NCBI RefSeq assembly: GCF_028618555.1
Contig: NZ_JAQITD010000001.1
Coordinates: forward strand, 248,001 to 312,000
DNA: 64,000 bases
DNA from: Bartonella sp. CM31XJBT
GTDB lineage: Bacteria; Pseudomonadota; Alphaproteobacteria; Rhizobiales; Rhizobiaceae
Direction: 5' to 3'
A program made the position numbers and the translations under genes. Each line of letters starts with the position of its first letter. Within the stretch, counting starts at the first letter, position 1. Under the pieces are notes generated by a model. It searched no databases. It saw nothing but the letters and a program-made list of their open reading frames with translations, and was not told where the DNA came from. Positions 1-64,000 of this stretch are shown here, piece after piece.

Positions 1-177
1 AGTATGCTTCTATCTGTTTGCCTAACTTCTGAAACGGGAAGACAACCTTTATTGAGCCAAAGCATGAGGTGATATAAAGGTAAAAATTAACGCTCATCTT
101 TACGATCATGTTTAAATTTGGCTTTAACAACTTTCAAAAACATCTACGGTAATGTTTTTGAATAATGAGAATTACGC

Positions 178-600
178 ACTGTCGCACGTTATTTCTTTTG
201 TCCTTTAATAGAGTTACGCTTCTCATGCAAAATAGAACGCCCAAAGTATCCCCATAACAAAGCGTTTTTTAAAAGATAATTTTCTCAATATACATCATAT
301 TCATTGACAGTCCGCATGAAGTATAGAAAAACCACAGAGCATCATCATTTTACTTAAAATAAAGGGCACTAGCATTTTCTTTATCAGTTCTCAATATTAT
401 GATAGCCTTTGGCATTTGAAAGAGAGAGGCATTTTTACTCATTTCTTAAACGTTTTTATCCATACACTAGCTCTGTTTTATAATGGGGAAGCAAAAAATT
501 TATTGATTCATTATGAGAAGATTTAAAATGAGAGAGGCTCGCGATATTCAGAGTTTTAATTTAAATCGCAAAACAATAAACGATCATTATAAATCAATGT
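178..600. repeat. Degenerate intergenic repeat, family A copy 1
   Basis: This segment aligns by eye, in order, with about 3126-3600 and 50140-50610. Shared blocks are a TTCTCATGCAAAATAGAACG-like block near 212, a GAAGTATAG-like block near 317, a CAATATTATGATAGCC block near 391, and a GATTCATTATGAGAAGATTT block followed by AAAATGAGAGAG near 505-537. No copy has an open frame, so it is read as a decayed repeat rather than a gene. Boundaries are approximate. Confidence 0.5.
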
Positions 601-859
601 GTTATCCAATGAATCGAAGAGGATTGGTGTGCTTTATGTTTAATGGAGGAAGGAAGGAGTTATATAAAAACATGACTCAATAGAGCATATTTCTAAAGTT
701 TTAAAAATTGAGAAGAAACTCCCTCGATATTCATGTTATCTTATATAAGATTGCTAAAAAAGAAGATTATTGCATACAAATAAAAAAGCATTTCTTGCGA
801 ATTTATTGCAAGCCTAAATGATATACACGCCCATCATATAAATATGATAATACATTGAT

Positions 860-1110
860 TTATAACTATAATATAGCATTATTCACATTGAGTTAGAACC
901 CTGAATACTGTAAAATTTTCTCACTTCAAATCATTTTCATGTTAAATCAATCCAAATCACTTGCTTACACATCACAAGTGGGTGGGGGGCATGTGGGTAA
1001 AGACTGTACAAGAAAGGCATATCTCTTATAAACTTTTTCAAGTGTAAAGGATCGTCGTAATATTGGAGGCTGGCAAAGTGTGTGATGGTGCCGGCTTACT
1101 ACAGCATATG
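860..1110. repeat. Degenerate intergenic repeat, family B copy 1
   Basis: The segment shares an ordered set of blocks with 10440-10705 and 38270-38560: TTGATTTATAA near 856, TCTCACTTCAAATC near 919, a CACTTGCTTACACATCACAAG block near 958, GGCATGTGGGTAAAGACTG near 988, AAGAAAGG near 1010, and GTGTGATGGTGCCGGCTTAC near 1079. No open frame is conserved between copies. Boundaries are approximate. Confidence 0.5.
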
Positions 1111-1297
1111 AGTTATCAAATAAGATGTGAAAGAATCATTTTAGCACCCTTGGATTTAATTTAGCAAACAAAAGCCTCATTTTTTAGGCTATAAAAAGTT
1201 GTGTTTTGAGAAGCTTTTTAGGTTTATATTATTTTGATAGAAGCCGGAACATAATTGGTCTTTGCGTTTTGTATTATTCTTTGCTAAATCGCCTTAT

Positions 1298-3103
1298 ATG
1301 ACAATAGATCGTAATTATATTCGTAATTTTTCCATCGTGGCGCATATTGATCACGGCAAATCAACTTTAGCTGATCGTTTGATTCAAATAACAGGTGGGC
1401 TTGATACACGTGAGATGAAAGAACAAGTACTCGATTCCATGGATATTGAGCGTGAACGTGGAATTACTATTAAAGCACAAACGGTACGTTTACACTATAA
1501 GGCAAAGAATGGTGAAACCTATATTTTAAATCTTATGGATACACCTGGTCATGTGGATTTTGCTTATGAGGTTTCGCGTTCATTGGCAGCTTGTGAAGGT
1601 TCTCTGTTGGTGGTGGATGCAAGCCAAGGCGTAGAGGCGCAGACGTTAGCAAATGTTTATCAAGCCATTGATAATTCCCATGAGTTGGTTGTTGTGCTCA
1701 ATAAAGTTGATCTGCCAGCAGCAGAACCTGAGCGTGTTAAAGAACAAATTGAAGATGTGATAGGCATTGATACATCTCAAGCAGTAGAAATATCAGCAAA
1801 AACAGGCTTAGGTGTTCCTGATGTTTTGGAGGCAATTGTTACACAATTACCACCTCCCCATACAGGCGATGTTGCAAATCCCTTGAAAGCAATGTTGGTT
1901 GATAGCTGGTATGATGCATATCTTGGTGTCATTGTTTTGGTACGGGTGATAGATGGTATTTTAAAAAAAGGTCAAACCATTCGTATGATGGGTACAGGAG
2001 CAAAATATCCAGTTGAGCGCGTTGGGGTTTTTACACCTAAAATGGTACAGGTTGATGAGTTAGGACCAGGCGAGATTGGTTTTATCACTGCCTCTATCAA
2101 AGAGGTAGCAGATACACGGGTTGGGGATACGATTACTGAAGAGCGTCGTCCTTGTGAAAATGCTTTGCCTGGTTTTAAGCCGGCGCAACCAGTTGTCTTT
2201 TGTGGTCTTTTTCCAGTTGATGCTGCAGATTTTGATGATTTGCGTGCAGCCATGGGCAAATTACGCTTAAATGATGCGAGTTTTTCTTTTGAAATGGAAA
2301 CATCTGCGGCTTTGGGATTTGGTTTTCGCTGTGGCTTTTTGGGACTTCTTCATCTTGAAATTATTCAAGAGCGATTAGAGCGTGAGTTTAATTTGGATTT
2401 AATCGCGACAGCACCTTCGGTTGTGTATCGCATGAATATGAATGATGGTTCTGTTAAAGAGTTGCATAATCCAGCGGATATGCCTGATGTGGTTAAAATT
2501 TCTTCCATTGAAGAACCATGGATTCGGGCGACAATCATGACTCCTGATAATTATCTTGGGTCAATTTTAGAACTATGCCAAGAGCGGCGGGGGGTACAGG
2601 TTGGTTTGTCTTATGTTGGAACCCGTGCTATGGTAACGTATGATTTACCACTGAATGAAGTTGTTTTTGATTTTTATGATCGGCTAAAGTCAATCTCAAA
2701 GGGTTATGCTTCTTTTGATTATCAGATGACCGATTATGCGGAGGGGGATTTAGTTAAAATGTCTATTTTGGTGAATGGAGAGCCTATTGATGCATTATCG
2801 ATGCTTGTTCACCGCACGATTGCAGAAAAGCGCGGGCGTTCCATGTGTGAAAAACTGAAAGATCTTATTCCCCAGCATATGTTTCAGATTCCAGTTCAAG
2901 CGGCTATTGGTGGTAAAGTTATAGCGCGCGAAACGATTCGTGCTTTGCGTAAAGATGTAACAGCGAAATGTTACGGGGGTGATGTTACGCGTAAGCGCAA
3001 ACTTTTGGAAAAGCAAAAAGAAGGCAAAAAGCGGATGCGCCAATTTGGAAAAGTAGAAATTCCACAATCAGCATTTATTCAAGCGCTCAAAATGAACAAA
3101 TAA
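1298..3103 (+). CDS. lepA: Elongation factor 4 (LepA), back-translocating GTPase
   Basis: LepA is a ribosome-associated translational GTPase thought to back-translocate or remodel stalled ribosomes. The translation (601 residues, the usual family length) shows all G motifs: AHIDHGKST at about residue 15, ERGITIKAQ in switch I, DTPGHVDF at about 81, NKVD at about 135 and SAKTG near 170. The elongation-factor G-like domains and the LepA-specific C-terminus follow, ending in the basic [17 protein letters not shown] segment. A TTG at 1262 would add 12 residues, but the ATG at 1298 begins the conserved [13 protein letters not shown] and is preferred. The gene stands alone between two intergenic deserts. 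Confidence 0.96.
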
Positions 3104-3620
3104 TGAAAAAAGGAGTATTTTCTCTCATTGATTGCGCTTTTGCTTTTGTCGATTGGTTCAGGTGTTTAAAGGACACTTTAAATGGAATTGCGCCGTGCTT
3201 CATGTTTTTGTGTATTGCGTAAAGGTGTCACTTTCTCATGTAAAACAGAATGCTTTAAACAAAATGCGTTTGTGTTGCATATTTGTGCACGTATTTTAAT
3301 AAATATCTCTCAATACACTCGACCTCATTTCACGATAGCGTGCGTAGAAAGTATAACGGTAAAGCTTCCGTGAATGACATAAAACTCATAACCATATTTA
3401 TTGTCATAAAGACACATGGTGCTTGAGAAAATTCATTAAAGACATTTTTATTCTTTTTTTAAAGTGCTTCTTACCCATACACCAACAGTGTTTATGAGAC
3501 GAGCAGGAAATGATAGTGATTGATTCACTATGAAAGGATTTGAAATGAGAGAATCCTTGTATTCGAGGTTATTATTCAAGTTAAAAAACGATGAAATATT
3601 ATTATGCATTAATCTTGTGT
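3104..3620. other. Intergenic region, repeat-bearing
   Basis: This 517-base gap lies between lepA and the 3' end of dapD, which are convergent. It is almost entirely filled by family A repeat copy 2. The only open frame (3182-3373) has no recognisable protein character and is not conserved in the other repeat copies. No terminator hairpin was seen after lepA. Confidence 0.6.
3126..3600. repeat. Degenerate intergenic repeat, family A copy 2
   Basis: Blocks shared with the copies near 178 and 50140: GCGCTTTTGCTTTTGTC near 3135, TTTCTCATGTAAAACAGAATG near 3231, GTAGAAAGTATAACGGTAAA near 3344 followed by CCGTGAATGAC, and GATTCACTATGAAAGGATTT followed by GAAATGAGAGA near 3523-3553. Divergence is high, consistent with an old non-coding repeat. 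Boundaries are approximate. Confidence 0.5.
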
Positions 3621-4469
3621 CTAAGAACGTAAAAGATCATTAATGGATGTTTTTTCTCGTGTTTTTTGATCAACACGTTTTACAATAACAGCACAATAAA
3701 GGCTAGGTCCTGCTTCACCATTTGGTAAAGGTTTTCCAGGGAGAGAACCTGGTACAACCACTGAATAGGCTGGTACTTCACCAATAAAAATTTCACCTGT
3801 TGTACGATCAATAATCTTTGTTGATTTTCCAATAAAGACTCCCATTCCCAAAACAGCACCTTCACGGATAATACAGCCTTCAACAATTTCAGAGCGAGCA
3901 CCGATAAAGCAATGATCTTCAATGATTGTTGGATTTGCTTGCAGTGGTTCCAAAACACCTCCAATACCAACACCGCCAGAAAGATGGACATGTTTACCAA
4001 TTTGTGCACAAGAACCAACGGTGGTCCATGTATCAACCATTGTGCCCTCATCGATAAAAGCACCAAGATTGACAAAGGATGGCATCAATATAACATTGGG
4101 TGCAATGTAAGCAGAATGACGTACAATGGCTCCAGGAACGGAACGGAAATCAGCATTTTTAAAATCTGCTTCTTGCCAACCAGAGAATTTTGAAGGAACT
4201 TTATCCCACCAATGTGTTCCATTGATTCCACCAGTAATAAGTTGCATAGGATTAAGCCGAAAAGAGAGCAAAACCGCTTTTTTCAACCATTGATGAACAT
4301 GCCATTGTCCATTTTTTTGTCGTTCTGCAACACGGATTTCACCTTTATCAAGAAGGTTCAATGCATGTTCGACACTCTCACGGATTTCGCCTTTTGTGGT
4401 AGTATCGATAGAATCGCGATCGTCAAAAGCTTGTTCGATAATAATTTCAAGTTGTGTGGTATGGGTCAT
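3621..4469 (-). CDS. dapD: 2,3,4,5-tetrahydropyridine-2,6-dicarboxylate N-succinyltransferase
   Basis: DapD transfers succinyl from succinyl-CoA to tetrahydrodipicolinate in the succinylase branch of lysine and meso-diaminopimelate synthesis. The 282-residue product has the helical N-terminal domain followed by a left-handed beta-helix of hexapeptide repeats from roughly residue 100 (runs such as [19 protein letters not shown] and [10 protein letters not shown]). It closes with the family motif [14 protein letters not shown]. The ATG at 4469 ([15 protein letters not shown]) is chosen over an upstream TTG at 4490. It is divergent from the LOG-family gene with about 105 bases between them. A dapE gene, which I expect near dapD in related genomes, is not in this window. 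Confidence 0.95.
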
Positions 4470-4574
4470 GACGAGAGTTCCGTTAAACAAGTTGAAGCTT
4501 CAAGATTTATTCTCTATGAACTACGCGAAGAAAAGTGTTCAGTCAATAAAACGATGAAGAAGTAGGACAAGTGC

Positions 4575-5438
4575 ATGAAAAAAAATTGTAAAGAAAAAAG
4601 AAAAGCAGAGCAAGAAAACTGGACACCACTTCTCCATACGAAGGATGCTCTACAGCAAATACATAAAATCTCTAATTCAGCACAAATGCGTTCGTCTACT
4701 TATCGTTTAGCCTATATCGATCAAGATTTTATGATGCGTCCAGAGCTGCGCTCACAACGTATTGGTCTTGAATTTTTAAAGCCGGAAATAACCCTTAAAG
4801 AATATGATATTCAATCAACAGTTGTTTTGTTTGGTGGCGCGCGTATTCCTGAACCTGGGCAAGCAGCGTGGGCTGCAAAAAATGAAATACAAAAGAAAAA
4901 TTTGCATGCTATGTCACATTATTACGATGAAGCAAGAGAGTTTGCGCGTTTGTGCTCACTTTATTCTGCTACGACAGAATATCGTGAATTTGTGGTTGTT
5001 ACGGGGGGCGGACCAGGAATCATGGAGGCGGGAAATCGTGGTGCTTGTGATGTTGGTGCCCCAACGATTGGCTTGAATATTATTTTACCACATGAGCAAG
5101 AGCCTAATTCCTATGTGTCGCCGCATTTGTGTTTCAATTTTCATTATTTGGGGATGCGCAAAATGCATTTTTTAGTACGAGCGAAAGCATTAGTTGTTTT
5201 TCCTGGAGGATTTGGGACTCTGGATGAACTGTTTGAGACGTTAACTTTAGTACAGACGGGGCGTATGAAACAGGTACCAATTTTATTGTTTGGCAAAGAA
5301 TTTTGGAGCAATACTATCAATTTTGAGTATCTGTCTGAACAAGGTACAATTTCTCCTACTGATGTTAATTATATGAAATTTGTCAATACAGCAGCAGAAG
5401 CTTTTGAAGAAATTCGTTCTTTTTATAAACTGCCTTAA
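4575..5438 (+). CDS. LOG family protein (putative cytokinin riboside 5'-monophosphate phosphoribohydrolase-like)
   Basis: The 287-residue product carries both signatures of the LOG/lysine-decarboxylase-like Rossmann family: GGGPGIMEA at residues 144-152 and PGGFGTLDE at residues 210-218. Characterised family members cleave nucleoside monophosphates to base and ribose phosphate. The physiological substrate in this organism is unknown. An N-terminal extension of about 80 residues before the Rossmann fold places it among the longer bacterial homologs. The ATG at 4575 follows AGGAC at 4564. It is divergent from dapD and convergent with truA. Confidence 0.88.
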   Translation: MKKNCKEKRKAEQENWTPLLHTKDALQQIHKISNSAQMRSSTYRLAYIDQDFMMRPELRSQRIGLEFLKPEITLKEYDIQSTVVLFGGARIPEPGQAAWAAKNEIQKKNLHAMSHYYDEAREFARLCSLYSATTEYREFVVVTGGGPGIMEAGNRGACDVGAPTIGLNIILPHEQEPNSYVSPHLCFNFHYLGMRKMHFLVRAKALVVFPGGFGTLDELFETLTLVQTGRMKQVPILLFGKEFWSNTINFEYLSEQGTISPTDVNYMKFVNTAAEAFEEIRSFYKLP

Positions 5439-5470
5439 CGACTTTTAAGACGTTCATTCTTGAAGGATAA

Positions 5471-6214
5471 TTAGTACTCTACTTTGGTTAAATAAAGTCC
5501 TGAAGGAGGAGCAACAACACCACAACGTTTACGATCTTTAGCATGAAGAGCTGCTTCGAGGTCTTGAGCTGTCCAACGTCCAATACCCACTTCCATGAGG
5601 CTTCCTGCGAATGAACGGATTTGATGATGAAGAAAAGAACGAGCTTGCGCATAAAGGAAAATTTCTTCACCTTCTCTTTGAATATCAAGGCGTTCAAGGG
5701 TGCGAATAGGGCTTTTGGCTTGGCAATGTGCTGAACGGAAAGTGGTAAAATCATGTTTTCCTACAAGCTTTTGAGCAGCTTCATGCATGGCTTCAGCATT
5801 AAGAGGCTTTGGCAACCACCACACGCGTTTGGCATTTAAGGCTGGTGGAGAGCGACGATTAAGTATTTTAAAAAGATAATGGCGTTTGGTTGCGGAAAAT
5901 CGTGCATCAAAGTCATCAGGGACATTTTGTACGTTTAAGACTGAAATCGCTTCTCCTTGTTTACGTAAAAGAGCATTGAGCGCATCACGTACAGTATGGG
6001 GATGCCAGTTTTTTATGAAATCAACATGCGCAACTTGTCCCGTAGCGTGTACGCCCGCATCGGTTCTTCCTGCTGTTGTTATGGTCAATTGTTGTCCACT
6101 AAAGGAAAAGAGCGCCTGTTCAAGAGCTCCTTGTATAGTGAGAAGTTTTGCTTGACGCTGCCAACCAGCATAATTTGAGCCATCATATTCAAGAGTGAGT
6201 TTAAAACGTGGCAT
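5471..6214 (-). CDS. truA: tRNA pseudouridine(38-40) synthase TruA
   Basis: TruA converts uridines 38-40 of the tRNA anticodon arm to pseudouridine. The 247-residue product has the TruA core, with the catalytic aspartate in [13 protein letters not shown] (Asp52) and the RRHYLFKI and [13 protein letters not shown] motifs of the second half. The ATG at 6214 lies one base past the fmt stop codon and begins [13 protein letters not shown] longer frame opening at 6265 would run inside fmt and is rejected. It is the last gene of a def-fmt-truA operon. Confidence 0.95.
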
Positions 6215-6215
6215 C

Positions 6216-7145
6216 TTAAAAAACAGCAGAAATATGAGCGCCTCGCAAAAAGGCTGCGCTTTCAAGGACTTTACCGCCAGATCTTTGGAGAGAGGTTATT
6301 TCTATCCGTCCTTGCCCACAATGGATAATCAAAGAATCTGGTTCTATCCGTCCAATTTCAAGAGAAGGACCTGTTGTTAAACGACTATCAAGAATTTTTA
6401 CACGTTCTTCTCGTCCACCGATATTCATATTGCACCAGCAACTAGGAGAGGGAGAGAGCGCGCGAATATGCCTATGAATAAACTCTGCTGGTTTTGTCCA
6501 ATCAATGCGGGTTTCTTCTTTTCTAATTTTGGCGGCATAGGTGATGCCTTCTTCTGATTGTGGGGTCAGTTTAAGTCGTCCTTTTTCAAGAGTGGATAAA
6601 GTCTCTACCATAAGTTCTGCGCCAATATGTGAAAGTCTGTTTGAAAGCTCAGCAGTGGTGGTGTTATCAGTAATGGGGATGGAGCGAGAAAGAGCGATAG
6701 GCCCCGTATCAAGTCCTTCATCCATTTTCATGATCATGATACCTGTTTCTTTATCACCAGCCATAATTGCTCGTTGAATAGGCGCAGCACCACGCCAACG
6801 TGGTAAGAGTGAAGCGTGGGCATTAAAACAACCAAAACGCGGCGTTTCGAGAATAGCTTTGGGTAAAAGGAGTCCATAAGCCACCACAATAGCAGCATCA
6901 ACAGAAAGTGCTGCAAATTGCTCCTGTTGTTCGATTGTTTTAAGTGTTTGAGGTGTAAAGATGGGTATAGATTTCTCTTTTGCTACGGTGTGAACAGCGG
7001 AGGGGATTAATTTAAGCCCTCGACGTCCTGCTGGGCGAGGGGGTTGACTATAAACAGCAACAACATCATGACCTGCATCCAGTAAAGCATGTAAAATAGG
7101 AACAGAAAAATCTGGTGTTCCCATAAAACTTAATCGTAAAGCCAT
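6216..7145 (-). CDS. fmt: Methionyl-tRNA formyltransferase
   Basis: Fmt formylates the initiator Met-tRNA using 10-formyltetrahydrofolate. The N-terminal formyltransferase domain has the [10 protein letters not shown] start and the catalytic triad: Asn108 and His110 in [20 protein letters not shown], and Asp146 in MDEGLDTG. The C-terminal OB-like tRNA-binding domain follows, for 309 residues in all. Its ATG overlaps the def stop codon (TAATG), which indicates translational coupling with the deformylase that later removes the formyl group. Confidence 0.96.
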
Positions 7146-7687
7146 TACAAAACTGCTTCCTGCATGTTTTTTTCTTTTGCGCGTTTTTTAAATTTTCGTA
7201 TCACCATATCGCGTTTGATCTTTGAAATGTAATCAATAAAAAGGCGCCCATCTAAATGATCAATTTCATGCTGCAAGCAAGTTGCTAAGAGATCGTCTGC
7301 TTCAATTTCTGTTTGTTTTCCTTCACGGTTCTGATAGCGAACACGAAGGCGTTTAGGACGTTCAACCTCTGCAAAATAATCAGGAATAGAAAGACAACCT
7401 TCTTTGTAAATATTACGCTCATCTGAAAGCCATAAAATTTCAGGGTTGATAATAACAAGTGGTTTTTTCTGCTCATCTTCAGAATTTCCAGAGACATCTA
7501 TAACCAACATACGTAGCGGTATACCAATTTGAATAGCAGCAAGACCAACGCCCTTAGCATTATACATGGTTTCCAACATGTCATCTGCAAGTTTTTGGAG
7601 AGATGAATCGACCTGCTCAACAGGTTTGGACACTTCCCGTAAAATCGGATCAGGTAAAGTAATTAAAGATCTCATTGGCATAGGCAT
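7145..7687 (-). CDS. def: Peptide deformylase
   Basis: Def removes N-formyl groups from nascent proteins using a bound metal ion. All three class motifs are present: [10 protein letters not shown] at residues 46-55, EGCLS at 96-100 (metal-ligand Cys) and QHEIDH at 139-144 (metal-ligand His residues and the catalytic Glu). The start is ambiguous among three in-frame ATGs at 7687, 7681 and 7675 (M-P-M-P-M), and no clear ribosome-binding site separates them. It is the first gene of the def-fmt-truA operon and is divergent from rmuC. Confidence 0.95.
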
Positions 7688-7777
7688 AAGTAGAGATTAA
7701 TCAATGGTTTGTTATTGGTCAATATTGAATAACGGATTCTTGCGTTTTTTTACAATAAGAGCGTTATATTACAATTT

Positions 7778-8959
7778 ATGTTTGATTCGTTTTTTTCCAT
7801 ACTCGCTGGTGATTTTTTTTCTAAACTAGTGCTTTTGCTTTTATTTATACTTGTCTGTTTGGCATTTTTTATGTTGATACATTCTCATCGAAAAAAAGCA
7901 TTTTTGGAAAATGAAATTGCTGAACGCGCACGTGAGGCACAAATGCAGATGGCTACCTTGCTGAAAACACAAGCTGAAATGCAAGGGCGAATGCAAACGA
8001 TGGCGGAAATTTTTGGTCAACGGCAGGCTGAATTGAATAAATCACTCAGTGAGCAACTCAATGGGATGACAACAAGCTTAGGCCAAACACTTCAGGTACA
8101 GACTAAATCCACTTATGAAAATTTGAATCGTTTGCAAGAGCGTTTAGCAGTGATTGATGCGGCACAAAATAATATTCAATCGCTTACGGGACAAGTTGTT
8201 CAGTTACAGTCTATTTTAAGCAATAAGCAGACACGTGGTACTTTCGGTCAGGGGCGGATGGAAGCAATTATTGCTGATGCCTTACCAACAAACGCTTATG
8301 CTTTTCAGGCCGTTCTTTCTAATGGAAAGCGCCCAGATTGTCTCATTCATATGCCCAATAAAGCCCCTTCTCTTGTTGTTGATGCTAAATTCCCTCTGGA
8401 GGCTTGGAATGCTATGCGTAAGGCAGAATCAGCGCAAGAGCGTCAAGAAGCAGAACGCCAATTTCGTACCAATATGGAAGTCCATATTCGTGATATTGCA
8501 CAAAAATATTTGATTCCTGGAGAAACTCATGACACTGCTTTCCTTTTCGTGCCATCTGAATCGATTTTTGCAACAATTTATGAGGACTTTGAGGCATTGG
8601 TACAAAAATCCAATAGAGCTCATGTGATTATTGTTTCACCATCTTTGTTGATGCTCTCTGTCCAAGTGGTACAAACCATTATGAAAGATGCGCGGATGCG
8701 TGAACAAGCGCATTTAATTCAATCAGAAGTAGCAAAATTGATGGAAGATTTTGGACGAATGGATATGCGTGTTCGCGCATTACAGAAGCACTTTCACAAA
8801 GCAGGTGAAGATATAGAGGGAATTTTGATATCGTCCTCCAAAATTATGAAACGGGCAAATCGCATTGAAACTGTTGAATTAAAAGAAAATTACTCTGAAC
8901 CAACAAAAATGACAACATTAGCTCAGTCGCAAACATTGCGTTTTGCTGATGAGGAATAA
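7778..8959 (+). CDS. rmuC: DNA recombination protein RmuC family
   Basis: RmuC-family proteins have a predicted nuclease-like domain and limit inverted-repeat recombination in Escherichia coli. The exact biochemical role is not settled. The 393-residue product begins with a membrane segment at about residues 12-33. A Gln/Met/Leu-rich coiled coil runs to about residue 140, then comes the conserved core with LVVDAKFPLEAW and HIRDIAQKYLIPGETHDTAFLFVPSE. Placement beside def-fmt is common in rhizobia. Confidence 0.9.
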   Translation: MFDSFFSILAGDFFSKLVLLLLFILVCLAFFMLIHSHRKKAFLENEIAERAREAQMQMATLLKTQAEMQGRMQTMAEIFGQRQAELNKSLSEQLNGMTTSLGQTLQVQTKSTYENLNRLQERLAVIDAAQNNIQSLTGQVVQLQSILSNKQTRGTFGQGRMEAIIADALPTNAYAFQAVLSNGKRPDCLIHMPNKAPSLVVDAKFPLEAWNAMRKAESAQERQEAERQFRTNMEVHIRDIAQKYLIPGETHDTAFLFVPSESIFATIYEDFEALVQKSNRAHVIIVSPSLLMLSVQVVQTIMKDARMREQAHLIQSEVAKLMEDFGRMDMRVRALQKHFHKAGEDIEGILISSSKIMKRANRIETVELKENYSEPTKMTTLAQSQTLRFADEE

Positions 8960-9070
8960 AGCAAAGCAAGCTTCTTAAATATCACAAGTTAGATCATGTT
9001 CTTTATTGATTGGTAATCATTTTTTAGTACCTCTATCTTGTTTTATTTCTTAAACGAGAGGAATAGGAAT

Positions 9071-9658
9071 ATGCGACACCTTTTGTTTTTAGGGGCACTG
9101 GTGTTTTTGCTAGAGGGATGTGCAACAACCACTCCCATCCACACAAATAATGCTTGTGCTATTTTGGCACAAAAAAATGGTTTTTTTGACAATTGGGGTA
9201 AAGTGTCTCAAAGAGCGGAAATGCGCTATGGAATTCCTATGCCTATCATTCTTGCAACCATTAAGATGGAATCGAGCTTTCGTCACAATGCACGTCCTCC
9301 ACGCAAAAAACTACTTGGTTTTATCCCATGGAAGCGTCGGTCGACAGCTTATGGTTATGCTCAAGCGCTTGACAGTACATGGGCAATGTATCTTCGCTCG
9401 ACAGGAAAGTCTTTTGCATGGCGTACGAATTTCGCAGATGCTGCTGATTTTGTTGCTTGGTATCATCGCCAAAGTGTTCAACGCAATGGGGTGAGATTTG
9501 ATGATGCATATAGCCTTTATTTAAATTATCATATGGGACATGGTGCTTATGCGCGTAGTGGCGGGCATGCCACTACGGCACTCTCACAGGCAGCACAGCG
9601 CATGGCAAGGATATCGAGGCTCTATGAACAGCAATTAAAAAGATGTGGATGGCATTAG
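9071..9658 (+). CDS. Lipoprotein with lytic-transglycosylase (SLT-like) domain
   Basis: The 195-residue protein starts with a short hydrophobic signal ending in LLEGC, a lipobox-like site with Cys17 as the likely lipidated residue; Glu at -2 is unusual. A lysozyme-like fold follows, with the probable catalytic Glu67 in IKMESSF and the downstream GYAQALDSTW motif typical of SLT domains. The probable role is cleavage of peptidoglycan glycan strands in the periplasm. An upstream in-frame start at 9038 is rejected because the ATG at 9071 follows GAGAGGAATAGGAAT and begins the signal sequence. Confidence 0.8.
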   Translation: MRHLLFLGALVFLLEGCATTTPIHTNNACAILAQKNGFFDNWGKVSQRAEMRYGIPMPIILATIKMESSFRHNARPPRKKLLGFIPWKRRSTAYGYAQALDSTWAMYLRSTGKSFAWRTNFADAADFVAWYHRQSVQRNGVRFDDAYSLYLNYHMGHGAYARSGGHATTALSQAAQRMARISRLYEQQLKRCGWH

Positions 9659-10329
9659 GGAAGATTTTTGAAAATCTCAATCAGGGAATTGATGTGGTAA
9701 AATCATTTGAGGGAAAAATTTTTTATGATACGACAAGGCTGTCTCGTTTTTCTGATCATTCAATGAAATAAATTGTTATTTTTTAGAATAAACTCAAGCA
9801 ACAGAAAGCTTTTGCAATACACAATATATTTGAAGATACTCTCGACATTTTTACCTCCTTTGTTTAAAAAATTTACAATGGAAACTATTTTCTATTTAGC
9901 GCTGGTATTTCGCATTGGGCTAAGTACCAGAGGTTATTGAAGAAAAATTTTAAAATATAATATCATTTTTTATTTTAATTATGCGTATTACTGGCTGATT
10001 ATTATATGAATATTTTCTTTATTAAGCGTATAAAATAGCAATTAAAACAAATGCAATTCGGGCATCATAAAAAGGGTAAAATATTCAATATAAAAAAACG
10101 AGAAATGCATTAAACGAAAAAACGTTGTTTTGTATAAAGAGGGCGCTACAGTCCTCAAAAGAACTAAGTATATTTAGTATTGTATGAAATAAAACATACT
10201 CGTCCATCCAGTCCATTTTAATTGAAAGAAGTTATCTTATTGTATTGTAAAAACACTATCGTTTATAGGATGATAAGGTATATGCAACTTTACACACAAT
10301 GAATATTCAGGGTAGGGAGTGTTCAGAGA

Positions 10330-10440
10330 AAGATTTGTAGCGCCTATGAAGTAACAAGTCAGTCTCCAATGTTGTGATAGCTTTTGCATTTGGGAATATT
10401 TATGAGAAGCATTTTTATTCTTTTTCTTAATTGTTTAAGC
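10330..10440. repeat. Partial family A repeat fragment
   Basis: The segment CAGTCTCCAATGTTGTGATAG near 10361, followed by TTTTGCATTTGGGA and AAGCATTTTTATTCTTTTTC, matches the central block of family A copy 1 near 381-450 in order and spacing. Other family A blocks are missing. It directly abuts a family B copy. In the first kilobase A likewise precedes B, there separated by about 260 bases. Confidence 0.4.
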
Positions 10441-10705
10441 ATATTGATTTATAAAGATAATATATCGTTATTCATATTAAAGTAAGAATTTCGAATGACG
10501 TAGGGTTTTATCGTTTCAGATCTCTTGAGGTTGAATCAATAAATCCATTGGCTTGCACATAACAAGCGCAATTGGCATGTGGATAAAAACTGTGAAAGAA
10601 AAGACTAAAAATGTTTTTTATGAACATTCTAAAATGTAAGAATTATCGCCAACATTGGGAATTAGCACAATAAAGATGGCGCTACTTTGCTCTCACACCT
10701 CAACC
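10440..10705. repeat. Degenerate intergenic repeat, family B copy 2
   Basis: Shared ordered blocks: ATATTGATTTATAAAGATAA near 10440, AGGTTGAATCAAT near 10527, TTGGCTTGCACATAACAAG near 10549, GGCATGTGGATAAAAACTGT near 10572, AAAGAAAAG near 10592, and GATGGCGCTACTTTGCT near 10675. The frames are full of stops, so this is not a gene copy. Confidence 0.5.
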
Positions 10706-11241
10706 TTTCTTGTGATGCGCAAGGAAAAAAATAATTGATTCAATATATTATTTAAGCGTTAATATACCTTAGTATTGAGCAGGTAGATGCTAATCAAAGT
10801 GAGTAATTTTTTTGGCAGGACATCTGATCAGATTAAAAATACTCAAAAAAAGCTCTAATTTTCAATAATTGAGAAGTATATTTTAATATTTTATTCTCTA
10901 CTCTTTGTTTAAGTACTTCATACCTTTTAAAAAGATATCGGTAGCCAACATATTATGATTTTGTGGAAATATTGTGGTAAAGGAAATTCAAATTTTGTCC
11001 TTTAAGACAAGGCGTAGGTTAAACCGCTCATTTTCTATTTCTGTGCAAAACATAAAAGAATTATCTACTTTCACGGTTGCAACAGTAAAATTTTATAATC
11101 CAACAAATGATTAAAAACGTATTATAATATCATTAAAATGCAAGGAACAAGCGCTATTGGAATTATGATTAAATAGCACATAAACCTTTTAAATTGATGT
11201 ACACATCCTTTATTATAATTGATTCCCTTGATAGAACAGTT

Positions 11242-11353
<112 letters not shown>

Positions 11354-11442
11354 GTATACAATTCTAACTTTTCTAGAACGATCAAAGTTGAAGATCAAGA
11401 AGAATTTACATTCAATGGAAAAGATGTTCTTTTTTATTTCTC

Positions 11443-11823
11443 TTAAGCATCGTCATCATTAGAAACACCGCCTCCGAGAATATTAGTAACGTCATCATCT
11501 TCATCGTCACCATCATGAGATAAAAATGTATCATCATCATCACCAAGATCTACATCACTATCTTCTAAATCAGGAAGATCGTCATCTTTAGAATCCTCAT
11601 CATCCTCTTCAAGAAGCATAAAAGCAGATTTTTCAAGTGCTGTATCAAGCTCTTCAGTATCAACTTCTTCCTCATTGTTTGCTTCAGCTGCTGCAACTTC
11701 AAAGTAAGAACGCGGATAAGAAATTCCTGTATAGGGCGACACAATAGGATCGCGATTTAGATCGTAAAATTTTTTTCCTGTTTCTGGATCAACACGTTTA
11801 GTTCCAAGTTCTTGTTTTGCCAT
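11443..11823 (-). CDS. TIGR02300 family protein, function unknown
   Basis: This small 126-residue alphaproteobacterial protein has a conserved N-terminus (MAKQELGTKR, then FYDLNRDPIVSPYTG and SYPRSYFE) and a highly acidic C-terminal half rich in Asp and Glu. The family has no assigned function. The acidic tail suggests a flexible or interaction-prone region. AGAGG lies upstream of the ATG at 11823. It is divergent from aroA, an arrangement conserved in rhizobia. Confidence 0.88.
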   Translation of the reverse strand: MAKQELGTKRVDPETGKKFYDLNRDPIVSPYTGISYPRSYFEVAAAEANNEEEVDTEELDTALEKSAFMLLEEDDEDSKDDDLPDLEDSDVDLGDDDDTFLSHDGDDEDDDVTNILGGGVSNDDDA

Positions 11824-11989
11824 AAACCGTGCCTCTTTGATTAACTATTATTCCATTAAAAGATAAATTTTATGGTGCTTAATCGAAAAATAATACCTTT
11901 GTCAAAGATAAATACACTGTTCCACAGTGATTTTTTCATGACGTCTTTTAAAGCATGTGCTAAAGGATGCACAATTTCATAAAAGTTAG

Positions 11990-13983
<1,994 letters not shown>

Positions 13984-13999
13984 ATTCGTTAAGGTAACT

Positions 14000-14110
14000 T
14001 CCAGCCTAGCGCTAACTTTTTTCCTTTATTCAAGGAAAAAGGCTAAGAAGTTGCTTATGTTAACACTAACCCAGCGCTCATACCTTATAATACAAGGTAT
14101 ATATTAGGAG
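14000..14110 (+). promoter_or_regulatory. Structured leader of rpsA
   Basis: Two hairpins lie between cmk and rpsA. One is a 9-bp stem (TTTTTCCTT at 14018-14026 with AAGGAAAAA at 14032-14040) that AGCCT/AGGCT can extend. The other is a perfect 7-bp stem (ATACCTT at 14080-14086 with AAGGTAT at 14094-14100). The second ends six bases before the ribosome-binding site AGGAG (14106-14110). Ribosomal protein S1 represses its own synthesis in Escherichia coli through its leader. A similar role here is inference. Confidence 0.4.
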
Positions 14111-14115
14111 TTCTT

Positions 14116-15816
14116 ATGTCACAATACAATCCCACAACAGCGGATTTTGAAGCCCTTTTAACAGAATCTTTTCAAACTAATGATCTTAATGAAGGATCTG
14201 TTGTTAAAGGTCGTGTTATTGCAATCGAAAAAGACATGGCCATTATTGATGCTGGTCTTAAAGTCGAAGGACGTATTCCTCTCAAAGAATTTGGAGCTAA
14301 AGCAAAAGATGGTTCTTTGCAAGTTGGCGATGAAGTTGAGGTTTACATTGAACGCATTGAAAATGCGATGGGTGAAGCTGTTTTATCGCGTGAAAAAGCA
14401 CGGCGCGAAGAAAGTTGGGTCCGTTTGGAGGAAAAATTCAATGCTGGTGCACGCGTTGATGGAGTGATCTTTAGCCAAGTAAAAGGTGGTTTTACAGTCG
14501 ATCTTGATGGTGCCGTTGCTTTCTTGCCTCGCAGCCAAGTTGATATTCGTCCCATTCGTGATGTTTCACCCCTCATGCATAATTCACAGTCCTTTGAAAT
14601 TTTGAAGATGGATCGTCGTCGTGGCAATATTGTGGTTTCACGTCGCACTGTCTTAGAAGAAAGTCGCGCTGAGCAACGTTCAGAAATCGTACAAAATCTT
14701 GAAGAAAACCAAATCGTTGAAGGTGTGGTGAAAAATATTACAGATTATGGTGCCTTTGTTGATCTTGGTGGGATTGATGGTCTCTTGCACGTTACAGATA
14801 TGGCATGGCGGCGTGTTAATCACCCATCTGAGGTGCTCACAATTGGCCAAACGATTAAAGTTCAGATTATTCGCATTAATCAAGACACGCACCGTATTTC
14901 TCTTGGAATGAAACAGCTTGAAAGTGATCCTTGGGAAAGCATCAGTGTCCGGTATCCGATTGGTAAAAAAATTACGGGTGCTGTTACCAACATTACTGAT
15001 TACGGTGGTTTTGTTGAAATTGAACCAGGAATCGAAGGGCTGATCCATGTTTCTGAAATGAGCTGGACAAAGAAAAATGTTCATCCTGGAAAAATTCTGT
15101 CTACATCACAAGAAGTAGAAGTGGTTGTTCTTGAGATTGATCCTTCTAAACGGCGTATTTCTCTTGGCTTAAAGCAAACATTTGAAAATCCATGGGAAGC
15201 TTTTGCCAATAAATTTCCTGTCAATTCGCAAATTGAAGGAGAGGTTAAAAATAAAACAGAATTTGGTCTGTTTATTGGGCTTGAAGGCGATGTTGACGGT
15301 ATGGTTCATTTGTCTGATCTTGATTGGAACCGTCCTGGTGAACAAGTTATTGATACTTATAATAAAGGCGATATCGTTAAGGCTGTGGTCCTTGATGTTG
15401 ACATTGAAAAAGAGCGCATTTCTCTTGGAATTAAGCAGCTTTCCAGCGATAAAGTTGGAGAAGCAGCTGCTTCTGGCGAATTGCGAAAAGGTGCTGTTGT
15501 AACATGCGAAGTGATTGCTGTTAACGACAATGACATTGGTGTGAAATTGATTGATCACAACCTTGAGACAACCATTCGGCGTGCTGATCTCGCGCGTGAT
15601 CGTGATGAGCAACGTCCTGAGCGTTTCGCAATTGGGCAAAAGGTTGATGCTCGCATCACAGCATTTGATAAAAAAACACGTAAAATTTCAGTATCGATTA
15701 AAGCTTTAGAGATTGCAGAGGAAAAAGAAGCTGTTGCACAATATGGTTCTACAGATTCAGGTGCTTCTCTTGGTGATATTCTTGGTGCAGCTTTGAAAAA
15801 ACAAGAACAAGATTAA
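14116..15816 (+). CDS. rpsA: 30S ribosomal protein S1
   Basis: S1 binds mRNA on the 30S subunit and promotes initiation on structured or weak leaders. The 566-residue product is built of six S1 (OB-fold) repeats. The best conserved are those containing VKNITDYGAFVDLGGIDGLL and VTNITDYGGFVEIEPGIEGL, and each ends in a RISLGMKQ/RISLGLKQ-type strand. AGGAG at 14106-14110 gives a strong initiation signal, and an intrinsic terminator follows the stop. Cmk-rpsA linkage is conserved in alphaproteobacteria. Confidence 0.97.
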   Translation: MSQYNPTTADFEALLTESFQTNDLNEGSVVKGRVIAIEKDMAIIDAGLKVEGRIPLKEFGAKAKDGSLQVGDEVEVYIERIENAMGEAVLSREKARREESWVRLEEKFNAGARVDGVIFSQVKGGFTVDLDGAVAFLPRSQVDIRPIRDVSPLMHNSQSFEILKMDRRRGNIVVSRRTVLEESRAEQRSEIVQNLEENQIVEGVVKNITDYGAFVDLGGIDGLLHVTDMAWRRVNHPSEVLTIGQTIKVQIIRINQDTHRISLGMKQLESDPWESISVRYPIGKKITGAVTNITDYGGFVEIEPGIEGLIHVSEMSWTKKNVHPGKILSTSQEVEVVVLEIDPSKRRISLGLKQTFENPWEAFANKFPVNSQIEGEVKNKTEFGLFIGLEGDVDGMVHLSDLDWNRPGEQVIDTYNKGDIVKAVVLDVDIEKERISLGIKQLSSDKVGEAAASGELRKGAVVTCEVIAVNDNDIGVKLIDHNLETTIRRADLARDRDEQRPERFAIGQKVDARITAFDKKTRKISVSIKALEIAEEKEAVAQYGSTDSGASLGDILGAALKKQEQD

Positions 15817-15846
15817 TCATCAATCATTAAAGTTAGTGTTATTATT

Positions 15847-15881
15847 AAGGTCACTCATTTTAGGAGTGACCTTTTTATTTT
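15847..15881 (+). terminator. Intrinsic terminator of rpsA
   Basis: AAGGTCACTC at 15847-15856 pairs perfectly with GAGTGACCTT at 15864-15873 across a 7-base loop, and a T-rich run follows. It lies 30 bases after the rpsA stop. Confidence 0.92.
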
Positions 15882-16044
15882 CTAAAGAAATTGTCTGCTT
15901 ATTTTTAAATTATTGAAACAAAAATTATAAATGCTTGCAAATAAAAACAAAAAGTTTGTTTTTTGTCTAACAACGGTTCACTATTCAGATAAAATGCTTA
16001 AAATTTAAATAAAAAACGATGTAATTGAATAACAATGGGACATT

Positions 16045-19000
16045 ATGACGTGCATAAGACCTTTCATAAAGTGCTTTTTTTCTCAAAAAGAGAAAAAAGA
16101 CCATTTTATTAATACGGATTTTCCTCTTCGTGCAATTTATAAGGTACAGGAAGATCTTTATAACTTAGGGCATGATATAGCTTCTGGTAAAGAAATTTTA
16201 CTCCCTGAATATGAAGGAGTAGAAGATTTTCGCAAGAGATTGAATGAAAATGCTAAACTTATTCTTCATGCCTTTCACACCAGTGATTTTGCTGCCCGAA
16301 ATGATGAAACCATCGCACCTTCTGCTCAATGGCTCATTGATAATCATTACACCATTGATAAAACCATACAAAAGCTACGTCGTAATCTACCCAAGTCCTT
16401 CATAAAGCAACTTCCTCTTTCTACACACAAAGCGGGAATACCACGAATTTTTGCTTTAACTTGGCTTTATATTGCGCATACCGATAGCAGCTTTTCACAA
16501 GAAACACTCACTGCTATGACCAACGGATTTCAAGAAGTTTGTGCGCTCACAATTGGTGAATTGTGGGCTCTTCCTTCTGTTATGCAAATGCTGCTCATTG
16601 AAAATGTCCGTCGTCTTTCAGTCCGTATCGAAAAAGCGCGACATATGCGCCATCTTGCTAGTCAAGTAGCTGATAAAATCTCTCTTGTAGAAAATAAAAC
16701 AAATCTACACTCTCTTTTTACGCAGTATAAACCATTTACTGTTGATCCAACTTTTTCAGCACATTTATTCTATCGCCTGCGCAGTGCATCTGTCGATTCA
16801 ACCGTAGCATTAACTTGGCTTGAAAAGCAATTGAAAAGCCAAGGCAGTAGCTTAGAGATTGCAACAGCTGATGAACATACCCGACAAGCAGCAGATGGTG
16901 TGACCATGGGAAATATTATCCGTGCTCTTAAAGCTATAGATGATGTTGATTGGATAGCATGGTTTGAAACAGTGAGTTGTGTCGATTCTATTTTGCGTAA
17001 AAATAGTGATTTTTCTGAAATTGATGCTCACTCACGCAATATTTATCGACAAGTCATTGAAAAAGTTTCACGCTTTTCGCCTCTTAGTGAACTGGAAGTT
17101 GCACATAAAGTTGTAGAAATGGCAAATTCCACTTCTAAAGATATGCCTCATCATTCTTGTGTGGGGTGGTACCTTGTTGATGATGGTCGTGGCATATTTG
17201 AAAAGGCTTGTGGATATATTCCGCACTTTCTCATAAAATGGACACGCGCTTCTTGTTGCTCAAAATTGAGAGTCATCGCCGTTCCTGTCTCTTTTCTGAC
17301 GCTTGCTCTTTTGCTGGTAATTTACGCCCTTTTACAAATATCTGGCATGACACAATGGATGTCTTTTTGCTTTACTGTATTGGCGCTTTTTCCTGCTATT
17401 GATGCTTCTTTTGCTTTATTTAACACTGTTGTTTCGTGGTTTGTCCCATCAAAACAACTCATTGGTTATGAATATAAAGAAGGTATTCCAAAACATGCAC
17501 GGACAATGGTTGTTGTACCTACTTTGATGACATCACGCGCTAATGTTGATGAACAAGTGCGCAATCTTGAAGTGCACTATCTTTCCAATCCTAAAGGTGC
17601 CATTCATTTTGCGCTCATTACAGATTGGGTGGATGCTCCATTGAGAGAAACGCAAGATGATCTTGATTTATTGCACTATGCGCAAAAGAGTATTGATAAA
17701 CTCAATAGTCGTTATCATCGTGATGAACTTCCTCTTTTTTTCCTTTTACATCGCCGACGCCTTTATAATGCAAGCGAAAAATGTTGGATGGGATGGGAAC
17801 GAAAGCGAGGAAAACTTCATGAACTTAATCGGCTCTTAAGAGGCGATAAAAATACAAGCTTTTATCCTCCCAATCCACATCTTCCTATGGATTGCCGTTT
17901 TGTTATGACGCTGGATTGTGATACACGTCTTACTCCAGAGAGCGTCGCGAAACTTGTTGGAAAGCTTAACCATCCACTCAATCATCCCGTTTTTGATCCA
18001 CAAAGTGGAAAGGTTGTAAAGGGCTATAGCATTTTACAACCACGCATTATTCCTTCTCTTACAACAGGAAAAAAAACATCAATTCTCCAACGGGTTTTTT
18101 CTATCAACCGTGGCATTGATCCTTATGTTTTTGCTGTTTCTGATACTTATCAAGATCTTTTAGGAGAAGGCACCTTTATCGGTAAAGGTCTTTATAATAT
18201 TGATGCATTTGAACAAGCGCTTAATGGCAAAATTAAAGAAAATACTATTCTTAGCCATGATCTCTTAGAGGGAGGTTATGCTCGTACTGCTCTGGTAAGT
18301 AGCATAGAAGTCATTGAAGACTATCCAACCGCTTACAATATTGATGTTATGCGTTATCATCGTTGGGTCCGCGGTGATTGGCAGCTTTTGCCTTATCTTT
18401 TTTCCCACCGTCAAATAAGTTTCGTGACGCGTTGGAAAATGCAGGATAATTTACGTCGTTCTCTCACTCCACTTATGTGGTTAATCGCAGCATTTGCAGG
18501 ATGGGCTTTTTTGTCTTTAAAGAGTGCAATCGTCTGGCAAATATTCTTGTTGTTTAGCTCCTTCATTTCACCCATTCTATGTGTATTAAAAACGTTTGTC
18601 TCATCTAATATAGATCATTCTTTGCGTGGACATTTTCAATTAATTGGGAACAAAATTGCTCTTACAAGCGCTGATATATTTCTTAAAACGACGTTTCTTG
18701 CTCATTCGGCGTATTTTATGACCGATGCGATTATTCGTACACTCTATCGTATGACGATTTCAAAACAGCATCTTCTTGAATGGAAAACTTCTGCCGCAAC
18801 AAAATCAATGCCCAATAGTTTGCGTTTCTATGTTTTTACAATGGCACCAGCATCGCTTATCGGTGTTCTTACTATAGCGCTCCCTCTTTTTTCTGATAGT
18901 TTTGCAAGCTTGGTTGCTTTACCTTTTGGGATAGCATGGTTTTTTTCACCCTTTATTGCTTGGATTGTGAGTCAACCTTCAACCTTTCAAGATAGCCTTT

Positions 19001-22000
19001 ATCTTTCTTCAAAAGATGAAAAAAAACTCCGCTCTATTGCACGGCGGACATGGCTTTATTATGCAACCTTTGTCAACGAACAAAACAACTATTTGCCTCC
19101 CGATAATTTTCAAGAAGATCCTGAACCTCTTGTTGCTCAACGTACATCGCCTACGAATATTGGCGTTTATCTCCTTTCTATTATTGCAGCACGTGATTTT
19201 GGCTGGATTGGTTTTGAAGAGACCATCACCCGTATTGAATGTACATTACGCTCTCTTACAAAAATGGAAAAGTTCCGTGGTCATCTCTATAATTGGTATG
19301 AAACGGATACACTTAGGCCTCTTTTGCCTACTTATGTATCAACCGTTGATTCGGGAAATCTTGCCGGTCATTTGGTAACACTTTCTTCTGCGTTAAGTGA
19401 ATGGGCTGAAAAACCGCCTCTTTTTTTTCAAAGTGATCGAGAAGGCTTATCGGATGTTCTTGCTATTCTTGAAGAAACTGTCAGAGAAATTCCAGATCAT
19501 CAACCCAGTTTACGCTCTTTACGCCAAAAAATCGAAGAAAACATCACTCGTTTTCATGATTCTGTCTTCACTTTTATAGAACAAGAAAATACGATCCCTT
19601 CTCACGTCATAGATCTTTCACTTGCAGCCCACGATATTGTGCACTTAGTCGGTGAACTTGACCACAAAATTCAAACGATAGAATCTGCTCGTGCACTTTC
19701 TTGGGCTAAATGCCTTATCGACACCTGTAACGCTTATCATCATGATGCGACTGCTCATTGTGATACTGAAAAATTACGTAAAAAACTAAACAGGCTGGCT
19801 ATAGTGGCACGGCAAATAGCCTTTGATATGAAATTTGACTTTTTAGAACAGCCTAAACGGCATCTCTTATCCATTGGATATCGTGTTCAAGAAAACAAAC
19901 TCGATGAAAATTGTTATGACCTGCTTGCTTCAGAAGCACGTCTTGCAAGCTTTTTTGCCATCGCAAAAGGAGATATAAAACTTAAACATTGGTTTCGTCT
20001 TGGTCGACTTCTCGTACCCATAGGTGGGAAAGGTGCACTCCTATCATGGTCTGGATCAATGTTCGAATATCTTATGCCATCTCTCGTAATGCATGAACCT
20101 TTAGGGTCTCTCCTAGATCAAACAAATCGATTGATTATTCGTTGTCAAATACAATATGCCCATAAACGGGAATTGCCATGGGGTATTTCAGAAGCCGCAT
20201 TTAATGCTCGCGATCATTTAATGAATTACCAATACGCTCATTTTGGTGTTCCAAACCTCGGACTCCAACGTGGTCTTTCACGCAATGCTGTCATTGCTCC
20301 CTATGCCAGCCTTCTAGCGGCACAATATGTTCCTGCTTACGCTGTCGCTAATTTAAAACGACTCCGTGATCTTGGAGCTTTAGGAACATATGGTTATTAT
20401 GACTCTGTTGATTTTACTCCAACACGCGTGAAAACAGGGGAAAAATACGCCGTTGTACGCAATTATTATGCGCACCATCATGGCATGTCTATCCTTGCTC
20501 TTAACAATGTTATTTTTCAAGGGCGAATGCGTGATCGTTTTCACCGTGATCCCGTTATTGAGGCAACACAATTGCTCTTACAGGAAAGAGCGCCTCATCT
20601 CATTCCTATTATTCATACCAAAGCTGTTAATCGTATGCGCAATAAGTCTCAAGCATTTGATGCAGCCCCTTTGCGCATTATTACAAACCCGTTACTCAAA
20701 CCACGAGCAACTTTACTTTTGTCTAATGGCTTTTATTCTACCATGTTAACAGCGAATGGTTCTGGTTACAGCCGTTGGCACGATTATGCGATTACGCGCT
20801 TTATTCCTGATGCAACAGAAGATCAACAAGGTACTTTATTCTTCTTGCGTGACACGCATAGTGGACGGTGGTGGTCTGTTACTGGTGAGCCAACACGTGT
20901 TATTGAAGAAGAAGCTGTCAGCATTTTTACAGATGAAAAGGCTGAATATACAAAAATGGTTGATGGTATTAAATCAACACTTGAATGTCTTATTACATCT
21001 GAAGGATGTGGCGAAGGGAGACGTATTCAATTGATGAATACGACAAATAAAGACCGATTCATTGAAGTGACTTCTTATGGTGAATTAGCGCTTGCCACGA
21101 TGGATACAGACCAAGTTCATCCTGTTTTTTCCCGTATGTTTATAGAGACAGAAATTGCTGAAGAAGGTAAAACAATTTTTGCCAAAAGGCGCAAACGCTC
21201 GCCTAATGATCCTGAAGTCTATGTTGCCCATTTTGTTTCTAGTACAACAGATATTCTCCAAGAGACAGAAGCTGAAACAGATCGCTCTCTGTTTATTGGT
21301 CGGGGGCGATCCATTCATCGGCCCGCTGCATTTGACCAAAATGCTCGTTTCAGTAACAGTCAAGGTTGTGTTCTTGATCCTGTTATGTCATTGCGATGCC
21401 GTATAAAAATTTCAGCCCATGAAAAAGCAGAACTTATTTTTTGGACCTTTGCTGCTCATACAAAAGAAGCGCTAAATAATCATATTAAACATTATCGACA
21501 ATCTGATATGTTTCAAAAAGAACTTTCAATGGCATGGACGCGCTCACAAGTCGCACTGTATCAGAGCGGAACCCAGCTTAAAGAAGCTATTATCTATCAA
21601 AAATATGCAACACCGCTTATCTATCCAGAAAGAACGTGGCGTCTTCCTTCTGAAATATTAGCAAAAACGCTAGGAAAACAGTCTGATCTTTGGCCCATGT
21701 CTATCTCAGGAGACAATCCACTCTGTCTTCTTAGATTAAATAACGAGGGAAATATAACCGTACTGCGCGAGCTCCTTAAAGCACACGAATATTGGTGTAT
21801 GCGCGGACTCATTGTTGATTTGGTCATTCTTAATGAACAAACATTTTCCTATATACAAAATACACAACGCGCTCTCGAGTGGGTCTGTGAAACTTATTAT
21901 CACCACACGCAAAAAGCAGATGAACGCCAACATATTTTCATGCTTCGACGCGATCAAATGAGTGAACAGAGTTTTAAAACGCTTCTTGCATCAGCACGCA

Positions 22001-24615
22001 TCGTTCTTGATGCCCAAAATGGCTCTTTATCTGAACAACTTAAACGACTTGATGAGAATGATTTTAATCTCACAATTCGTAAAAATTATCAAGAATCTTA
22101 TGATCAATTAGACTTGCCAAGAAATAACGAAGGACAGCAATTTACAACACAAACTGAACAAAATCTTTTTTCTTCCATTGGTCTTATTAGCCAACAAAAA
22201 CCATCCTCTTTTCTCCCAAATGGAGAAGATCTAAGATATTGGAATGGTTACGGTGGTTTTAATCAGCACAATCATTATGTAATACGTCTTCATGGACGTA
22301 CCACCACACCACATCCGTGGATTAATGTCATTGCTAATCACAGATTTGGTTTTCATGTCTCTGCTGAAGGTGCAATTTTTACTTGGGCTAACAATAGCCG
22401 CGATTATCAACTAACTCCTTGGGCGAATGATCCAACGTCTAACCGGCCAGGAGAAGCTCTTTATCTGGTTGATCGCCAGTCTTTAAAACGTTTCTCACCC
22501 GTTTCTACTGTTGAATGTGACGAAAATATTGTCTATGAGGCTTGTCATGGGTTTGGATTCTCAACTTTTAAATCAACACATTCAGAAATCGCATTAGAAC
22601 TGACTCATACACTTGATCCCGAAAAACCTATTCGCTTTTCACGTCTTATCCTTACGAATGAAGGGAAAAAACCACGTAGTTTACGCCTTTATAATTATGT
22701 TGAATGGGTTTTGGGAAATATCCGTACAAAATATGCCCCCTTTATTGTTTCCTCTTATGAGGCCAGATGGGGTGCACATTTTATTCAAAATCCCTATCAC
22801 ATCGAGAAATCTCAACAAGTTACATTTTTATCAGCATCCGAAATGCCAACCAGCACTACGACCAATCGCGCTGAATTTATTGGTGCAACGGGAACCGTAA
22901 CACGTCCAAATGCGATCCGTAAAGCCGGTGCTCTTTCGAATACCATTGAAGCAGGATGTGATCCTTGTTCAGCATTCGCCTATGATATTGATCTTCAACC
23001 AGGGCAAACAAAAGAAATCATCTTCTATCTTGGCAGTGCTGAAAATAGGCAAGAAGCTGAAAAATTACTTAATCAAGTACGTGCAAGTGATTTTGAGATT
23101 CAGCTCACAAAACAAAAACAGCAATGGAGTGATTTTGTTTCTCCTTTCCAAGTCAAAACACCGGACGCTTCTTTTAATCTTATGGTCAACCATTGGCTTC
23201 CTTATCAAATCTACTCATGCCGCATCATGGCACGCGCAGGCTTTTACCAAGCTAGTGGTGCATTTGGTTTTCGTGACCAGTTACAAGATAGCCTGTCTTT
23301 GTTATTGCTGGAACCACAATTAGCACGTGAACAATTGTTAAATGCAGCAGCGCACCAATTTCTTGAAGGTGATGTGCAACATTGGTGGTTGCCTGACACA
23401 AATGCTGGTGTTCGTACATATATTTCTGATGATATCGTTTGGCTTGCATATGCAACAGCTCTTTATGTCAATACCACTGGCGATAATGCCTTTCTTGATA
23501 CGCTGATTCCTTTTATTGAAGGTGATGTTCTCAAAAGTGGGCAACAGGATGCTTATTTTCAACCCACCCAATCCTCAAAGGTTGCAACAGTTTATGAACA
23601 TTGTGCTTTAGCTTTAGACCTTGCCATTAAACGCTGCGGACCACATGGTCTCCCTCTTATTTTAGGTGGGGATTGGAATGATGGCATGAATTTGGTCGGT
23701 GTGGAAGGAAAAGGCGAAAGCATTTGGTTAGGATGGTTTCTTGGGCACACATTACAAGCATTTATCTCTTTAGCCAAAAAACGTGGTGACAATAGCCATA
23801 TGCAAATATGGAGTACGTACCTTGAACATTTAACAAAATCCCTAGAGAAAAATGGTTGGGATGGTGCTTGGTATCGACGTGGTTATTTTGATGATGGAAC
23901 GCCTCTGGGCTCTAAAGTCAATGATGAATGTCAAATTGATACCATTGCTCAATCTTGGGCTGTCATTTCTCAAATGGCATCGCTTGAACGCCAAAAACAA
24001 GCAATGACATCAATGCTGGAACATCTCTATGATAAAAAAGGTGGACTCATTCGCCTTTTTTGGCCGCCTTTTGATAAAAGTACGCTCGAGCCTGGTTACA
24101 TAAAAGGTTATCCTCCAGGAATTCGAGAAAATGGTGGTCAATACACGCATGGTGCCATTTGGAGTATTTTTGCGTTGGCTGAAATGGAACAAAACGATAA
24201 AGCTTATGCTTTATTTTCTATGATAAACCCAATTACCCACGGACAAGATCCTGAAATTTATCGTGTTGAACCTTATGTGATGGCCGCAGATATTTATGCT
24301 GTTGAACCACGATGTGGTCAAGGCGGTTGGACTTGGTATACAGGTTCAGCCGGTTGGTTTTATCGCGCCGCAACACAAGCTATTCTTGGAATACAGCGTC
24401 AGGGAGACCTCTTGTTTTTGCAGCCACATTTACCCTCTATTTGGCCAAAATATGAAGCAACAATGAAGTTTTATGATGCCGTTTATAGCATTAAAGTAAA
24501 ATGGGGACCTAAAAATATGCTCTATGTTAATAGCAAAGAATATACCGAATTTCATACAGGGATAAAGTTACAAAAAACAGGTCAGCATGAAATTATACGT
24601 ATTGTCAAATATTAA
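16045..24615 (+). CDS. ndvB: Cyclic beta-1,2-glucan synthase (NdvB/ChvB)
   Basis: This giant inner-membrane enzyme uses UDP-glucose to initiate, elongate and cyclise periplasmic beta-1,2-glucan. The 2856-residue frame is uninterrupted and close to the usual family length. Membrane segments lie at about residues 410-470 and 810-980. Between them is the GT84 glycosyltransferase domain, with DCDTR at about 624 and the HRWVRGDWQ motif at about 772. A glycoamylase-like region follows (YYDSVDFTP near 1450, then YYAHHHGM). The C-terminal GH94 phosphorylase-like domain has GGDWNDGMN at about 2541-2549, which in the family controls chain length. The gene stands alone after the rpsA terminator, with a weak GGGAC ahead of the ATG. 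Confidence 0.95.
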   Translation: MTCIRPFIKCFFSQKEKKDHFINTDFPLRAIYKVQEDLYNLGHDIASGKEILLPEYEGVEDFRKRLNENAKLILHAFHTSDFAARNDETIAPSAQWLIDNHYTIDKTIQKLRRNLPKSFIKQLPLSTHKAGIPRIFALTWLYIAHTDSSFSQETLTAMTNGFQEVCALTIGELWALPSVMQMLLIENVRRLSVRIEKARHMRHLASQVADKISLVENKTNLHSLFTQYKPFTVDPTFSAHLFYRLRSASVDSTVALTWLEKQLKSQGSSLEIATADEHTRQAADGVTMGNIIRALKAIDDVDWIAWFETVSCVDSILRKNSDFSEIDAHSRNIYRQVIEKVSRFSPLSELEVAHKVVEMANSTSKDMPHHSCVGWYLVDDGRGIFEKACGYIPHFLIKWTRASCCSKLRVIAVPVSFLTLALLLVIYALLQISGMTQWMSFCFTVLALFPAIDASFALFNTVVSWFVPSKQLIGYEYKEGIPKHARTMVVVPTLMTSRANVDEQVRNLEVHYLSNPKGAIHFALITDWVDAPLRETQDDLDLLHYAQKSIDKLNSRYHRDELPLFFLLHRRRLYNASEKCWMGWERKRGKLHELNRLLRGDKNTSFYPPNPHLPMDCRFVMTLDCDTRLTPESVAKLVGKLNHPLNHPVFDPQSGKVVKGYSILQPRIIPSLTTGKKTSILQRVFSINRGIDPYVFAVSDTYQDLLGEGTFIGKGLYNIDAFEQALNGKIKENTILSHDLLEGGYARTALVSSIEVIEDYPTAYNIDVMRYHRWVRGDWQLLPYLFSHRQISFVTRWKMQDNLRRSLTPLMWLIAAFAGWAFLSLKSAIVWQIFLLFSSFISPILCVLKTFVSSNIDHSLRGHFQLIGNKIALTSADIFLKTTFLAHSAYFMTDAIIRTLYRMTISKQHLLEWKTSAATKSMPNSLRFYVFTMAPASLIGVLTIALPLFSDSFASLVALPFGIAWFFSPFIAWIVSQPSTFQDSLYLSSKDEKKLRSIARRTWLYYATFVNEQNNYLPPDNFQEDPEPLVAQRTSPTNIGVYLLSIIAARDFGWIGFEETITRIECTLRSLTKMEKFRGHLYNWYETDTLRPLLPTYVSTVDSGNLAGHLVTLSSALSEWAEKPPLFFQSDREGLSDVLAILEETVREIPDHQPSLRSLRQKIEENITRFHDSVFTFIEQENTIPSHVIDLSLAAHDIVHLVGELDHKIQTIESARALSWAKCLIDTCNAYHHDATAHCDTEKLRKKLNRLAIVARQIAFDMKFDFLEQPKRHLLSIGYRVQENKLDENCYDLLASEARLASFFAIAKGDIKLKHWFRLGRLLVPIGGKGALLSWSGSMFEYLMPSLVMHEPLGSLLDQTNRLIIRCQIQYAHKRELPWGISEAAFNARDHLMNYQYAHFGVPNLGLQRGLSRNAVIAPYASLLAAQYVPAYAVANLKRLRDLGALGTYGYYDSVDFTPTRVKTGEKYAVVRNYYAHHHGMSILALNNVIFQGRMRDRFHRDPVIEATQLLLQERAPHLIPIIHTKAVNRMRNKSQAFDAAPLRIITNPLLKPRATLLLSNGFYSTMLTANGSGYSRWHDYAITRFIPDATEDQQGTLFFLRDTHSGRWWSVTGEPTRVIEEEAVSIFTDEKAEYTKMVDGIKSTLECLITSEGCGEGRRIQLMNTTNKDRFIEVTSYGELALATMDTDQVHPVFSRMFIETEIAEEGKTIFAKRRKRSPNDPEVYVAHFVSSTTDILQETEAETDRSLFIGRGRSIHRPAAFDQNARFSNSQGCVLDPVMSLRCRIKISAHEKAELIFWTFAAHTKEALNNHIKHYRQSDMFQKELSMAWTRSQVALYQSGTQLKEAIIYQKYATPLIYPERTWRLPSEILAKTLGKQSDLWPMSISGDNPLCLLRLNNEGNITVLRELLKAHEYWCMRGLIVDLVILNEQTFSYIQNTQRALEWVCETYYHHTQKADERQHIFMLRRDQMSEQSFKTLLASARIVLDAQNGSLSEQLKRLDENDFNLTIRKNYQESYDQLDLPRNNEGQQFTTQTEQNLFSSIGLISQQKPSSFLPNGEDLRYWNGYGGFNQHNHYVIRLHGRTTTPHPWINVIANHRFGFHVSAEGAIFTWANNSRDYQLTPWANDPTSNRPGEALYLVDRQSLKRFSPVSTVECDENIVYEACHGFGFSTFKSTHSEIALELTHTLDPEKPIRFSRLILTNEGKKPRSLRLYNYVEWVLGNIRTKYAPFIVSSYEARWGAHFIQNPYHIEKSQQVTFLSASEMPTSTTTNRAEFIGATGTVTRPNAIRKAGALSNTIEAGCDPCSAFAYDIDLQPGQTKEIIFYLGSAENRQEAEKLLNQVRASDFEIQLTKQKQQWSDFVSPFQVKTPDASFNLMVNHWLPYQIYSCRIMARAGFYQASGAFGFRDQLQDSLSLLLLEPQLAREQLLNAAAHQFLEGDVQHWWLPDTNAGVRTYISDDIVWLAYATALYVNTTGDNAFLDTLIPFIEGDVLKSGQQDAYFQPTQSSKVATVYEHCALALDLAIKRCGPHGLPLILGGDWNDGMNLVGVEGKGESIWLGWFLGHTLQAFISLAKKRGDNSHMQIWSTYLEHLTKSLEKNGWDGAWYRRGYFDDGTPLGSKVNDECQIDTIAQSWAVISQMASLERQKQAMTSMLEHLYDKKGGLIRLFWPPFDKSTLEPGYIKGYPPGIRENGGQYTHGAIWSIFALAEMEQNDKAYALFSMINPITHGQDPEIYRVEPYVMAADIYAVEPRCGQGGWTWYTGSAGWFYRAATQAILGIQRQGDLLFLQPHLPSIWPKYEATMKFYDAVYSIKVKWGPKNMLYVNSKEYTEFHTGIKLQKTGQHEIIRIVKY

Positions 24616-24748
24616 AGATGAAAGATGAAAAAAGAGAGCAGACTTTTTTATTCTTGCCCAAAACTGTAGAGTTGTTATATTGCACCGCCTATATTAGCCG
24701 TGTTGGTGCATAATATTTTAGATTTTATGAAACTGAAAGAAAAAGGTT

Positions 24749-26053
24749 ATGAATCATCCGGATATTGCTAGACGTGTTTACAATCATACTTGGAAACTTG
24801 ATCCCATTATTCGTTCACTTCTCGATACGGATTTTTATAAGCTTCTTATGGTACAGATGATTTGGGGGTTATATCCTAATGTTGATGTTACTTTTTCCCT
24901 CATAAATCGCTCTAAAACAATACGTCTTGCCGATGATATTGATGAGAGTGAATTACGTGCTCAACTTGATCATGCTCTTAGTTTGCACTTTACAAAAAAA
25001 GAAATGATCTGGCTTGCTGGTAATACATTTTATGGACGCAAACAAATTTTTGAACCGGATTTTCTTCAGTGGCTTGAGAATTTTCAACTCCCAGAATATG
25101 AACTAACTCGTAAAGATGGCCAGTATATTCTTCATTTTTATGGTTCGTGGGCTCATAGCTCTATGTGGGAAATTCCAGCCCTTGCTATTATAAGTGAATT
25201 ACGTTCACGTGCTGCTCTCAAAAAACTAGATCGTTTTGCTCTTGATGTACTTTATGCGCGTGCTAAAGCAAAAATGTGGAGTAAAGTTGAACGTCTCAAA
25301 AAATTGCCTGATATTAAAATATCTGACTTTGGGACAAGGCGCCGCCATTCTTTTTTATGGCAGCGCTGGTGTGTGGAAGCATTAAAAGAAGGGATTGGTA
25401 ATTCTTTTACTGGAACTTCTAATGTTCTTCTTGCCATGGATACGGATTTAGAAGCTCTTGGAACCAATGCACACGAATTGCCCATGGTTATTGCGGCTCT
25501 CAGCAATAACGATGATGAATTACGCAGAGCTCCGTATCAAGTCTTGCAAGATTGGAACCGTTATTATGGTGGAAATCTTCTCATTGTTTTACCTGATACC
25601 TTTGGTACAGAAGCATTTTTACGCAATGCACCAGATTGGGTAGCTGATTGGACGGGTTTCAGACCCGATAGTGCGCCCCCTATTGAAGGTGGCGAACGTA
25701 TTATTCAATGGTGGAAAGAAAAAGGAAAAGATCCATGCAAAAAACTTCTAATTTTTTCTGATGCTCTTGATGTCAATACAATTGAAAAAACCTATCATCA
25801 TTTCCATGGTAAAGTGCGCATGAGTTTTGGATGGGGCACGGATCTTACCAATGACTTTACAGGCTGTGCACCTCAGGAAATCGAAACTCTTGATGCTCTT
25901 TCCCTTGTTTGTAAGGTGACCTATGCCAATGGTCGACCAGCCGTGAAACTTTCAGATAATCCTGAAAAAACGATCGGTGATTCAAAAGAAGTACAACGTT
26001 ATATCAATTTTTTTGGTAATACAAAGCGAATTGCTAGACCTATAAAGACGTAG
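24749..26053 (+). CDS. pncB: Nicotinate phosphoribosyltransferase
   Basis: PncB makes nicotinate mononucleotide from nicotinate and PRPP in NAD salvage. The 434-residue product has the N-terminal [13 protein letters not shown] motif, the [12 protein letters not shown] substrate motif, and GTSNVLLA followed by GTNAHE. His242 in GTNAHE is the family's regulatory phosphohistidine position. The late [11 protein letters not shown] phosphate-binding motif is also present. It follows ndvB after about 130 bases with its own possible TATATT -10 element near 24691. Confidence 0.95.
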
Positions 26054-27615
26054 TTTTCGGCTCTTTAAAACAAGTATATTGCCTCAACATATTGTTTATA
26101 AGATTGATTTTTGTTCTGCCCTAAGGATGAGGATTCTTAACCTTTGCTGGTCTGAAATAGTTCTGCTGTTTTTTGAGCAGATTCTACTTAGTCTATCAAC
26201 GCATACGCTTCACTTACATAAGGATCAACAGATCAAACTTAAAAATATTCACTACGCATTAAAAAAATACTTAACGCGCTAGGGAAGTTTAGCCAAGGAG
26301 GCTTCCTTATATCATTTGTCATAAATAACGGTGTTATACGGCATAACAAGATACTATCATTTTGCATGTTGAATGAGCGTGCGCGAGTATCATAAGTTTT
26401 TCTCATTTCAATCCTGTTAAATCAAGCACACTAATCCCCTTGCATATATGAAGGTTTTCAAGTTTTAAGGGTTATTGTTGTAGTTTGACAGTAGGTTTTA
26501 TACTAAGTGGAAAGAGGCGGGATTAAGTAGGAATACGTGGTAATTTGTTGTTTTATGTACAATTTTTACCATTAAATGCGCGTTTTATCAAAATAGATTT
26601 TGACACCTAAAATTACAAAAATTACCGAAAATCAGAAAAAAGTGCGTTTCCATAGTAAAAATGAGAAAAGGCTTTCAAAACCCTTTGAGAACACCTTTAA
26701 AACTCTTTGAAAAAAATAAATTGGTACAAAATCTAGTGTCAAAATATACAAAACCAGATGACAAGCTACAATTGCAACATTAGAAATTACTAAGGCAACA
26801 TTGGAGGATGATAAATAGCATGGTGACTATCGGTATGCATTTTGCAAGGCAAGGATGATGGTGCTCAAATAGATTTTATACACTTTACAGGAGATTTTAC
26901 TTTATCCATGTATGGTCTGCTATTATGAAATGAGTAAAGCGTTGAGAAATGTTTCATTAAAATAAATGTGTAAATAACATGATTTGGGAGACCTTTTGTT
27001 TTACGTGAGGGGCATGACTTCATTAAAAAACAGAGAATGCAATAATATTTTTATTTCGAATAAGCTTTATATCAAGACAGAGAAATTATTTATTCGCATA
27101 TTATAATAAGAATGCGTGTATGTATAAACCATTTGAAAAATTCTGTTGTTTCTTATGAATTATTCTTAAGTTAAGAACAGATGTAACATTAAAGATTGAT
27201 ATAATAGACCGGCTTCTTAACTGTATAAGTATAAAAATGAGGGTATTTAGTAAGCTTTGTATTATATCCTCATTAAGAGATATGAAAACAAACGAAATGT
27301 CTATCATATCAATGACTTTTCAATGATGTATATATAGAGATTCATACAAACATGCTTTACAAAAATAATGACTCTCTTCCATGAATGTGATTTATCATTG
27401 TTTACCAAGTGAGAACATTTTGAGTGTTCGTAAACAATCTTCTTTGTTCATAAAAATTATTTCACAAACATATTATTAATTAATTGCGCTCAAAAATCTT
27501 GCTATTTCATATGTATTTTGGATATGGAGAGCTTATATTCAAAACTTAAAAGTCCTCATAGTTTTTACAAATAAGTCGAATCTAAAAAGAGTATCTCATA
27601 AAGCCTTTTTTATCA
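26054..27615. other. 1.56 kb gene desert
   Basis: No convincing gene was found. A partial family B repeat lies at about 26365-26490. The block TTTTGTTTTACGTGAGGGGC near 26996 resembles TTTTGTTCTTCCTGAGGGGA near 38685. A 40-codon frame at 26661-26783 begins MRKGFQNPLRTPLKLFEKNK and is not identifiable. A weak hairpin (GGAAG/CTTCC at about 26283-26305) follows pncB but lacks a T-run. The stretch looks like decayed sequence. Confidence 0.55.
26365..26490. repeat. Partial family B repeat, copy 4
   Basis: GAATGAGCGTGCGCGAGTATCATAAG near 26370 followed by TTTTTCTCATTTCAATC matches 38316-38366 (GAATGAGAGT, GAATATCATAAG, TCTCATTTGAGATC) block for block. It then shares TGTTAAATCAA with the copy near 935 and CCCTTGCATAT with the TTGCTT block. 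The later GTGGATAAAAAC block is missing. Confidence 0.45.
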
Positions 27616-28002
27616 TTAAGAAGATGGACGTGTTACAATATAAATGGCAATCAGCAATAATATAACCGCAACAAGTAAGGAAATCCATAAAGGAGGGTGT
27701 AGCATTACGAAAAAGGATAAAAATCCTCCTGTCATACTCATCATTGCAAAAACTTTAACGAATGGAGAGATTGCTTTTTTTTCTTCCCATCGCTTAATAG
27801 GGGGACCAAAAATACGATGATTATTCAACCATTGATGAAAACGTGGAGAAGAACGCGTAAAACACCATGAGGCAACCAATAAAAAAGGCACCGTTGGCAT
27901 AATAGGTAATACGACACCGATAATACCTAATATAACCATCGCCCACCCTGCTATATAATAGCAGATACGTAAAGGGTGCGATATCTTCGAATCTTTTTTC
28001 AT
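27616..28002 (-). CDS. YbaN/DUF454 family inner-membrane protein
   Basis: The 128-residue protein has about four hydrophobic segments. The family signature GVVLPIMPTVPFLLVASWCF is followed by FTRSSPRFHQWL. DUF454/YbaN proteins are small inner-membrane proteins of unknown biochemical function. It is transcribed away from the sit operon terminator and may be monocistronic. The ATG at 28002 starts MKKDSKISHPLRICYYI. Confidence 0.85.
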   Translation of the reverse strand: MKKDSKISHPLRICYYIAGWAMVILGIIGVVLPIMPTVPFLLVASWCFTRSSPRFHQWLNNHRIFGPPIKRWEEKKAISPFVKVFAMMSMTGGFLSFFVMLHPPLWISLLVAVILLLIAIYIVTRPSS

Positions 28003-28221
28003 TCTCTCGTACTATTTTCCTCTACGCAAAACCCTATACAAAAACATTGTATCTGTTTTTTTCTGTTTACATGTCTGAGTGCACAATTACGCTCTACCCC
28101 TTCATGCGTAAGTGTCTTTGCTGTTATAAGTTCCTTGAAAATACCGAATAGCTTACACAATATGATAATCATTTTAAATGATTTCAAGAAAAGAGGAGAG
28201 ATTTTAGAAAAACAAAAAAAT

Positions 28222-28252
28222 AAAAAGGCTGCAGAAGAAATCAATGCAGCCT
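28222..28252 (-). terminator. Intrinsic terminator (sit operon and/or small RNA)
   Basis: On the minus strand AGGCTGCA (28252-28245) pairs perfectly with TGCAGCCT (28233-28226) across an 11-base loop, and a run TTTTATTTTTTT follows. It sits about 160 bases beyond the sitD stop and forms the third hairpin of the candidate small RNA. Confidence 0.9.
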
Positions 28253-28340
28253 CTTAATTAAGAATGCAGTGTTGGGGGGGGAGAAAATATACTGCACTCA
28301 CCTGCTAGATATTAGGAGGAAAAACAATCTAGCACCCCGA
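28222..28340 (-). ncRNA. Candidate trans-acting small RNA with anti-Shine-Dalgarno loops
   Basis: Reading the minus strand from about 28340, there are three consecutive stem-loops. Stem 1 has 8 bp (28334-28327 with 28310-28303) and its loop contains CCTCCT. Stem 2 has 6 bp (28296-28291 with 28270-28265) and its 20-nt loop contains TCTCCCCCCCC. Stem 3 is the perfect terminator hairpin with a U-run. The length of about 118 nt, three hairpins and C-rich loops match the build of rhizobial small RNAs such as the alpha-r14/NfeR1 and AbcR groups. A promoter is only weakly visible (TTGTTT, 17 bases, TAGAGT). It could instead be a processed 3' UTR of the sit operon. Confidence 0.55.
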
Positions 28341-28411
28341 ACTCTAATTAAAATAAAAATGAGAAACAATATATAAAAATGCATGGCTGATATGCATGAA
28401 TTTTAACACTT

Positions 28412-29317
28412 TCAAGTTTCTTGAACTGTGTTTCGACGAAAGAAAATCATCATGAAAATAGCCATAAAAATCAATGTCAAGATCAACACAATTGTGGAAG
28501 CAGAATCAGAGCCGATAAATAAGCTGAGATAAATCCCTAAAAAACCAGAAAAAGCTGCAACAAGTATCGCGATCATTAACATAAAAGAAAACCGCTTTGT
28601 GACAAGATAGGCAATTGCTCCTGGTGCTATCAGTAAAGAAATAACGAGCACGATACCGACAGCTTTCAAAGCGGCAACAATTGTAAGAGAAATCATCGTT
28701 AGAAGGGTATAGTGGAGTAGAGATATTGGTAACCCCATTGCACGTCCTTGAACTGTGTCAAAAATATACAGCATAAAGTCGCGCCATTTTGCTGCTAAAA
28801 TAAAAGTGACAACAGCAGAAATGATTGCCGTCTGCGTTATATCAAGCCAGTTAACACCCAGGAGATTACCAAATAGAATATGATTCAAATCTAAGCTACT
28901 ATAAATAGATGTGGCTAAAACAAGCCCTAAACCAAACATTGAAGAAAAGACCACGCCCATCACCGTATCCTGTTTGATACGGCTATTGCTCCCTAAAAAA
29001 CCCGTTAATAGTGCACACACCATTCCTGCAACAAAAGCACCGCAAGTAATCAAAGTCATTGTAATATTCTCTGGACGCATATGCTGAAACCAAGCAAATG
29101 GCAAAGAAGTTAAAAATGCGATTACCCATGGTGTTGTCATATAACCAACAACAACACCTGGAAAAACTGCATGAGAAATGGCATCCCCTAACAGCGCCCA
29201 TCCTTTCAAAATAAGAAAACAGGAAAGCATCGCCATGGGAATAGAAAGAATCATGACAATAAGCATACCCTTAAGCATAAAAGAAAACTGAAACGGAAGC
29301 AGTAATTGATCAATCAT
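28412..29317 (-). CDS. sitD: Manganese/iron ABC transporter permease (SitD-like)
   Basis: This ABC-3 family permease is the second of two homologous membrane subunits of a SitABCD/YfeABCD-type divalent-metal importer. The 301-residue product has about eight hydrophobic segments and the family motif ALLGDAISHAVFPGVV near residue 40. Its ATG overlaps the sitC stop by 4 bases. The metal (Mn2+ or Fe2+ rather than Zn2+) is inferred from the four-gene, two-permease layout and the upstream Mur/Fur-like site. Confidence 0.88.
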   Translation of the reverse strand: MIDQLLLPFQFSFMLKGMLIVMILSIPMAMLSCFLILKGWALLGDAISHAVFPGVVVGYMTTPWVIAFLTSLPFAWFQHMRPENITMTLITCGAFVAGMVCALLTGFLGSNSRIKQDTVMGVVFSSMFGLGLVLATSIYSSLDLNHILFGNLLGVNWLDITQTAIISAVVTFILAAKWRDFMLYIFDTVQGRAMGLPISLLHYTLLTMISLTIVAALKAVGIVLVISLLIAPGAIAYLVTKRFSFMLMIAILVAAFSGFLGIYLSLFIGSDSASTIVLILTLIFMAIFMMIFFRRNTVQET

Positions 29318-30180
29318 GATAATATTACACCCTTTTTTGCTGCATTTATGCGTAAGCGCGCGGCAATAAACCCATGTTTAGGAGCAAAAATAAAAGCTAA
29401 AACAAATAAAGATGCTTGAAAAAGCACAACAACCCCCCCCGTTTGTGCATTCAAAAAATAACTCACATAAACACCCAAGATACTTGTGAAGGTTCCAATT
29501 ACAACTGCAATAACCAAGATGTTCACGAAACGATCACTTAAAAGATAGGCCGTTGCCCCAGGTGTCACAACAAGACAAATGACTAAGAACGCTCCAACGG
29601 TTTGCATCGCAGCAACGGTACAAGCGGCAAGCAATGTGAAAAAGAGAATCTTTAAAAACTTTACGTTTAATCCAATGGCATGCGCATGCGTCTCATCAAA
29701 TAACGAAACAAGAAGATCTTTCCATTTCAAAAGCAATATAAGCAACGAAACAAAGCCGATAAAAGCCAATTGTAGAATATCTGTTGAACTAACTGCTAAA
29801 ATATTTCCCAAAACAATCGTATCAATATTAACAGCCATTGGTTTTAATGATTTGAGAAACAACCCAAAGGCAAAAAAGGAAGAAAAAATGAGCCCAATAA
29901 TGGTATCTTCTTTAAGCTTTGTCCGGTGGTTAAAAAAGAGCATTGCTGCTGCTGCAAGACCACCAGAAAAAAAAGCGCCAAGTGAAAAAGGTAACCCTAA
30001 AAGGTAAGCTCCTGCTACACCAGGAACAATCGAATGGGAAAGTGCATCACCAATCAATGACCAACCTTTTAACATCAAAAAAGCCGAAAGAAAGGCACAA
30101 ACACACCCAACTAACCCAGAAACCCACATTGCATTCACCATATATTGATAGCTCAGTGGCTCAAGCAACCAAGAAATCAT
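29314..30180 (-). CDS. sitC: Manganese/iron ABC transporter permease (SitC-like)
   Basis: This is the first permease of the metal importer: 288 residues, multiple hydrophobic segments, with the ABC-3 motif [20 protein letters not shown] near residue 40 parallel to the one in its partner. It overlaps sitB by 4 bases upstream and sitD by 4 bases downstream, so the operon is translationally coupled throughout. The two permeases are paralogs that probably form the heterodimeric channel. Confidence 0.88.
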
Positions 30181-31007
30181 GCAACGTGCTCCACTCTTTC
30201 AATATCTTCACAAACGGCAGACTGCTTTCTTCCCATGAAAACATCATTTTTTTTTGTGGTTTGAAGATCAAAAATATGGTGGTGCAAAGACCCTCCAAAA
30301 GTTTTCTCCAGATTTTCCTTTGTAAAGATTTTTTCTGTTAACCCAGAAGCTAAAACGGTCCCTTTTATTAAAACTGTATGATCACAAAATTCGCGAACAG
30401 AACCCAAATTGTGAGTTGAAACCAAGATCACTGCTCCTTCTTTACGAAGATCTTGTAACAAAGCAATGATTTTATCTTCTGTTGTAACATCAACCCCTGT
30501 AAACGGCTCATCTAATAAAATAGCTTTTGCTTTCTGTGCAAGAGCGCGCGCTAGGAAAACACGCTTTTTCTGTCCACCAGAAAGTTCTCCAATTTGGCGC
30601 TTGGCAAAAGCCAACATATCAACGCGTTCTAAGGCAATACGAACGGCTTCATAATCTTGTGTACGGGCATAGCGAAAGAAATTCATATGACCATACCGCC
30701 CCATCAATACAACATCTTCGACCAAGACAGGAAAATTCCAATCAACATCTTCACTTTGAGGAACATAAGCAATGAGGTTTTTTTTCAAAGCTATATCAAC
30801 AGGTAAATCAAACATGCGAATTTTTCCCTTTGAGGGGCGTACAAACCCCATAATCGCTTTAAATAACGTTGACTTACCGGATCCATTAACACCAACCAAT
30901 GCCGTAATAGAACCCTTTGGACTTTCAAAATTCACTTCGCGTAAAGCTGTATGTCCATTACGATATGTTACCGTTACTCCTTGGGCAAATATTCCACATT
31001 CCGTCAT
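30177..31007 (-). CDS. sitB: Manganese/iron ABC transporter ATP-binding protein (SitB-like)
   Basis: This cytoplasmic ATPase powers the metal importer. The 276-residue product has the Walker A motif GVNGSGKST at residues 39-47, the Q-loop in [14 protein letters not shown], the ABC signature LSGGQKKRV, Walker [13 protein letters not shown] and the switch His in VSTHNLG. The SEDVDWNFP stretch after the Q-loop is typical of SitB/YfeB-type metal ATPases. It overlaps sitA by 4 bases. Confidence 0.92.
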
Positions 31008-31912
31008 TGGCTTTTTACTCCCTCTACTAAAGCATTGCTAATACGCCCACTCGTGACACGTAATAAATCAATATAAGTGGGTACCTCACCATTTTTCTCA
31101 CTTAAAGAATCAACATAAAGAACACCACCGTATTTAGCCCCTGTTTCTCTGGCAACCTGCTTAGCAGGCGCAGGGGAAATAGTGCTTTCAGAAAAAACTG
31201 CATGAATATTGTATTTGCGAACCATATCAATAACATGCTTGACCTGCTGTGGTGTTCCTTGTTGGTCAGCATTGATGGGCCATAAATAAAGTTCTTTTAG
31301 ATCAAAATCACGTGCCAAATAGCTAAAAGCCCCCTCACTTGTCACAAGCCAACGTTTGTCTTGCGGTACAGCTTCTAATTCAGCCCTAATTGGATCAATC
31401 GTTGCACGAATTTTCTGTTTATAAATTTCAGCATTCTGTTTATAAATTTCAGCATGTTCAGGATCATATTTTACAAAAGCATCGCGAATATTATCAACGT
31501 AAATCAAAGCAGAGGTCGGTGACATCCACGCATGAGGATTAGGTTTACCGCTAAAGGGGCCTTCACCAATTTTAATGGGTACAATACCTTTTGAAACAAC
31601 AACACTTGGAACATCCTTGATATTTTGAAAAAACTTTTCAAACCAAAGCTCTAACTCTAAACCATTCCACAATACAAGGTTAGCTCCCTGAGCACGCATA
31701 AGATCGCGTGGGGTGGGTTGGTATTCATGAATTTCCGCACCTGGTTTTGTAATGGATTCAACATCAGCGGCATCACCTGCTACATTGCGTGCCATATCAG
31801 CAATGATAGTGAATGTCGTAACAGCTTTAAATTTACCAGCACACAAAGCAAAATTGGGTGTAAAAAAAATAACACTTCCAAAAACTATGGTGAAAAACGT
31901 TCTTACGTTCAT
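31004..31912 (-). CDS. sitA: Manganese/iron-binding periplasmic protein (SitA-like)
   Basis: This cluster A-I metal-binding protein delivers metal to SitCD. It is 302 residues long with a signal peptide ending near LCAG (about residues 1-25). The expected ligands are His62 ([13 protein letters not shown]), His127 (PHAWMSP), Glu242 (FSESTISP) and Asp268 (YVDSLS). A zinc-type His-rich loop is absent, favouring Mn or Fe. Residues 154-167 are a tandem duplication ([14 protein letters not shown]) encoded by a perfect 21-bp DNA repeat. The ATG at 31912 begins a proper signal peptide; the frame could open at 31969 but would then run through the operator. Confidence 0.92.
31414..31455. repeat. 21-bp perfect tandem duplication inside sitA
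   Basis: The 21-base unit at 31414-31434 is repeated exactly at 31435-31455, giving a seven-residue in-frame duplication in SitA. Confidence 0.95.
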
Positions 31913-31947
31913 TGGTTTTCTCTTTCCTTTATATGCCTTCTTTTTAT

Positions 31948-31962
31948 TGCAAATAATTTGCA
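31948..31962. promoter_or_regulatory. Mur/Fur-type operator upstream of sitA
   Basis: TGCAAATAATTTGCA is a perfect 7-1-7 palindrome 36 bases upstream of the sitA ATG. The minus strand extends it to AATGATAATGCAAATTATT, close to the classic Fur box. In rhizobia sitABCD is repressed by the Fur-family manganese regulator Mur at palindromes of this type. Function here is inferred from sequence and position. Confidence 0.7.
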
Positions 31963-32133
31963 TTATCATTTAGCAATAGCAGTTATCTTTTACATTTGCA
32001 ATGAAGGATTAAGAGAAAAATAACTTTTCAAAATGTTTAAAAACAGTTTTTTCATATTGAAAAAATTGATGATTTAAGCAGCTTGTTTTGGTAAGGAGGT
32101 CCCCTTTCAAGAAGTTCTATAGCTCTTGAATGC

Positions 32134-32165
32134 CAAACAAAAAGGGAGCACTCAAAGATGCTCCC
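32134..32165 (-). terminator. Intrinsic terminator after pheT
   Basis: On the minus strand GGGAGCA (32165-32159) pairs with TGCTCCC (32150-32144) across an 8-base loop, followed by TTTTTGTTTGG. It lies 37 bases past the pheT stop. Confidence 0.92.
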
Positions 32166-32201
32166 ACTTCATGTAAAATATCTCATAAAAAATGAGAATA
32201 C

Positions 32202-34616
32202 TCAGTAGCGTAAATATGCACCTGTCATTTTGGTAACATTATCCACGATCTTTGAGGCAAGCTTTTCTAAATCTTCATCCGTTAGAGTCCGTTCTATGGG
32301 CTGAATAGTTACTTCAATTGCAACAGATTTTTTATCTTCACCAAAGCTTAAATCTTCAAAAATATCAAAAACCTGCACTGAATGAATAAGTTTTTTATCG
32401 GCTCCACTTGCCGCCCGAATAATAAGAGAAGAGGCAACAGTTTTATCCGCTATAAAGGCAAAATCACGCCGCACCATTTGAAAAGGTGAGAGTTTCAAAG
32501 GAGGACGGCTTTTGGTCGTTTTTTTCTTTGATTCTGGAATTCGGTCTAGAAAAATTTCAAAGCCGCATAAAGGGCCACTGACATCTAACTTTTCTAATGT
32601 AGCAGGATGAAAAACACCAAAAAAACCAAGAATAATCTTTGATCCAAGTTTTATGACACCTGAACGACCAGGATGATACCAATCTGGTGCTCCAACTTCA
32701 ATCTGCACTTTCCCAATATCCATATCACATGCTTCTAAAATAGCTAAAGCATCTGCTTTGGCATCAAAAACATCAACGACGGTTGCATTTCCATTCCAAA
32801 AGCGCCCAGCACCTTTAAATTGCTCTGTTCCGCGACGAATCCCACTAACAACACGGTGTTGTTTATCAGGGGTGTCGCCCTCATAAATACTGGAAACTTC
32901 AAACAAAGCAAGATCGGAAAAACCACGATCAGCATTTCTTTGTGCCGCCATAATCAAACCAGGTAAAAGGGAAGGACGCATCATTGACATATCAGCAGCA
33001 ATAGGATTAACCAATTTAAGCTCTTCTTGACCTCCTCCAAAAGCAAGAGCTTGATTTTCAGAAATAAAAGACCATGTTACCGCTTCTTTCATACCGCGTT
33101 GCACTAAAGCCAAACGTGTAGCACGTGAACGAATTTGTGCGCATGTTACAATCTGATCTTTTTCTTCTACGAAGTTTTCCAAAGGAATAGGTTTAATTTT
33201 ATCTAACCCATAAATTCTCATGATCTCTTCCACCAAATCGGCTTTACCCATAATATCAGGGCGCCATGATGGTACTTTTACCGTAACGATATCTCCTTTT
33301 CCTTCAACAAAAAATCCAAGTTTTGTTAAAATAGAGATGATTTTTTCAGGCTCTATTTCCAAATTTGTTAAACGTTTAATTTCAGAAAAAGGAAAAGCGA
33401 TCTGTTTGATTTCTTGTTGCTGATAGCCAACGATCCTCTTCTTAGATACTTCACCACCACAAAGATGCAAGACCAATTCTGTTGCAATCTCAAGCCCTGT
33501 TTCTATAAAAGCCGGATCAACACCTCGTTCAAATCGATAACGTGCATCACTGATAAGACCTAATGCTCTTCCTGTTTGTGCAATGCTTTGCGCATCCCAA
33601 AGCGCCGATTCAATAATAACGCGATGTGTTGTTTCATCACAACTCGTTCTTTCTCCGCCCATGATACCGGCAATCGAAACAACTCCCTCGTCATCTGCAA
33701 TGACACAATTCTTAGCGCCCAAATGATAGATTTTTCCGTTCAGGGCTTGAAGCTGTTCTCCCTCACGCGCACAACGTACACACAAATTACCTTTAATTTT
33801 ATCTGCATCAAAAACATGGAGTGGACGACCAAGGTCAAAACTGATGTAATTGGTCATATCAACAAGCGCATTAATCGGTCTCAAACCAATTGCATTCAAA
33901 CGCTGTTGCATCCACTGTGGTGATTCGCCATTTTGAACATTGCGTACTTCACGCCAAGCAAAACCTAAACATAATGATGAATCTTGCGAAAAATCTAATG
34001 AAACATTGAGAGGTGTTTCAAAGGAAGGCTCAAATTTTGGTAAAGACAATTCTTTTAATTGTCCGATTCCTGTAGCGGCAAGATCACGGGCAATACCACG
34101 AACACCTGTGCAATCGGAACGATTAGGGGTCAAACCAATATCAATGACCGGATCATCTAAACCAGCATAAGCTGCAAATGAACCTCCAATAGGACTATCT
34201 TCTGGAAGTTCAATAATCCCATCATGCTCATTCGATAATTCAAGCTCTGCTTGTGAACACATCATCCCAAAACTTTCAACACCACGGATTTTTCCTACAG
34301 ATAATGTTACATCAAGTCCTGGAATATAAGTACCTGGTAGTGCCAGAACACCAATAAGACCTGCACGCGCATTTGGTGCTCCACAGACAACTTGAACAGG
34401 TGTGGAAGTCCCTGTATCGACGGACAGAATCTGGAGTTTATCTGCATCAGAATGCTTTATTGCTGTTAAAACTTTTGCAATCACAAAACCTTTTAAAGAA
34501 GATCGATCATCAACGGAGTCAACTTCAAGACCGATAGCTGTTAGTTTCTCACAAATTTCATCCAAAGATGCATTTGTCTCTAAGTGATCTTTTAACCACG
34601 ACAATGTAAATTTCAT
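32202..34616 (-). CDS. pheT: Phenylalanyl-tRNA synthetase beta subunit
   Basis: PheT is the large subunit of the alpha2-beta2 enzyme that charges tRNA-Phe and edits Tyr. The 804-residue product has an N-terminal EMAP/OB tRNA-binding domain (about residues 39-150, [15 protein letters not shown]-like), then B3/B4 editing and B5 domains. The synthetase-like core contains GIMGGE and RFERGVDP, and the C-terminal anticodon-binding FDX-ACB domain covers about residues 710-804. The length is normal. It lies 39 bases downstream of pheS and ends in an intrinsic terminator. Confidence 0.96.
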
Positions 34617-34655
34617 TTTAAAACCTCACATGAAAGCGATGACTAAGATCACACA

Positions 34656-35732
34656 TTATCTATTAGGAAAAAAAGCAGGCATATCAAAGAAACGAAAGCC
34701 ATAGTGGTCTAACCAACGCAGATCAGCATCAAAAAAAGCCCGCAAATCAGGCATACCGTATTTCAACATGGCAATACGATCAATGCCCATTCCCCATGCA
34801 AAGCCTTGATATTCATCGGGATCTAAGCCAACATTTTTCAACACATGAGGGTGCACCATTCCGCATCCTAAAATTTCCAACCAATCCTGCCCTTCTCCGA
34901 ACTTTACGTCTGAACCAGAACGATCACATTGAATATCCACTTCCATAGATGGCTCGGTAAAAGGGAAAAAAGAGGGACGAAAACGCATTTTTACAGAGGG
35001 AACTTCAAAAAATTCTTTACAAAAGGTTTCATGTAGCCACATCATATGGGCAATGGTGGAGGTTTTATCGATGACAAGACCTTCTACCTGATGGAACATG
35101 GGAGAATGTGTTGCATCCGAATCCATGCGGTAAGTTTTTCCAGGAATAATGATCCGTATCGGTGCTTTTTGTCTTTCTAGTGTGCGAATTTGTACAGGTG
35201 ATGTATGGGTCCGCAATAATTTTCGTTCTCCCATTTTATCAACATCAAAAAAGAAGGTATCATGCATTTCGCGTGCTGGATGCCCTTCAGGAAAATTCAA
35301 TGCCGTAAAATTATAATAGTCTGTTTCAATATCAGGTCCCTCTGCAAGAGAAAAACCCAACTTCGTATAAATGGCAATAATTTCCTCAATCACTTGTGAA
35401 ATAGGATGAATGCGTCCCCGTTCTATAGGTGAAGAGCGAACAGGCAAGGTAACATCAACTGTTTCACGAGAAAGACGGGCATCCATTGCCTGTCTTTTCA
35501 GAAGATCACGCTTTTGCGCCCATAATTCTAAAATACGATTTTTTAATCCATTAAGAACTGGTCCAACTTTATGACGCTCGCCAGCATCCATTTTTCCTAA
35601 TTCTTTTAATTTTTCAGAGATACTACCTTTTTTACCCAATGCTGCAATACGCACTTCTTCAAGAGCTTTTTCATCACCTGCTGCCTCTAAGGCTAAACAA
35701 ATTTCTTGTTCCAGACGCTCAATATCATTCAT
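34656..35732 (-). CDS. pheS: Phenylalanyl-tRNA synthetase alpha subunit
   Basis: PheS is the catalytic subunit of phenylalanyl-tRNA synthetase. The 358-residue product has an N-terminal coiled coil (about residues 1-90), then class II motif 2 ([16 protein letters not shown]) and motif 3 ([13 protein letters not shown]). [10 protein letters not shown] and the HQVEGLV segment mark the active site. It follows rplT after a gap that contains a terminator-like hairpin, so pheST expression may depend on read-through or attenuation. Confidence 0.96.
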
Positions 35733-35751
35733 ATTTTTGCCTATTTTTTAA

Positions 35752-35787
35752 TAAAGAAAAACCCGCACTCGCAATAGCCAGCACGGG
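35752..35787 (-). terminator. Terminator/attenuator between rplT and pheS
   Basis: On the minus strand CCCGTGCT (35787-35780) pairs with AGTGCGGG (35769-35762) using two G-U wobbles, followed by TTTTTCTTT. It ends about 20 bases before the pheS ATG. No phenylalanine-rich leader peptide with a start codon was seen between rplT and this hairpin. Confidence 0.7.
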
Positions 35788-35826
35788 ACCTCAAATAAAT
35801 GAATGCTTTAAGAGAACACGACTGGC

Positions 35827-36228
35827 TTATTTGACAGCGCCTTCGAAAGCATTAGGTGTCGTATCTTTTAAATATTCTAAAGCTTTTTTTGCCGAGGCAA
35901 CTAAAGCAGAAAATGCTTCCGCCTCGTGGATTGCTATATCTGAAAGAACTTTACGATCAACTTCAATACCAGCTTTTGATAAGCCATCAATAAAACGTCC
36001 ATAAGTTAAACCTTCTGCACGAACAGCCGCATTAATCCTCTGAATCCACAAAGCACGGAAAGTACGCTTTCTATTTTTGCGATCACGATAAGCGTATTGC
36101 TTTGAACGATCAACCGCTGCTTTAGCTGCACGAATGGTATTTTTACGACGACCGTAAAAACCTTCAGCCTGTTTAAGAACTTTTTTGTGCTTAGCGTGTG
36201 CTGTCACACCTCTTTTCACACGAGCCAT
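35827..36228 (-). CDS. rplT: 50S ribosomal protein L20
   Basis: L20 binds 23S rRNA early in large-subunit assembly. The 133-residue product starts with [28 protein letters not shown]-type basic sequence, followed by [21 protein letters not shown], both strongly conserved. The C-terminus is slightly longer than the 117-120 residues of many bacteria. It is 33 bases downstream of rpmI in the conserved L35-L20 operon. Confidence 0.97.
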
Positions 36229-36261
36229 ATTATAATCTCCTCAAAATCAAAAGCGTAAGGT

Positions 36262-36465
36262 TTAAATACCATTCGGCAAATAATGCTGAATGACTTTTTT
36301 AGCATCTTGTTCACACAAAACCATTGTTCCACGTGCATCGCGAATAAATTTATTCGAACGCTTAATCATGCCGTGGCGCTTACCGGCAGCTGCTACTTTA
36401 ATTTTGCCTGACGCAGTGATTTTAAACCGCTTTTTAGCGGATGATTTGGTCTTCATCTTGGGCAT
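36262..36465 (-). CDS. rpmI: 50S ribosomal protein L35
   Basis: This 67-residue, very basic ribosomal protein has the conserved start [21 protein letters not shown] and the central [10 protein letters not shown]. It heads the rpmI-rplT pair. The infC gene, often found upstream, is not adjacent here; nth is upstream instead, after a structured leader. Confidence 0.96.
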
Positions 36466-36512
36466 TTTGCTACTCCGTACATTAATTTATTCAATCAAAA
36501 ATTTTATTCACT

Positions 36513-36571
36513 CAAGCGGACCAACGCTTGAACAAGCATTTAAACAGCCACGGCATGCCCTGCCGGGCGGC
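36513..36571 (-). promoter_or_regulatory. Structured leader of rpmI-rplT
   Basis: Two hairpins precede rpmI on the minus strand. One lies within 36571-36547 and has a CGGCA/TGCCG core (36565-36561 with 36555-36551). The other is a perfect 6-bp stem, CAAGCG/CGCTTG (36530-36525 with 36518-36513). L20 represses its own operon by binding mRNA structures in Escherichia coli and Bacillus. An equivalent role here is inference. Confidence 0.4.
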
Positions 36572-36620
36572 TCTTAAAGACGTTTTCATAAGCTAGTATA
36601 CACAAAATTGCAAGACCGTA

Positions 36621-37361
36621 TTACAAAAAAATCGGCGCTCCATTGCCTTGAAGCTCAACTAAAGGTGCTGGAATTGCATTTGTTTTGATGGCTGCTTTAC
36701 ATAAATCGGCAATAATGCATTGCGTACATTGTGGTTTACGGGCTTGACAAATATAGCGACCATGTAAAATCAGCCAATGATGTGCATGGCGAATATAATG
36801 AACCGGTATAATCTTTAATAATTTTTTCTCAACAATTTCTGGTGTTTTGCCAGGCGCTAAACCAAGACGATTGCTTAAGCGAAAAATATGTGTATCTACT
36901 GCCAATGTAGGTTGACCAAAAGCAACATTCAAGACCACATTAGCCGTTTTGCGCCCTACTCCAGGAAGGGCCATGAGTGCTTCACGCGTATCGGGTACTT
37001 GACCGCCATAATAATCAATTAAATAGTTGCAAAGCGCATAAACATTACGTGCTTTTGCACGCCAAAGACCAATTGAACGGATATGATGTGCTATTTCTTC
37101 TTCTCCTAATGCAACCATTTTTTCCGGTTGATCAGCAAGGCGAAATAATTCTTTTGTCGCTTTATTAACGCTTACATCTGTCGCTTGAGCCGAAAGCACA
37201 ACGGCAACCAAAAGCGTAAAAATATTTGTATAGATAAGATCACTCTTAGGCGCTGGGCGTTGCACAGAAAAACGGCGAAATATTTCTGCAATTTCATTTT
37301 CATTATATAATATACCAGATAAATTTCGCACTTTTGACAATTTTATGGTACGTTGAGGCAT
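36621..37361 (-). CDS. nth: Endonuclease III
   Basis: Nth is a bifunctional DNA glycosylase/AP lyase that removes oxidised pyrimidines in base-excision repair. The 246-residue product has the helix-hairpin-helix ALPGVGRKTANVV with catalytic Lys138, then Asp156 in VDTHIFRL. The C-terminal [4Fe-4S] motif has Cys205, Cys212, Cys215 and Cys221 with the expected C-x6-C-x2-C-x5-C spacing. It is divergent from the hsp20 operon. Confidence 0.96.
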   Translation of the reverse strand: MPQRTIKLSKVRNLSGILYNENEIAEIFRRFSVQRPAPKSDLIYTNIFTLLVAVVLSAQATDVSVNKATKELFRLADQPEKMVALGEEEIAHHIRSIGLWRAKARNVYALCNYLIDYYGGQVPDTREALMALPGVGRKTANVVLNVAFGQPTLAVDTHIFRLSNRLGLAPGKTPEIVEKKLLKIIPVHYIRHAHHWLILHGRYICQARKPQCTQCIIADLCKAAIKTNAIPAPLVELQGNGAPIFL

Positions 37362-37383
37362 TGAACTCTCTTAAATCTTCTCT

Positions 37384-37412
37384 CTTGAAGTTATCATTCA
37401 CGCTCGCCATAT
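37384..37412 (+). promoter_or_regulatory. Sigma-32 type heat-shock promoter
   Basis: CTTGAAG at 37384-37390 and CCATAT at 37407-37412 are separated by 16 bases. They match the alphaproteobacterial RpoH consensus (CTTG in the -35, CCATAT-like -10). They lie about 70 bases before the small heat-shock gene. Confidence 0.75.
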
Positions 37413-37481
37413 GAGAGAAATGCAGCGAACACTTTTATAGAGTGTGGTCAAGTAAAGCCGTTTTAAAGAGGATACTCATGA

Positions 37482-37913
37482 ATGACACATGTGACGCCTT
37501 TCTCCAATCCCTTTCTTTTAGGGTTTGAAACCGTAGAAAAAATATTGCAACGTATCGGTAAAGCTGATGAGGCTTACCCAGCCTATAACATTGAACGTTT
37601 GCATAAAAATGATGATGCAAATCATATCCGGATAACTTTGGCTGTTGCTGGATTTAAGATTAACCATCTTAATATTTTGCTTGATGATAATCAATTGGTT
37701 ATTCATGGTAAACAAACAGACAACCAAAATCATCAATATTTATATCGCGGTATAGCTGCGCGACAATTCCAGCGAACCTTTGTTCTCGCGGAAGGGATGC
37801 ATGTTACAAATGCGGAGTTGAAAAATGGTCTTTTATCAATTAATCTGTATCAACCAAAATTAAAAAAAGAAATAAAACAGATTCCAATTAAAGTCAGTAG
37901 TGGTGAGTCATAA
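37482..37913 (+). CDS. Small heat-shock protein, Hsp20 family
   Basis: This ATP-independent holdase chaperone binds unfolding proteins under stress. It is 143 residues with an alpha-crystallin domain at about residues 40-130. The closing motif of that domain (ELKNGLLSINLYQP) is followed by a short tail with an I-x-I-like KQIPIKV. The N-terminus (FSNPFLLGFETVEKIL) resembles rhizobial HspD/IbpA-type proteins. AGAGGA at 37467-37472 precedes the ATG, and a sigma-32-like promoter lies upstream. It is co-transcribed with the DUF1150 gene. Confidence 0.92.
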   Translation: MTHVTPFSNPFLLGFETVEKILQRIGKADEAYPAYNIERLHKNDDANHIRITLAVAGFKINHLNILLDDNQLVIHGKQTDNQNHQYLYRGIAARQFQRTFVLAEGMHVTNAELKNGLLSINLYQPKLKKEIKQIPIKVSSGES

Positions 37914-37939
37914 AAGTTAAGGCGTAAAGGAACAGTGAA

Positions 37940-38191
37940 ATGGGAGAACATAAACAAAACTTGTCGTTTCAGAACACATCCTACTCTGATGCGGGACAGA
38001 TTGCCTATTTAAAAAAAGTTTGTACAGATGATCTGGCTAAAAACTTTCCAGATCTTCCACCGATGACCCCAGGCATTACGATATGGGCTCTCTTTGGTGA
38101 AACAGGTTATCCTATCATTTTATCCGATGAGCGTTCTATCGCTCTTGCTGGAGCCAATGAGCATGAACTACAAATTGTAACTCTGCACTAG
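37940..38191 (+). CDS. DUF1150 family protein
   Basis: This 83-residue alphaproteobacterial protein of unknown function contains IAYLKKV near the middle and the conserved DUF1150 stretch ALFGETGYPIILSDERSIAL near the end. It lies 26 bases after the hsp20 gene, the usual position for this family. It is therefore probably heat-inducible and perhaps functionally linked to the small heat-shock protein. No catalytic motif is visible. Confidence 0.88.
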   Translation: MGEHKQNLSFQNTSYSDAGQIAYLKKVCTDDLAKNFPDLPPMTPGITIWALFGETGYPIILSDERSIALAGANEHELQIVTLH

Positions 38192-39184
38192 ATTACCTTA
38201 CGAGAAAAAGCTGTACTCTTTTATAAATTCTATCTGTTTTTTCGTAAAGGGTGTAATGTGGGTTATAATGAGATTAAGTATTGATTTATATTCATAATTA
38301 ATTTTTTACAACTGGAATGAGAGTCCCGAATATCATAAGGTTCTCTCATTTGAGATCTTCTTATATTGAAACAATTAAAGTCACTTGCTTTATGTCATAA
38401 GCAGGGAGAGCCATGTGGATAAAAACACTTGAAGAAAGGAATAAAAATATCTCTTTTTAATTGTCTCAATTACCAAAGACATTCACAATATGGGGATGAA
38501 AAAATGTATGATGGTGTCAGTTTTCTTCTTCATAAGTGTGAAGATGTCTCTTATAGATTTATATTATTCACGAGGGCTGTTATACCATTCATGGGCGCTA
38601 TCGTGAAATGGGCTCGAGTTACATTGAAAGATGTCTCTTTAAAATGAGTACATAAAGGCTATACAAGTGTATTTTGTTTGGTGTGTTTTGTTCTTCCTGA
38701 GGGGAGTAGCTCTATTGAAGAGTGTAAAAACAAAAGCATGAGATAATGCGTCATAATTATTTAAAAGATATTTCTATGAATGCGTTTAAAAGGTGTAAAG
38801 CTGAATTGTAAGGAGATGATAGATTTTTACCACGATGCCTTTATATTCTTTCCAAATGAGGCTGTCTTCTTGTTCCAGAAATTACGCAAACAGATAGATG
38901 CAATATACTGACCAAATCTGGCATACAAAAATCTGGAACAGTTCGTTCCACACTGAAGCGTTTTGATATTTGTCTCAAACGTGGACTTGCACAGGGATTA
39001 GATGTTGATTAACAGGTAAGAAAAAAACAAAGGCTTTATGAAAAAGTTTATGCAGAGCTTTTAATTTTGTGCTTCAAATGCCTCAGTACGAGGTATTTTG
39101 CTCTTTTAAATATTAAAGCTCTTGTTTTTATAATGAAGTTACAGCACAACAAGAAAAATGGAATTATTTGAGGGGAAAAAAATA
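38192..39184. other. 0.99 kb gene desert
   Basis: It contains family B repeat copy 3 (about 38270-38560). A block at 38685-38790 has counterparts near 26996 and 50610. A 42-codon stop-bounded stretch at 38885-39013 (ending KRFDICLKRGLAQGLDVD) has no start codon or recognised family. It could be the tail of a decayed gene. Apparent open frames such as 38429-38647 lie inside the repeat and are not conserved. Confidence 0.55.
38270..38560. repeat. Degenerate intergenic repeat, family B copy 3
   Basis: Ordered blocks shared with copies 1 and 2: TATTGATTTATA near 38279, TCTCATTTGAGATC near 38345, TCACTTGCTTTATGTCATAAG near 38380, CATGTGGATAAAAACACTT near 38412, AAGAAAGG near 38432, AAAATATCTCTTTTTAA near 38444, and TGTATGATGGTGTCAG near 38503. 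Confidence 0.5.
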
Positions 39185-41023
39185 ATGCCTTCTTACCGTT
39201 CAAGAATATCAACCCACGGGCGTAATATGGCAGGAGCCCGCGGACTTTGGCGTGCAACAGGGATGAAAGATACTGATTTTGGTAAACCCATTATTGCGAT
39301 TGCGAATTCTTTTACACAATTTGTACCAGGGCATGTCCATTTAAAAGATCTTGGGCAATTAGTCGCACAACAGATAGCTGTTGCCGGTGGTGTTGCGAAA
39401 GAATTTAATACCATTGCTGTAGATGATGGTATTGCGATGGGGCACGATGGAATGCTCTATTCTTTGCCCTCACGTGAAATCATTGCTGATTCTGTAGAGT
39501 ATATGGTTAATGCACATTGTGCGGATGCACTTGTCTGTATTTCTAATTGTGACAAAATTACGCCTGGTATGTTAATGGCTGCTTTACGGTTGAATATTCC
39601 GACAATCTTTGTTTCTGGCGGTCCTATGGAAGCAGGTAAGATTAAATGGAAGGATCAAGATCTAAGGGTTGATTTGGTCGATGCCATGGTTGCAGCAGCT
39701 TCAGAACAAAATTCAGAAGAAGAAGTTGCTGAAATGGAGCGTGCAGCTTGTCCTACATGTGGTTCTTGTTCAGGAATGTTTACGGCCAACTCCATGAATT
39801 GCTTAACGGAAGCATTGGGGCTTTCTCTTCCTGGAAATGGATCAATGTTAGCAACACATGCAGATCGGCGGATGCTTTTCGAAGAAGCTGGAAAACAGAT
39901 TGTTGCATTGGTTAAGCGTTATTATGAAAATGATGATGAAACAGTTTTGCCACGCTCTATTGCTTCACGCAAGGCTTTTGAAAATGCAATGACCGTTGAT
40001 ATTGCCATGGGGGGATCAACCAATACAGTACTGCATCTTTTAGCCGCGGCGCAAGAAGGTGAGGTGGATTTTACCATGACGGATATTGATCATCTTTCAC
40101 GTCGTGTTCCTGTTTTATGTAAGGTTGCTCCTGCTGTTGCAAATGTACATATGGAAGATGTTCATCGCGCTGGTGGTATTATGGGGCTTTTAGGCGAACT
40201 GGATGCGGCGGGACTCATTGATACATCAACTTATACGGTTCATGCAAAAACAATGAAAGAAGCTCTTTACCGCTGGGATGTAAAGCAAACTAATGAGCCA
40301 ACAGTTCGTGCATTTTATCGTGCTGCTCCAGGTGGTATTCCGACACAAACAGCTTTTAGCCAATCTTGTCGCTATGAGACCCTTGATCTTGATCGTGAAA
40401 AAGGTGTGATTCGCAATAGGGAACATGCATATTCACAAGATGGAGGATTGGCAGTTCTTTATGGAAATCTTGCAAAAGATGGCTGTATTGTAAAAACAGC
40501 AGGCGTTGATCAATCAATTTTAACTTTTAAAGGTCCGGCAAGAATTTTTGAAAGCCAAGATTCAGCTGTTTCAGCTATATTAACTGATAAGATTAAAACA
40601 GGTGAAATTGTTTTAATCCGTTATGAAGGTCCACGTGGTGGACCTGGAATGCAAGAAATGCTTTATCCAACGAGTTATCTCAAATCTAAAGGATTAGGCA
40701 AGGTTTGTGCACTTGTTACGGATGGACGTTTTTCAGGAGGAAGTTCAGGGCTTTCGATAGGACATATTTCACCAGAAGCTGCGGAAGGAGGAGAAATTGC
40801 GTTAGTGGAAGAAGGGGATATCATAGAAATTGATATTCCAAATCGTAGAATTCATATGTTGGTGGATGACGTTGAGATGAAGCAGCGCCGTGCTAAGATG
40901 GAAGCAAAAGGAAAAGGCGCTTGGCAACCGATTGAGAAGCGTCAGCGTAAAGTTTCAAAGGCTCTCAAAGCTTATGCAGCGATGACTACATCTGCTTCAA
41001 AAGGTGCAGTACGTAATATTTGA
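39185..41023 (+). CDS. ilvD: Dihydroxy-acid dehydratase
   Basis: IlvD is the Fe-S enzyme of the penultimate step in valine and isoleucine synthesis, also feeding pantothenate. The 612-residue product has the cluster-binding cysteines in [12 protein letters not shown] and [19 protein letters not shown], the [10 protein letters not shown] motif and late GRFSGGSSG. The ATG at 39185, preceded by GAGGGG, begins the conserved [20 protein letters not shown] start at 39158 is less likely. No other branched-chain synthesis gene is in the window, and the gene is flanked by two deserts. Confidence 0.96.
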
Positions 41024-42061
41024 TGAGTTGAATAGAGACAGTACTCTGATTTTTTGCATCTTTTGCACGATATTCTGAGCTAATTATTTTATGAGTTTAT
41101 GAACTTATCAGAATATTTCGAGTCATGGATGAGTATGATTAAAAAGCTATCAATACAACTAAAAGCAGCTGCGGATTGCTTATTTTAGCAGCTATGTAAG
41201 ATAGATAAAGATAGATACAGTATCATTACTTTTCATATCATATTCCAATCTTATACGAAATTACAATTTCCTGTTCTCATATTTATGGAAGATATTTATT
41301 GTACTGGTGGCATTATCTTGTTGTACCGTAAAACACTGTCATTTAGGACTGTGATATACGGCATCCTCCTTAAATATTAAGTGTTTCTTAGTGCGTGGTG
41401 AATATTCTTAGACTTGTTTGTAAAGCTTTTAGTTTAAGTGAATCACATGACTAGGAAATCAAGATAAATTCCTTAGAATCTGGATTGTTTGCAGACTTGA
41501 TTCGAATGAAAATCTCTATCCTTTGAGATGTAAGAAGGAGTTTAAGGATATTTAGGAAAATAAAATGCTGCTGTGATATATCTGATTATATGTTCCATAT
41601 GAAAACAGTAAAAGAGCTCTTTATAGCTTAAAATGTGAAGAAAATACGAGACCCATTATCCATGAATTTATTATGCAAAATGGGATGGTATCCCAACACC
41701 AACAGCTTTAAACTAGAAATGTTGCTATGATAACAATAATATCGATCGTGAAAAAGCATAATTCACTAAATATGGCGTATTTGCAAGGTGGAGGAGATTT
41801 CATGACAATCTTTACAAAAAACGACTATCTTGTAAAAATAGTCGATCTTGACCAATTTTTTGTATAAGAGCCAATATTAATCTAAGGGAATATGAAATAT
41901 AATGCATATGGTTTTGCTTCTATAGGCAATTATACTTACAAATATATTATGTAGAAAAGCGATGGGAATACGATAAATAACTGTTTATGCTGTGGTATAT
42001 CAAAAATGGTTACGTTATCTCCTATTAAGAAGGTTTTTTAATAAAAAATAACATCTGTTTT
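41024..42061. other. 1.04 kb gene desert between ilvD and mutS
   Basis: No conserved gene was found. About 41330-41375 resembles a block near 10240-10290 (AAAACACTGTCATTTAGGA against AAAACACTATCGTTTATAGGA). A 21-codon frame at 41802-41867 has a strong ribosome-binding site and is listed separately. ilvD and mutS are convergent and no T-run terminator was recognised for either. Confidence 0.55.
41802..41867 (+). CDS. Possible 21-residue ORF, unrecognised
   Basis: An ATG at 41802 is preceded by GTGGAGGAGATTTC, a strong ribosome-binding site at good spacing. It opens a 21-codon frame beginning MTIFTKNDYLVKIVD. The frame contains a perfect hairpin (CGACTAT at 41822-41828 with ATAGTCG at 41838-41844). 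It could be the surviving 5' end of a decayed gene, a leader peptide with nothing downstream, or chance. I do not recognise it. Confidence 0.2.
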   Translation: MTIFTKNDYLVKIVDLDQFFV

Positions 42062-44806
42062 CTATAAAGGGTTACTCTTTTCAAGTTGTTTGAGGTGGTA
42101 AATTGCTTCTAAAGCTTGTTTAGGAGAGAGTTCATCGGGATGAATATTTTTTAAAGCTTCGTGAAGTATACAATGTTTGTTTTTTGCTTCATTGACTGGA
42201 GATGTTGCTTTAAGAGAAAAGAGTGGTAAATCATCAATGAGTTTATGTCCTTTTCCAGCCATTTCGCCTTGTTCTAATTGATGGAGTACATCTGTTGCTC
42301 GTGTAATAACGGCTGGGGGAAGTCCAGCAAGCTTTGCGACTTGTACACCATAGGAACGGTCAGCGGCTCCAGGTGTGACCTCATGAAGAAAAACTACATC
42401 ACCATCCCAATTTTTGACTTTCATGGTTACGTTATGCAGTCTGTCAAGTTTTTCGGTAAGTGCAGTCATTTCATGAAAATGGGTAGCAAGAATAGCACGA
42501 CAATGGTTAACTTCATGGAGATATTCAACAGCAGCCCAAGCAATAGAAAGTCCATCAAAGGTTGATGTTCCACGTCCTATTTCATCAAGAATAACAAGGG
42601 AATGGTGGCTAGCATGATTGAGAATCGTTGCTGTTTCAACCATTTCCATCATAAAGGTTGAGCGCCCCCGTGCAAGATCATCGGAAGCCCCAACGCGACT
42701 AAATAGGCGATCAACGACACCAATATGTGCTGAAGTTGCTGGAACGAAGGACCCCATTTGCGCCATAATAGCAATAAGAGCATTTTGCCGCAAAAAAGTT
42801 GATTTTCCTCCCATATTAGGCCCTGTCAACAGCCAGATTGCTGCATATTGCTGATTTTCTTGCACAGAGAGATCACAATTATTGGCAATAAAAGGTTCTG
42901 CTGCTTGTTTGCGGAGTGCTTGCTCGACGACAGGATGGCGTCCTGCTGTAATATGAAAGGTAAGTGAAAGATCAATTTTAGGGCGGCAATATCCTTGTTC
43001 TTCAGCAAGATATGCTAAAGCGACAGAGACATCTAAAATAGCAAGTGCTTCAGAGGCTTTACGAATAAAATCAACTTGTTCGGTAATTTCCTGAACGAGA
43101 ATATCAAAAATCTCTAGTTCAAGTGTCAATGCGTGATTGGCAGCATGGGCAATACGGCTTTCAAGGTCAGCGAGCTCTGTTGTCGTAAAACGCATAGCGT
43201 TTGCCATTGTTTGCCGATGAATAAAACGTGCTTTAGCTTGTGGATTATTTGTAAGGGAAGATGCTTGTGTGCTGGTTACTTCAATGAAATAACCTAGAAT
43301 ATTATTATGCTTTATTTTAAGCGTCTTAATATCTGTTTCTTGGGCATATTGCGCTTGAAGTTCAGCAATGACACGGCGAGATTCATCACGTAAAGCACGC
43401 ATTTCATCGAGCTCTTTATGATAATTAGAACGAATAAAACCACCATCACGTTTAAGGAGTGGGAGATCATCAGCTAATGCCTGTTCTAAATGAAAGTATA
43501 ACGCTGTGGGTAAGTTTGAGAACACCTGTTGTACATCACTTATTTCTTGAGGCAGAAGCTCATTATCAAGAAGTTGATGCAATTCACGAATGATTTCAAA
43601 GCCGCGCTGGATTGTTGCCATATCACGGGGACCTCCTCGTCCAAGAGCCAAACGTGAAACGGCGCGGGGCATATCTGGTCCCCCCTTTAAAATAAGCTTT
43701 ATCGCTTCTGCAAGAGAAGGATTACGTAGAAAAAAATCGATAGAATCCAAACGCGTATCAATAGCCGAAGGAGTGGTGAGGGGAGCAATAAGGCGGTCAA
43801 TAAGAAGGCGTGATCCTCCTCCTGTTACAGTGCGATCAATAGCTTTTAATAAACTTCCATCCCGTTGACCTGATGTCGTACGAATAAGTTCAAGGCTTAA
43901 TCTGGTTGCGGCATCAATAAAAAGAGTCGCACTTTCATTTTGGCGCTCAGGCTGCATGAGGGGAGGGCGATGCGTGATTTGTGTTTTTTCGATATAACGA
44001 ATAGCAGCTACAATTGCAGAGAGTTCGGAACGTGAATAATCGGCAACGCCTTCAAGAGTTGAGAGTTTAAAATAATTGCAAATATCGCGTTCAGCGGTGA
44101 GTGCATCAAAGAGACAAGCAGGTTGAGGTGAAACGATACGATCAAGAACACTAAAAAGTGACTTGTGAGATTTATCATGAAAAAATGAATCAGCAACAAT
44201 GATTTCTTGTGGATCAACACGCATAATATCTGCTAAAAGTTTTTCTTGGCGGCTTTCTGTTACACGAAATATGCCTGTTGAGATATCAATCCAAGAAAGA
44301 GCAAATTCCTCTCCATCGCTAGTTTTTATACGGGAAAGTGTCATCAAATAATTTGCGCGTGTTGGATCAAGGAGTTTTTCTTCTGTTATCGTTCCAGGTG
44401 TTACAAGGCGAACAACATCACGCCGAACAACAGATTTTGAGCCACGTTTTTTTGCTTCAGCAGGATCTTCTATTTGTTCACAAACAGCAACTCGGTAACC
44501 ACAAGCAATCAGTTTTTGTAAATAATCATCAGCAGCATGAACGGGAACACCGCACATAGGAATATCTTGTCCTAAATGTTTTCCGCGTGCTGTGAGTGTG
44601 ATTCCTAAAGCCTGAGCAGCTTCAATCGCATCATTAAAAAATAATTCATAAAAATCCCCCATTCGGTAAAAGAGAAGGGAATCATGATGGACGGCTTTGA
44701 TTTCTATGTACTGCTCCATCATAGGTGTAAGACGTTCTTGAGAGGAAGCAGATGAGGAGGCAGGCTGTGGAATTAAATTATTTTTATGATTGTTTTTTTT
44801 ATCCAT
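42062..44806 (-). CDS. mutS: DNA mismatch repair protein MutS
   Basis: MutS recognises mismatches and recruits MutL. The 914-residue product has the mismatch-intercalating Phe-x-Glu in MGDFYELF (Phe52, Glu54), followed by the connector, lever and clamp domains. The ABC ATPase has Walker [10 protein letters not shown] at about residue 662, a STFMMEM segment and Walker [17 protein letters not shown]. The N-terminal 25 residues are low-complexity (Ser/Asn-rich). The gene is divergent from maeB. Confidence 0.96.
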
Positions 44807-45001
44807 TTGTACGAGGCCTGTTTCCTTTAAGTGAAGTTTTTACTCTTTTTTATTTACTTCAATATCTATTTATCTCTAAATTGCAACGCATCATCAGATT
44901 TGCTAAGGCAAGAATAGCGATTTCTAATATATGAATCAGATTTAATGACTATACGCATTATCAAGCAAAATTTACACTGTTTTTGGAGAAAATAAAGTGA
45001 G

Positions 45002-47302
45002 ATGAAAAAGAGCGAGCAAGATCAGAAAATATCTCAAACTGTTTACAGTGCGAGCGAAAGAGAAGCTCTAGATTTTCATAGTCGTGGTCGACCAGGAAAG
45101 CTTGAGATTGTTGCAACAAAGTCTATGGCAACACAGCATGATTTAGCACTTGCTTATTCACCAGGTGTTGCCGTTCCAGTTAAGGCAATTGCTCAAAATC
45201 CAGCGCTAGCTTATGATTATACAGCAAAAGGCAATCTTGTTGCTGTTATTTCAAATGGTACAGCTATTTTAGGGTTAGGCAATTTAGGTGCACTTGCTTC
45301 TAAGCCGGTCATGGAAGGCAAAGCAGTGCTGTTTAAGCGTTTTGCGGATATTGATTCCATTGATTTAGAAATTGATATAAACGATACAGAAAGTTTTATC
45401 AATTTGGTGCGCCATTTAGAACCTTCTTTTGGTGGAATTAATCTTGAAGACATTAAGGCGCCAGAGTGCTTTATGATTGAAAGCCGCCTACGCGAGGTAA
45501 TGAATATACCTGTTTTTCACGACGATCAACATGGTACAGCAATTATTGTTGCTGCTGGTGTTCTCAACGCTTTGACTTTAACAGGGCGCGATATGCAAAA
45601 TACGCGGTTAGTCTGTAATGGTGCTGGTTCTGCAGGGATTGCTTGTATTGAACTGATTAAAGCGATGGGCTTTCGTTCCGAAAATATCATATTATGTGAT
45701 ACAAAGGGTGTGGTCTATGAAGGCCGCAAAGAGGGAATGAATCAGTGGAAATCTGCGCATGCTATTCAAACAGATAAACGTACGCTTATGGAAGCAATGG
45801 AAGGTGCAGATATATTTTTTGGGGTTTCTGCTAAAGGTGCTCTTACTCCTGAAATGGTAAGATCCATGGCACCCCAGCCGATCATTTTTGCTATGGCTAA
45901 TCCCGATCCAGAAATTACGCCGGAAGAGGTTATGCAAGTGCGTCATGATGCCATTGTCGCAACAGGACGTTCCGATTATCCAAATCAGATTAATAATGTT
46001 CTCTGTTTTCCTTATATATTTCGTGGTGCGCTTGATGTGCGTGCAAGAGTTATTAATGAAGACATGAAGATTGCTGCGGCAAAGGCTCTTGCTAATTTAG
46101 CGCATGAAGAAGTGCCTGACAGCGTTGCGGAAGCTTATCATGGAAAGCGATTAAAATTTGGTCCTAATTATATCATCCCTGTTCCTTTTGATCCGCGTTT
46201 ATTTACGGTTGTTTCAATAGCGGTAGCAAAAGCAGCAATGGAAAGCGGTGTTGCGCAAAAGAACATAGATGATTTAGAGGCCTATGAGCGCGATTTGAAT
46301 GCGAGACGTGATCCTACTTCCTCGATGATGCGTGGGGTTTATAACCATGTTCGTCAAGCGCCAAAACAAATTGTCTTTGCAGAAGGTGAAGAAGAGCAAG
46401 TTATGCGGGCAGCCGTTTCCTATGTCCATCAAAAATTAGGACAAGCGATTTTGGTTGGTCGTGAAGAGCAAGTAAGAGAAGCGGCTGTTATCGCTGGAAT
46501 TGATCTGGAGCATGAAGGTATTTCCATTATGAATGCTAAGCTTTCTTGCCGTACAGATGCTTATGCGAATTATCTTTATAAAAAGATGCAGCGTCAAGGC
46601 TGGCTGTTGCGTGATTGTCATCATCGTATCAATAATGATCGCAATTATTTTGCTGCGTGTATGGTGGCACTAGGAGATGCTGATGCAATGGTTACAGGGG
46701 TGACACGCAATTATGAAACAGCGTTAATCGATATACGTCGTGCAATTGATGAAAAACCAAAAGAACGATTGATTGGTATTTCAATGGCTATTTGCCGTGG
46801 ACGAATTGTGTTTATTACGGATACAGCCGTTTATGAAAATCCTAATGCTGAAGAACTTGCGGATATAGCGGAACAAGCAGCTTCATTTGTGCGAGGATTT
46901 GGATATCAACCACGGGTAGCATTTTTAGCATTTTCTACATTTGCTTATATGAAAGGGCAGACGACGCAGCAAATTCAGGATGCGATTAATATTTTGCATG
47001 AACGCAAAGTTGACTTTGAGTTTGATGGAGAAATGAGTGCTGATGTGGCACTCAATTCCAAATTGATGCAGCAATATCCATTTATGGGATTAACGGAGCC
47101 CGCTAACATTTTGGTTATGCCTGGATATCACGCGTCTTCCATTGCAAGCAAAATGTTACAAGAACTTGGTGAAGCAACCATCATTGGTCCTATTTTAATT
47201 GGATTGGAAAAATCTGTCCAAATTGTACCATTTAGTGGAAGCGATACAGATGTTGTCAATATTGCAATGCTTGCGGCTTATCATGCCGCAAAAGTCGTCT
47301 AA
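45002..47302 (+). CDS. maeB: NADP-dependent malic enzyme with phosphotransacetylase-like domain
   Basis: MaeB oxidatively decarboxylates malate to pyruvate with reduction of NAD(P). The 766-residue chimeric form is typical of rhizobia. The malic-enzyme part covers about residues 1-430, with AYSPGVAVPVKAI, FHDDQHGTAIIVAAG and the nucleotide fold CNGAGSAGIACIEL. A phosphotransacetylase-like C-terminal domain (about 440-766) contains FLAFSTFAYMKG. In rhizobial homologs the C-terminal domain lacks transacetylase activity and serves assembly or regulation. A bidirectional terminator separates it from secB. Confidence 0.94.
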   Translation: MKKSEQDQKISQTVYSASEREALDFHSRGRPGKLEIVATKSMATQHDLALAYSPGVAVPVKAIAQNPALAYDYTAKGNLVAVISNGTAILGLGNLGALASKPVMEGKAVLFKRFADIDSIDLEIDINDTESFINLVRHLEPSFGGINLEDIKAPECFMIESRLREVMNIPVFHDDQHGTAIIVAAGVLNALTLTGRDMQNTRLVCNGAGSAGIACIELIKAMGFRSENIILCDTKGVVYEGRKEGMNQWKSAHAIQTDKRTLMEAMEGADIFFGVSAKGALTPEMVRSMAPQPIIFAMANPDPEITPEEVMQVRHDAIVATGRSDYPNQINNVLCFPYIFRGALDVRARVINEDMKIAAAKALANLAHEEVPDSVAEAYHGKRLKFGPNYIIPVPFDPRLFTVVSIAVAKAAMESGVAQKNIDDLEAYERDLNARRDPTSSMMRGVYNHVRQAPKQIVFAEGEEEQVMRAAVSYVHQKLGQAILVGREEQVREAAVIAGIDLEHEGISIMNAKLSCRTDAYANYLYKKMQRQGWLLRDCHHRINNDRNYFAACMVALGDADAMVTGVTRNYETALIDIRRAIDEKPKERLIGISMAICRGRIVFITDTAVYENPNAEELADIAEQAASFVRGFGYQPRVAFLAFSTFAYMKGQTTQQIQDAINILHERKVDFEFDGEMSADVALNSKLMQQYPFMGLTEPANILVMPGYHASSIASKMLQELGEATIIGPILIGLEKSVQIVPFSGSDTDVVNIAMLAAYHAAKVV

Positions 47303-47307
47303 AGGAA

Positions 47308-47350
47308 AAAAGCCCCTACTATACCAAGAATATATCAAGGGGCTTTTTAA
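47308..47350. terminator. Bidirectional intrinsic terminator between maeB and secB
   Basis: AAGCCCC at 47310-47316 pairs with GGGGCTT at 47339-47345. T-runs lie on both sides (TTTTT after the stem on the plus strand, TTTTTTCC on the minus), so it can end both convergent transcripts. Confidence 0.9.
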
Positions 47351-47369
47351 TAACAAAAGAATAAACTTT

Positions 47370-47846
47370 TTAAGAAGGCTGTATTTGACTGTCTTTTTGT
47401 TCTTCAGAAAGACGCTTTTGGAAGAGTGCTGCAAAATCAATAGGATCAATCCACAAAGGTGGAAAGCCACCGTTTTGAGTAGCATCAGATATAATTTGGC
47501 GAGCAAATGGAAATAAAAGACGGGGACATTCAATAAAGACCAGAGGCATAACATGTTCTTGTGGAATGTTTTTAAGGTGAAAAACACCACCGTAAATCAA
47601 TTCTACATGAAATAAGGTTTCAGCTTCATCATTGGCTTTGACGGAGAGAGACAAAACGACATCATAATTGTCATCACCAATTGGGTTAGCATTGACGTTA
47701 ATATTGATATCAATTTGTGGTGATTTTTCACGTGCACGCAATGAACGAGGAGCACCTGGATTTTCGAATGATAAATCTTTTAAATATTGAGTTAATACAG
47801 CAAAAACCGGCTCTCCACCACTGTTATTCATTTCACCTTCGGCCAT
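47370..47846 (-). CDS. secB: Protein-export chaperone SecB
   Basis: SecB is a homotetrameric cytosolic chaperone that keeps secreted precursors unfolded and hands them to SecA. The 158-residue product has the family core: [19 protein letters not shown], the acidic beta-strand region, and [32 protein letters not shown]. It lies next to fxsA, timA-like and smr genes, the usual rhizobial neighbourhood. Confidence 0.96.
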
Positions 47847-47989
47847 ACGACGAACCTCTCTTATTATAATATGTATAATTTATTTTAGATCTAAAGACCA
47901 GATTGGTTATCACGCCTTGCAAAAGGTTGCAAGAAATGCGCTCTTTATCTTGAATATTTTTTTAGTTTGTTGCAGATTTTTTAGGCATT

Positions 47990-48484
47990 TCAATGGTTAT
48001 CATCATTTTTGCGCCATGGAGATTCTGTCGTATCATGAATTGTGTAATCTTCTGCTTTAAGATCAATTATTTTTTCAGAGTCATTTTTTCTTTTAGTATT
48101 GGGATTCATTTTGTTTTTTAATGATATAAAGAAATGCCAAGCAACAGAGCGAATTGGTTTAATAAGAAGTAATATTCCCAAGAGATCACTTACAAAGCCG
48201 GGAAGAATAAGTAAAATTGCACTAAAGATGATGAAAGCATCATTAATAATATTATTCTCTAATGTGCGTCCTTGGACAAGTTCAGTTTGTATATTTTTTA
48301 AAAGGCTAATCCCTTGAATTCGCAATAAAACAACCCCAACTATGGTTGTGAGAATAACCAAACTCAAAGTTGCCAAAATACCAATTTCTTGACCAACAAA
48401 GATAAAACCAGCAATCTCGATTAAAAGAATGCAAAGAAAGATAACAACAAAAAAACGAGGATTTATAGAATAAAGTTTTATCAC
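47990..48484 (-). CDS. fxsA: FxsA family membrane protein
   Basis: FxsA is a small polytopic inner-membrane protein; in Escherichia coli excess FxsA suppresses F-plasmid exclusion of phage T7, and its normal role is unclear. This product has about 164 residues. It shows hydrophobic segments IEIAGFIFVGQEIGILATL and ILLILPGFVSDLLGILLLI, which are the family hallmark, plus a polar C-terminus. The GTG at 48484 with AGAAGGAAA just upstream is preferred. An ATG at 48547 in the same frame would add 21 unconserved residues and lacks a ribosome-binding site. Confidence 0.85.
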   Translation of the reverse strand: MIKLYSINPRFFVVIFLCILLIEIAGFIFVGQEIGILATLSLVILTTIVGVVLLRIQGISLLKNIQTELVQGRTLENNIINDAFIIFSAILLILPGFVSDLLGILLLIKPIRSVAWHFFISLKNKMNPNTKRKNDSEKIIDLKAEDYTIHDTTESPWRKNDDNH

Positions 48485-48658
48485 ATGAAAATTTCCTTCT
48501 GGATGAGTAGGGGGAGAAATTCTTAAGAGCACTCCGTTTAAATACAAAATCTATAAAAATATTTGAATGATAAGATTCCTTATTTTACATATTTATTGAT
48601 AAATGGTATTGACTGCAATGTTTATTAGAGACTTAAGCTTTGGAGATTGACAGCGCCT

Positions 48659-49351
48659 ATGGAATTTGACGTTATACTTGTCATAGCTCTTGTTGTTATG
48701 GTTGTTATTTTTGTGCAACTCCGTAATGTATTAGGGAAACGAATTGGGTTTGAAAAGCCACCCTTTGATCCTTATTCACGTCGTTCTAAAAAACAGGTTG
48801 AAGCAGAAACGGCTGATAATATTGTTTCGTTCCCTCATCAGAAAAATTCACAAAAAGACGACTTTAGTGAAATTGATAAAATTTCACCGGAGGGGAGTCT
48901 TTTGAATAAAAATTTGCGGGAATTGCATAGAATTGATTCTCATTTTTCTCCTCAACTTTTTATAAAAGGTGCGCAAATTGCTTATGAAATGATTGTAACA
49001 GCTTTTGCCAAAGGTGATCGCAATCAGCTTAAAAGCTTGCTTTGTCAGGATGTTTTTGAGAGTTTTTGTACGGCTATTGAGCAACGAGAAAAAAATAAAG
49101 AAAGAATAGAATTCACTTTTGTTGGAATTAATAAGATCGAATTTATTGCGGCGGCAATACAAGAAAAGGATGAACTTTTAACGATACGTATTGTCAGTGA
49201 GATGATTTCTGTTACTTATAATGAACAGGGCGAGCGTATAGACGGTGATCCTGACGCTATTGTAGAAATCAGAGATATTTGGACTTTTGTTCGCAATAGT
49301 TTATCGTCAGATCCCAACTGGAAGCTTTTTGCTACAGAAAATGAAAATTAA
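48659..49351 (+). CDS. Tim44/TimA family protein
   Basis: The 230-residue protein has an N-terminal membrane anchor (about residues 6-24), a charged linker, and a C-terminal Tim44-like domain. That domain contains AYEMIVTAFAKGDRNQLKSLL and ends with RDIWTFVRN. Bacterial Tim44-like proteins are membrane-anchored and of uncertain function; the mitochondrial protein tethers the import motor. The ATG at 48659 lies 13 bases after GGAG. A TTG at 48647 sits too close to that site. It is divergent from the secB-fxsA side and 52 bases ahead of the smr gene. Confidence 0.85.
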   Translation: MEFDVILVIALVVMVVIFVQLRNVLGKRIGFEKPPFDPYSRRSKKQVEAETADNIVSFPHQKNSQKDDFSEIDKISPEGSLLNKNLRELHRIDSHFSPQLFIKGAQIAYEMIVTAFAKGDRNQLKSLLCQDVFESFCTAIEQREKNKERIEFTFVGINKIEFIAAAIQEKDELLTIRIVSEMISVTYNEQGERIDGDPDAIVEIRDIWTFVRNSLSSDPNWKLFATENEN

Positions 49352-49403
49352 AATACTTTTTGTTTTTCTTCCATAAGCATTCAATGATTTATGAGAAATT
49401 AAA

Positions 49404-49994
49404 ATGTCCTCAAGTAAATGGAGACAAAAAAGAGATTTATTGGCTTCACAAGATCGCCTTTTATGGGAGATGGTTTGTCGTACGATAACACCGCTTCACG
49501 GTAAGATGCTCTCTTCTACTTCAGAAATTATTGCAAATATTAATGATAAAAATCAACCTGTAACTCAAATCTCCTCATTGTCTCAGGAAAATCAACAACC
49601 CTCGACAATTATTAAAAGAGAAAAGAGGGCAGTTATACAAGCACAAAAGATTCATTTCTTTGATCATGTTGCATATCGTAAAATTTCCCAAGGTCGTTAT
49701 CCTCTTGAGGCGCGTCTTGATCTTCATGGTTATATGCAGGAAGAAGCTTATTTTTTCTTAAAAAAATTTCTACAATCCTCTCAGCAGAGAGGATTGCGTT
49801 ATGTCCTTGTGATTACAGGAAAAGGACGATCCGTTGGGAGTGATGGAGCTTTGTATAGATTTGTTCCGTATTGGTTATCAACACCAGCTTTTCGATATTA
49901 TGTCCACGCGTTTGAGCAAGCAGCACGTCAGCATGGCGGAGAAGGTGCGCTTTATGTTTGGTTGCGCCGTTTTATGTCGGGAGAAGGAATGTGA
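49404..49994 (+). CDS. Smr domain protein
   Basis: The 196-residue protein ends in an Smr (small MutS-related) domain, with LDLHGYMQEEA at about residues 110-120 and the VLVITGKG motif near 135. Smr domains are usually nucleases or nucleic-acid binders. The substrate of this stand-alone form is unknown. The first 90 residues are polar and probably disordered. In several rhizobia, as I recall, mltA sits between the Tim44-like and Smr genes; here they are adjacent, with only 52 bases between. Confidence 0.88.
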   Translation: MSSSKWRQKRDLLASQDRLLWEMVCRTITPLHGKMLSSTSEIIANINDKNQPVTQISSLSQENQQPSTIIKREKRAVIQAQKIHFFDHVAYRKISQGRYPLEARLDLHGYMQEEAYFFLKKFLQSSQQRGLRYVLVITGKGRSVGSDGALYRFVPYWLSTPAFRYYVHAFEQAARQHGGEGALYVWLRRFMSGEGM

Positions 49995-50907
49995 TGTCAT
50001 TATGGTCGTTTCAGGTTTAATATTTATTTATACTTATAATTTATTGTTTTCGTATATTTCGTAAGAGCCTTGAATACAATATTCCCTTCGTTATAATTTT
50101 TTATAAAGAATTATAAAGATATTATTTTACATTCTACGTATTGCTTCACGCTTTTGTTTATAGCATTCGTTAACGGGGCACATCCCTCACACAAAACAGA
50201 ACGACATTGAATTGAATATATCCACAGGCTTGTTTTAAAGAAACATCTTTCAACGCTCTCAAGCTTATTTTGCGACAGTATCCGTGAAGAGTATAATGAT
50301 AAATCCATGAAGCACCCCCCCTATCTTTATGCTTAGTAAAAGAGTAAGCTGGCATCATCATACACTTTACCATCTCCCAATGTTGCAACAACCCTTTAAG
50401 TCATTGGTATTTTAAAGCGTTTATACAGAGGCATGCTTTTCTGTAAGTGTTTTTACTCTCCGCAGTTCTCATCTCGCGCGTGACGCCCAAACGAAAGATT
50501 TTGATCGATTCAATATAAGAGGACTTAAAATGAGAGAGATATAGATGGATCTCATTCAGGTTGCAAAGCGATAAATTATTTTTATAAACCACAGCATTAC
50601 TCTATTAAATACACGAAGAATAAAAACATGAGAAATTGAGAACTGTATTATTCAAAAGACATTGCTATGGATAGTGTTAACAGCAGTACAACTAAATTAA
50701 AGAGAATCGTGAAAATAAACAAGAATATAACTTTACAACACATAGCTGCGCAGTAGCATCAAAAGATACAGTTTCGTTGAATAATTTCATGAAGAAATTT
50801 TTTCATTCATTAAAAGCTCCATCAAATTTCGTTCTCATAATAATTCGATAATTAAAATTTAATAACGAAGCGCAGAAGACGTAAAATACGAGATTCAATT
50901 GAGGATA
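49995..50907. other. 0.9 kb gene desert with repeat
   Basis: The main content is family A repeat copy 3 (about 50140-50610). After it, ATAAAAACATGAGAAATTGAG near 50619, followed by TTATTCAAAAGACATTGCTATGGA, resembles 38725-38780. The last 230 bases before the gcrA stop show no feature. smr and gcrA are convergent and no terminator was recognised. Confidence 0.55.
50140..50610. repeat. Degenerate intergenic repeat, family A copy 3
   Basis: Ordered blocks shared with copies 1 and 2: TTCACGCTTTTGTTTATAG near 50146, CACACAAAACAGAACGACA near 50187, TATCCGTGAAGAGTATAATG near 50279, TCTCCCAATGTTGCAACA near 50373, and GATTCAATATAAGAGGACTT followed by AAAATGAGAGAG near 50507-50538. Confidence 0.5.
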
Positions 50908-51444
50908 TTACACTCTTATCCGACGTCTTTCAGATATTGGTTGAAATGCTAGCTTAGCATGAAAGGCACAATAGGGGCTACTTTCATCAGAATCTGCACC
51001 ACAAAAATGAAAATCTGCTGATAATGGATCGCCAACCGGCCATCTACATGTATTTTCACTCAATTGTAGAAGATTAAGTTGACGTGATATAGGCACCACT
51101 ACATTGGATTTTGTGGACATATCAACTTCTTTTACATCTTCCACTACAAATTCTGTCTTTAAAGCTGTTTCTTCAATACTTACAGATGATGTGTTTATTG
51201 GCGATACCGTGGATGTGTTGCGACGCACACGTGGAGATGATGGGCTGCTGCTTCCCACGGGAGTTTTTTGCGCACGCGTGCTTCCTTGAGCTGTCTTACC
51301 ACGTCCTGGTAACTTTAATCGATGTACTTTGCCGATGACTGCATTTCTGCTGACCCCACCTAATTGAGCAGCAATTTGACTTGCACTTAACCCTTCACTC
51401 CAAAGCTTTTTAAGAAGCTCAACGCGTTCACATGTCCAACCCAT
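50908..51444 (-). CDS. gcrA: Cell-cycle regulator GcrA
   Basis: GcrA is an alphaproteobacterial transcription factor that works with sigma-70 at promoters methylated by CcrM (GANTC) to drive S-phase genes. The 178-residue product has the helix-turn-helix domain (WTCERVELLKKLWSEGLSASQIA, about residues 3-25) and GGVSRNAVIGKVHRL. A Ser/Thr-rich linker leads to the C-terminal sigma-interacting domain (CRWPVGDP and SPYCAFHAKLAF). Many homologs have Asp or Glu at the Cys5 position, a mild oddity. The leader contains a perfect hairpin, and argD is divergent. Confidence 0.95.
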   Translation of the reverse strand: MGWTCERVELLKKLWSEGLSASQIAAQLGGVSRNAVIGKVHRLKLPGRGKTAQGSTRAQKTPVGSSSPSSPRVRRNTSTVSPINTSSVSIEETALKTEFVVEDVKEVDMSTKSNVVVPISRQLNLLQLSENTCRWPVGDPLSADFHFCGADSDESSPYCAFHAKLAFQPISERRRIRV

Positions 51445-51927
51445 ACCAGCACTCCATTCCGATTACGTCACTAAGATGCTCTCCCCCGTTGCATCTTCAA
51501 ATGTTTAAATAATGTTTTCATTACGCTGAATGAAAGAACTTTACACTCTAAACGAGCATAAGAAAATCATCCAACCTGTGGACTTACAAATCAAAACACA
51601 TCATCTTGCTTATTACATTGTAAATTACAATATGCACTCACTCTATGACAAGAGTCTTTACCTCTTGAAGAGTTTATTTAGAATGTTTTCCCCAACTTGC
51701 AAATCAATCATAGGTTAAACTTTCACTTTTGTTTAAGGCTTTTCCCCAAAATGCTTATTTGTAGAACCTTCATTGACTTTTTTTCAATTGGTGTAATGAT
51801 CTATTCTATAGGTGTAATCACTAATCGTAATGAAATGTTGAAAGCACCGTAACGAAATGTACCATGCTATTTTATTTGTAGTGTTGCTTTGTATATATAT
51901 TGAAAAGGTTAAAATATAAAGGGAATT
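51445..51927. other. gcrA-argD divergent intergenic region
   Basis: These 483 bases separate two divergent genes and should hold both promoters. The strongest structure is the gcrA leader hairpin at 51473-51497. The rest is AT-rich, and I saw no confident regulator site for argD. Confidence 0.6.
51473..51497 (-). promoter_or_regulatory. Hairpin in the gcrA leader with G-rich loop
   Basis: On the gcrA strand AAGATGC (51497-51491) pairs perfectly with GCATCTT (51479-51473) around the 11-base loop AACGGGGGAGA. No T-run follows, so it is not a terminator. It lies 29 bases upstream of the gcrA ATG. The loop GGGGGAGA is exactly complementary to TCTCCCCC in a loop of the candidate small RNA at 28222-28340. 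Confidence 0.6.
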
Positions 51928-53145
51928 ATGATGGATGCTGTCTCTATACAACCACTTTATGAATGCTTCGCACGACGAAATTTGCATTTTGAACAGGGGC
52001 ATGGTGTATGGCTTATTTCCGATAAAGGAGAACATTATCTTGATTTCACATCTGGCATTGCTGTTAATGCATTAGGGTATTCACATCCAAAATTGGTTGA
52101 TACGCTCAAAATACAAGCTGAAAAACTTTGGCATGTTTCTAATATTTTTCAATCTCCTGAACAAGCATCTCTTGCCACGCGGCTTTGTGCAAATAGTTTT
52201 GCGGATAAGGTTTTTTTCTGCAATTCAGGTACTGAAGCATTGGAGTGCGCATTCAAAACGGCACGTCATTATTACTATGCTGCTGGTCATTCAGAACGCA
52301 TTGAAATAATTACTTTTGAAGGGGCATTTCATGGACGTACACTTGCAGCACTTGCTGCGACTGGGCATGAAAAATATCTTGAAGGCTTTGGACCTAAAGC
52401 TGGTGGATTTATTCAAGTACCTTTTTGTGATGAAATCGCTTTGTGTAATGCTATTAATAAAAATACCGCCGCTATTCTTATTGAACCTATTCAAGGAGAA
52501 GGAGGAATACGAACGGTCCCTCATGAATATTTAAGATTTTTGCGCAAAATATGCGATGATAATGGTCTATTATTGATTTTAGATGAAGTCCAAACGGGTA
52601 TAGGACGAACAGGAAAGCTTTTTGCTTATGAATGGAGTGATGTCACACCTGATATTCTTACCCTCGCAAAAGGATTAGGAGGGGGATTTCCATTAGGCGC
52701 TTGCCTTGCAACGGATAAAGTTGCAAAAAGCATGACACTTGGGACACATGGTTCAACCTTTGGAGGAAATCTTCTTGGAATGGCTGTAGGAAATAGTGTT
52801 CTTGATATTTTGTTAGAGCCAAGTTTTCTCAACCATGTTCAGCGCATGGGGGATAAACTAAAAAGTGGACTTTTGCATATTCTCAATATCTATCCTGATA
52901 TTATCCGCGCAGTTCCGGGGATGGGGCTAATGTTGGGTATTCAATGTGTTGTGTCTTCAAATCTTGTCGTTAATGCTTTAGAAAATGAACATCTCTTAAG
53001 TGTTGCTGCCAACAACAATGTTGTGCGCTTATTGCCTCCTCTTATCATTAGGGAAGAAGAAATAGATGAAAGTTTGCATCGTATTGAAAAAGCAATAGCT
53101 TATCTTTCGCAAGTAAACAAAGAAAGACAAATATCACACACATGA
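51928..53145 (+). CDS. argD: Acetylornithine aminotransferase
   Basis: ArgD is a PLP enzyme of arginine synthesis (N-acetylglutamate semialdehyde to N-acetylornithine) and often also acts in the diaminopimelate branch. The 405-residue class III aminotransferase has FCNSGTEALECAFKTAR, HGRTLAALAATG, the DEVQTGIGRTGK motif and PLP-Lys248 in LAKGLGGGFPLG. AAAGGGAATT precedes two adjacent ATGs (51928 and 51931). It overlaps argF by 4 bases. Assignment over succinylornithine or other class III enzymes rests on the argF linkage. Confidence 0.92.
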   Translation: MMDAVSIQPLYECFARRNLHFEQGHGVWLISDKGEHYLDFTSGIAVNALGYSHPKLVDTLKIQAEKLWHVSNIFQSPEQASLATRLCANSFADKVFFCNSGTEALECAFKTARHYYYAAGHSERIEIITFEGAFHGRTLAALAATGHEKYLEGFGPKAGGFIQVPFCDEIALCNAINKNTAAILIEPIQGEGGIRTVPHEYLRFLRKICDDNGLLLILDEVQTGIGRTGKLFAYEWSDVTPDILTLAKGLGGGFPLGACLATDKVAKSMTLGTHGSTFGGNLLGMAVGNSVLDILLEPSFLNHVQRMGDKLKSGLLHILNIYPDIIRAVPGMGLMLGIQCVVSSNLVVNALENEHLLSVAANNNVVRLLPPLIIREEEIDESLHRIEKAIAYLSQVNKERQISHT

Positions 53146-54077
53146 CAAATGCTCTTCGTCATTTCACGGACTTATCCATTTTAACGCCAGCAATAGCACG
53201 CGCACTGATCGATTATGCGAAGATCCTTAAAGCATCTTTTAAAGCAGGAAAAGGTTCAAAACCTTTTATAGGTAAAACACTTGCGATGATTTTTGAAAAA
53301 CCATCCACACGAACCCGTATTTCATTCGATATCAGTATGCGCCAGCTTGGCGGAGATACAATCATGCTCACGGGTTCAGAAATGCAGCTTGGTCACAGTG
53401 AAACTATAGCTGATACGGCTCGTGTTTTATCTCGTTTTGTGGATATCGTGATATTACGAACAACAAAACATCAACGTATGCTCGAATTGGCACAATATGC
53501 ACAAATTCCTGTCATTAATGCCCTTACAGATGATACACATCCTTGCCAAATTCTAGCAGATATATTAACCTATGAGGAGCATCGGGGGCCTATTTCTGGT
53601 AAAATATTTGCGTGGATGGGGGATGGTAATAATGTACTCCATTCCTTAATTGAAGCTGCAGCTCTTTTTGATTTTCATTTGCGTATTGCTACTCCAAAGG
53701 GCAGTGAGCCACAGGAAAAATTTATCCATTGGGCACGTGAACGAGGAGCACATCTTACACTAACCCATAATCCCCAAAAAGCAGCTCAAGATGCTGATTG
53801 TATTATGACCGACACATGGGTCTCCATGGGACAAGAATTTCGTGCTCGCAGTCGTTCTACTTTTCAGCCTTATCAAGTCAATGAATCTCTCATGAAATTA
53901 GCAAAATCTGATGCTCTTTTTATGCATTGTCTTCCTGCTCATCGTGGTGAAGAAGTTGTCGATACTGTGATTGATGGACCGCACTCCGTTGTTTTCGATG
54001 AGGCTGAAAATCGTCTTCATGCTCAAAAAGCAATTCTTTCTTGGTGTTTACAAGATGCGTTTTTCTCTCCACAATAG
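53142..54077 (+). CDS. argF: Ornithine carbamoyltransferase
   Basis: ArgF makes citrulline from ornithine and carbamoyl phosphate. The 311-residue product has the carbamoyl-phosphate motif FEKPSTRTRISF (Ser55-Arg59), the DDTHPCQILAD motif, the ornithine motif DTWVSMGQE and the catalytic HCLPAHRGEEV near residue 262. Its ATG overlaps the argD stop (ATGA), so the two are translationally coupled. Confidence 0.96.
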   Translation: MTNALRHFTDLSILTPAIARALIDYAKILKASFKAGKGSKPFIGKTLAMIFEKPSTRTRISFDISMRQLGGDTIMLTGSEMQLGHSETIADTARVLSRFVDIVILRTTKHQRMLELAQYAQIPVINALTDDTHPCQILADILTYEEHRGPISGKIFAWMGDGNNVLHSLIEAAALFDFHLRIATPKGSEPQEKFIHWARERGAHLTLTHNPQKAAQDADCIMTDTWVSMGQEFRARSRSTFQPYQVNESLMKLAKSDALFMHCLPAHRGEEVVDTVIDGPHSVVFDEAENRLHAQKAILSWCLQDAFFSPQ

Positions 54078-54113
54078 CCTCCCTACAACAAATTATATAA
54101 AAAAGGCAAAGCT

Positions 54114-55115
54114 ATGAGTGAACAAGCTAAAGATGAAGCCTCTCCCAACAACAACTTCTTGCATGAAGATGATAGTGTTATTCCCTTTCAAGTTGAAGAA
54201 CTTGATATCCGTGGACGTGCCGTAAAACTTGGGGAAACTTTAAATTCTATTCTTAACAGACATCAATACCCTGAACCGGTTTCTTATCTTCTGGCAGAAG
54301 CTTTACTTTTAACGGTTCTGCTTGGAACTTCTCTAAAACTTACGGGAAAATTTATTCTACAAACCCATTCCGATGGACCGGTTAATATGTTGGTGTGCGA
54401 TTTTTCGCCTCCTTCCAGTTTACGTGGATACGCTCGTTTTGATAAAGAACAGCTGAAACAAGCCATAGACAATGGTCAAACCTCTTCAGAAACACTTTTA
54501 GGAAAAGGCACTTTAGCCTTCACAATTGATCAAGGTCCCCATATGCAACCCTATCAAGGGATAGTTGCATTAGATGGATCAAATTTACAAGAAGCTTCTC
54601 GTATTTATTTTGATCAATCAGAACAAATTCCTACCGATATCCGTCTGGCTGTTGCTATATTAATTAATCGTGACCAACAAGGAAAACCGCAGAAAAGCTG
54701 GCGAGCTGGAGGTATTTTGATCCAACTTTTACCCCAAGAATCGTCTCATCATAAAATAGATGCCCCTCATCAAAAGCGAGAAGAAACGAAAACTCATACC
54801 CAATTGGATAACCAATGGCAGGAATCTAAAATACTCACGGAAACGATTGAAAGTTCAGAATTAACAGATCCCCAAGTCGGTAGTAAACAGCTCTTGTTCC
54901 GTCTTTTTCATGAACAAGGTGTTAGAGTTTTTAATCCTTTTTCTCTTGTCGATCAATGTTCTTGTTCACACGAAAAAATTAAAGGAATCCTAGAAGGCTT
55001 TTCTATTGATGAACGCAATAAAATGGTTAAAAATAAATATATTTCAGTCACATGTGAATTTTGCTCAAAAACATATTGTTTTACACCGCAAGAATTTTTA
55101 GAAGAAAAAACATAA
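54114..55115 (+). CDS. hslO: Redox-regulated chaperone Hsp33
   Basis: Hsp33 is a holdase activated when oxidation releases zinc from its C-terminal cysteines. The 333-residue product carries all four: Cys282-x-Cys284 in DQCSCSH and Cys314-x2-Cys317 in CEFCSKTY. The N-terminal chaperone domain contains GKFILQTHSDGPVNMLV. It follows argF after 36 bases, a linkage common in rhizobia, and no heat-shock promoter of its own was seen. Confidence 0.94.
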   Translation: MSEQAKDEASPNNNFLHEDDSVIPFQVEELDIRGRAVKLGETLNSILNRHQYPEPVSYLLAEALLLTVLLGTSLKLTGKFILQTHSDGPVNMLVCDFSPPSSLRGYARFDKEQLKQAIDNGQTSSETLLGKGTLAFTIDQGPHMQPYQGIVALDGSNLQEASRIYFDQSEQIPTDIRLAVAILINRDQQGKPQKSWRAGGILIQLLPQESSHHKIDAPHQKREETKTHTQLDNQWQESKILTETIESSELTDPQVGSKQLLFRLFHEQGVRVFNPFSLVDQCSCSHEKIKGILEGFSIDERNKMVKNKYISVTCEFCSKTYCFTPQEFLEEKT

Positions 55116-55963
55116 TCAAATATTTTTCATAAAAAATGATGATTGCAACAAAAGCCTATTTTATTTGCGTCATAAAAGTTTGCGCATAAGCTCATATGAA
55201 CTTCTAGAATATTTTTTGTCTTAGAATTTTTTAATGTATACGAGTGATTTTTCTGTTGAGATCAGTAATTACGTTATAGAGTGCTTAAAAAAGAGTTCTC
55301 TGTAAAATATATTTTCTCCTCTCGAAAAAGCTTCTTTTATACTTTTTACATCTCAAAAGTTTATTTCTTACAATGAATTCTTTTATAATGTTCATTGATA
55401 GATTGATTATGTATTCATAACTTATCTTCTCTGTTAAATGAGACTTTTTGATTGTAGTCATATTTTCTTACTCGAATTTATCTTATTAAGAGTCAAAAAA
55501 GCTCATTAGTTATAATCATAAGAGAAATTATCGATAGAATAAGAATGTATAGACTCAATATGGACTTTATAGAGTCTATTACGAACAGATAGTGTAATGG
55601 GAATAAATATAACAATGACGCTGCGAAGGAACGGGTTTGTTATTTTATAAAAAAGATGAGAATAGTGGTGAAGTCCCCTCATAACAATGTGCATTTTAGA
55701 TAAAAATGCGAAGACAAAATACTATATGACTTTGAAAATAATAGTTGGTTGCTGTCACTAATCTAACGATGGTTCTACAGCAATATTGTTTTTGTCCAAG
55801 TAATCAAAAATAAAGCTCCCAAACAGATATTTCTTTACACATGTTTTTGAATCAACAATGGTAATGCTCTTGTAAAATTTTTCTAAGAAGAATGATGGTC
55901 CGTATAAATAAAATAGCATACATAGCATGATAAAACGTTATGTTTTTACAAACCTGCATTATT
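55116..55963. other. 0.85 kb gene desert
   Basis: No gene or copy of the A/B repeats was recognised. One notable structure is an 8-bp stem, ATAGACTC at 55549-55556 with GAGTCTAT at 55572-55579. A minus-strand frame at 55506-55694 through this hairpin has no protein-like character. hslO and the ccm operon are convergent here, and no T-run terminator was found for either. Confidence 0.6.
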
Positions 55964-56782
55964 TTATTTTTCTTCTGTCATAATCGCTTGTTCAATTTTT
56001 GGTAGAATTTTTTTTTGATAAATTTGCCACGTTAAGGGACCAACATGTTTGGCAATAATGATGCTCTCTTTATTTAAGAGAAAGGTTTCTGGGGGGCCAT
56101 ATATTCCCCAATCAATGGCTGTATATCCTGAAACATCAAAGCCAATAAATTTAAAAGGATTACCAAAACTGTTTAAAAAACGCAGAGCGTTTGTTTTATT
56201 ATCTTTATAATTAATACCAATCAGATCAAAACGTTTATCTTGTGCAATTTGCATAAGAATAGGATGTTCTTCGCGACAGGGCAGACACCAAGAGCCCCAA
56301 AAATTGACCAATGTGACACGTCCTTTAAACTGTTTTGAATTGAGATAATTTTCTTTATCAAGAAGAGGAAGATGAATATTGGGAGCAGGTTTTTCAGCCA
56401 ATGCGTTTGCGAGAAGAGAAGAATCTTGAAGGTGTTTTTTATCCATAAAGTTGAAAAAAAACACCATGAGAAGAAGAAAAAGAACAAATGGTCCAAAAAA
56501 AACAAGTAGAACAGGCAAAGATATATTTTTTTTAAGTTTGGAGGGATGTTTTTCATTATACTTTTCTTTTTGTGACAGCTCTTTTTTGTTTAGTTGTTGG
56601 AGAATTTTTTTTTGGTATAGAGCTTTGCAAAGAATATATCCAATAAGACATAAGAGAGATATTGCAGAAAGCACATAGCTTAAAACAACAATTTGCTCGT
56701 GTTTAAGGGTGCTAAGGAAAAAATCAATTTTCTGAGATAGATTTCCTAAAAGTCCGCTGTGGATGCCATTTAGGTCGAGCAT
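55964..56782 (-). CDS. ccmG: CcmD-CcmG fusion: haem-export factor plus cytochrome c maturation thioredoxin
   Basis: The product has 272 residues, compared with about 180-200 for normal CcmG. The C-terminal part is CcmG/DsbE, the periplasmic thiol reductant for apocytochrome c. It has a membrane anchor at about residues 88-110, APNIHLPLLD, WGSWCLPC (Cys166, Cys169), and the cis-Pro region GIYGPPETFLL. The first 80 residues hold an extra membrane segment (about 31-52) in the context HEQIVVLSYVLSA...LYQKKILQQL, which resembles the small protein CcmD. CcmD normally sits exactly between ccmC and ccmG, and no separate ccmD exists here. The start overlaps the ccmC end by 13 bases. Confidence 0.85.
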   Translation of the reverse strand: MLDLNGIHSGLLGNLSQKIDFFLSTLKHEQIVVLSYVLSAISLLCLIGYILCKALYQKKILQQLNKKELSQKEKYNEKHPSKLKKNISLPVLLVFFGPFVLFLLLMVFFFNFMDKKHLQDSSLLANALAEKPAPNIHLPLLDKENYLNSKQFKGRVTLVNFWGSWCLPCREEHPILMQIAQDKRFDLIGINYKDNKTNALRFLNSFGNPFKFIGFDVSGYTAIDWGIYGPPETFLLNKESIIIAKHVGPLTWQIYQKKILPKIEQAIMTEEK

Positions 56783-57558
56783 GATGAAGCGTCCTGTTGT
56801 TGTGCACGACGGGATTTTTTAATCTGAAGTATTCGGATATAATGACTATTGATTTCATTTCGCATAGCCATCAAATAAAGCACAATAAACATAAAGATAA
56901 AACAAAAGAGCATTGTTATAAGGGGCCATAACATAGCATTGTCGATTGTTGATCCTCCAGCACGTAACAATGATGCTGGTTGATGCAATGTATTCCACCA
57001 ATTAACGGAAAATTTAATAACAGGGATATTAACAAATCCAACAAGTGTAAGAATTGCAGTCGCACGAGCGGCTTTTACTTGGTTGTCAAAAGCACGCCCA
57101 AGCAGGATAATGGAGAGATAGATAAAAAGCAGAATTAAAACTGATGTTAACCGTGCATCCCAGACCCACCATGTTCCCCATGTAGGTCGCCCCCAAAGCG
57201 CTCCTGTCATGAGAGCCAAGGCGGTAAAAATTGCCCCAATAGGCGCTCCACATTTAAGTGCCACGTCAGCAAGATGATATTTCCAAATCAGATTTCCTAA
57301 TGCCGCTGCACTCATCGTTACATAACAGAATGTAGACAACCACGCAAAGGGAACATGAAGGTACATAATCTTAACAGTAATGCCTTGTTGATAGTCATCA
57401 GGAGAATGCATCACCAGCATAAGCCCTAAGATAAGGAAACACAATGTTATGCCGGCCAACCAAGGTAAGACGATACTGCTTATTTTCATGAAAAGGGTGA
57501 AACTTGCAGGGAGTGACTTGATTTTATATGTACGAGATAGTTCATTCATAAAATTCAT
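56770..57558 (-). CDS. ccmC: Haem exporter protein CcmC
   Basis: CcmC is an integral membrane protein that loads haem onto CcmE in system I cytochrome c maturation. The product has six hydrophobic segments and the tryptophan-rich signature WGTWWVWDARLTS, with conserved His residues in the flanking loops (YLHVPFAW and NTLHQPASLL). The ATG at 57558 gives 262 residues. A TTG at 57585 or an ATG at 57549 are alternatives, and no strong ribosome-binding site decides. It sits between ccmB and the ccmD-ccmG gene. Confidence 0.92.
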   Translation of the reverse strand: MNFMNELSRTYKIKSLPASFTLFMKISSIVLPWLAGITLCFLILGLMLVMHSPDDYQQGITVKIMYLHVPFAWLSTFCYVTMSAAALGNLIWKYHLADVALKCGAPIGAIFTALALMTGALWGRPTWGTWWVWDARLTSVLILLFIYLSIILLGRAFDNQVKAARATAILTLVGFVNIPVIKFSVNWWNTLHQPASLLRAGGSTIDNAMLWPLITMLFCFIFMFIVLYLMAMRNEINSHYIRILQIKKSRRAQQQDASSCST

Positions 57559-57595
57559 AATAGGCAGAGTTTTGCTATGCGGCAATCATCTTTTA

Positions 57596-58261
57596 TTATT
57601 CTGATAAAAGTTTAAGCGTTATTGCAGCAACAAAAGAGCTAAAGAGACTCAAAAGAAGTGAAAAAGCACTGAGAAGAGCTAGGGAAGTAAGAAAAGAGGT
57701 ATTTGGGTTTATTGGGGCTGTAGCAGCCGAAACACCAAAAATCATAATTGGAATGATCCACGGCAAGATAATGATAAAAATAAGCAAAGTACTGTGCAAC
57801 AATGAGGTTGCGAGTGCAGCGCCTATAGCACCAATAAAAATAATAGCTGGTGTTCCGCATAAAAGGGTGAGTATTGTTGTAAAAGTTATTGTTACATCTA
57901 AATGGAGCATGAGGGCTAAAATAGGTGTGGCAAAAATAAGAGGAAGCATCGTTCCTACCCAATGGGCAAAACATTTGGTAAAGACAATTAGAGTAAAACT
58001 TTGTCTTTGTCCTGAAAGGATAAATTGGTCGAGATTACCATCATCGCGATCGATTTGGAAAAGTTTGTTCAGATTGAGAAGCCCTGCAAGAAGGGCTCCA
58101 AACCACAATATACCTGGTCCTATTTGTGCAAGGATTTTTGGGTCTGGCCCAATGGCAAAGGGGGTTATGACAACAACAGCGATAAAAAACAATAATCCTG
58201 TTAGTGAAGAGGCTTGTAGCGCTAATAATAGTTTAAGATCACGCCAGAACAGTGCTTTCAT
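57596..58261 (-). CDS. ccmB: Haem exporter protein CcmB
   Basis: CcmB is the membrane subunit paired with CcmA in the ABC-type complex that releases holo-CcmE. The 221-residue product starts MKALFWRDLKLLLA and has six hydrophobic segments. The conserved FQIDRDDGNLDQFILSG loop is at about residues 68-86. It is 11 bases downstream of ccmA. Confidence 0.93.
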   Translation of the reverse strand: MKALFWRDLKLLLALQASSLTGLLFFIAVVVITPFAIGPDPKILAQIGPGILWFGALLAGLLNLNKLFQIDRDDGNLDQFILSGQRQSFTLIVFTKCFAHWVGTMLPLIFATPILALMLHLDVTITFTTILTLLCGTPAIIFIGAIGAALATSLLHSTLLIFIIILPWIIPIMIFGVSAATAPINPNTSFLTSLALLSAFSLLLSLFSSFVAAITLKLLSE

Positions 58262-58272
58262 TTTATTCTCTC

Positions 58273-58884
58273 CTAGAGAGGTAAAAATTTTTCCAGAGCG
58301 ATTTTATGGTTTTCTGGAATGCCTATGGAATTATGAGTTGCAGCGATAATCATACCACCTTGATTGAGATGACGCTGGAAAATACGAGCAAGGAGTTTTT
58401 GAGCATGGTTATCAAGCCCAGATATTGGTTCATCTAAAATCCAAAGAGGACGATAGGAGAGCAAAAGGCGAGCAATAGCTACGCGTCTTTGTTGTCCAGT
58501 TGACAGAGCGTTAAAGGGTAAATGTTCAAGGTTAGAAAGACCAATATCGGCAAGAGCTTCATGCGCAAAACGTAAATGTTGACCGTAAAAATCTGCCCAA
58601 AATTGCAAATTATCAATGACAGATAAAAGAGGTTTCATAGCATTTTGAGGACCAAGATAATGACAGGCAGTTGCAACAGGGTATATTTGATCATGGTCTT
58701 TAAGTATTATATGACCTTCAGCAGCTTCAAGAAGACCGACAATGATTCGGAGTAATGTAGACTTTCCGATACCATTAGGACCGGTGATTGTCATAAGTTG
58801 CTGTGAAAATAAACAAAAAGAAAGACCTTTAAACAGAATTTCTTCGTTTCTGTAAGCGGCTAAATCTTTGCCTGATAACACCAT
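58273..58884 (-). CDS. ccmA: Cytochrome c maturation ATPase CcmA
   Basis: CcmA is the ATP-binding subunit of the CcmAB complex. The 203-residue product shows Walker A GPNGIGKST at residues 35-43, the ABC signature as LSTGQQRRVAIARLLL, and Walker B LWILDEPISGLD. It heads the ccmA-ccmB-ccmC-ccmDG operon and is divergent from acnA. On its strand a TATAAT lies about 40 bases upstream (near 58925-58930). The shared divergent region contains an Irr-like palindrome. Confidence 0.94.
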   Translation of the reverse strand: MVLSGKDLAAYRNEEILFKGLSFCLFSQQLMTITGPNGIGKSTLLRIIVGLLEAAEGHIILKDHDQIYPVATACHYLGPQNAMKPLLSVIDNLQFWADFYGQHLRFAHEALADIGLSNLEHLPFNALSTGQQRRVAIARLLLSYRPLWILDEPISGLDNHAQKLLARIFQRHLNQGGMIIAATHNSIGIPENHKIALEKFLPL

Positions 58885-58964
58885 GTGATTGCCTATTTTG
58901 TTTTTATTTTCATATTCTTTATTGTATTATAGAATAAAAAACACATTTTTTATGCAATTGTACC

Positions 58965-58989
58965 TAGAATAGTTCTAGAAATAGTTCTA
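58965..58989. promoter_or_regulatory. Irr-type (ICE-like) palindrome between ccmA and acnA
   Basis: TAGAATAGTTCTA at 58965-58977 matches the rhizobial iron control element core (TAGAAC-N-GTTCTA) with one mismatch. An overlapping second half-set, TAGAAATAGTTCTA, covers 58976-58989. In Bradyrhizobium acnA belongs to the Irr regulon. Here the site lies about 80 bases from ccmA and 190 from acnA, so it could act on either. Confidence 0.55.
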
Positions 58990-59180
58990 TAAAGGATACC
59001 TTACATCAATATCTGGTGTAAAATGGTTTCTGGCGCTGATTTCCGCATTTGCCTATGAGAGGTGGAGGGGAAATGGATAGCGGAGGTAATTGCGTCTGCG
59101 CTCAAGCTGCGACCTTGACTCGTAGTTTGTGTTGTTCATTCCTGGAAATTGGGTGGTTATAGTATTGAGGGTGGACAGTC

Positions 59181-61868
59181 ATGACTCAAATTGATAGCTT
59201 TAATTGTCGCAGAGTATTAAATGTTGGTGGCAAAGAATATATTTATTATAGTTTGATCGAAGCGGAGAAGAACGGACTTGAGGGTGTTTCTCGTTTACCG
59301 TTTTCGATGAAAGTTATTCTCGAAAATTTATTGCGATTTGAAGATGGTCGCACAGTTAAAAAAGAGGATATCCTCAATGTTGCTAAGTGGTTAAACGACA
59401 AAGGGAGTGCCGGGGCAGAAATTGCTTACCGTCCTGCGCGTGTTCTTATGCAGGATTTTACAGGTGTTCCAGCAGTTGTTGATCTTTCTGCAATGCGTGA
59501 TGCTATGGTTAAACTTGGTGGTAGCGCTGAAAAAATCAATCCTCTCATTCCCGTTGATCTCATCATTGATCACTCAGTTATTGTTGATGCTTTTGGCACT
59601 TCCATGGCTTTTAAGGAAAACGTCGAGCATGAATATGAACGCAATGGTGAACGCTATCGTTTCCTTAAATGGGGGCAGCAAGCCTTTCAAAATTTTCGTG
59701 TTGTTCCTCCAGGAACAGGGATTTGTCATCAGGTTAACCTAGAATATTTAGCACAATGTGTATGGATGAAGAATGAAGAGGGGTGTGAGACGATTTATCC
59801 TGACACCTGTGTGGGAACTGATTCGCATACGACTATGGTAAATGGTTTAGGGGTTTTAGGTTGGGGTGTTGGTGGTATTGAAGCAGAAGCAGCAATGTTA
59901 GGCCAACCTGTTTCTATGTTGTTACCTGAAGTGATTGGTTTTCGTCTAACAGGTAAACTTAAGGAAGGTGTAACAGCCACCGATCTCGTATTGACGGTGA
60001 CTCAAATGCTACGTCGGAAGGGTGTTGTCGGTAAATTTGTTGAGTTTTTTGGTCCTGGTTTGGAGCATATGACACTTGCTGATCGGGCAACGATTGGAAA
60101 TATGGCACCTGAATATGGAGCAACGTGTGGTTTTTTCCCAATTGATAAGGAGACAGTGCGTTATCTCAATATGACAGGGCGTGATGAAAATCGGATTGCC
60201 TTAGTGGAGGCTTACACCAAAGCACAAGGGATGTGGCATGATGAAATGGTAGCTCATCCCATTTTTAGTGATACAATTGAATTAGATATGGGAACTGTTG
60301 TCTCTTCTATGGCTGGTCCTAAACGTCCTGAAGGACGTATTGCATTGGAAAACGTTGGGCAGGGTTTTGAGAAGGCATTGGTCGAAGACTATAAGAAGAC
60401 TTCTGGACAAGATAAGCGTTATCAGGTCGAGGGTGAAGAATATACGCTTGGTCACGGTGATGTGGTGATCGCTGCGATTACGTCGTGTACGAATACATCG
60501 AATCCAAGTGTTCTTATTGCAGCGGGTCTTTTGGCACGAAATGCTGTGGCAAAGGGGCTCAAGAGTAAACCATGGGTAAAAACTTCTCTTGCACCTGGTT
60601 CACAAGTCGTTGAAGCTTACCTTCAAAATTCGGGTCTGCAAAAAGATTTAGATGCACTGGGATTTAACTTAGTAGGATTTGGGTGCACAACATGTATTGG
60701 GAATTCTGGTCCTTTGCATCCAGCTATTTCCAAAACGATTAATGACAATGGTATAATTGCATCTGCGGTTCTTTCAGGAAATCGTAATTTTGAAGGGCGT
60801 GTTTCCCCTGATGTGCAAGCGAATTATTTAGCTTCACCACCGTTAGTTGTTGCACATGCGCTCATCGGGACGGTGTGTAAGGATTTAACCAAGGAGCCTC
60901 TTGGTGAAGATTCAAATGGCCAACCCATTTATTTGAGAGATATTTGGCCAACTTCTCAAGAAATACAGGAGTTTATCGAAAAAAATGTCACGCGTAAGGT
61001 TTTTGCCGAAAAGTATGCAGATGTTTTTAAGGGAGATGAAAATTGGCAAAAAGTTCAGATTCCTACGGGTTCTACCTATTCTTGGGATGAGCGATCCACC
61101 TATGTACGCAATCCACCTTATTTCGATGATATGCAGAAAACGCCTGATATCTTACCAGATATTAGAGATGCACGGATTTTAGGTTTATTTGGTGATAAAA
61201 TCACGACGGATCATATTTCTCCTGCTGGTTCTATTAAAGCAGCTTCTCCTGCCGGAAAATATTTAATGGATCATGGTGTTAAAGTAGCTGATTTTAACCA
61301 GTATGGAACGCGTCGTGGGAATCATGAAGTTATGGTGCGTGGGACCTTTGCCAATATTCGCATTCGTAATTTTATGTTAGGGGAAAATGGTCGAGAAGGA
61401 GGTTATACGGTTCATTATCCGTCAGCGGTAGAACAAACCATTTACGATGCAGCAATGGCGTATAAACAAGAAGGTATTCCGCTCGTTGTTTTTGCAGGTG
61501 TTGAATATGGTAATGGATCATCACGCGATTGGGCTGCCAAGGGGACCAATCTTCTTGGTGTCAAAGCGGTGATTGTGCAATCTTTTGAAAGGATACATCG
61601 TTCTAATCTTGTTGGTATGGGCATTGTCCCTTTTGTCTTTGAGGAGGGGCTAAGTTGGAAATCTTTAGGCTTAAAGGGAGATGAAAAGGTGACAATTGAA
61701 GGGATTCATAACTTGAAACCTCGTCAAAAGACTGTAGCGAAAATTACTTTTTCTGATGGTACGGTAAAAACCGTTCCATTATTATGCCGTGTTGATACTG
61801 AAGATGAGCTAGATTATTTGCATCATGGTGGAATTTTGCAATATGTCTTGCGTAAGTTAGCTGTTTAG
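59181..61868 (+). CDS. acnA: Aconitate hydratase A
   Basis: AcnA interconverts citrate and isocitrate in the TCA cycle using a [4Fe-4S] cluster. The 895-residue product has the cluster ligands Cys436 (AITSCTNTSNPS), Cys502 and Cys505 (GFGCTTCIGNSG). The catalytic PDTCVGTDSHTTM segment and the C-terminal swivel domain with YGNGSSRDWAAKG are also present. GAGGGTGGA precedes the ATG. The leader of about 190 bases starts near an Irr-like box, which fits iron-dependent control of this iron-rich enzyme. Confidence 0.97.
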   Translation: MTQIDSFNCRRVLNVGGKEYIYYSLIEAEKNGLEGVSRLPFSMKVILENLLRFEDGRTVKKEDILNVAKWLNDKGSAGAEIAYRPARVLMQDFTGVPAVVDLSAMRDAMVKLGGSAEKINPLIPVDLIIDHSVIVDAFGTSMAFKENVEHEYERNGERYRFLKWGQQAFQNFRVVPPGTGICHQVNLEYLAQCVWMKNEEGCETIYPDTCVGTDSHTTMVNGLGVLGWGVGGIEAEAAMLGQPVSMLLPEVIGFRLTGKLKEGVTATDLVLTVTQMLRRKGVVGKFVEFFGPGLEHMTLADRATIGNMAPEYGATCGFFPIDKETVRYLNMTGRDENRIALVEAYTKAQGMWHDEMVAHPIFSDTIELDMGTVVSSMAGPKRPEGRIALENVGQGFEKALVEDYKKTSGQDKRYQVEGEEYTLGHGDVVIAAITSCTNTSNPSVLIAAGLLARNAVAKGLKSKPWVKTSLAPGSQVVEAYLQNSGLQKDLDALGFNLVGFGCTTCIGNSGPLHPAISKTINDNGIIASAVLSGNRNFEGRVSPDVQANYLASPPLVVAHALIGTVCKDLTKEPLGEDSNGQPIYLRDIWPTSQEIQEFIEKNVTRKVFAEKYADVFKGDENWQKVQIPTGSTYSWDERSTYVRNPPYFDDMQKTPDILPDIRDARILGLFGDKITTDHISPAGSIKAASPAGKYLMDHGVKVADFNQYGTRRGNHEVMVRGTFANIRIRNFMLGENGREGGYTVHYPSAVEQTIYDAAMAYKQEGIPLVVFAGVEYGNGSSRDWAAKGTNLLGVKAVIVQSFERIHRSNLVGMGIVPFVFEEGLSWKSLGLKGDEKVTIEGIHNLKPRQKTVAKITFSDGTVKTVPLLCRVDTEDELDYLHHGGILQYVLRKLAV

Positions 61869-62106
61869 ATTCTTTTGTTTGTTAAGGAATATCTATTATT
61901 AGGCTATAAAGTTGCGGATCAAAGAGTTTGGCTTCGTTTTTTTATGACTATCTTTGAAAATCTAATTGACGTTAGCTTTGGGATTGCGTTATAAACCACA
62001 CGAGTTATAGGCAGCTTTATAGTTTTGCTTGGGTTGGATTTATTTATATTGGTAGAGTTGTTATTGAGACTCATTTTACCAAGGTGTTGAAAGAGAGATT
62101 ATATTT

Positions 62107-62373
62107 ATGGCGAATACACCTTCTGCTCGAAAAGCGGTGCGCAAGGTTGCGGCGCGCACACAGGTTAATAAGGCCCGCCGTTCACGCGTTCGTACTTTTA
62201 TACGTAAGTTTGATGATGCTTTGGCGGGTGGCGATAAGGCATCTGCGGAGATTGCATTTAAGAATTTTGAGCCTGAAATTATGCGTGCAGTTTCTAAAGG
62301 GGTTTTTCATAAAAATGCTGCTGCGAGGAAAGTATCGCGTTTAGCTAAACGGTTGAAGGCTCTCAGCGTTTAA
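62107..62373 (+). CDS. rpsT: 30S ribosomal protein S20
   Basis: S20 is a primary 16S rRNA binding protein. The 88-residue, Lys/Arg/Ala-rich product starts [19 protein letters not shown] and ends with the conserved [26 protein letters not shown] precedes the ATG, and an intrinsic terminator follows within 25 bases. The rpsT-dnaA order is conserved in rhizobia. Confidence 0.96.
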
Positions 62374-62394
62374 ACTTTTTCTCCTTTAATTGAG

Positions 62395-62430
62395 AAAAAA
62401 GCCAGTATCCATGAGGATGCTGGCTTTTTG
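62395..62430 (+). terminator. Intrinsic terminator of rpsT
   Basis: GCCAGTATCC at 62401-62410 pairs with GGATGCTGGC at 62415-62424 (one G-U wobble) around a 4-base loop, followed by TTTTTG. An A-run precedes the stem. Confidence 0.93.
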
Positions 62431-62520
62431 TTTATTATTTCAAAAAGTTTCTATTGAAATAAGAATCGATAATGATTCTCCACTTGAAAAAGGAGAGAAA
62501 GTTTATAGAGGGGGGTATGG

Positions 62521-62543
62521 TTATCCACAAGCTTTGTGGATTT
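62521..62543. promoter_or_regulatory. Inverted pair of DnaA boxes upstream of dnaA
   Basis: TTATCCACA at 62521-62529 is a perfect consensus DnaA box. TGTGGATTT at 62535-62543 is a second box in opposite orientation (AAATCCACA) five bases away. Autoregulation of dnaA through such boxes is known in other bacteria; here it is inferred. Confidence 0.65.
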
Positions 62544-63074
62544 TTACAGAGTCTTTTTTGTCAAGCATTTTATTTTTTTTTTTAAATCTGAAGAGATTCT
62601 TTAATTATTGGTAAATTTAGAGAAAAAAAATGAATTGAATCAATATTTTTTTCAGTCCTCATTAATATAAGCATTTTTTTTGGGTTTTTTGATTTTATTT
62701 TGACCTCTTGCATTTTACCTCTGCTGTTTTGTATGGTTCTTATGAAGACTAAAAAGCATGAAGGGGTCACATCAGCGTATTATTCTGTACTTTGTTGAAT
62801 ACAAGATGTTTTGATTTAGGCTTTTCTAAACTTTTGTGTTGGAGAGGTTTTCTGACGGTTTTCTAGTTTTCTTAATGGATATGTTTACCATTTTAGAAGG
62901 GTGGGTCATATCATGAGTGCAAGTAAATCTTATTGGTCATCTTTGTTAGTGGGGTTGTGATGAGGCTATCCTAGGGGAGGGTGAGTAATCTTATTTGGGG
63001 TAGGGCGTTTTGCCTTCGCTAGATTTATTTTAGCTGTTTGGCAGGACAAAATTTTATTTTTATCAGGATGGAAG

Positions 63075-64000
63075 ATGGTGGATAAATTGAACTCTAAAGC
63101 TAGTTCCTTTAAAAGGGTTTCGGTAAATATCCTGTCGGCAGAGAACATAATAAAGAATAGGATGACGGAGAGTGATGAGAATGTTTGTAGAAGTGCTCCT
63201 ATAGGGCATTCTATTGTTTCAGAGGAGGAAAGTGCAGCGGCTTTTATACGTGTTATGGCGCAATTAAAGGTACAGGTTGGTGTTGAGGCTTATACCAGTT
63301 GGTTTGGGCGCGTGAAGCTTGCTGAATATAGTCATACTCTTGTAAAGCTTTCTGTTCCTACTGCTTTTTTACGTTCATGGATTAATAATCACTATGGTTC
63401 TCTTTTGACTCATTTATGGAAACAAGAGAATTCAGCAATTCTTCGTGTTGAAGTTATTGTTCGTGGTATGGAACGCGTTTCAAGAGATGTCGTTTGTAAA
63501 AGAAGTGTTCCTTCTGTTGTACTAGAGGAGCAGGCGACTTCATCTTTTGTTGAAAGTTGCGCAGAGCATTCAGTTAAGAGTTCTCAAACGGGAGTTTTTG
63601 GATCTCCACTTGATTCTCGTTATACTTTTGAAAGTTTTGTTGAGGGGGCTTCTAATCGTGTTGCTTTAGCCGCTGCGCGTTCTATTGCGGAGGGGCATAA
63701 AAGTGCTTTACGTTTTAATCCTCTTTTTATTCACGCATCTGTTGGCTTAGGAAAAACACATTTGCTTCAAGCGATTGCTGCTTCTGCATTGAAGCGTTTA
63801 ACGTCTGCGCGCGTTATTTATTTAACTGCTGAATATTTTATGTGGCGTTTTGCAACAGCTATTCGTGATAATGATGCTCTTTCTTTTAAAGAACAGCTTC
63901 GTGATATCGACCTTTTAATTATTGATGATATGCAGTTTTTACAGGGTAAGTCGATACAACACGAGTTTTGCCATTTGCTTAATATGTTGCTTGATAGTGC
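63075..64000 (+). CDS. dnaA: Chromosomal replication initiator DnaA (5' part, runs off window)
   Basis: DnaA binds DnaA boxes and unwinds the origin as an ATP-bound filament. The visible 308 residues include domain I ([16 protein letters not shown], then [15 protein letters not shown]), a variable linker, and the AAA+ domain. That domain starts at about [17 protein letters not shown] and has Walker [12 protein letters not shown] and Walker [12 protein letters not shown]. The C-terminal DNA-binding domain lies beyond the window. The ATG at 63075, seven bases after AGGA, is chosen. An in-frame ATG at 63162 is a realistic alternative and would remove 29 unconserved residues. Confidence 0.93.

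Follow-up and report, generated by a model that had tools for sequence, protein, structure and literature searches.

A putative conserved RNA hairpin in the gcrA leader of Bartonella and its loop complementarity to a diverged ar14 small RNA

The leader of gcrA in Bartonella carries a hairpin that is probably a conserved RNA element of the genus, if it is transcribed. In the genome analysed here, its loop is complementary to a loop of an ar14-type small RNA (sRNA). A pairing between gcrA and this sRNA would be lineage-restricted at best, and we treat it as a candidate contact. The best explanation of these patterns, which we hold tentatively and at somewhat less than even confidence, is that the conserved leader hairpin would act in cis and that the complementarity to the sRNA would be a by-product in part of the genus.

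The gcrA leader hairpin across the genus

We analysed a stretch of 64,000 nucleotides from Bartonella sp. CM31XJBT (the window), whose positions are counted from its first letter. The open reading frame at 50908..51444 on the minus strand (178 aa, ATG at 51444) is presumably gcrA, a name taken from the preliminary description that fits by resemblance. Relatives of this gene were found in 150 of the 151 genomes of the family that were searched. The minus strand reads AAGATGC-AACGGGGGAGA-GCATCTT from 51497 to 51473, i.e. a perfect 7-bp stem (AAGATGC/GCATCTT) with an 11-nt loop at -53 to -29 from the gcrA ATG. Both sequence and fold agree here with the hairpin reported in the preliminary description. 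The whole conserved hairpin (51469..51503, minus strand) adds a lower 4-bp stem, CATT/AGTG, where many relatives have AATG in place of AGTG. Its loop contains the complement of the second loop of the sRNA, GGGGGAGA (51480..51487, minus strand), which is not conserved. The hairpin alone (39 nt) folds better than its shuffles (z = -2.2), an advantage that the 71-nt leader lacks (z = -0.3). An intrinsic terminator was rejected as an identity for this element, since it lacks a T run and a terminator scan of the region found none. A match to a sigma-70-like promoter lies at 51735-51707 on the minus strand, in a region with six such matches on both strands versus 2.5 expected, so this match tells little about the promoter position. 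Another contig of the same assembly (G000:C2:5522-6171) holds an identical second copy of window positions 50911-51560, which span the gcrA coding sequence and leader. It may be an assembly duplicate, because the estimated contamination of this assembly is 6.05, and it was excluded from the set of leaders.

We could read the gcrA leader in 66 of the 71 genomes of the genus; four had no leader match and in one (G057) the leader ran off the contig. The nine most diverged leaders were excluded from the stem alignment, which comprises 57 leaders (55 distinct sequences) from the same 57 genomes in which the sRNA was found by DNA search. MAFFT misaligned a few of its rows, e.g. G002, G007, G008 and G048. 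The 6-bp core of the stem is paired in 91.8% of 330 cells (55 distinct sequences), and 3, 28, 5, 37 and 12 of 500 shuffles reach its five measures. Including the lower stem, the 10-pair hairpin is paired in 92.4% of 550 cells over the 57 genomes; four of the five measures are reached by none of 500 shuffles and the fifth by 14, in a control that is lenient for related sequences and overstates significance. When the partner is slid by one to three columns, pairing drops to 28-47%. The covariation score of the 10-pair hairpin is 0.246, versus at most 0.085 in the slid controls. Two-sided changes show no such excess: we observed 10 cells in six pairs, and the slid versions give 7-19 cells in three to seven pairs. 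Hence, the case for the hairpin rests on the kept pairing and on the score. RNAalifold predicted no structure on the alignment of the 57 leaders. Because of this, and because the shuffle control is lenient, we regard the hairpin as likely rather than certain.

A count by hand found the conserved stem to be the best-scoring one of its zone in 42 of the 57 genomes. It is not the best in the remaining 15 (e.g. G015, G043, G042, G010, G037 and G002); in only a few genomes does the best stem join the 3' arm to the downstream GAGGT, giving an alternative hairpin. The fastest-changing columns are those of the loop, with 12-14 parsimony steps at -40, -38, -37 and -36.

A diverged ar14 small RNA

The sRNA lies at 28220..28340 on the minus strand of the window (28340-28222 as the original candidate). 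It matches the model of the ar14 (NfeR1-type) family, RF02344, over model positions 1-123 with 29.4 bits (E = 5.5e-4), i.e. along the full length of the model at a score below the gathering score of 58.8. The predicted fold has three hairpins, the last of which is a terminator with a U tail (-35.3 kcal/mol, z = -3.4). A DNA search found this sRNA in 57 of the 71 genomes of the genus. The match to the model from end to end, the fold and this distribution bear out the candidate sRNA of the preliminary description. Its first loop holds CCUCCU, of anti-Shine-Dalgarno type (28314..28319, minus strand), and this motif occurs within the first 60 nt in 55 of the 57 genomes. By sequence and fold, the second loop is occupied by UUUUCUCCCCCCCCAAC; at 28277..28284 on the minus strand it reads TCTCCCCC / UCUCCCCC, the start of an expanded C tract. 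The loop 2 region contains CUCCUCCC in 16 of the 57 genomes, and in most others a longer C tract; 14 of these 16 genomes have a size of at most 1.9 Mb.

Matches to ar14 with an E of 0.01 or better occur in 40 of the 71 genomes, a count made with strict filters from which the window's own copy is absent. Fourteen of the 71 exceed the gathering score (72.7-87.2 bits); calling these genomes basal or diverged reflects their divergence, not a tree. We compared the locus of the window with that of one of these 14 genomes (G003, 83.1 bits). In G003, about 1 kb separates the ar14 from an ABC permease upstream, and the window sRNA follows the same permease, likewise on the same strand; the two permeases share 73.6% identity over 277 aa, and the next neighbour is inverted in G003. 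The window sRNA thus sits where a distant congener has a full-scoring ar14. The likeness to ar14 and NfeR1 also includes the three predicted hairpins with a terminator, the C/U-rich unpaired loops and the full-length model match (family features as described in the available part of PMC10746234). The same source places CCUCCUCCC in the unpaired part of each hairpin of the family and reports that its founder, NfeR1, uses such motifs to pair with the translation start regions of mRNAs and so silences them. The window sRNA differs in this respect: its loop 1 has only CCUCCU, its loop 2 is a C tract and its third hairpin is without the motif. It is a homologue of ar14 by descent, which we call diverged, and not a filed member of the family, because its score is below the gathering cut-off and the family motif is not kept in each of its hairpins.

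No enrichment in transporters was obvious by eye among the best predicted targets at Shine-Dalgarno sites in our sample. No paper in the literature searched mentions ar14 along with both Bartonella and sRNA as whole words, and the main texts of RNA papers on Bartonella bacilliformis and B. henselae name neither ar14 nor gcrA (PMC7717549, PMC5387305). Two publications in that literature name both gcrA and Bartonella; as far as their available parts tell, one deals with Dinoroseobacter and the other with gene transfer agents. Additional copies of ar14 were also observed in the genus. A second, lower-scoring ar14 lies elsewhere in 13 of the 14 full-scoring genomes (G003, G004 and 11 others), and one small genome of the genus has two neighbouring ar14-type matches (G008:C1:174279-174374 and 174539-174643).

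Complementarity between the two loops and its precedents

The preliminary description proposed a kissing-loop pair between the gcrA hairpin and the sRNA. Its core stands: GGGGGAGA in the gcrA loop and UCUCCCCC in loop 2 of the sRNA are exact complements, giving eight Watson-Crick pairs, and the sRNA stretch has a predicted unpaired probability of 0.85. The additional G-U that it mentioned can form, but its G is where the 3' arm of the stem begins, so the stem must fray. We also confirmed its caution that C-rich loops match many G-rich sites by chance. The 2.35-Mb genome contains GGGGGAGA at 68 sites and the reversed control at 69, i.e. the 8-mer is not enriched. Among 311 leaders (taken as -100..-1), 38 contain an 8-nt complement of either sRNA loop, versus 17.8 in block shuffles. 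The complement lies within a possible hairpin loop (stem of at least 6, G-U allowed) in six leaders, versus 1.25 in block shuffles. The match between the gcrA loop and the sRNA exceeds chance only mildly. By accessibility-corrected helix energy, gcrA ranks fourth of the 311 genes (-14.6), which were sampled from 464 kb (the 64-kb window plus 400 kb in 20 stretches of 20 kb). This ranking is home-made and distinct from IntaRNA or CopraRNA: it considers contiguous helices only, with approximate Turner-type stacking values and simple ORF calls. Across the whole genome, some tens of genes would be expected to score as well as gcrA.

Two sRNAs described in other Alphaproteobacteria provide precedents for such a contact. 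The first, EcpR1 of Sinorhizobium, was put forward in the preliminary description and proved a poor analogue, with another position, another motif and a box that is absent from the leaders read in the genus. EcpR1 pairs with gcrA of Sinorhizobium meliloti at -109..-95 via UCCGCCGCAUCU (as given in the available part of PMC4414408). The likeness is that an sRNA loop pairs, here putatively, with the gcrA leader upstream of the Shine-Dalgarno (SD); the sRNA, its motif and the site are different (PMC4414408). The available parts of two papers list EcpR1 relatives for other families of Rhizobiales and not for Bartonellaceae (PMC3927594, PMC4414408). A TGCGGCG box that could serve EcpR1 occurs in none of the 66 gcrA leaders of the genus. 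Elsewhere in the family, 21 of 28 leaders have it, these 28 being the ones given as loci among 148 genomes of other genera with a gcrA match. As UCCGCCGCAUCU is also missing from the ar14-type sRNA, we rejected both an EcpR1 homologue and an EcpR1 site as far as these motif searches reach. The genome has two exact CCGCCGCATC sites, one antisense in an ORF that we take to be ilvD and one inside an ORF region that is highly repetitive (420-1631 of locus L205, contig C23). In many leaders of other genera of the family (L157-L184), inspection by eye revealed a shared block, CTAG..TGCGGCGGA..CTAGTCACC, over the EcpR1-type site at about -115 to -95 of gcrA. A hairpin displaying this site could form between the CTAG repeats on either side.

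CcnA of Caulobacter is a better precedent than EcpR1. A CCCC loop of CcnA protects GGGG in the 5' UTRs of gcrA and ctrA, and for gcrA the contact is supported by probing and EMSA; a compensatory exchange of the loops failed to restore binding (all in the available part of PMC8959179). In the window, too, a C-rich sRNA loop with CCCC faces a G-rich stretch with GGGG in the gcrA 5' UTR, if the hairpin is transcribed (compare PMC8959179). The Bartonella case differs in that the sRNA matches ar14, that the G-run sits in a conserved hairpin loop and that the contact is a prediction from sequence. It also differs in lacking a visible ctrA counterpart in the window genome. The leader of a presumed ctrA-like gene, considered as a second target, has its nearest GGGG at -164.

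This precedent suggests a reading in which the C-rich loop of the ar14-type sRNA would bind the G-rich loop of gcrA and alter GcrA translation in the lineages with an expanded C tract. We consider it possible and on balance rather unlikely. It draws on the eight Watson-Crick pairs between sites that are both predicted accessible, on the rank of gcrA among the sampled genes and on the Caulobacter contact, but the failed compensatory exchange in that species and the distant GGGG of the ctrA-like leader weigh against it. So do the location of the site, about 24 nt upstream of the SD, and the six of 311 leaders with an equally long loop match.

The distribution of the match in the genus is the main difficulty. 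Only two of the 57 genomes having both parts carry GGGGGAGA in the gcrA hairpin loop. In a third (G054), a different 8-nt match extends by one base into the 3' arm of the stem. The G loop of three more genomes matches over 7 nt, in one case again with that arm base included, and four further 7-nt matches fall outside the G loop. An 8-nt match to the loop 2 region of the sRNA occurs in the leader zone of 5.3% of the genomes, versus 2.7% after shuffling. The loops of close relatives read GGGGAGA, GGGGAA or GGGAAA, and others read GGAAT, ACAAGA or AGAAA. Hence, the gcrA loop shifts while the C tract of the sRNA stays, and the two loops are not jointly conserved. The preliminary description had named a change in one loop and not the other as evidence against its proposal, and this is what we found at the level of the genus. 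Its kissing pair thus retains the hairpin, the complementarity, the sRNA and a favourable energy rank, and loses the conservation of the match.

A looser association between the two loops is more favourable to the CcnA-like reading. A G-run of at least 3 in the loop zone occurs in 29 of the 39 genomes whose sRNA has a C-run of at least 5, versus 3 of the 18 others (Fisher p = 1e-4, ignoring relatedness); the other 10 of the 39 are without GGG. The rank correlation between both runs is 0.42 (p = 0.07) inside the window's clade of 19 genomes, 15 of which have GGGG or longer in the loop zone, and 0.55 outside it (p = 3e-4, uncorrected). Independent contrasts give r = 0.30 (p = 0.025) versus r = 0.06 when the upstream stretch of each leader serves as control, with a sign count of 26 to 14, but the measure was picked after the data were seen and the tree was made from the two loci themselves. 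The pairs of loops found in the same genome score slightly better than swapped pairs, with a mean of -4.68 versus a permutation mean of -4.36; 1.8% of the permutations reach the former when relatedness is ignored. This association across the genus keeps the idea of pairing alive. A general inflation of G/C runs was rejected as its cause, as the lineages with expanded C tracts show no significant excess of such runs elsewhere (rho = 0.20, p = 0.13). Separately, a run of eight Gs at about -150 of gcrA in one genome (G001) pairs with the C tract of the sRNA over 10 nt, including G-U.

Possible roles of the hairpin in cis

The SD of gcrA is GGAG at 51452..51455 on the minus strand, and the 3' arm of the hairpin, when free, could pair with the extended GGAGTGC. 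We held the left arm of the hairpin open by a folding constraint in the 57 genomes. In the constrained fold of the window strain, the 3' arm (AGCA-U-CUU) pairs with GAGUGCU, and the predicted openness of the SD drops from 0.69 to 0.30. The openness is also lower in 16 of the 19 genomes of the window's clade. Averaged over all 57 genomes, it declines from 0.59 to 0.49 (Wilcoxon p = 0.006, ignoring relatedness): 32 are lower, 21 higher and four equal, i.e. 25 of the 57 show no effect or the opposite one. As the SD columns are nearly invariant, the alternative pairing with the SD shows no covariation.

These predictions are consistent with a leader hairpin acting in cis. Once folded, it would keep its own 3' arm (GCAUCUU/C) from a possible pairing with the extended SD, GGAGUGC. 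Folding suggests that the ribosome site of gcrA would thereby be open by default. The loop would then be a purine-rich, fast-changing spacer, and the 8-nt complementarity to the sRNA may have arisen as one loop turned G-rich and the other C-rich in some lineages of the genus. A contact between the two RNAs, if real, would be a lineage-restricted addition and not the reason why the hairpin is conserved; a kissing contact limited to the loop would leave the hairpin closed.

We consider it unlikely that the stem is a palindromic or compositional accident and that neither hairpin nor pairing is functional. Such an accident would account for the lack of enrichment of GGGGGAGA in the genome, the small excess of 8-nt matches in the leader zone over shuffled ones (5.3% versus 2.7%), the 71-nt fold that is no better than shuffled and the two-sided changes that are no commoner than in slid controls. 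It is at odds with a stem whose pairing is kept, at a fixed position, in much of the genus.

The sequence directly 3' of the hairpin suggests another role in cis. GTG-ACG-TAA (51463..51471, minus strand) is a two-codon ORF, in frame with gcrA, that we describe as a hypothetical minigene. A start-NNN-stop is found at -26 to -28 in 51 of the 57 aligned leaders and at exactly -27, in frame with gcrA, in 46; at offsets outside -30..-24, the best count is 11 of 57 and the mean 0.28. The base that starts the ORF changed nine times among A, G and T and is never C, the first base of the stop is invariant, and 56 of the 57 leaders have A or G as its second base. Various codons stand between start and stop (AGG, ACG, AGA, ATA, GAA and others). 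Two-codon minigenes are known to act in cis on the next gene, e.g. in axe-txe (as described in the available part of PMC8708949). The Bartonella ORF resembles them in its start-codon-stop layout and in preceding the main gene in the same reading frame (PMC8708949), and differs in that it is recognised by conservation of its sequence only. Translation of this minigene, or ribosomes occupying it, could tune gcrA, with the G-rich loop as its weak SD. Positional conservation argues for this, but we regard it as decidedly unlikely. The lower stem of the hairpin also accounts for the start codon, changes between A and G are transitions that are likely anyway, and the next base outside the ORF is equally invariant. 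Moreover, no clear SD was seen by eye where the loop is not G-rich, and the start-NNN-stop is missing from all nine of the most diverged leaders.

One may also combine these elements. In a derived Bartonella ar14, an anti-Shine-Dalgarno loop would have become a C tract that kisses the gcrA hairpin loop, such that another sRNA family would have independently re-invented the contact between CcnA and gcrA, on a hairpin that guards the SD and is followed by a conserved minigene. As a whole, we find this scenario quite improbable. A protein-bound DNA palindrome instead of an RNA element would agree with the scarcity of two-sided changes but fits less well, since the arms stay paired through changes, which is a better match to RNA.

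The cell cycle of Alphaproteobacteria has GcrA as a master regulator, and different sRNAs already target the gcrA leader, EcpR1 in Sinorhizobium and CcnA in Caulobacter. A third sRNA contact, or a hairpin acting in cis in leaders without the EcpR1-type box, would, if true, show how often this control point is rewired. In addition, a conserved sRNA of Bartonella can now be linked to a named family, which opens the way to work on its targets.
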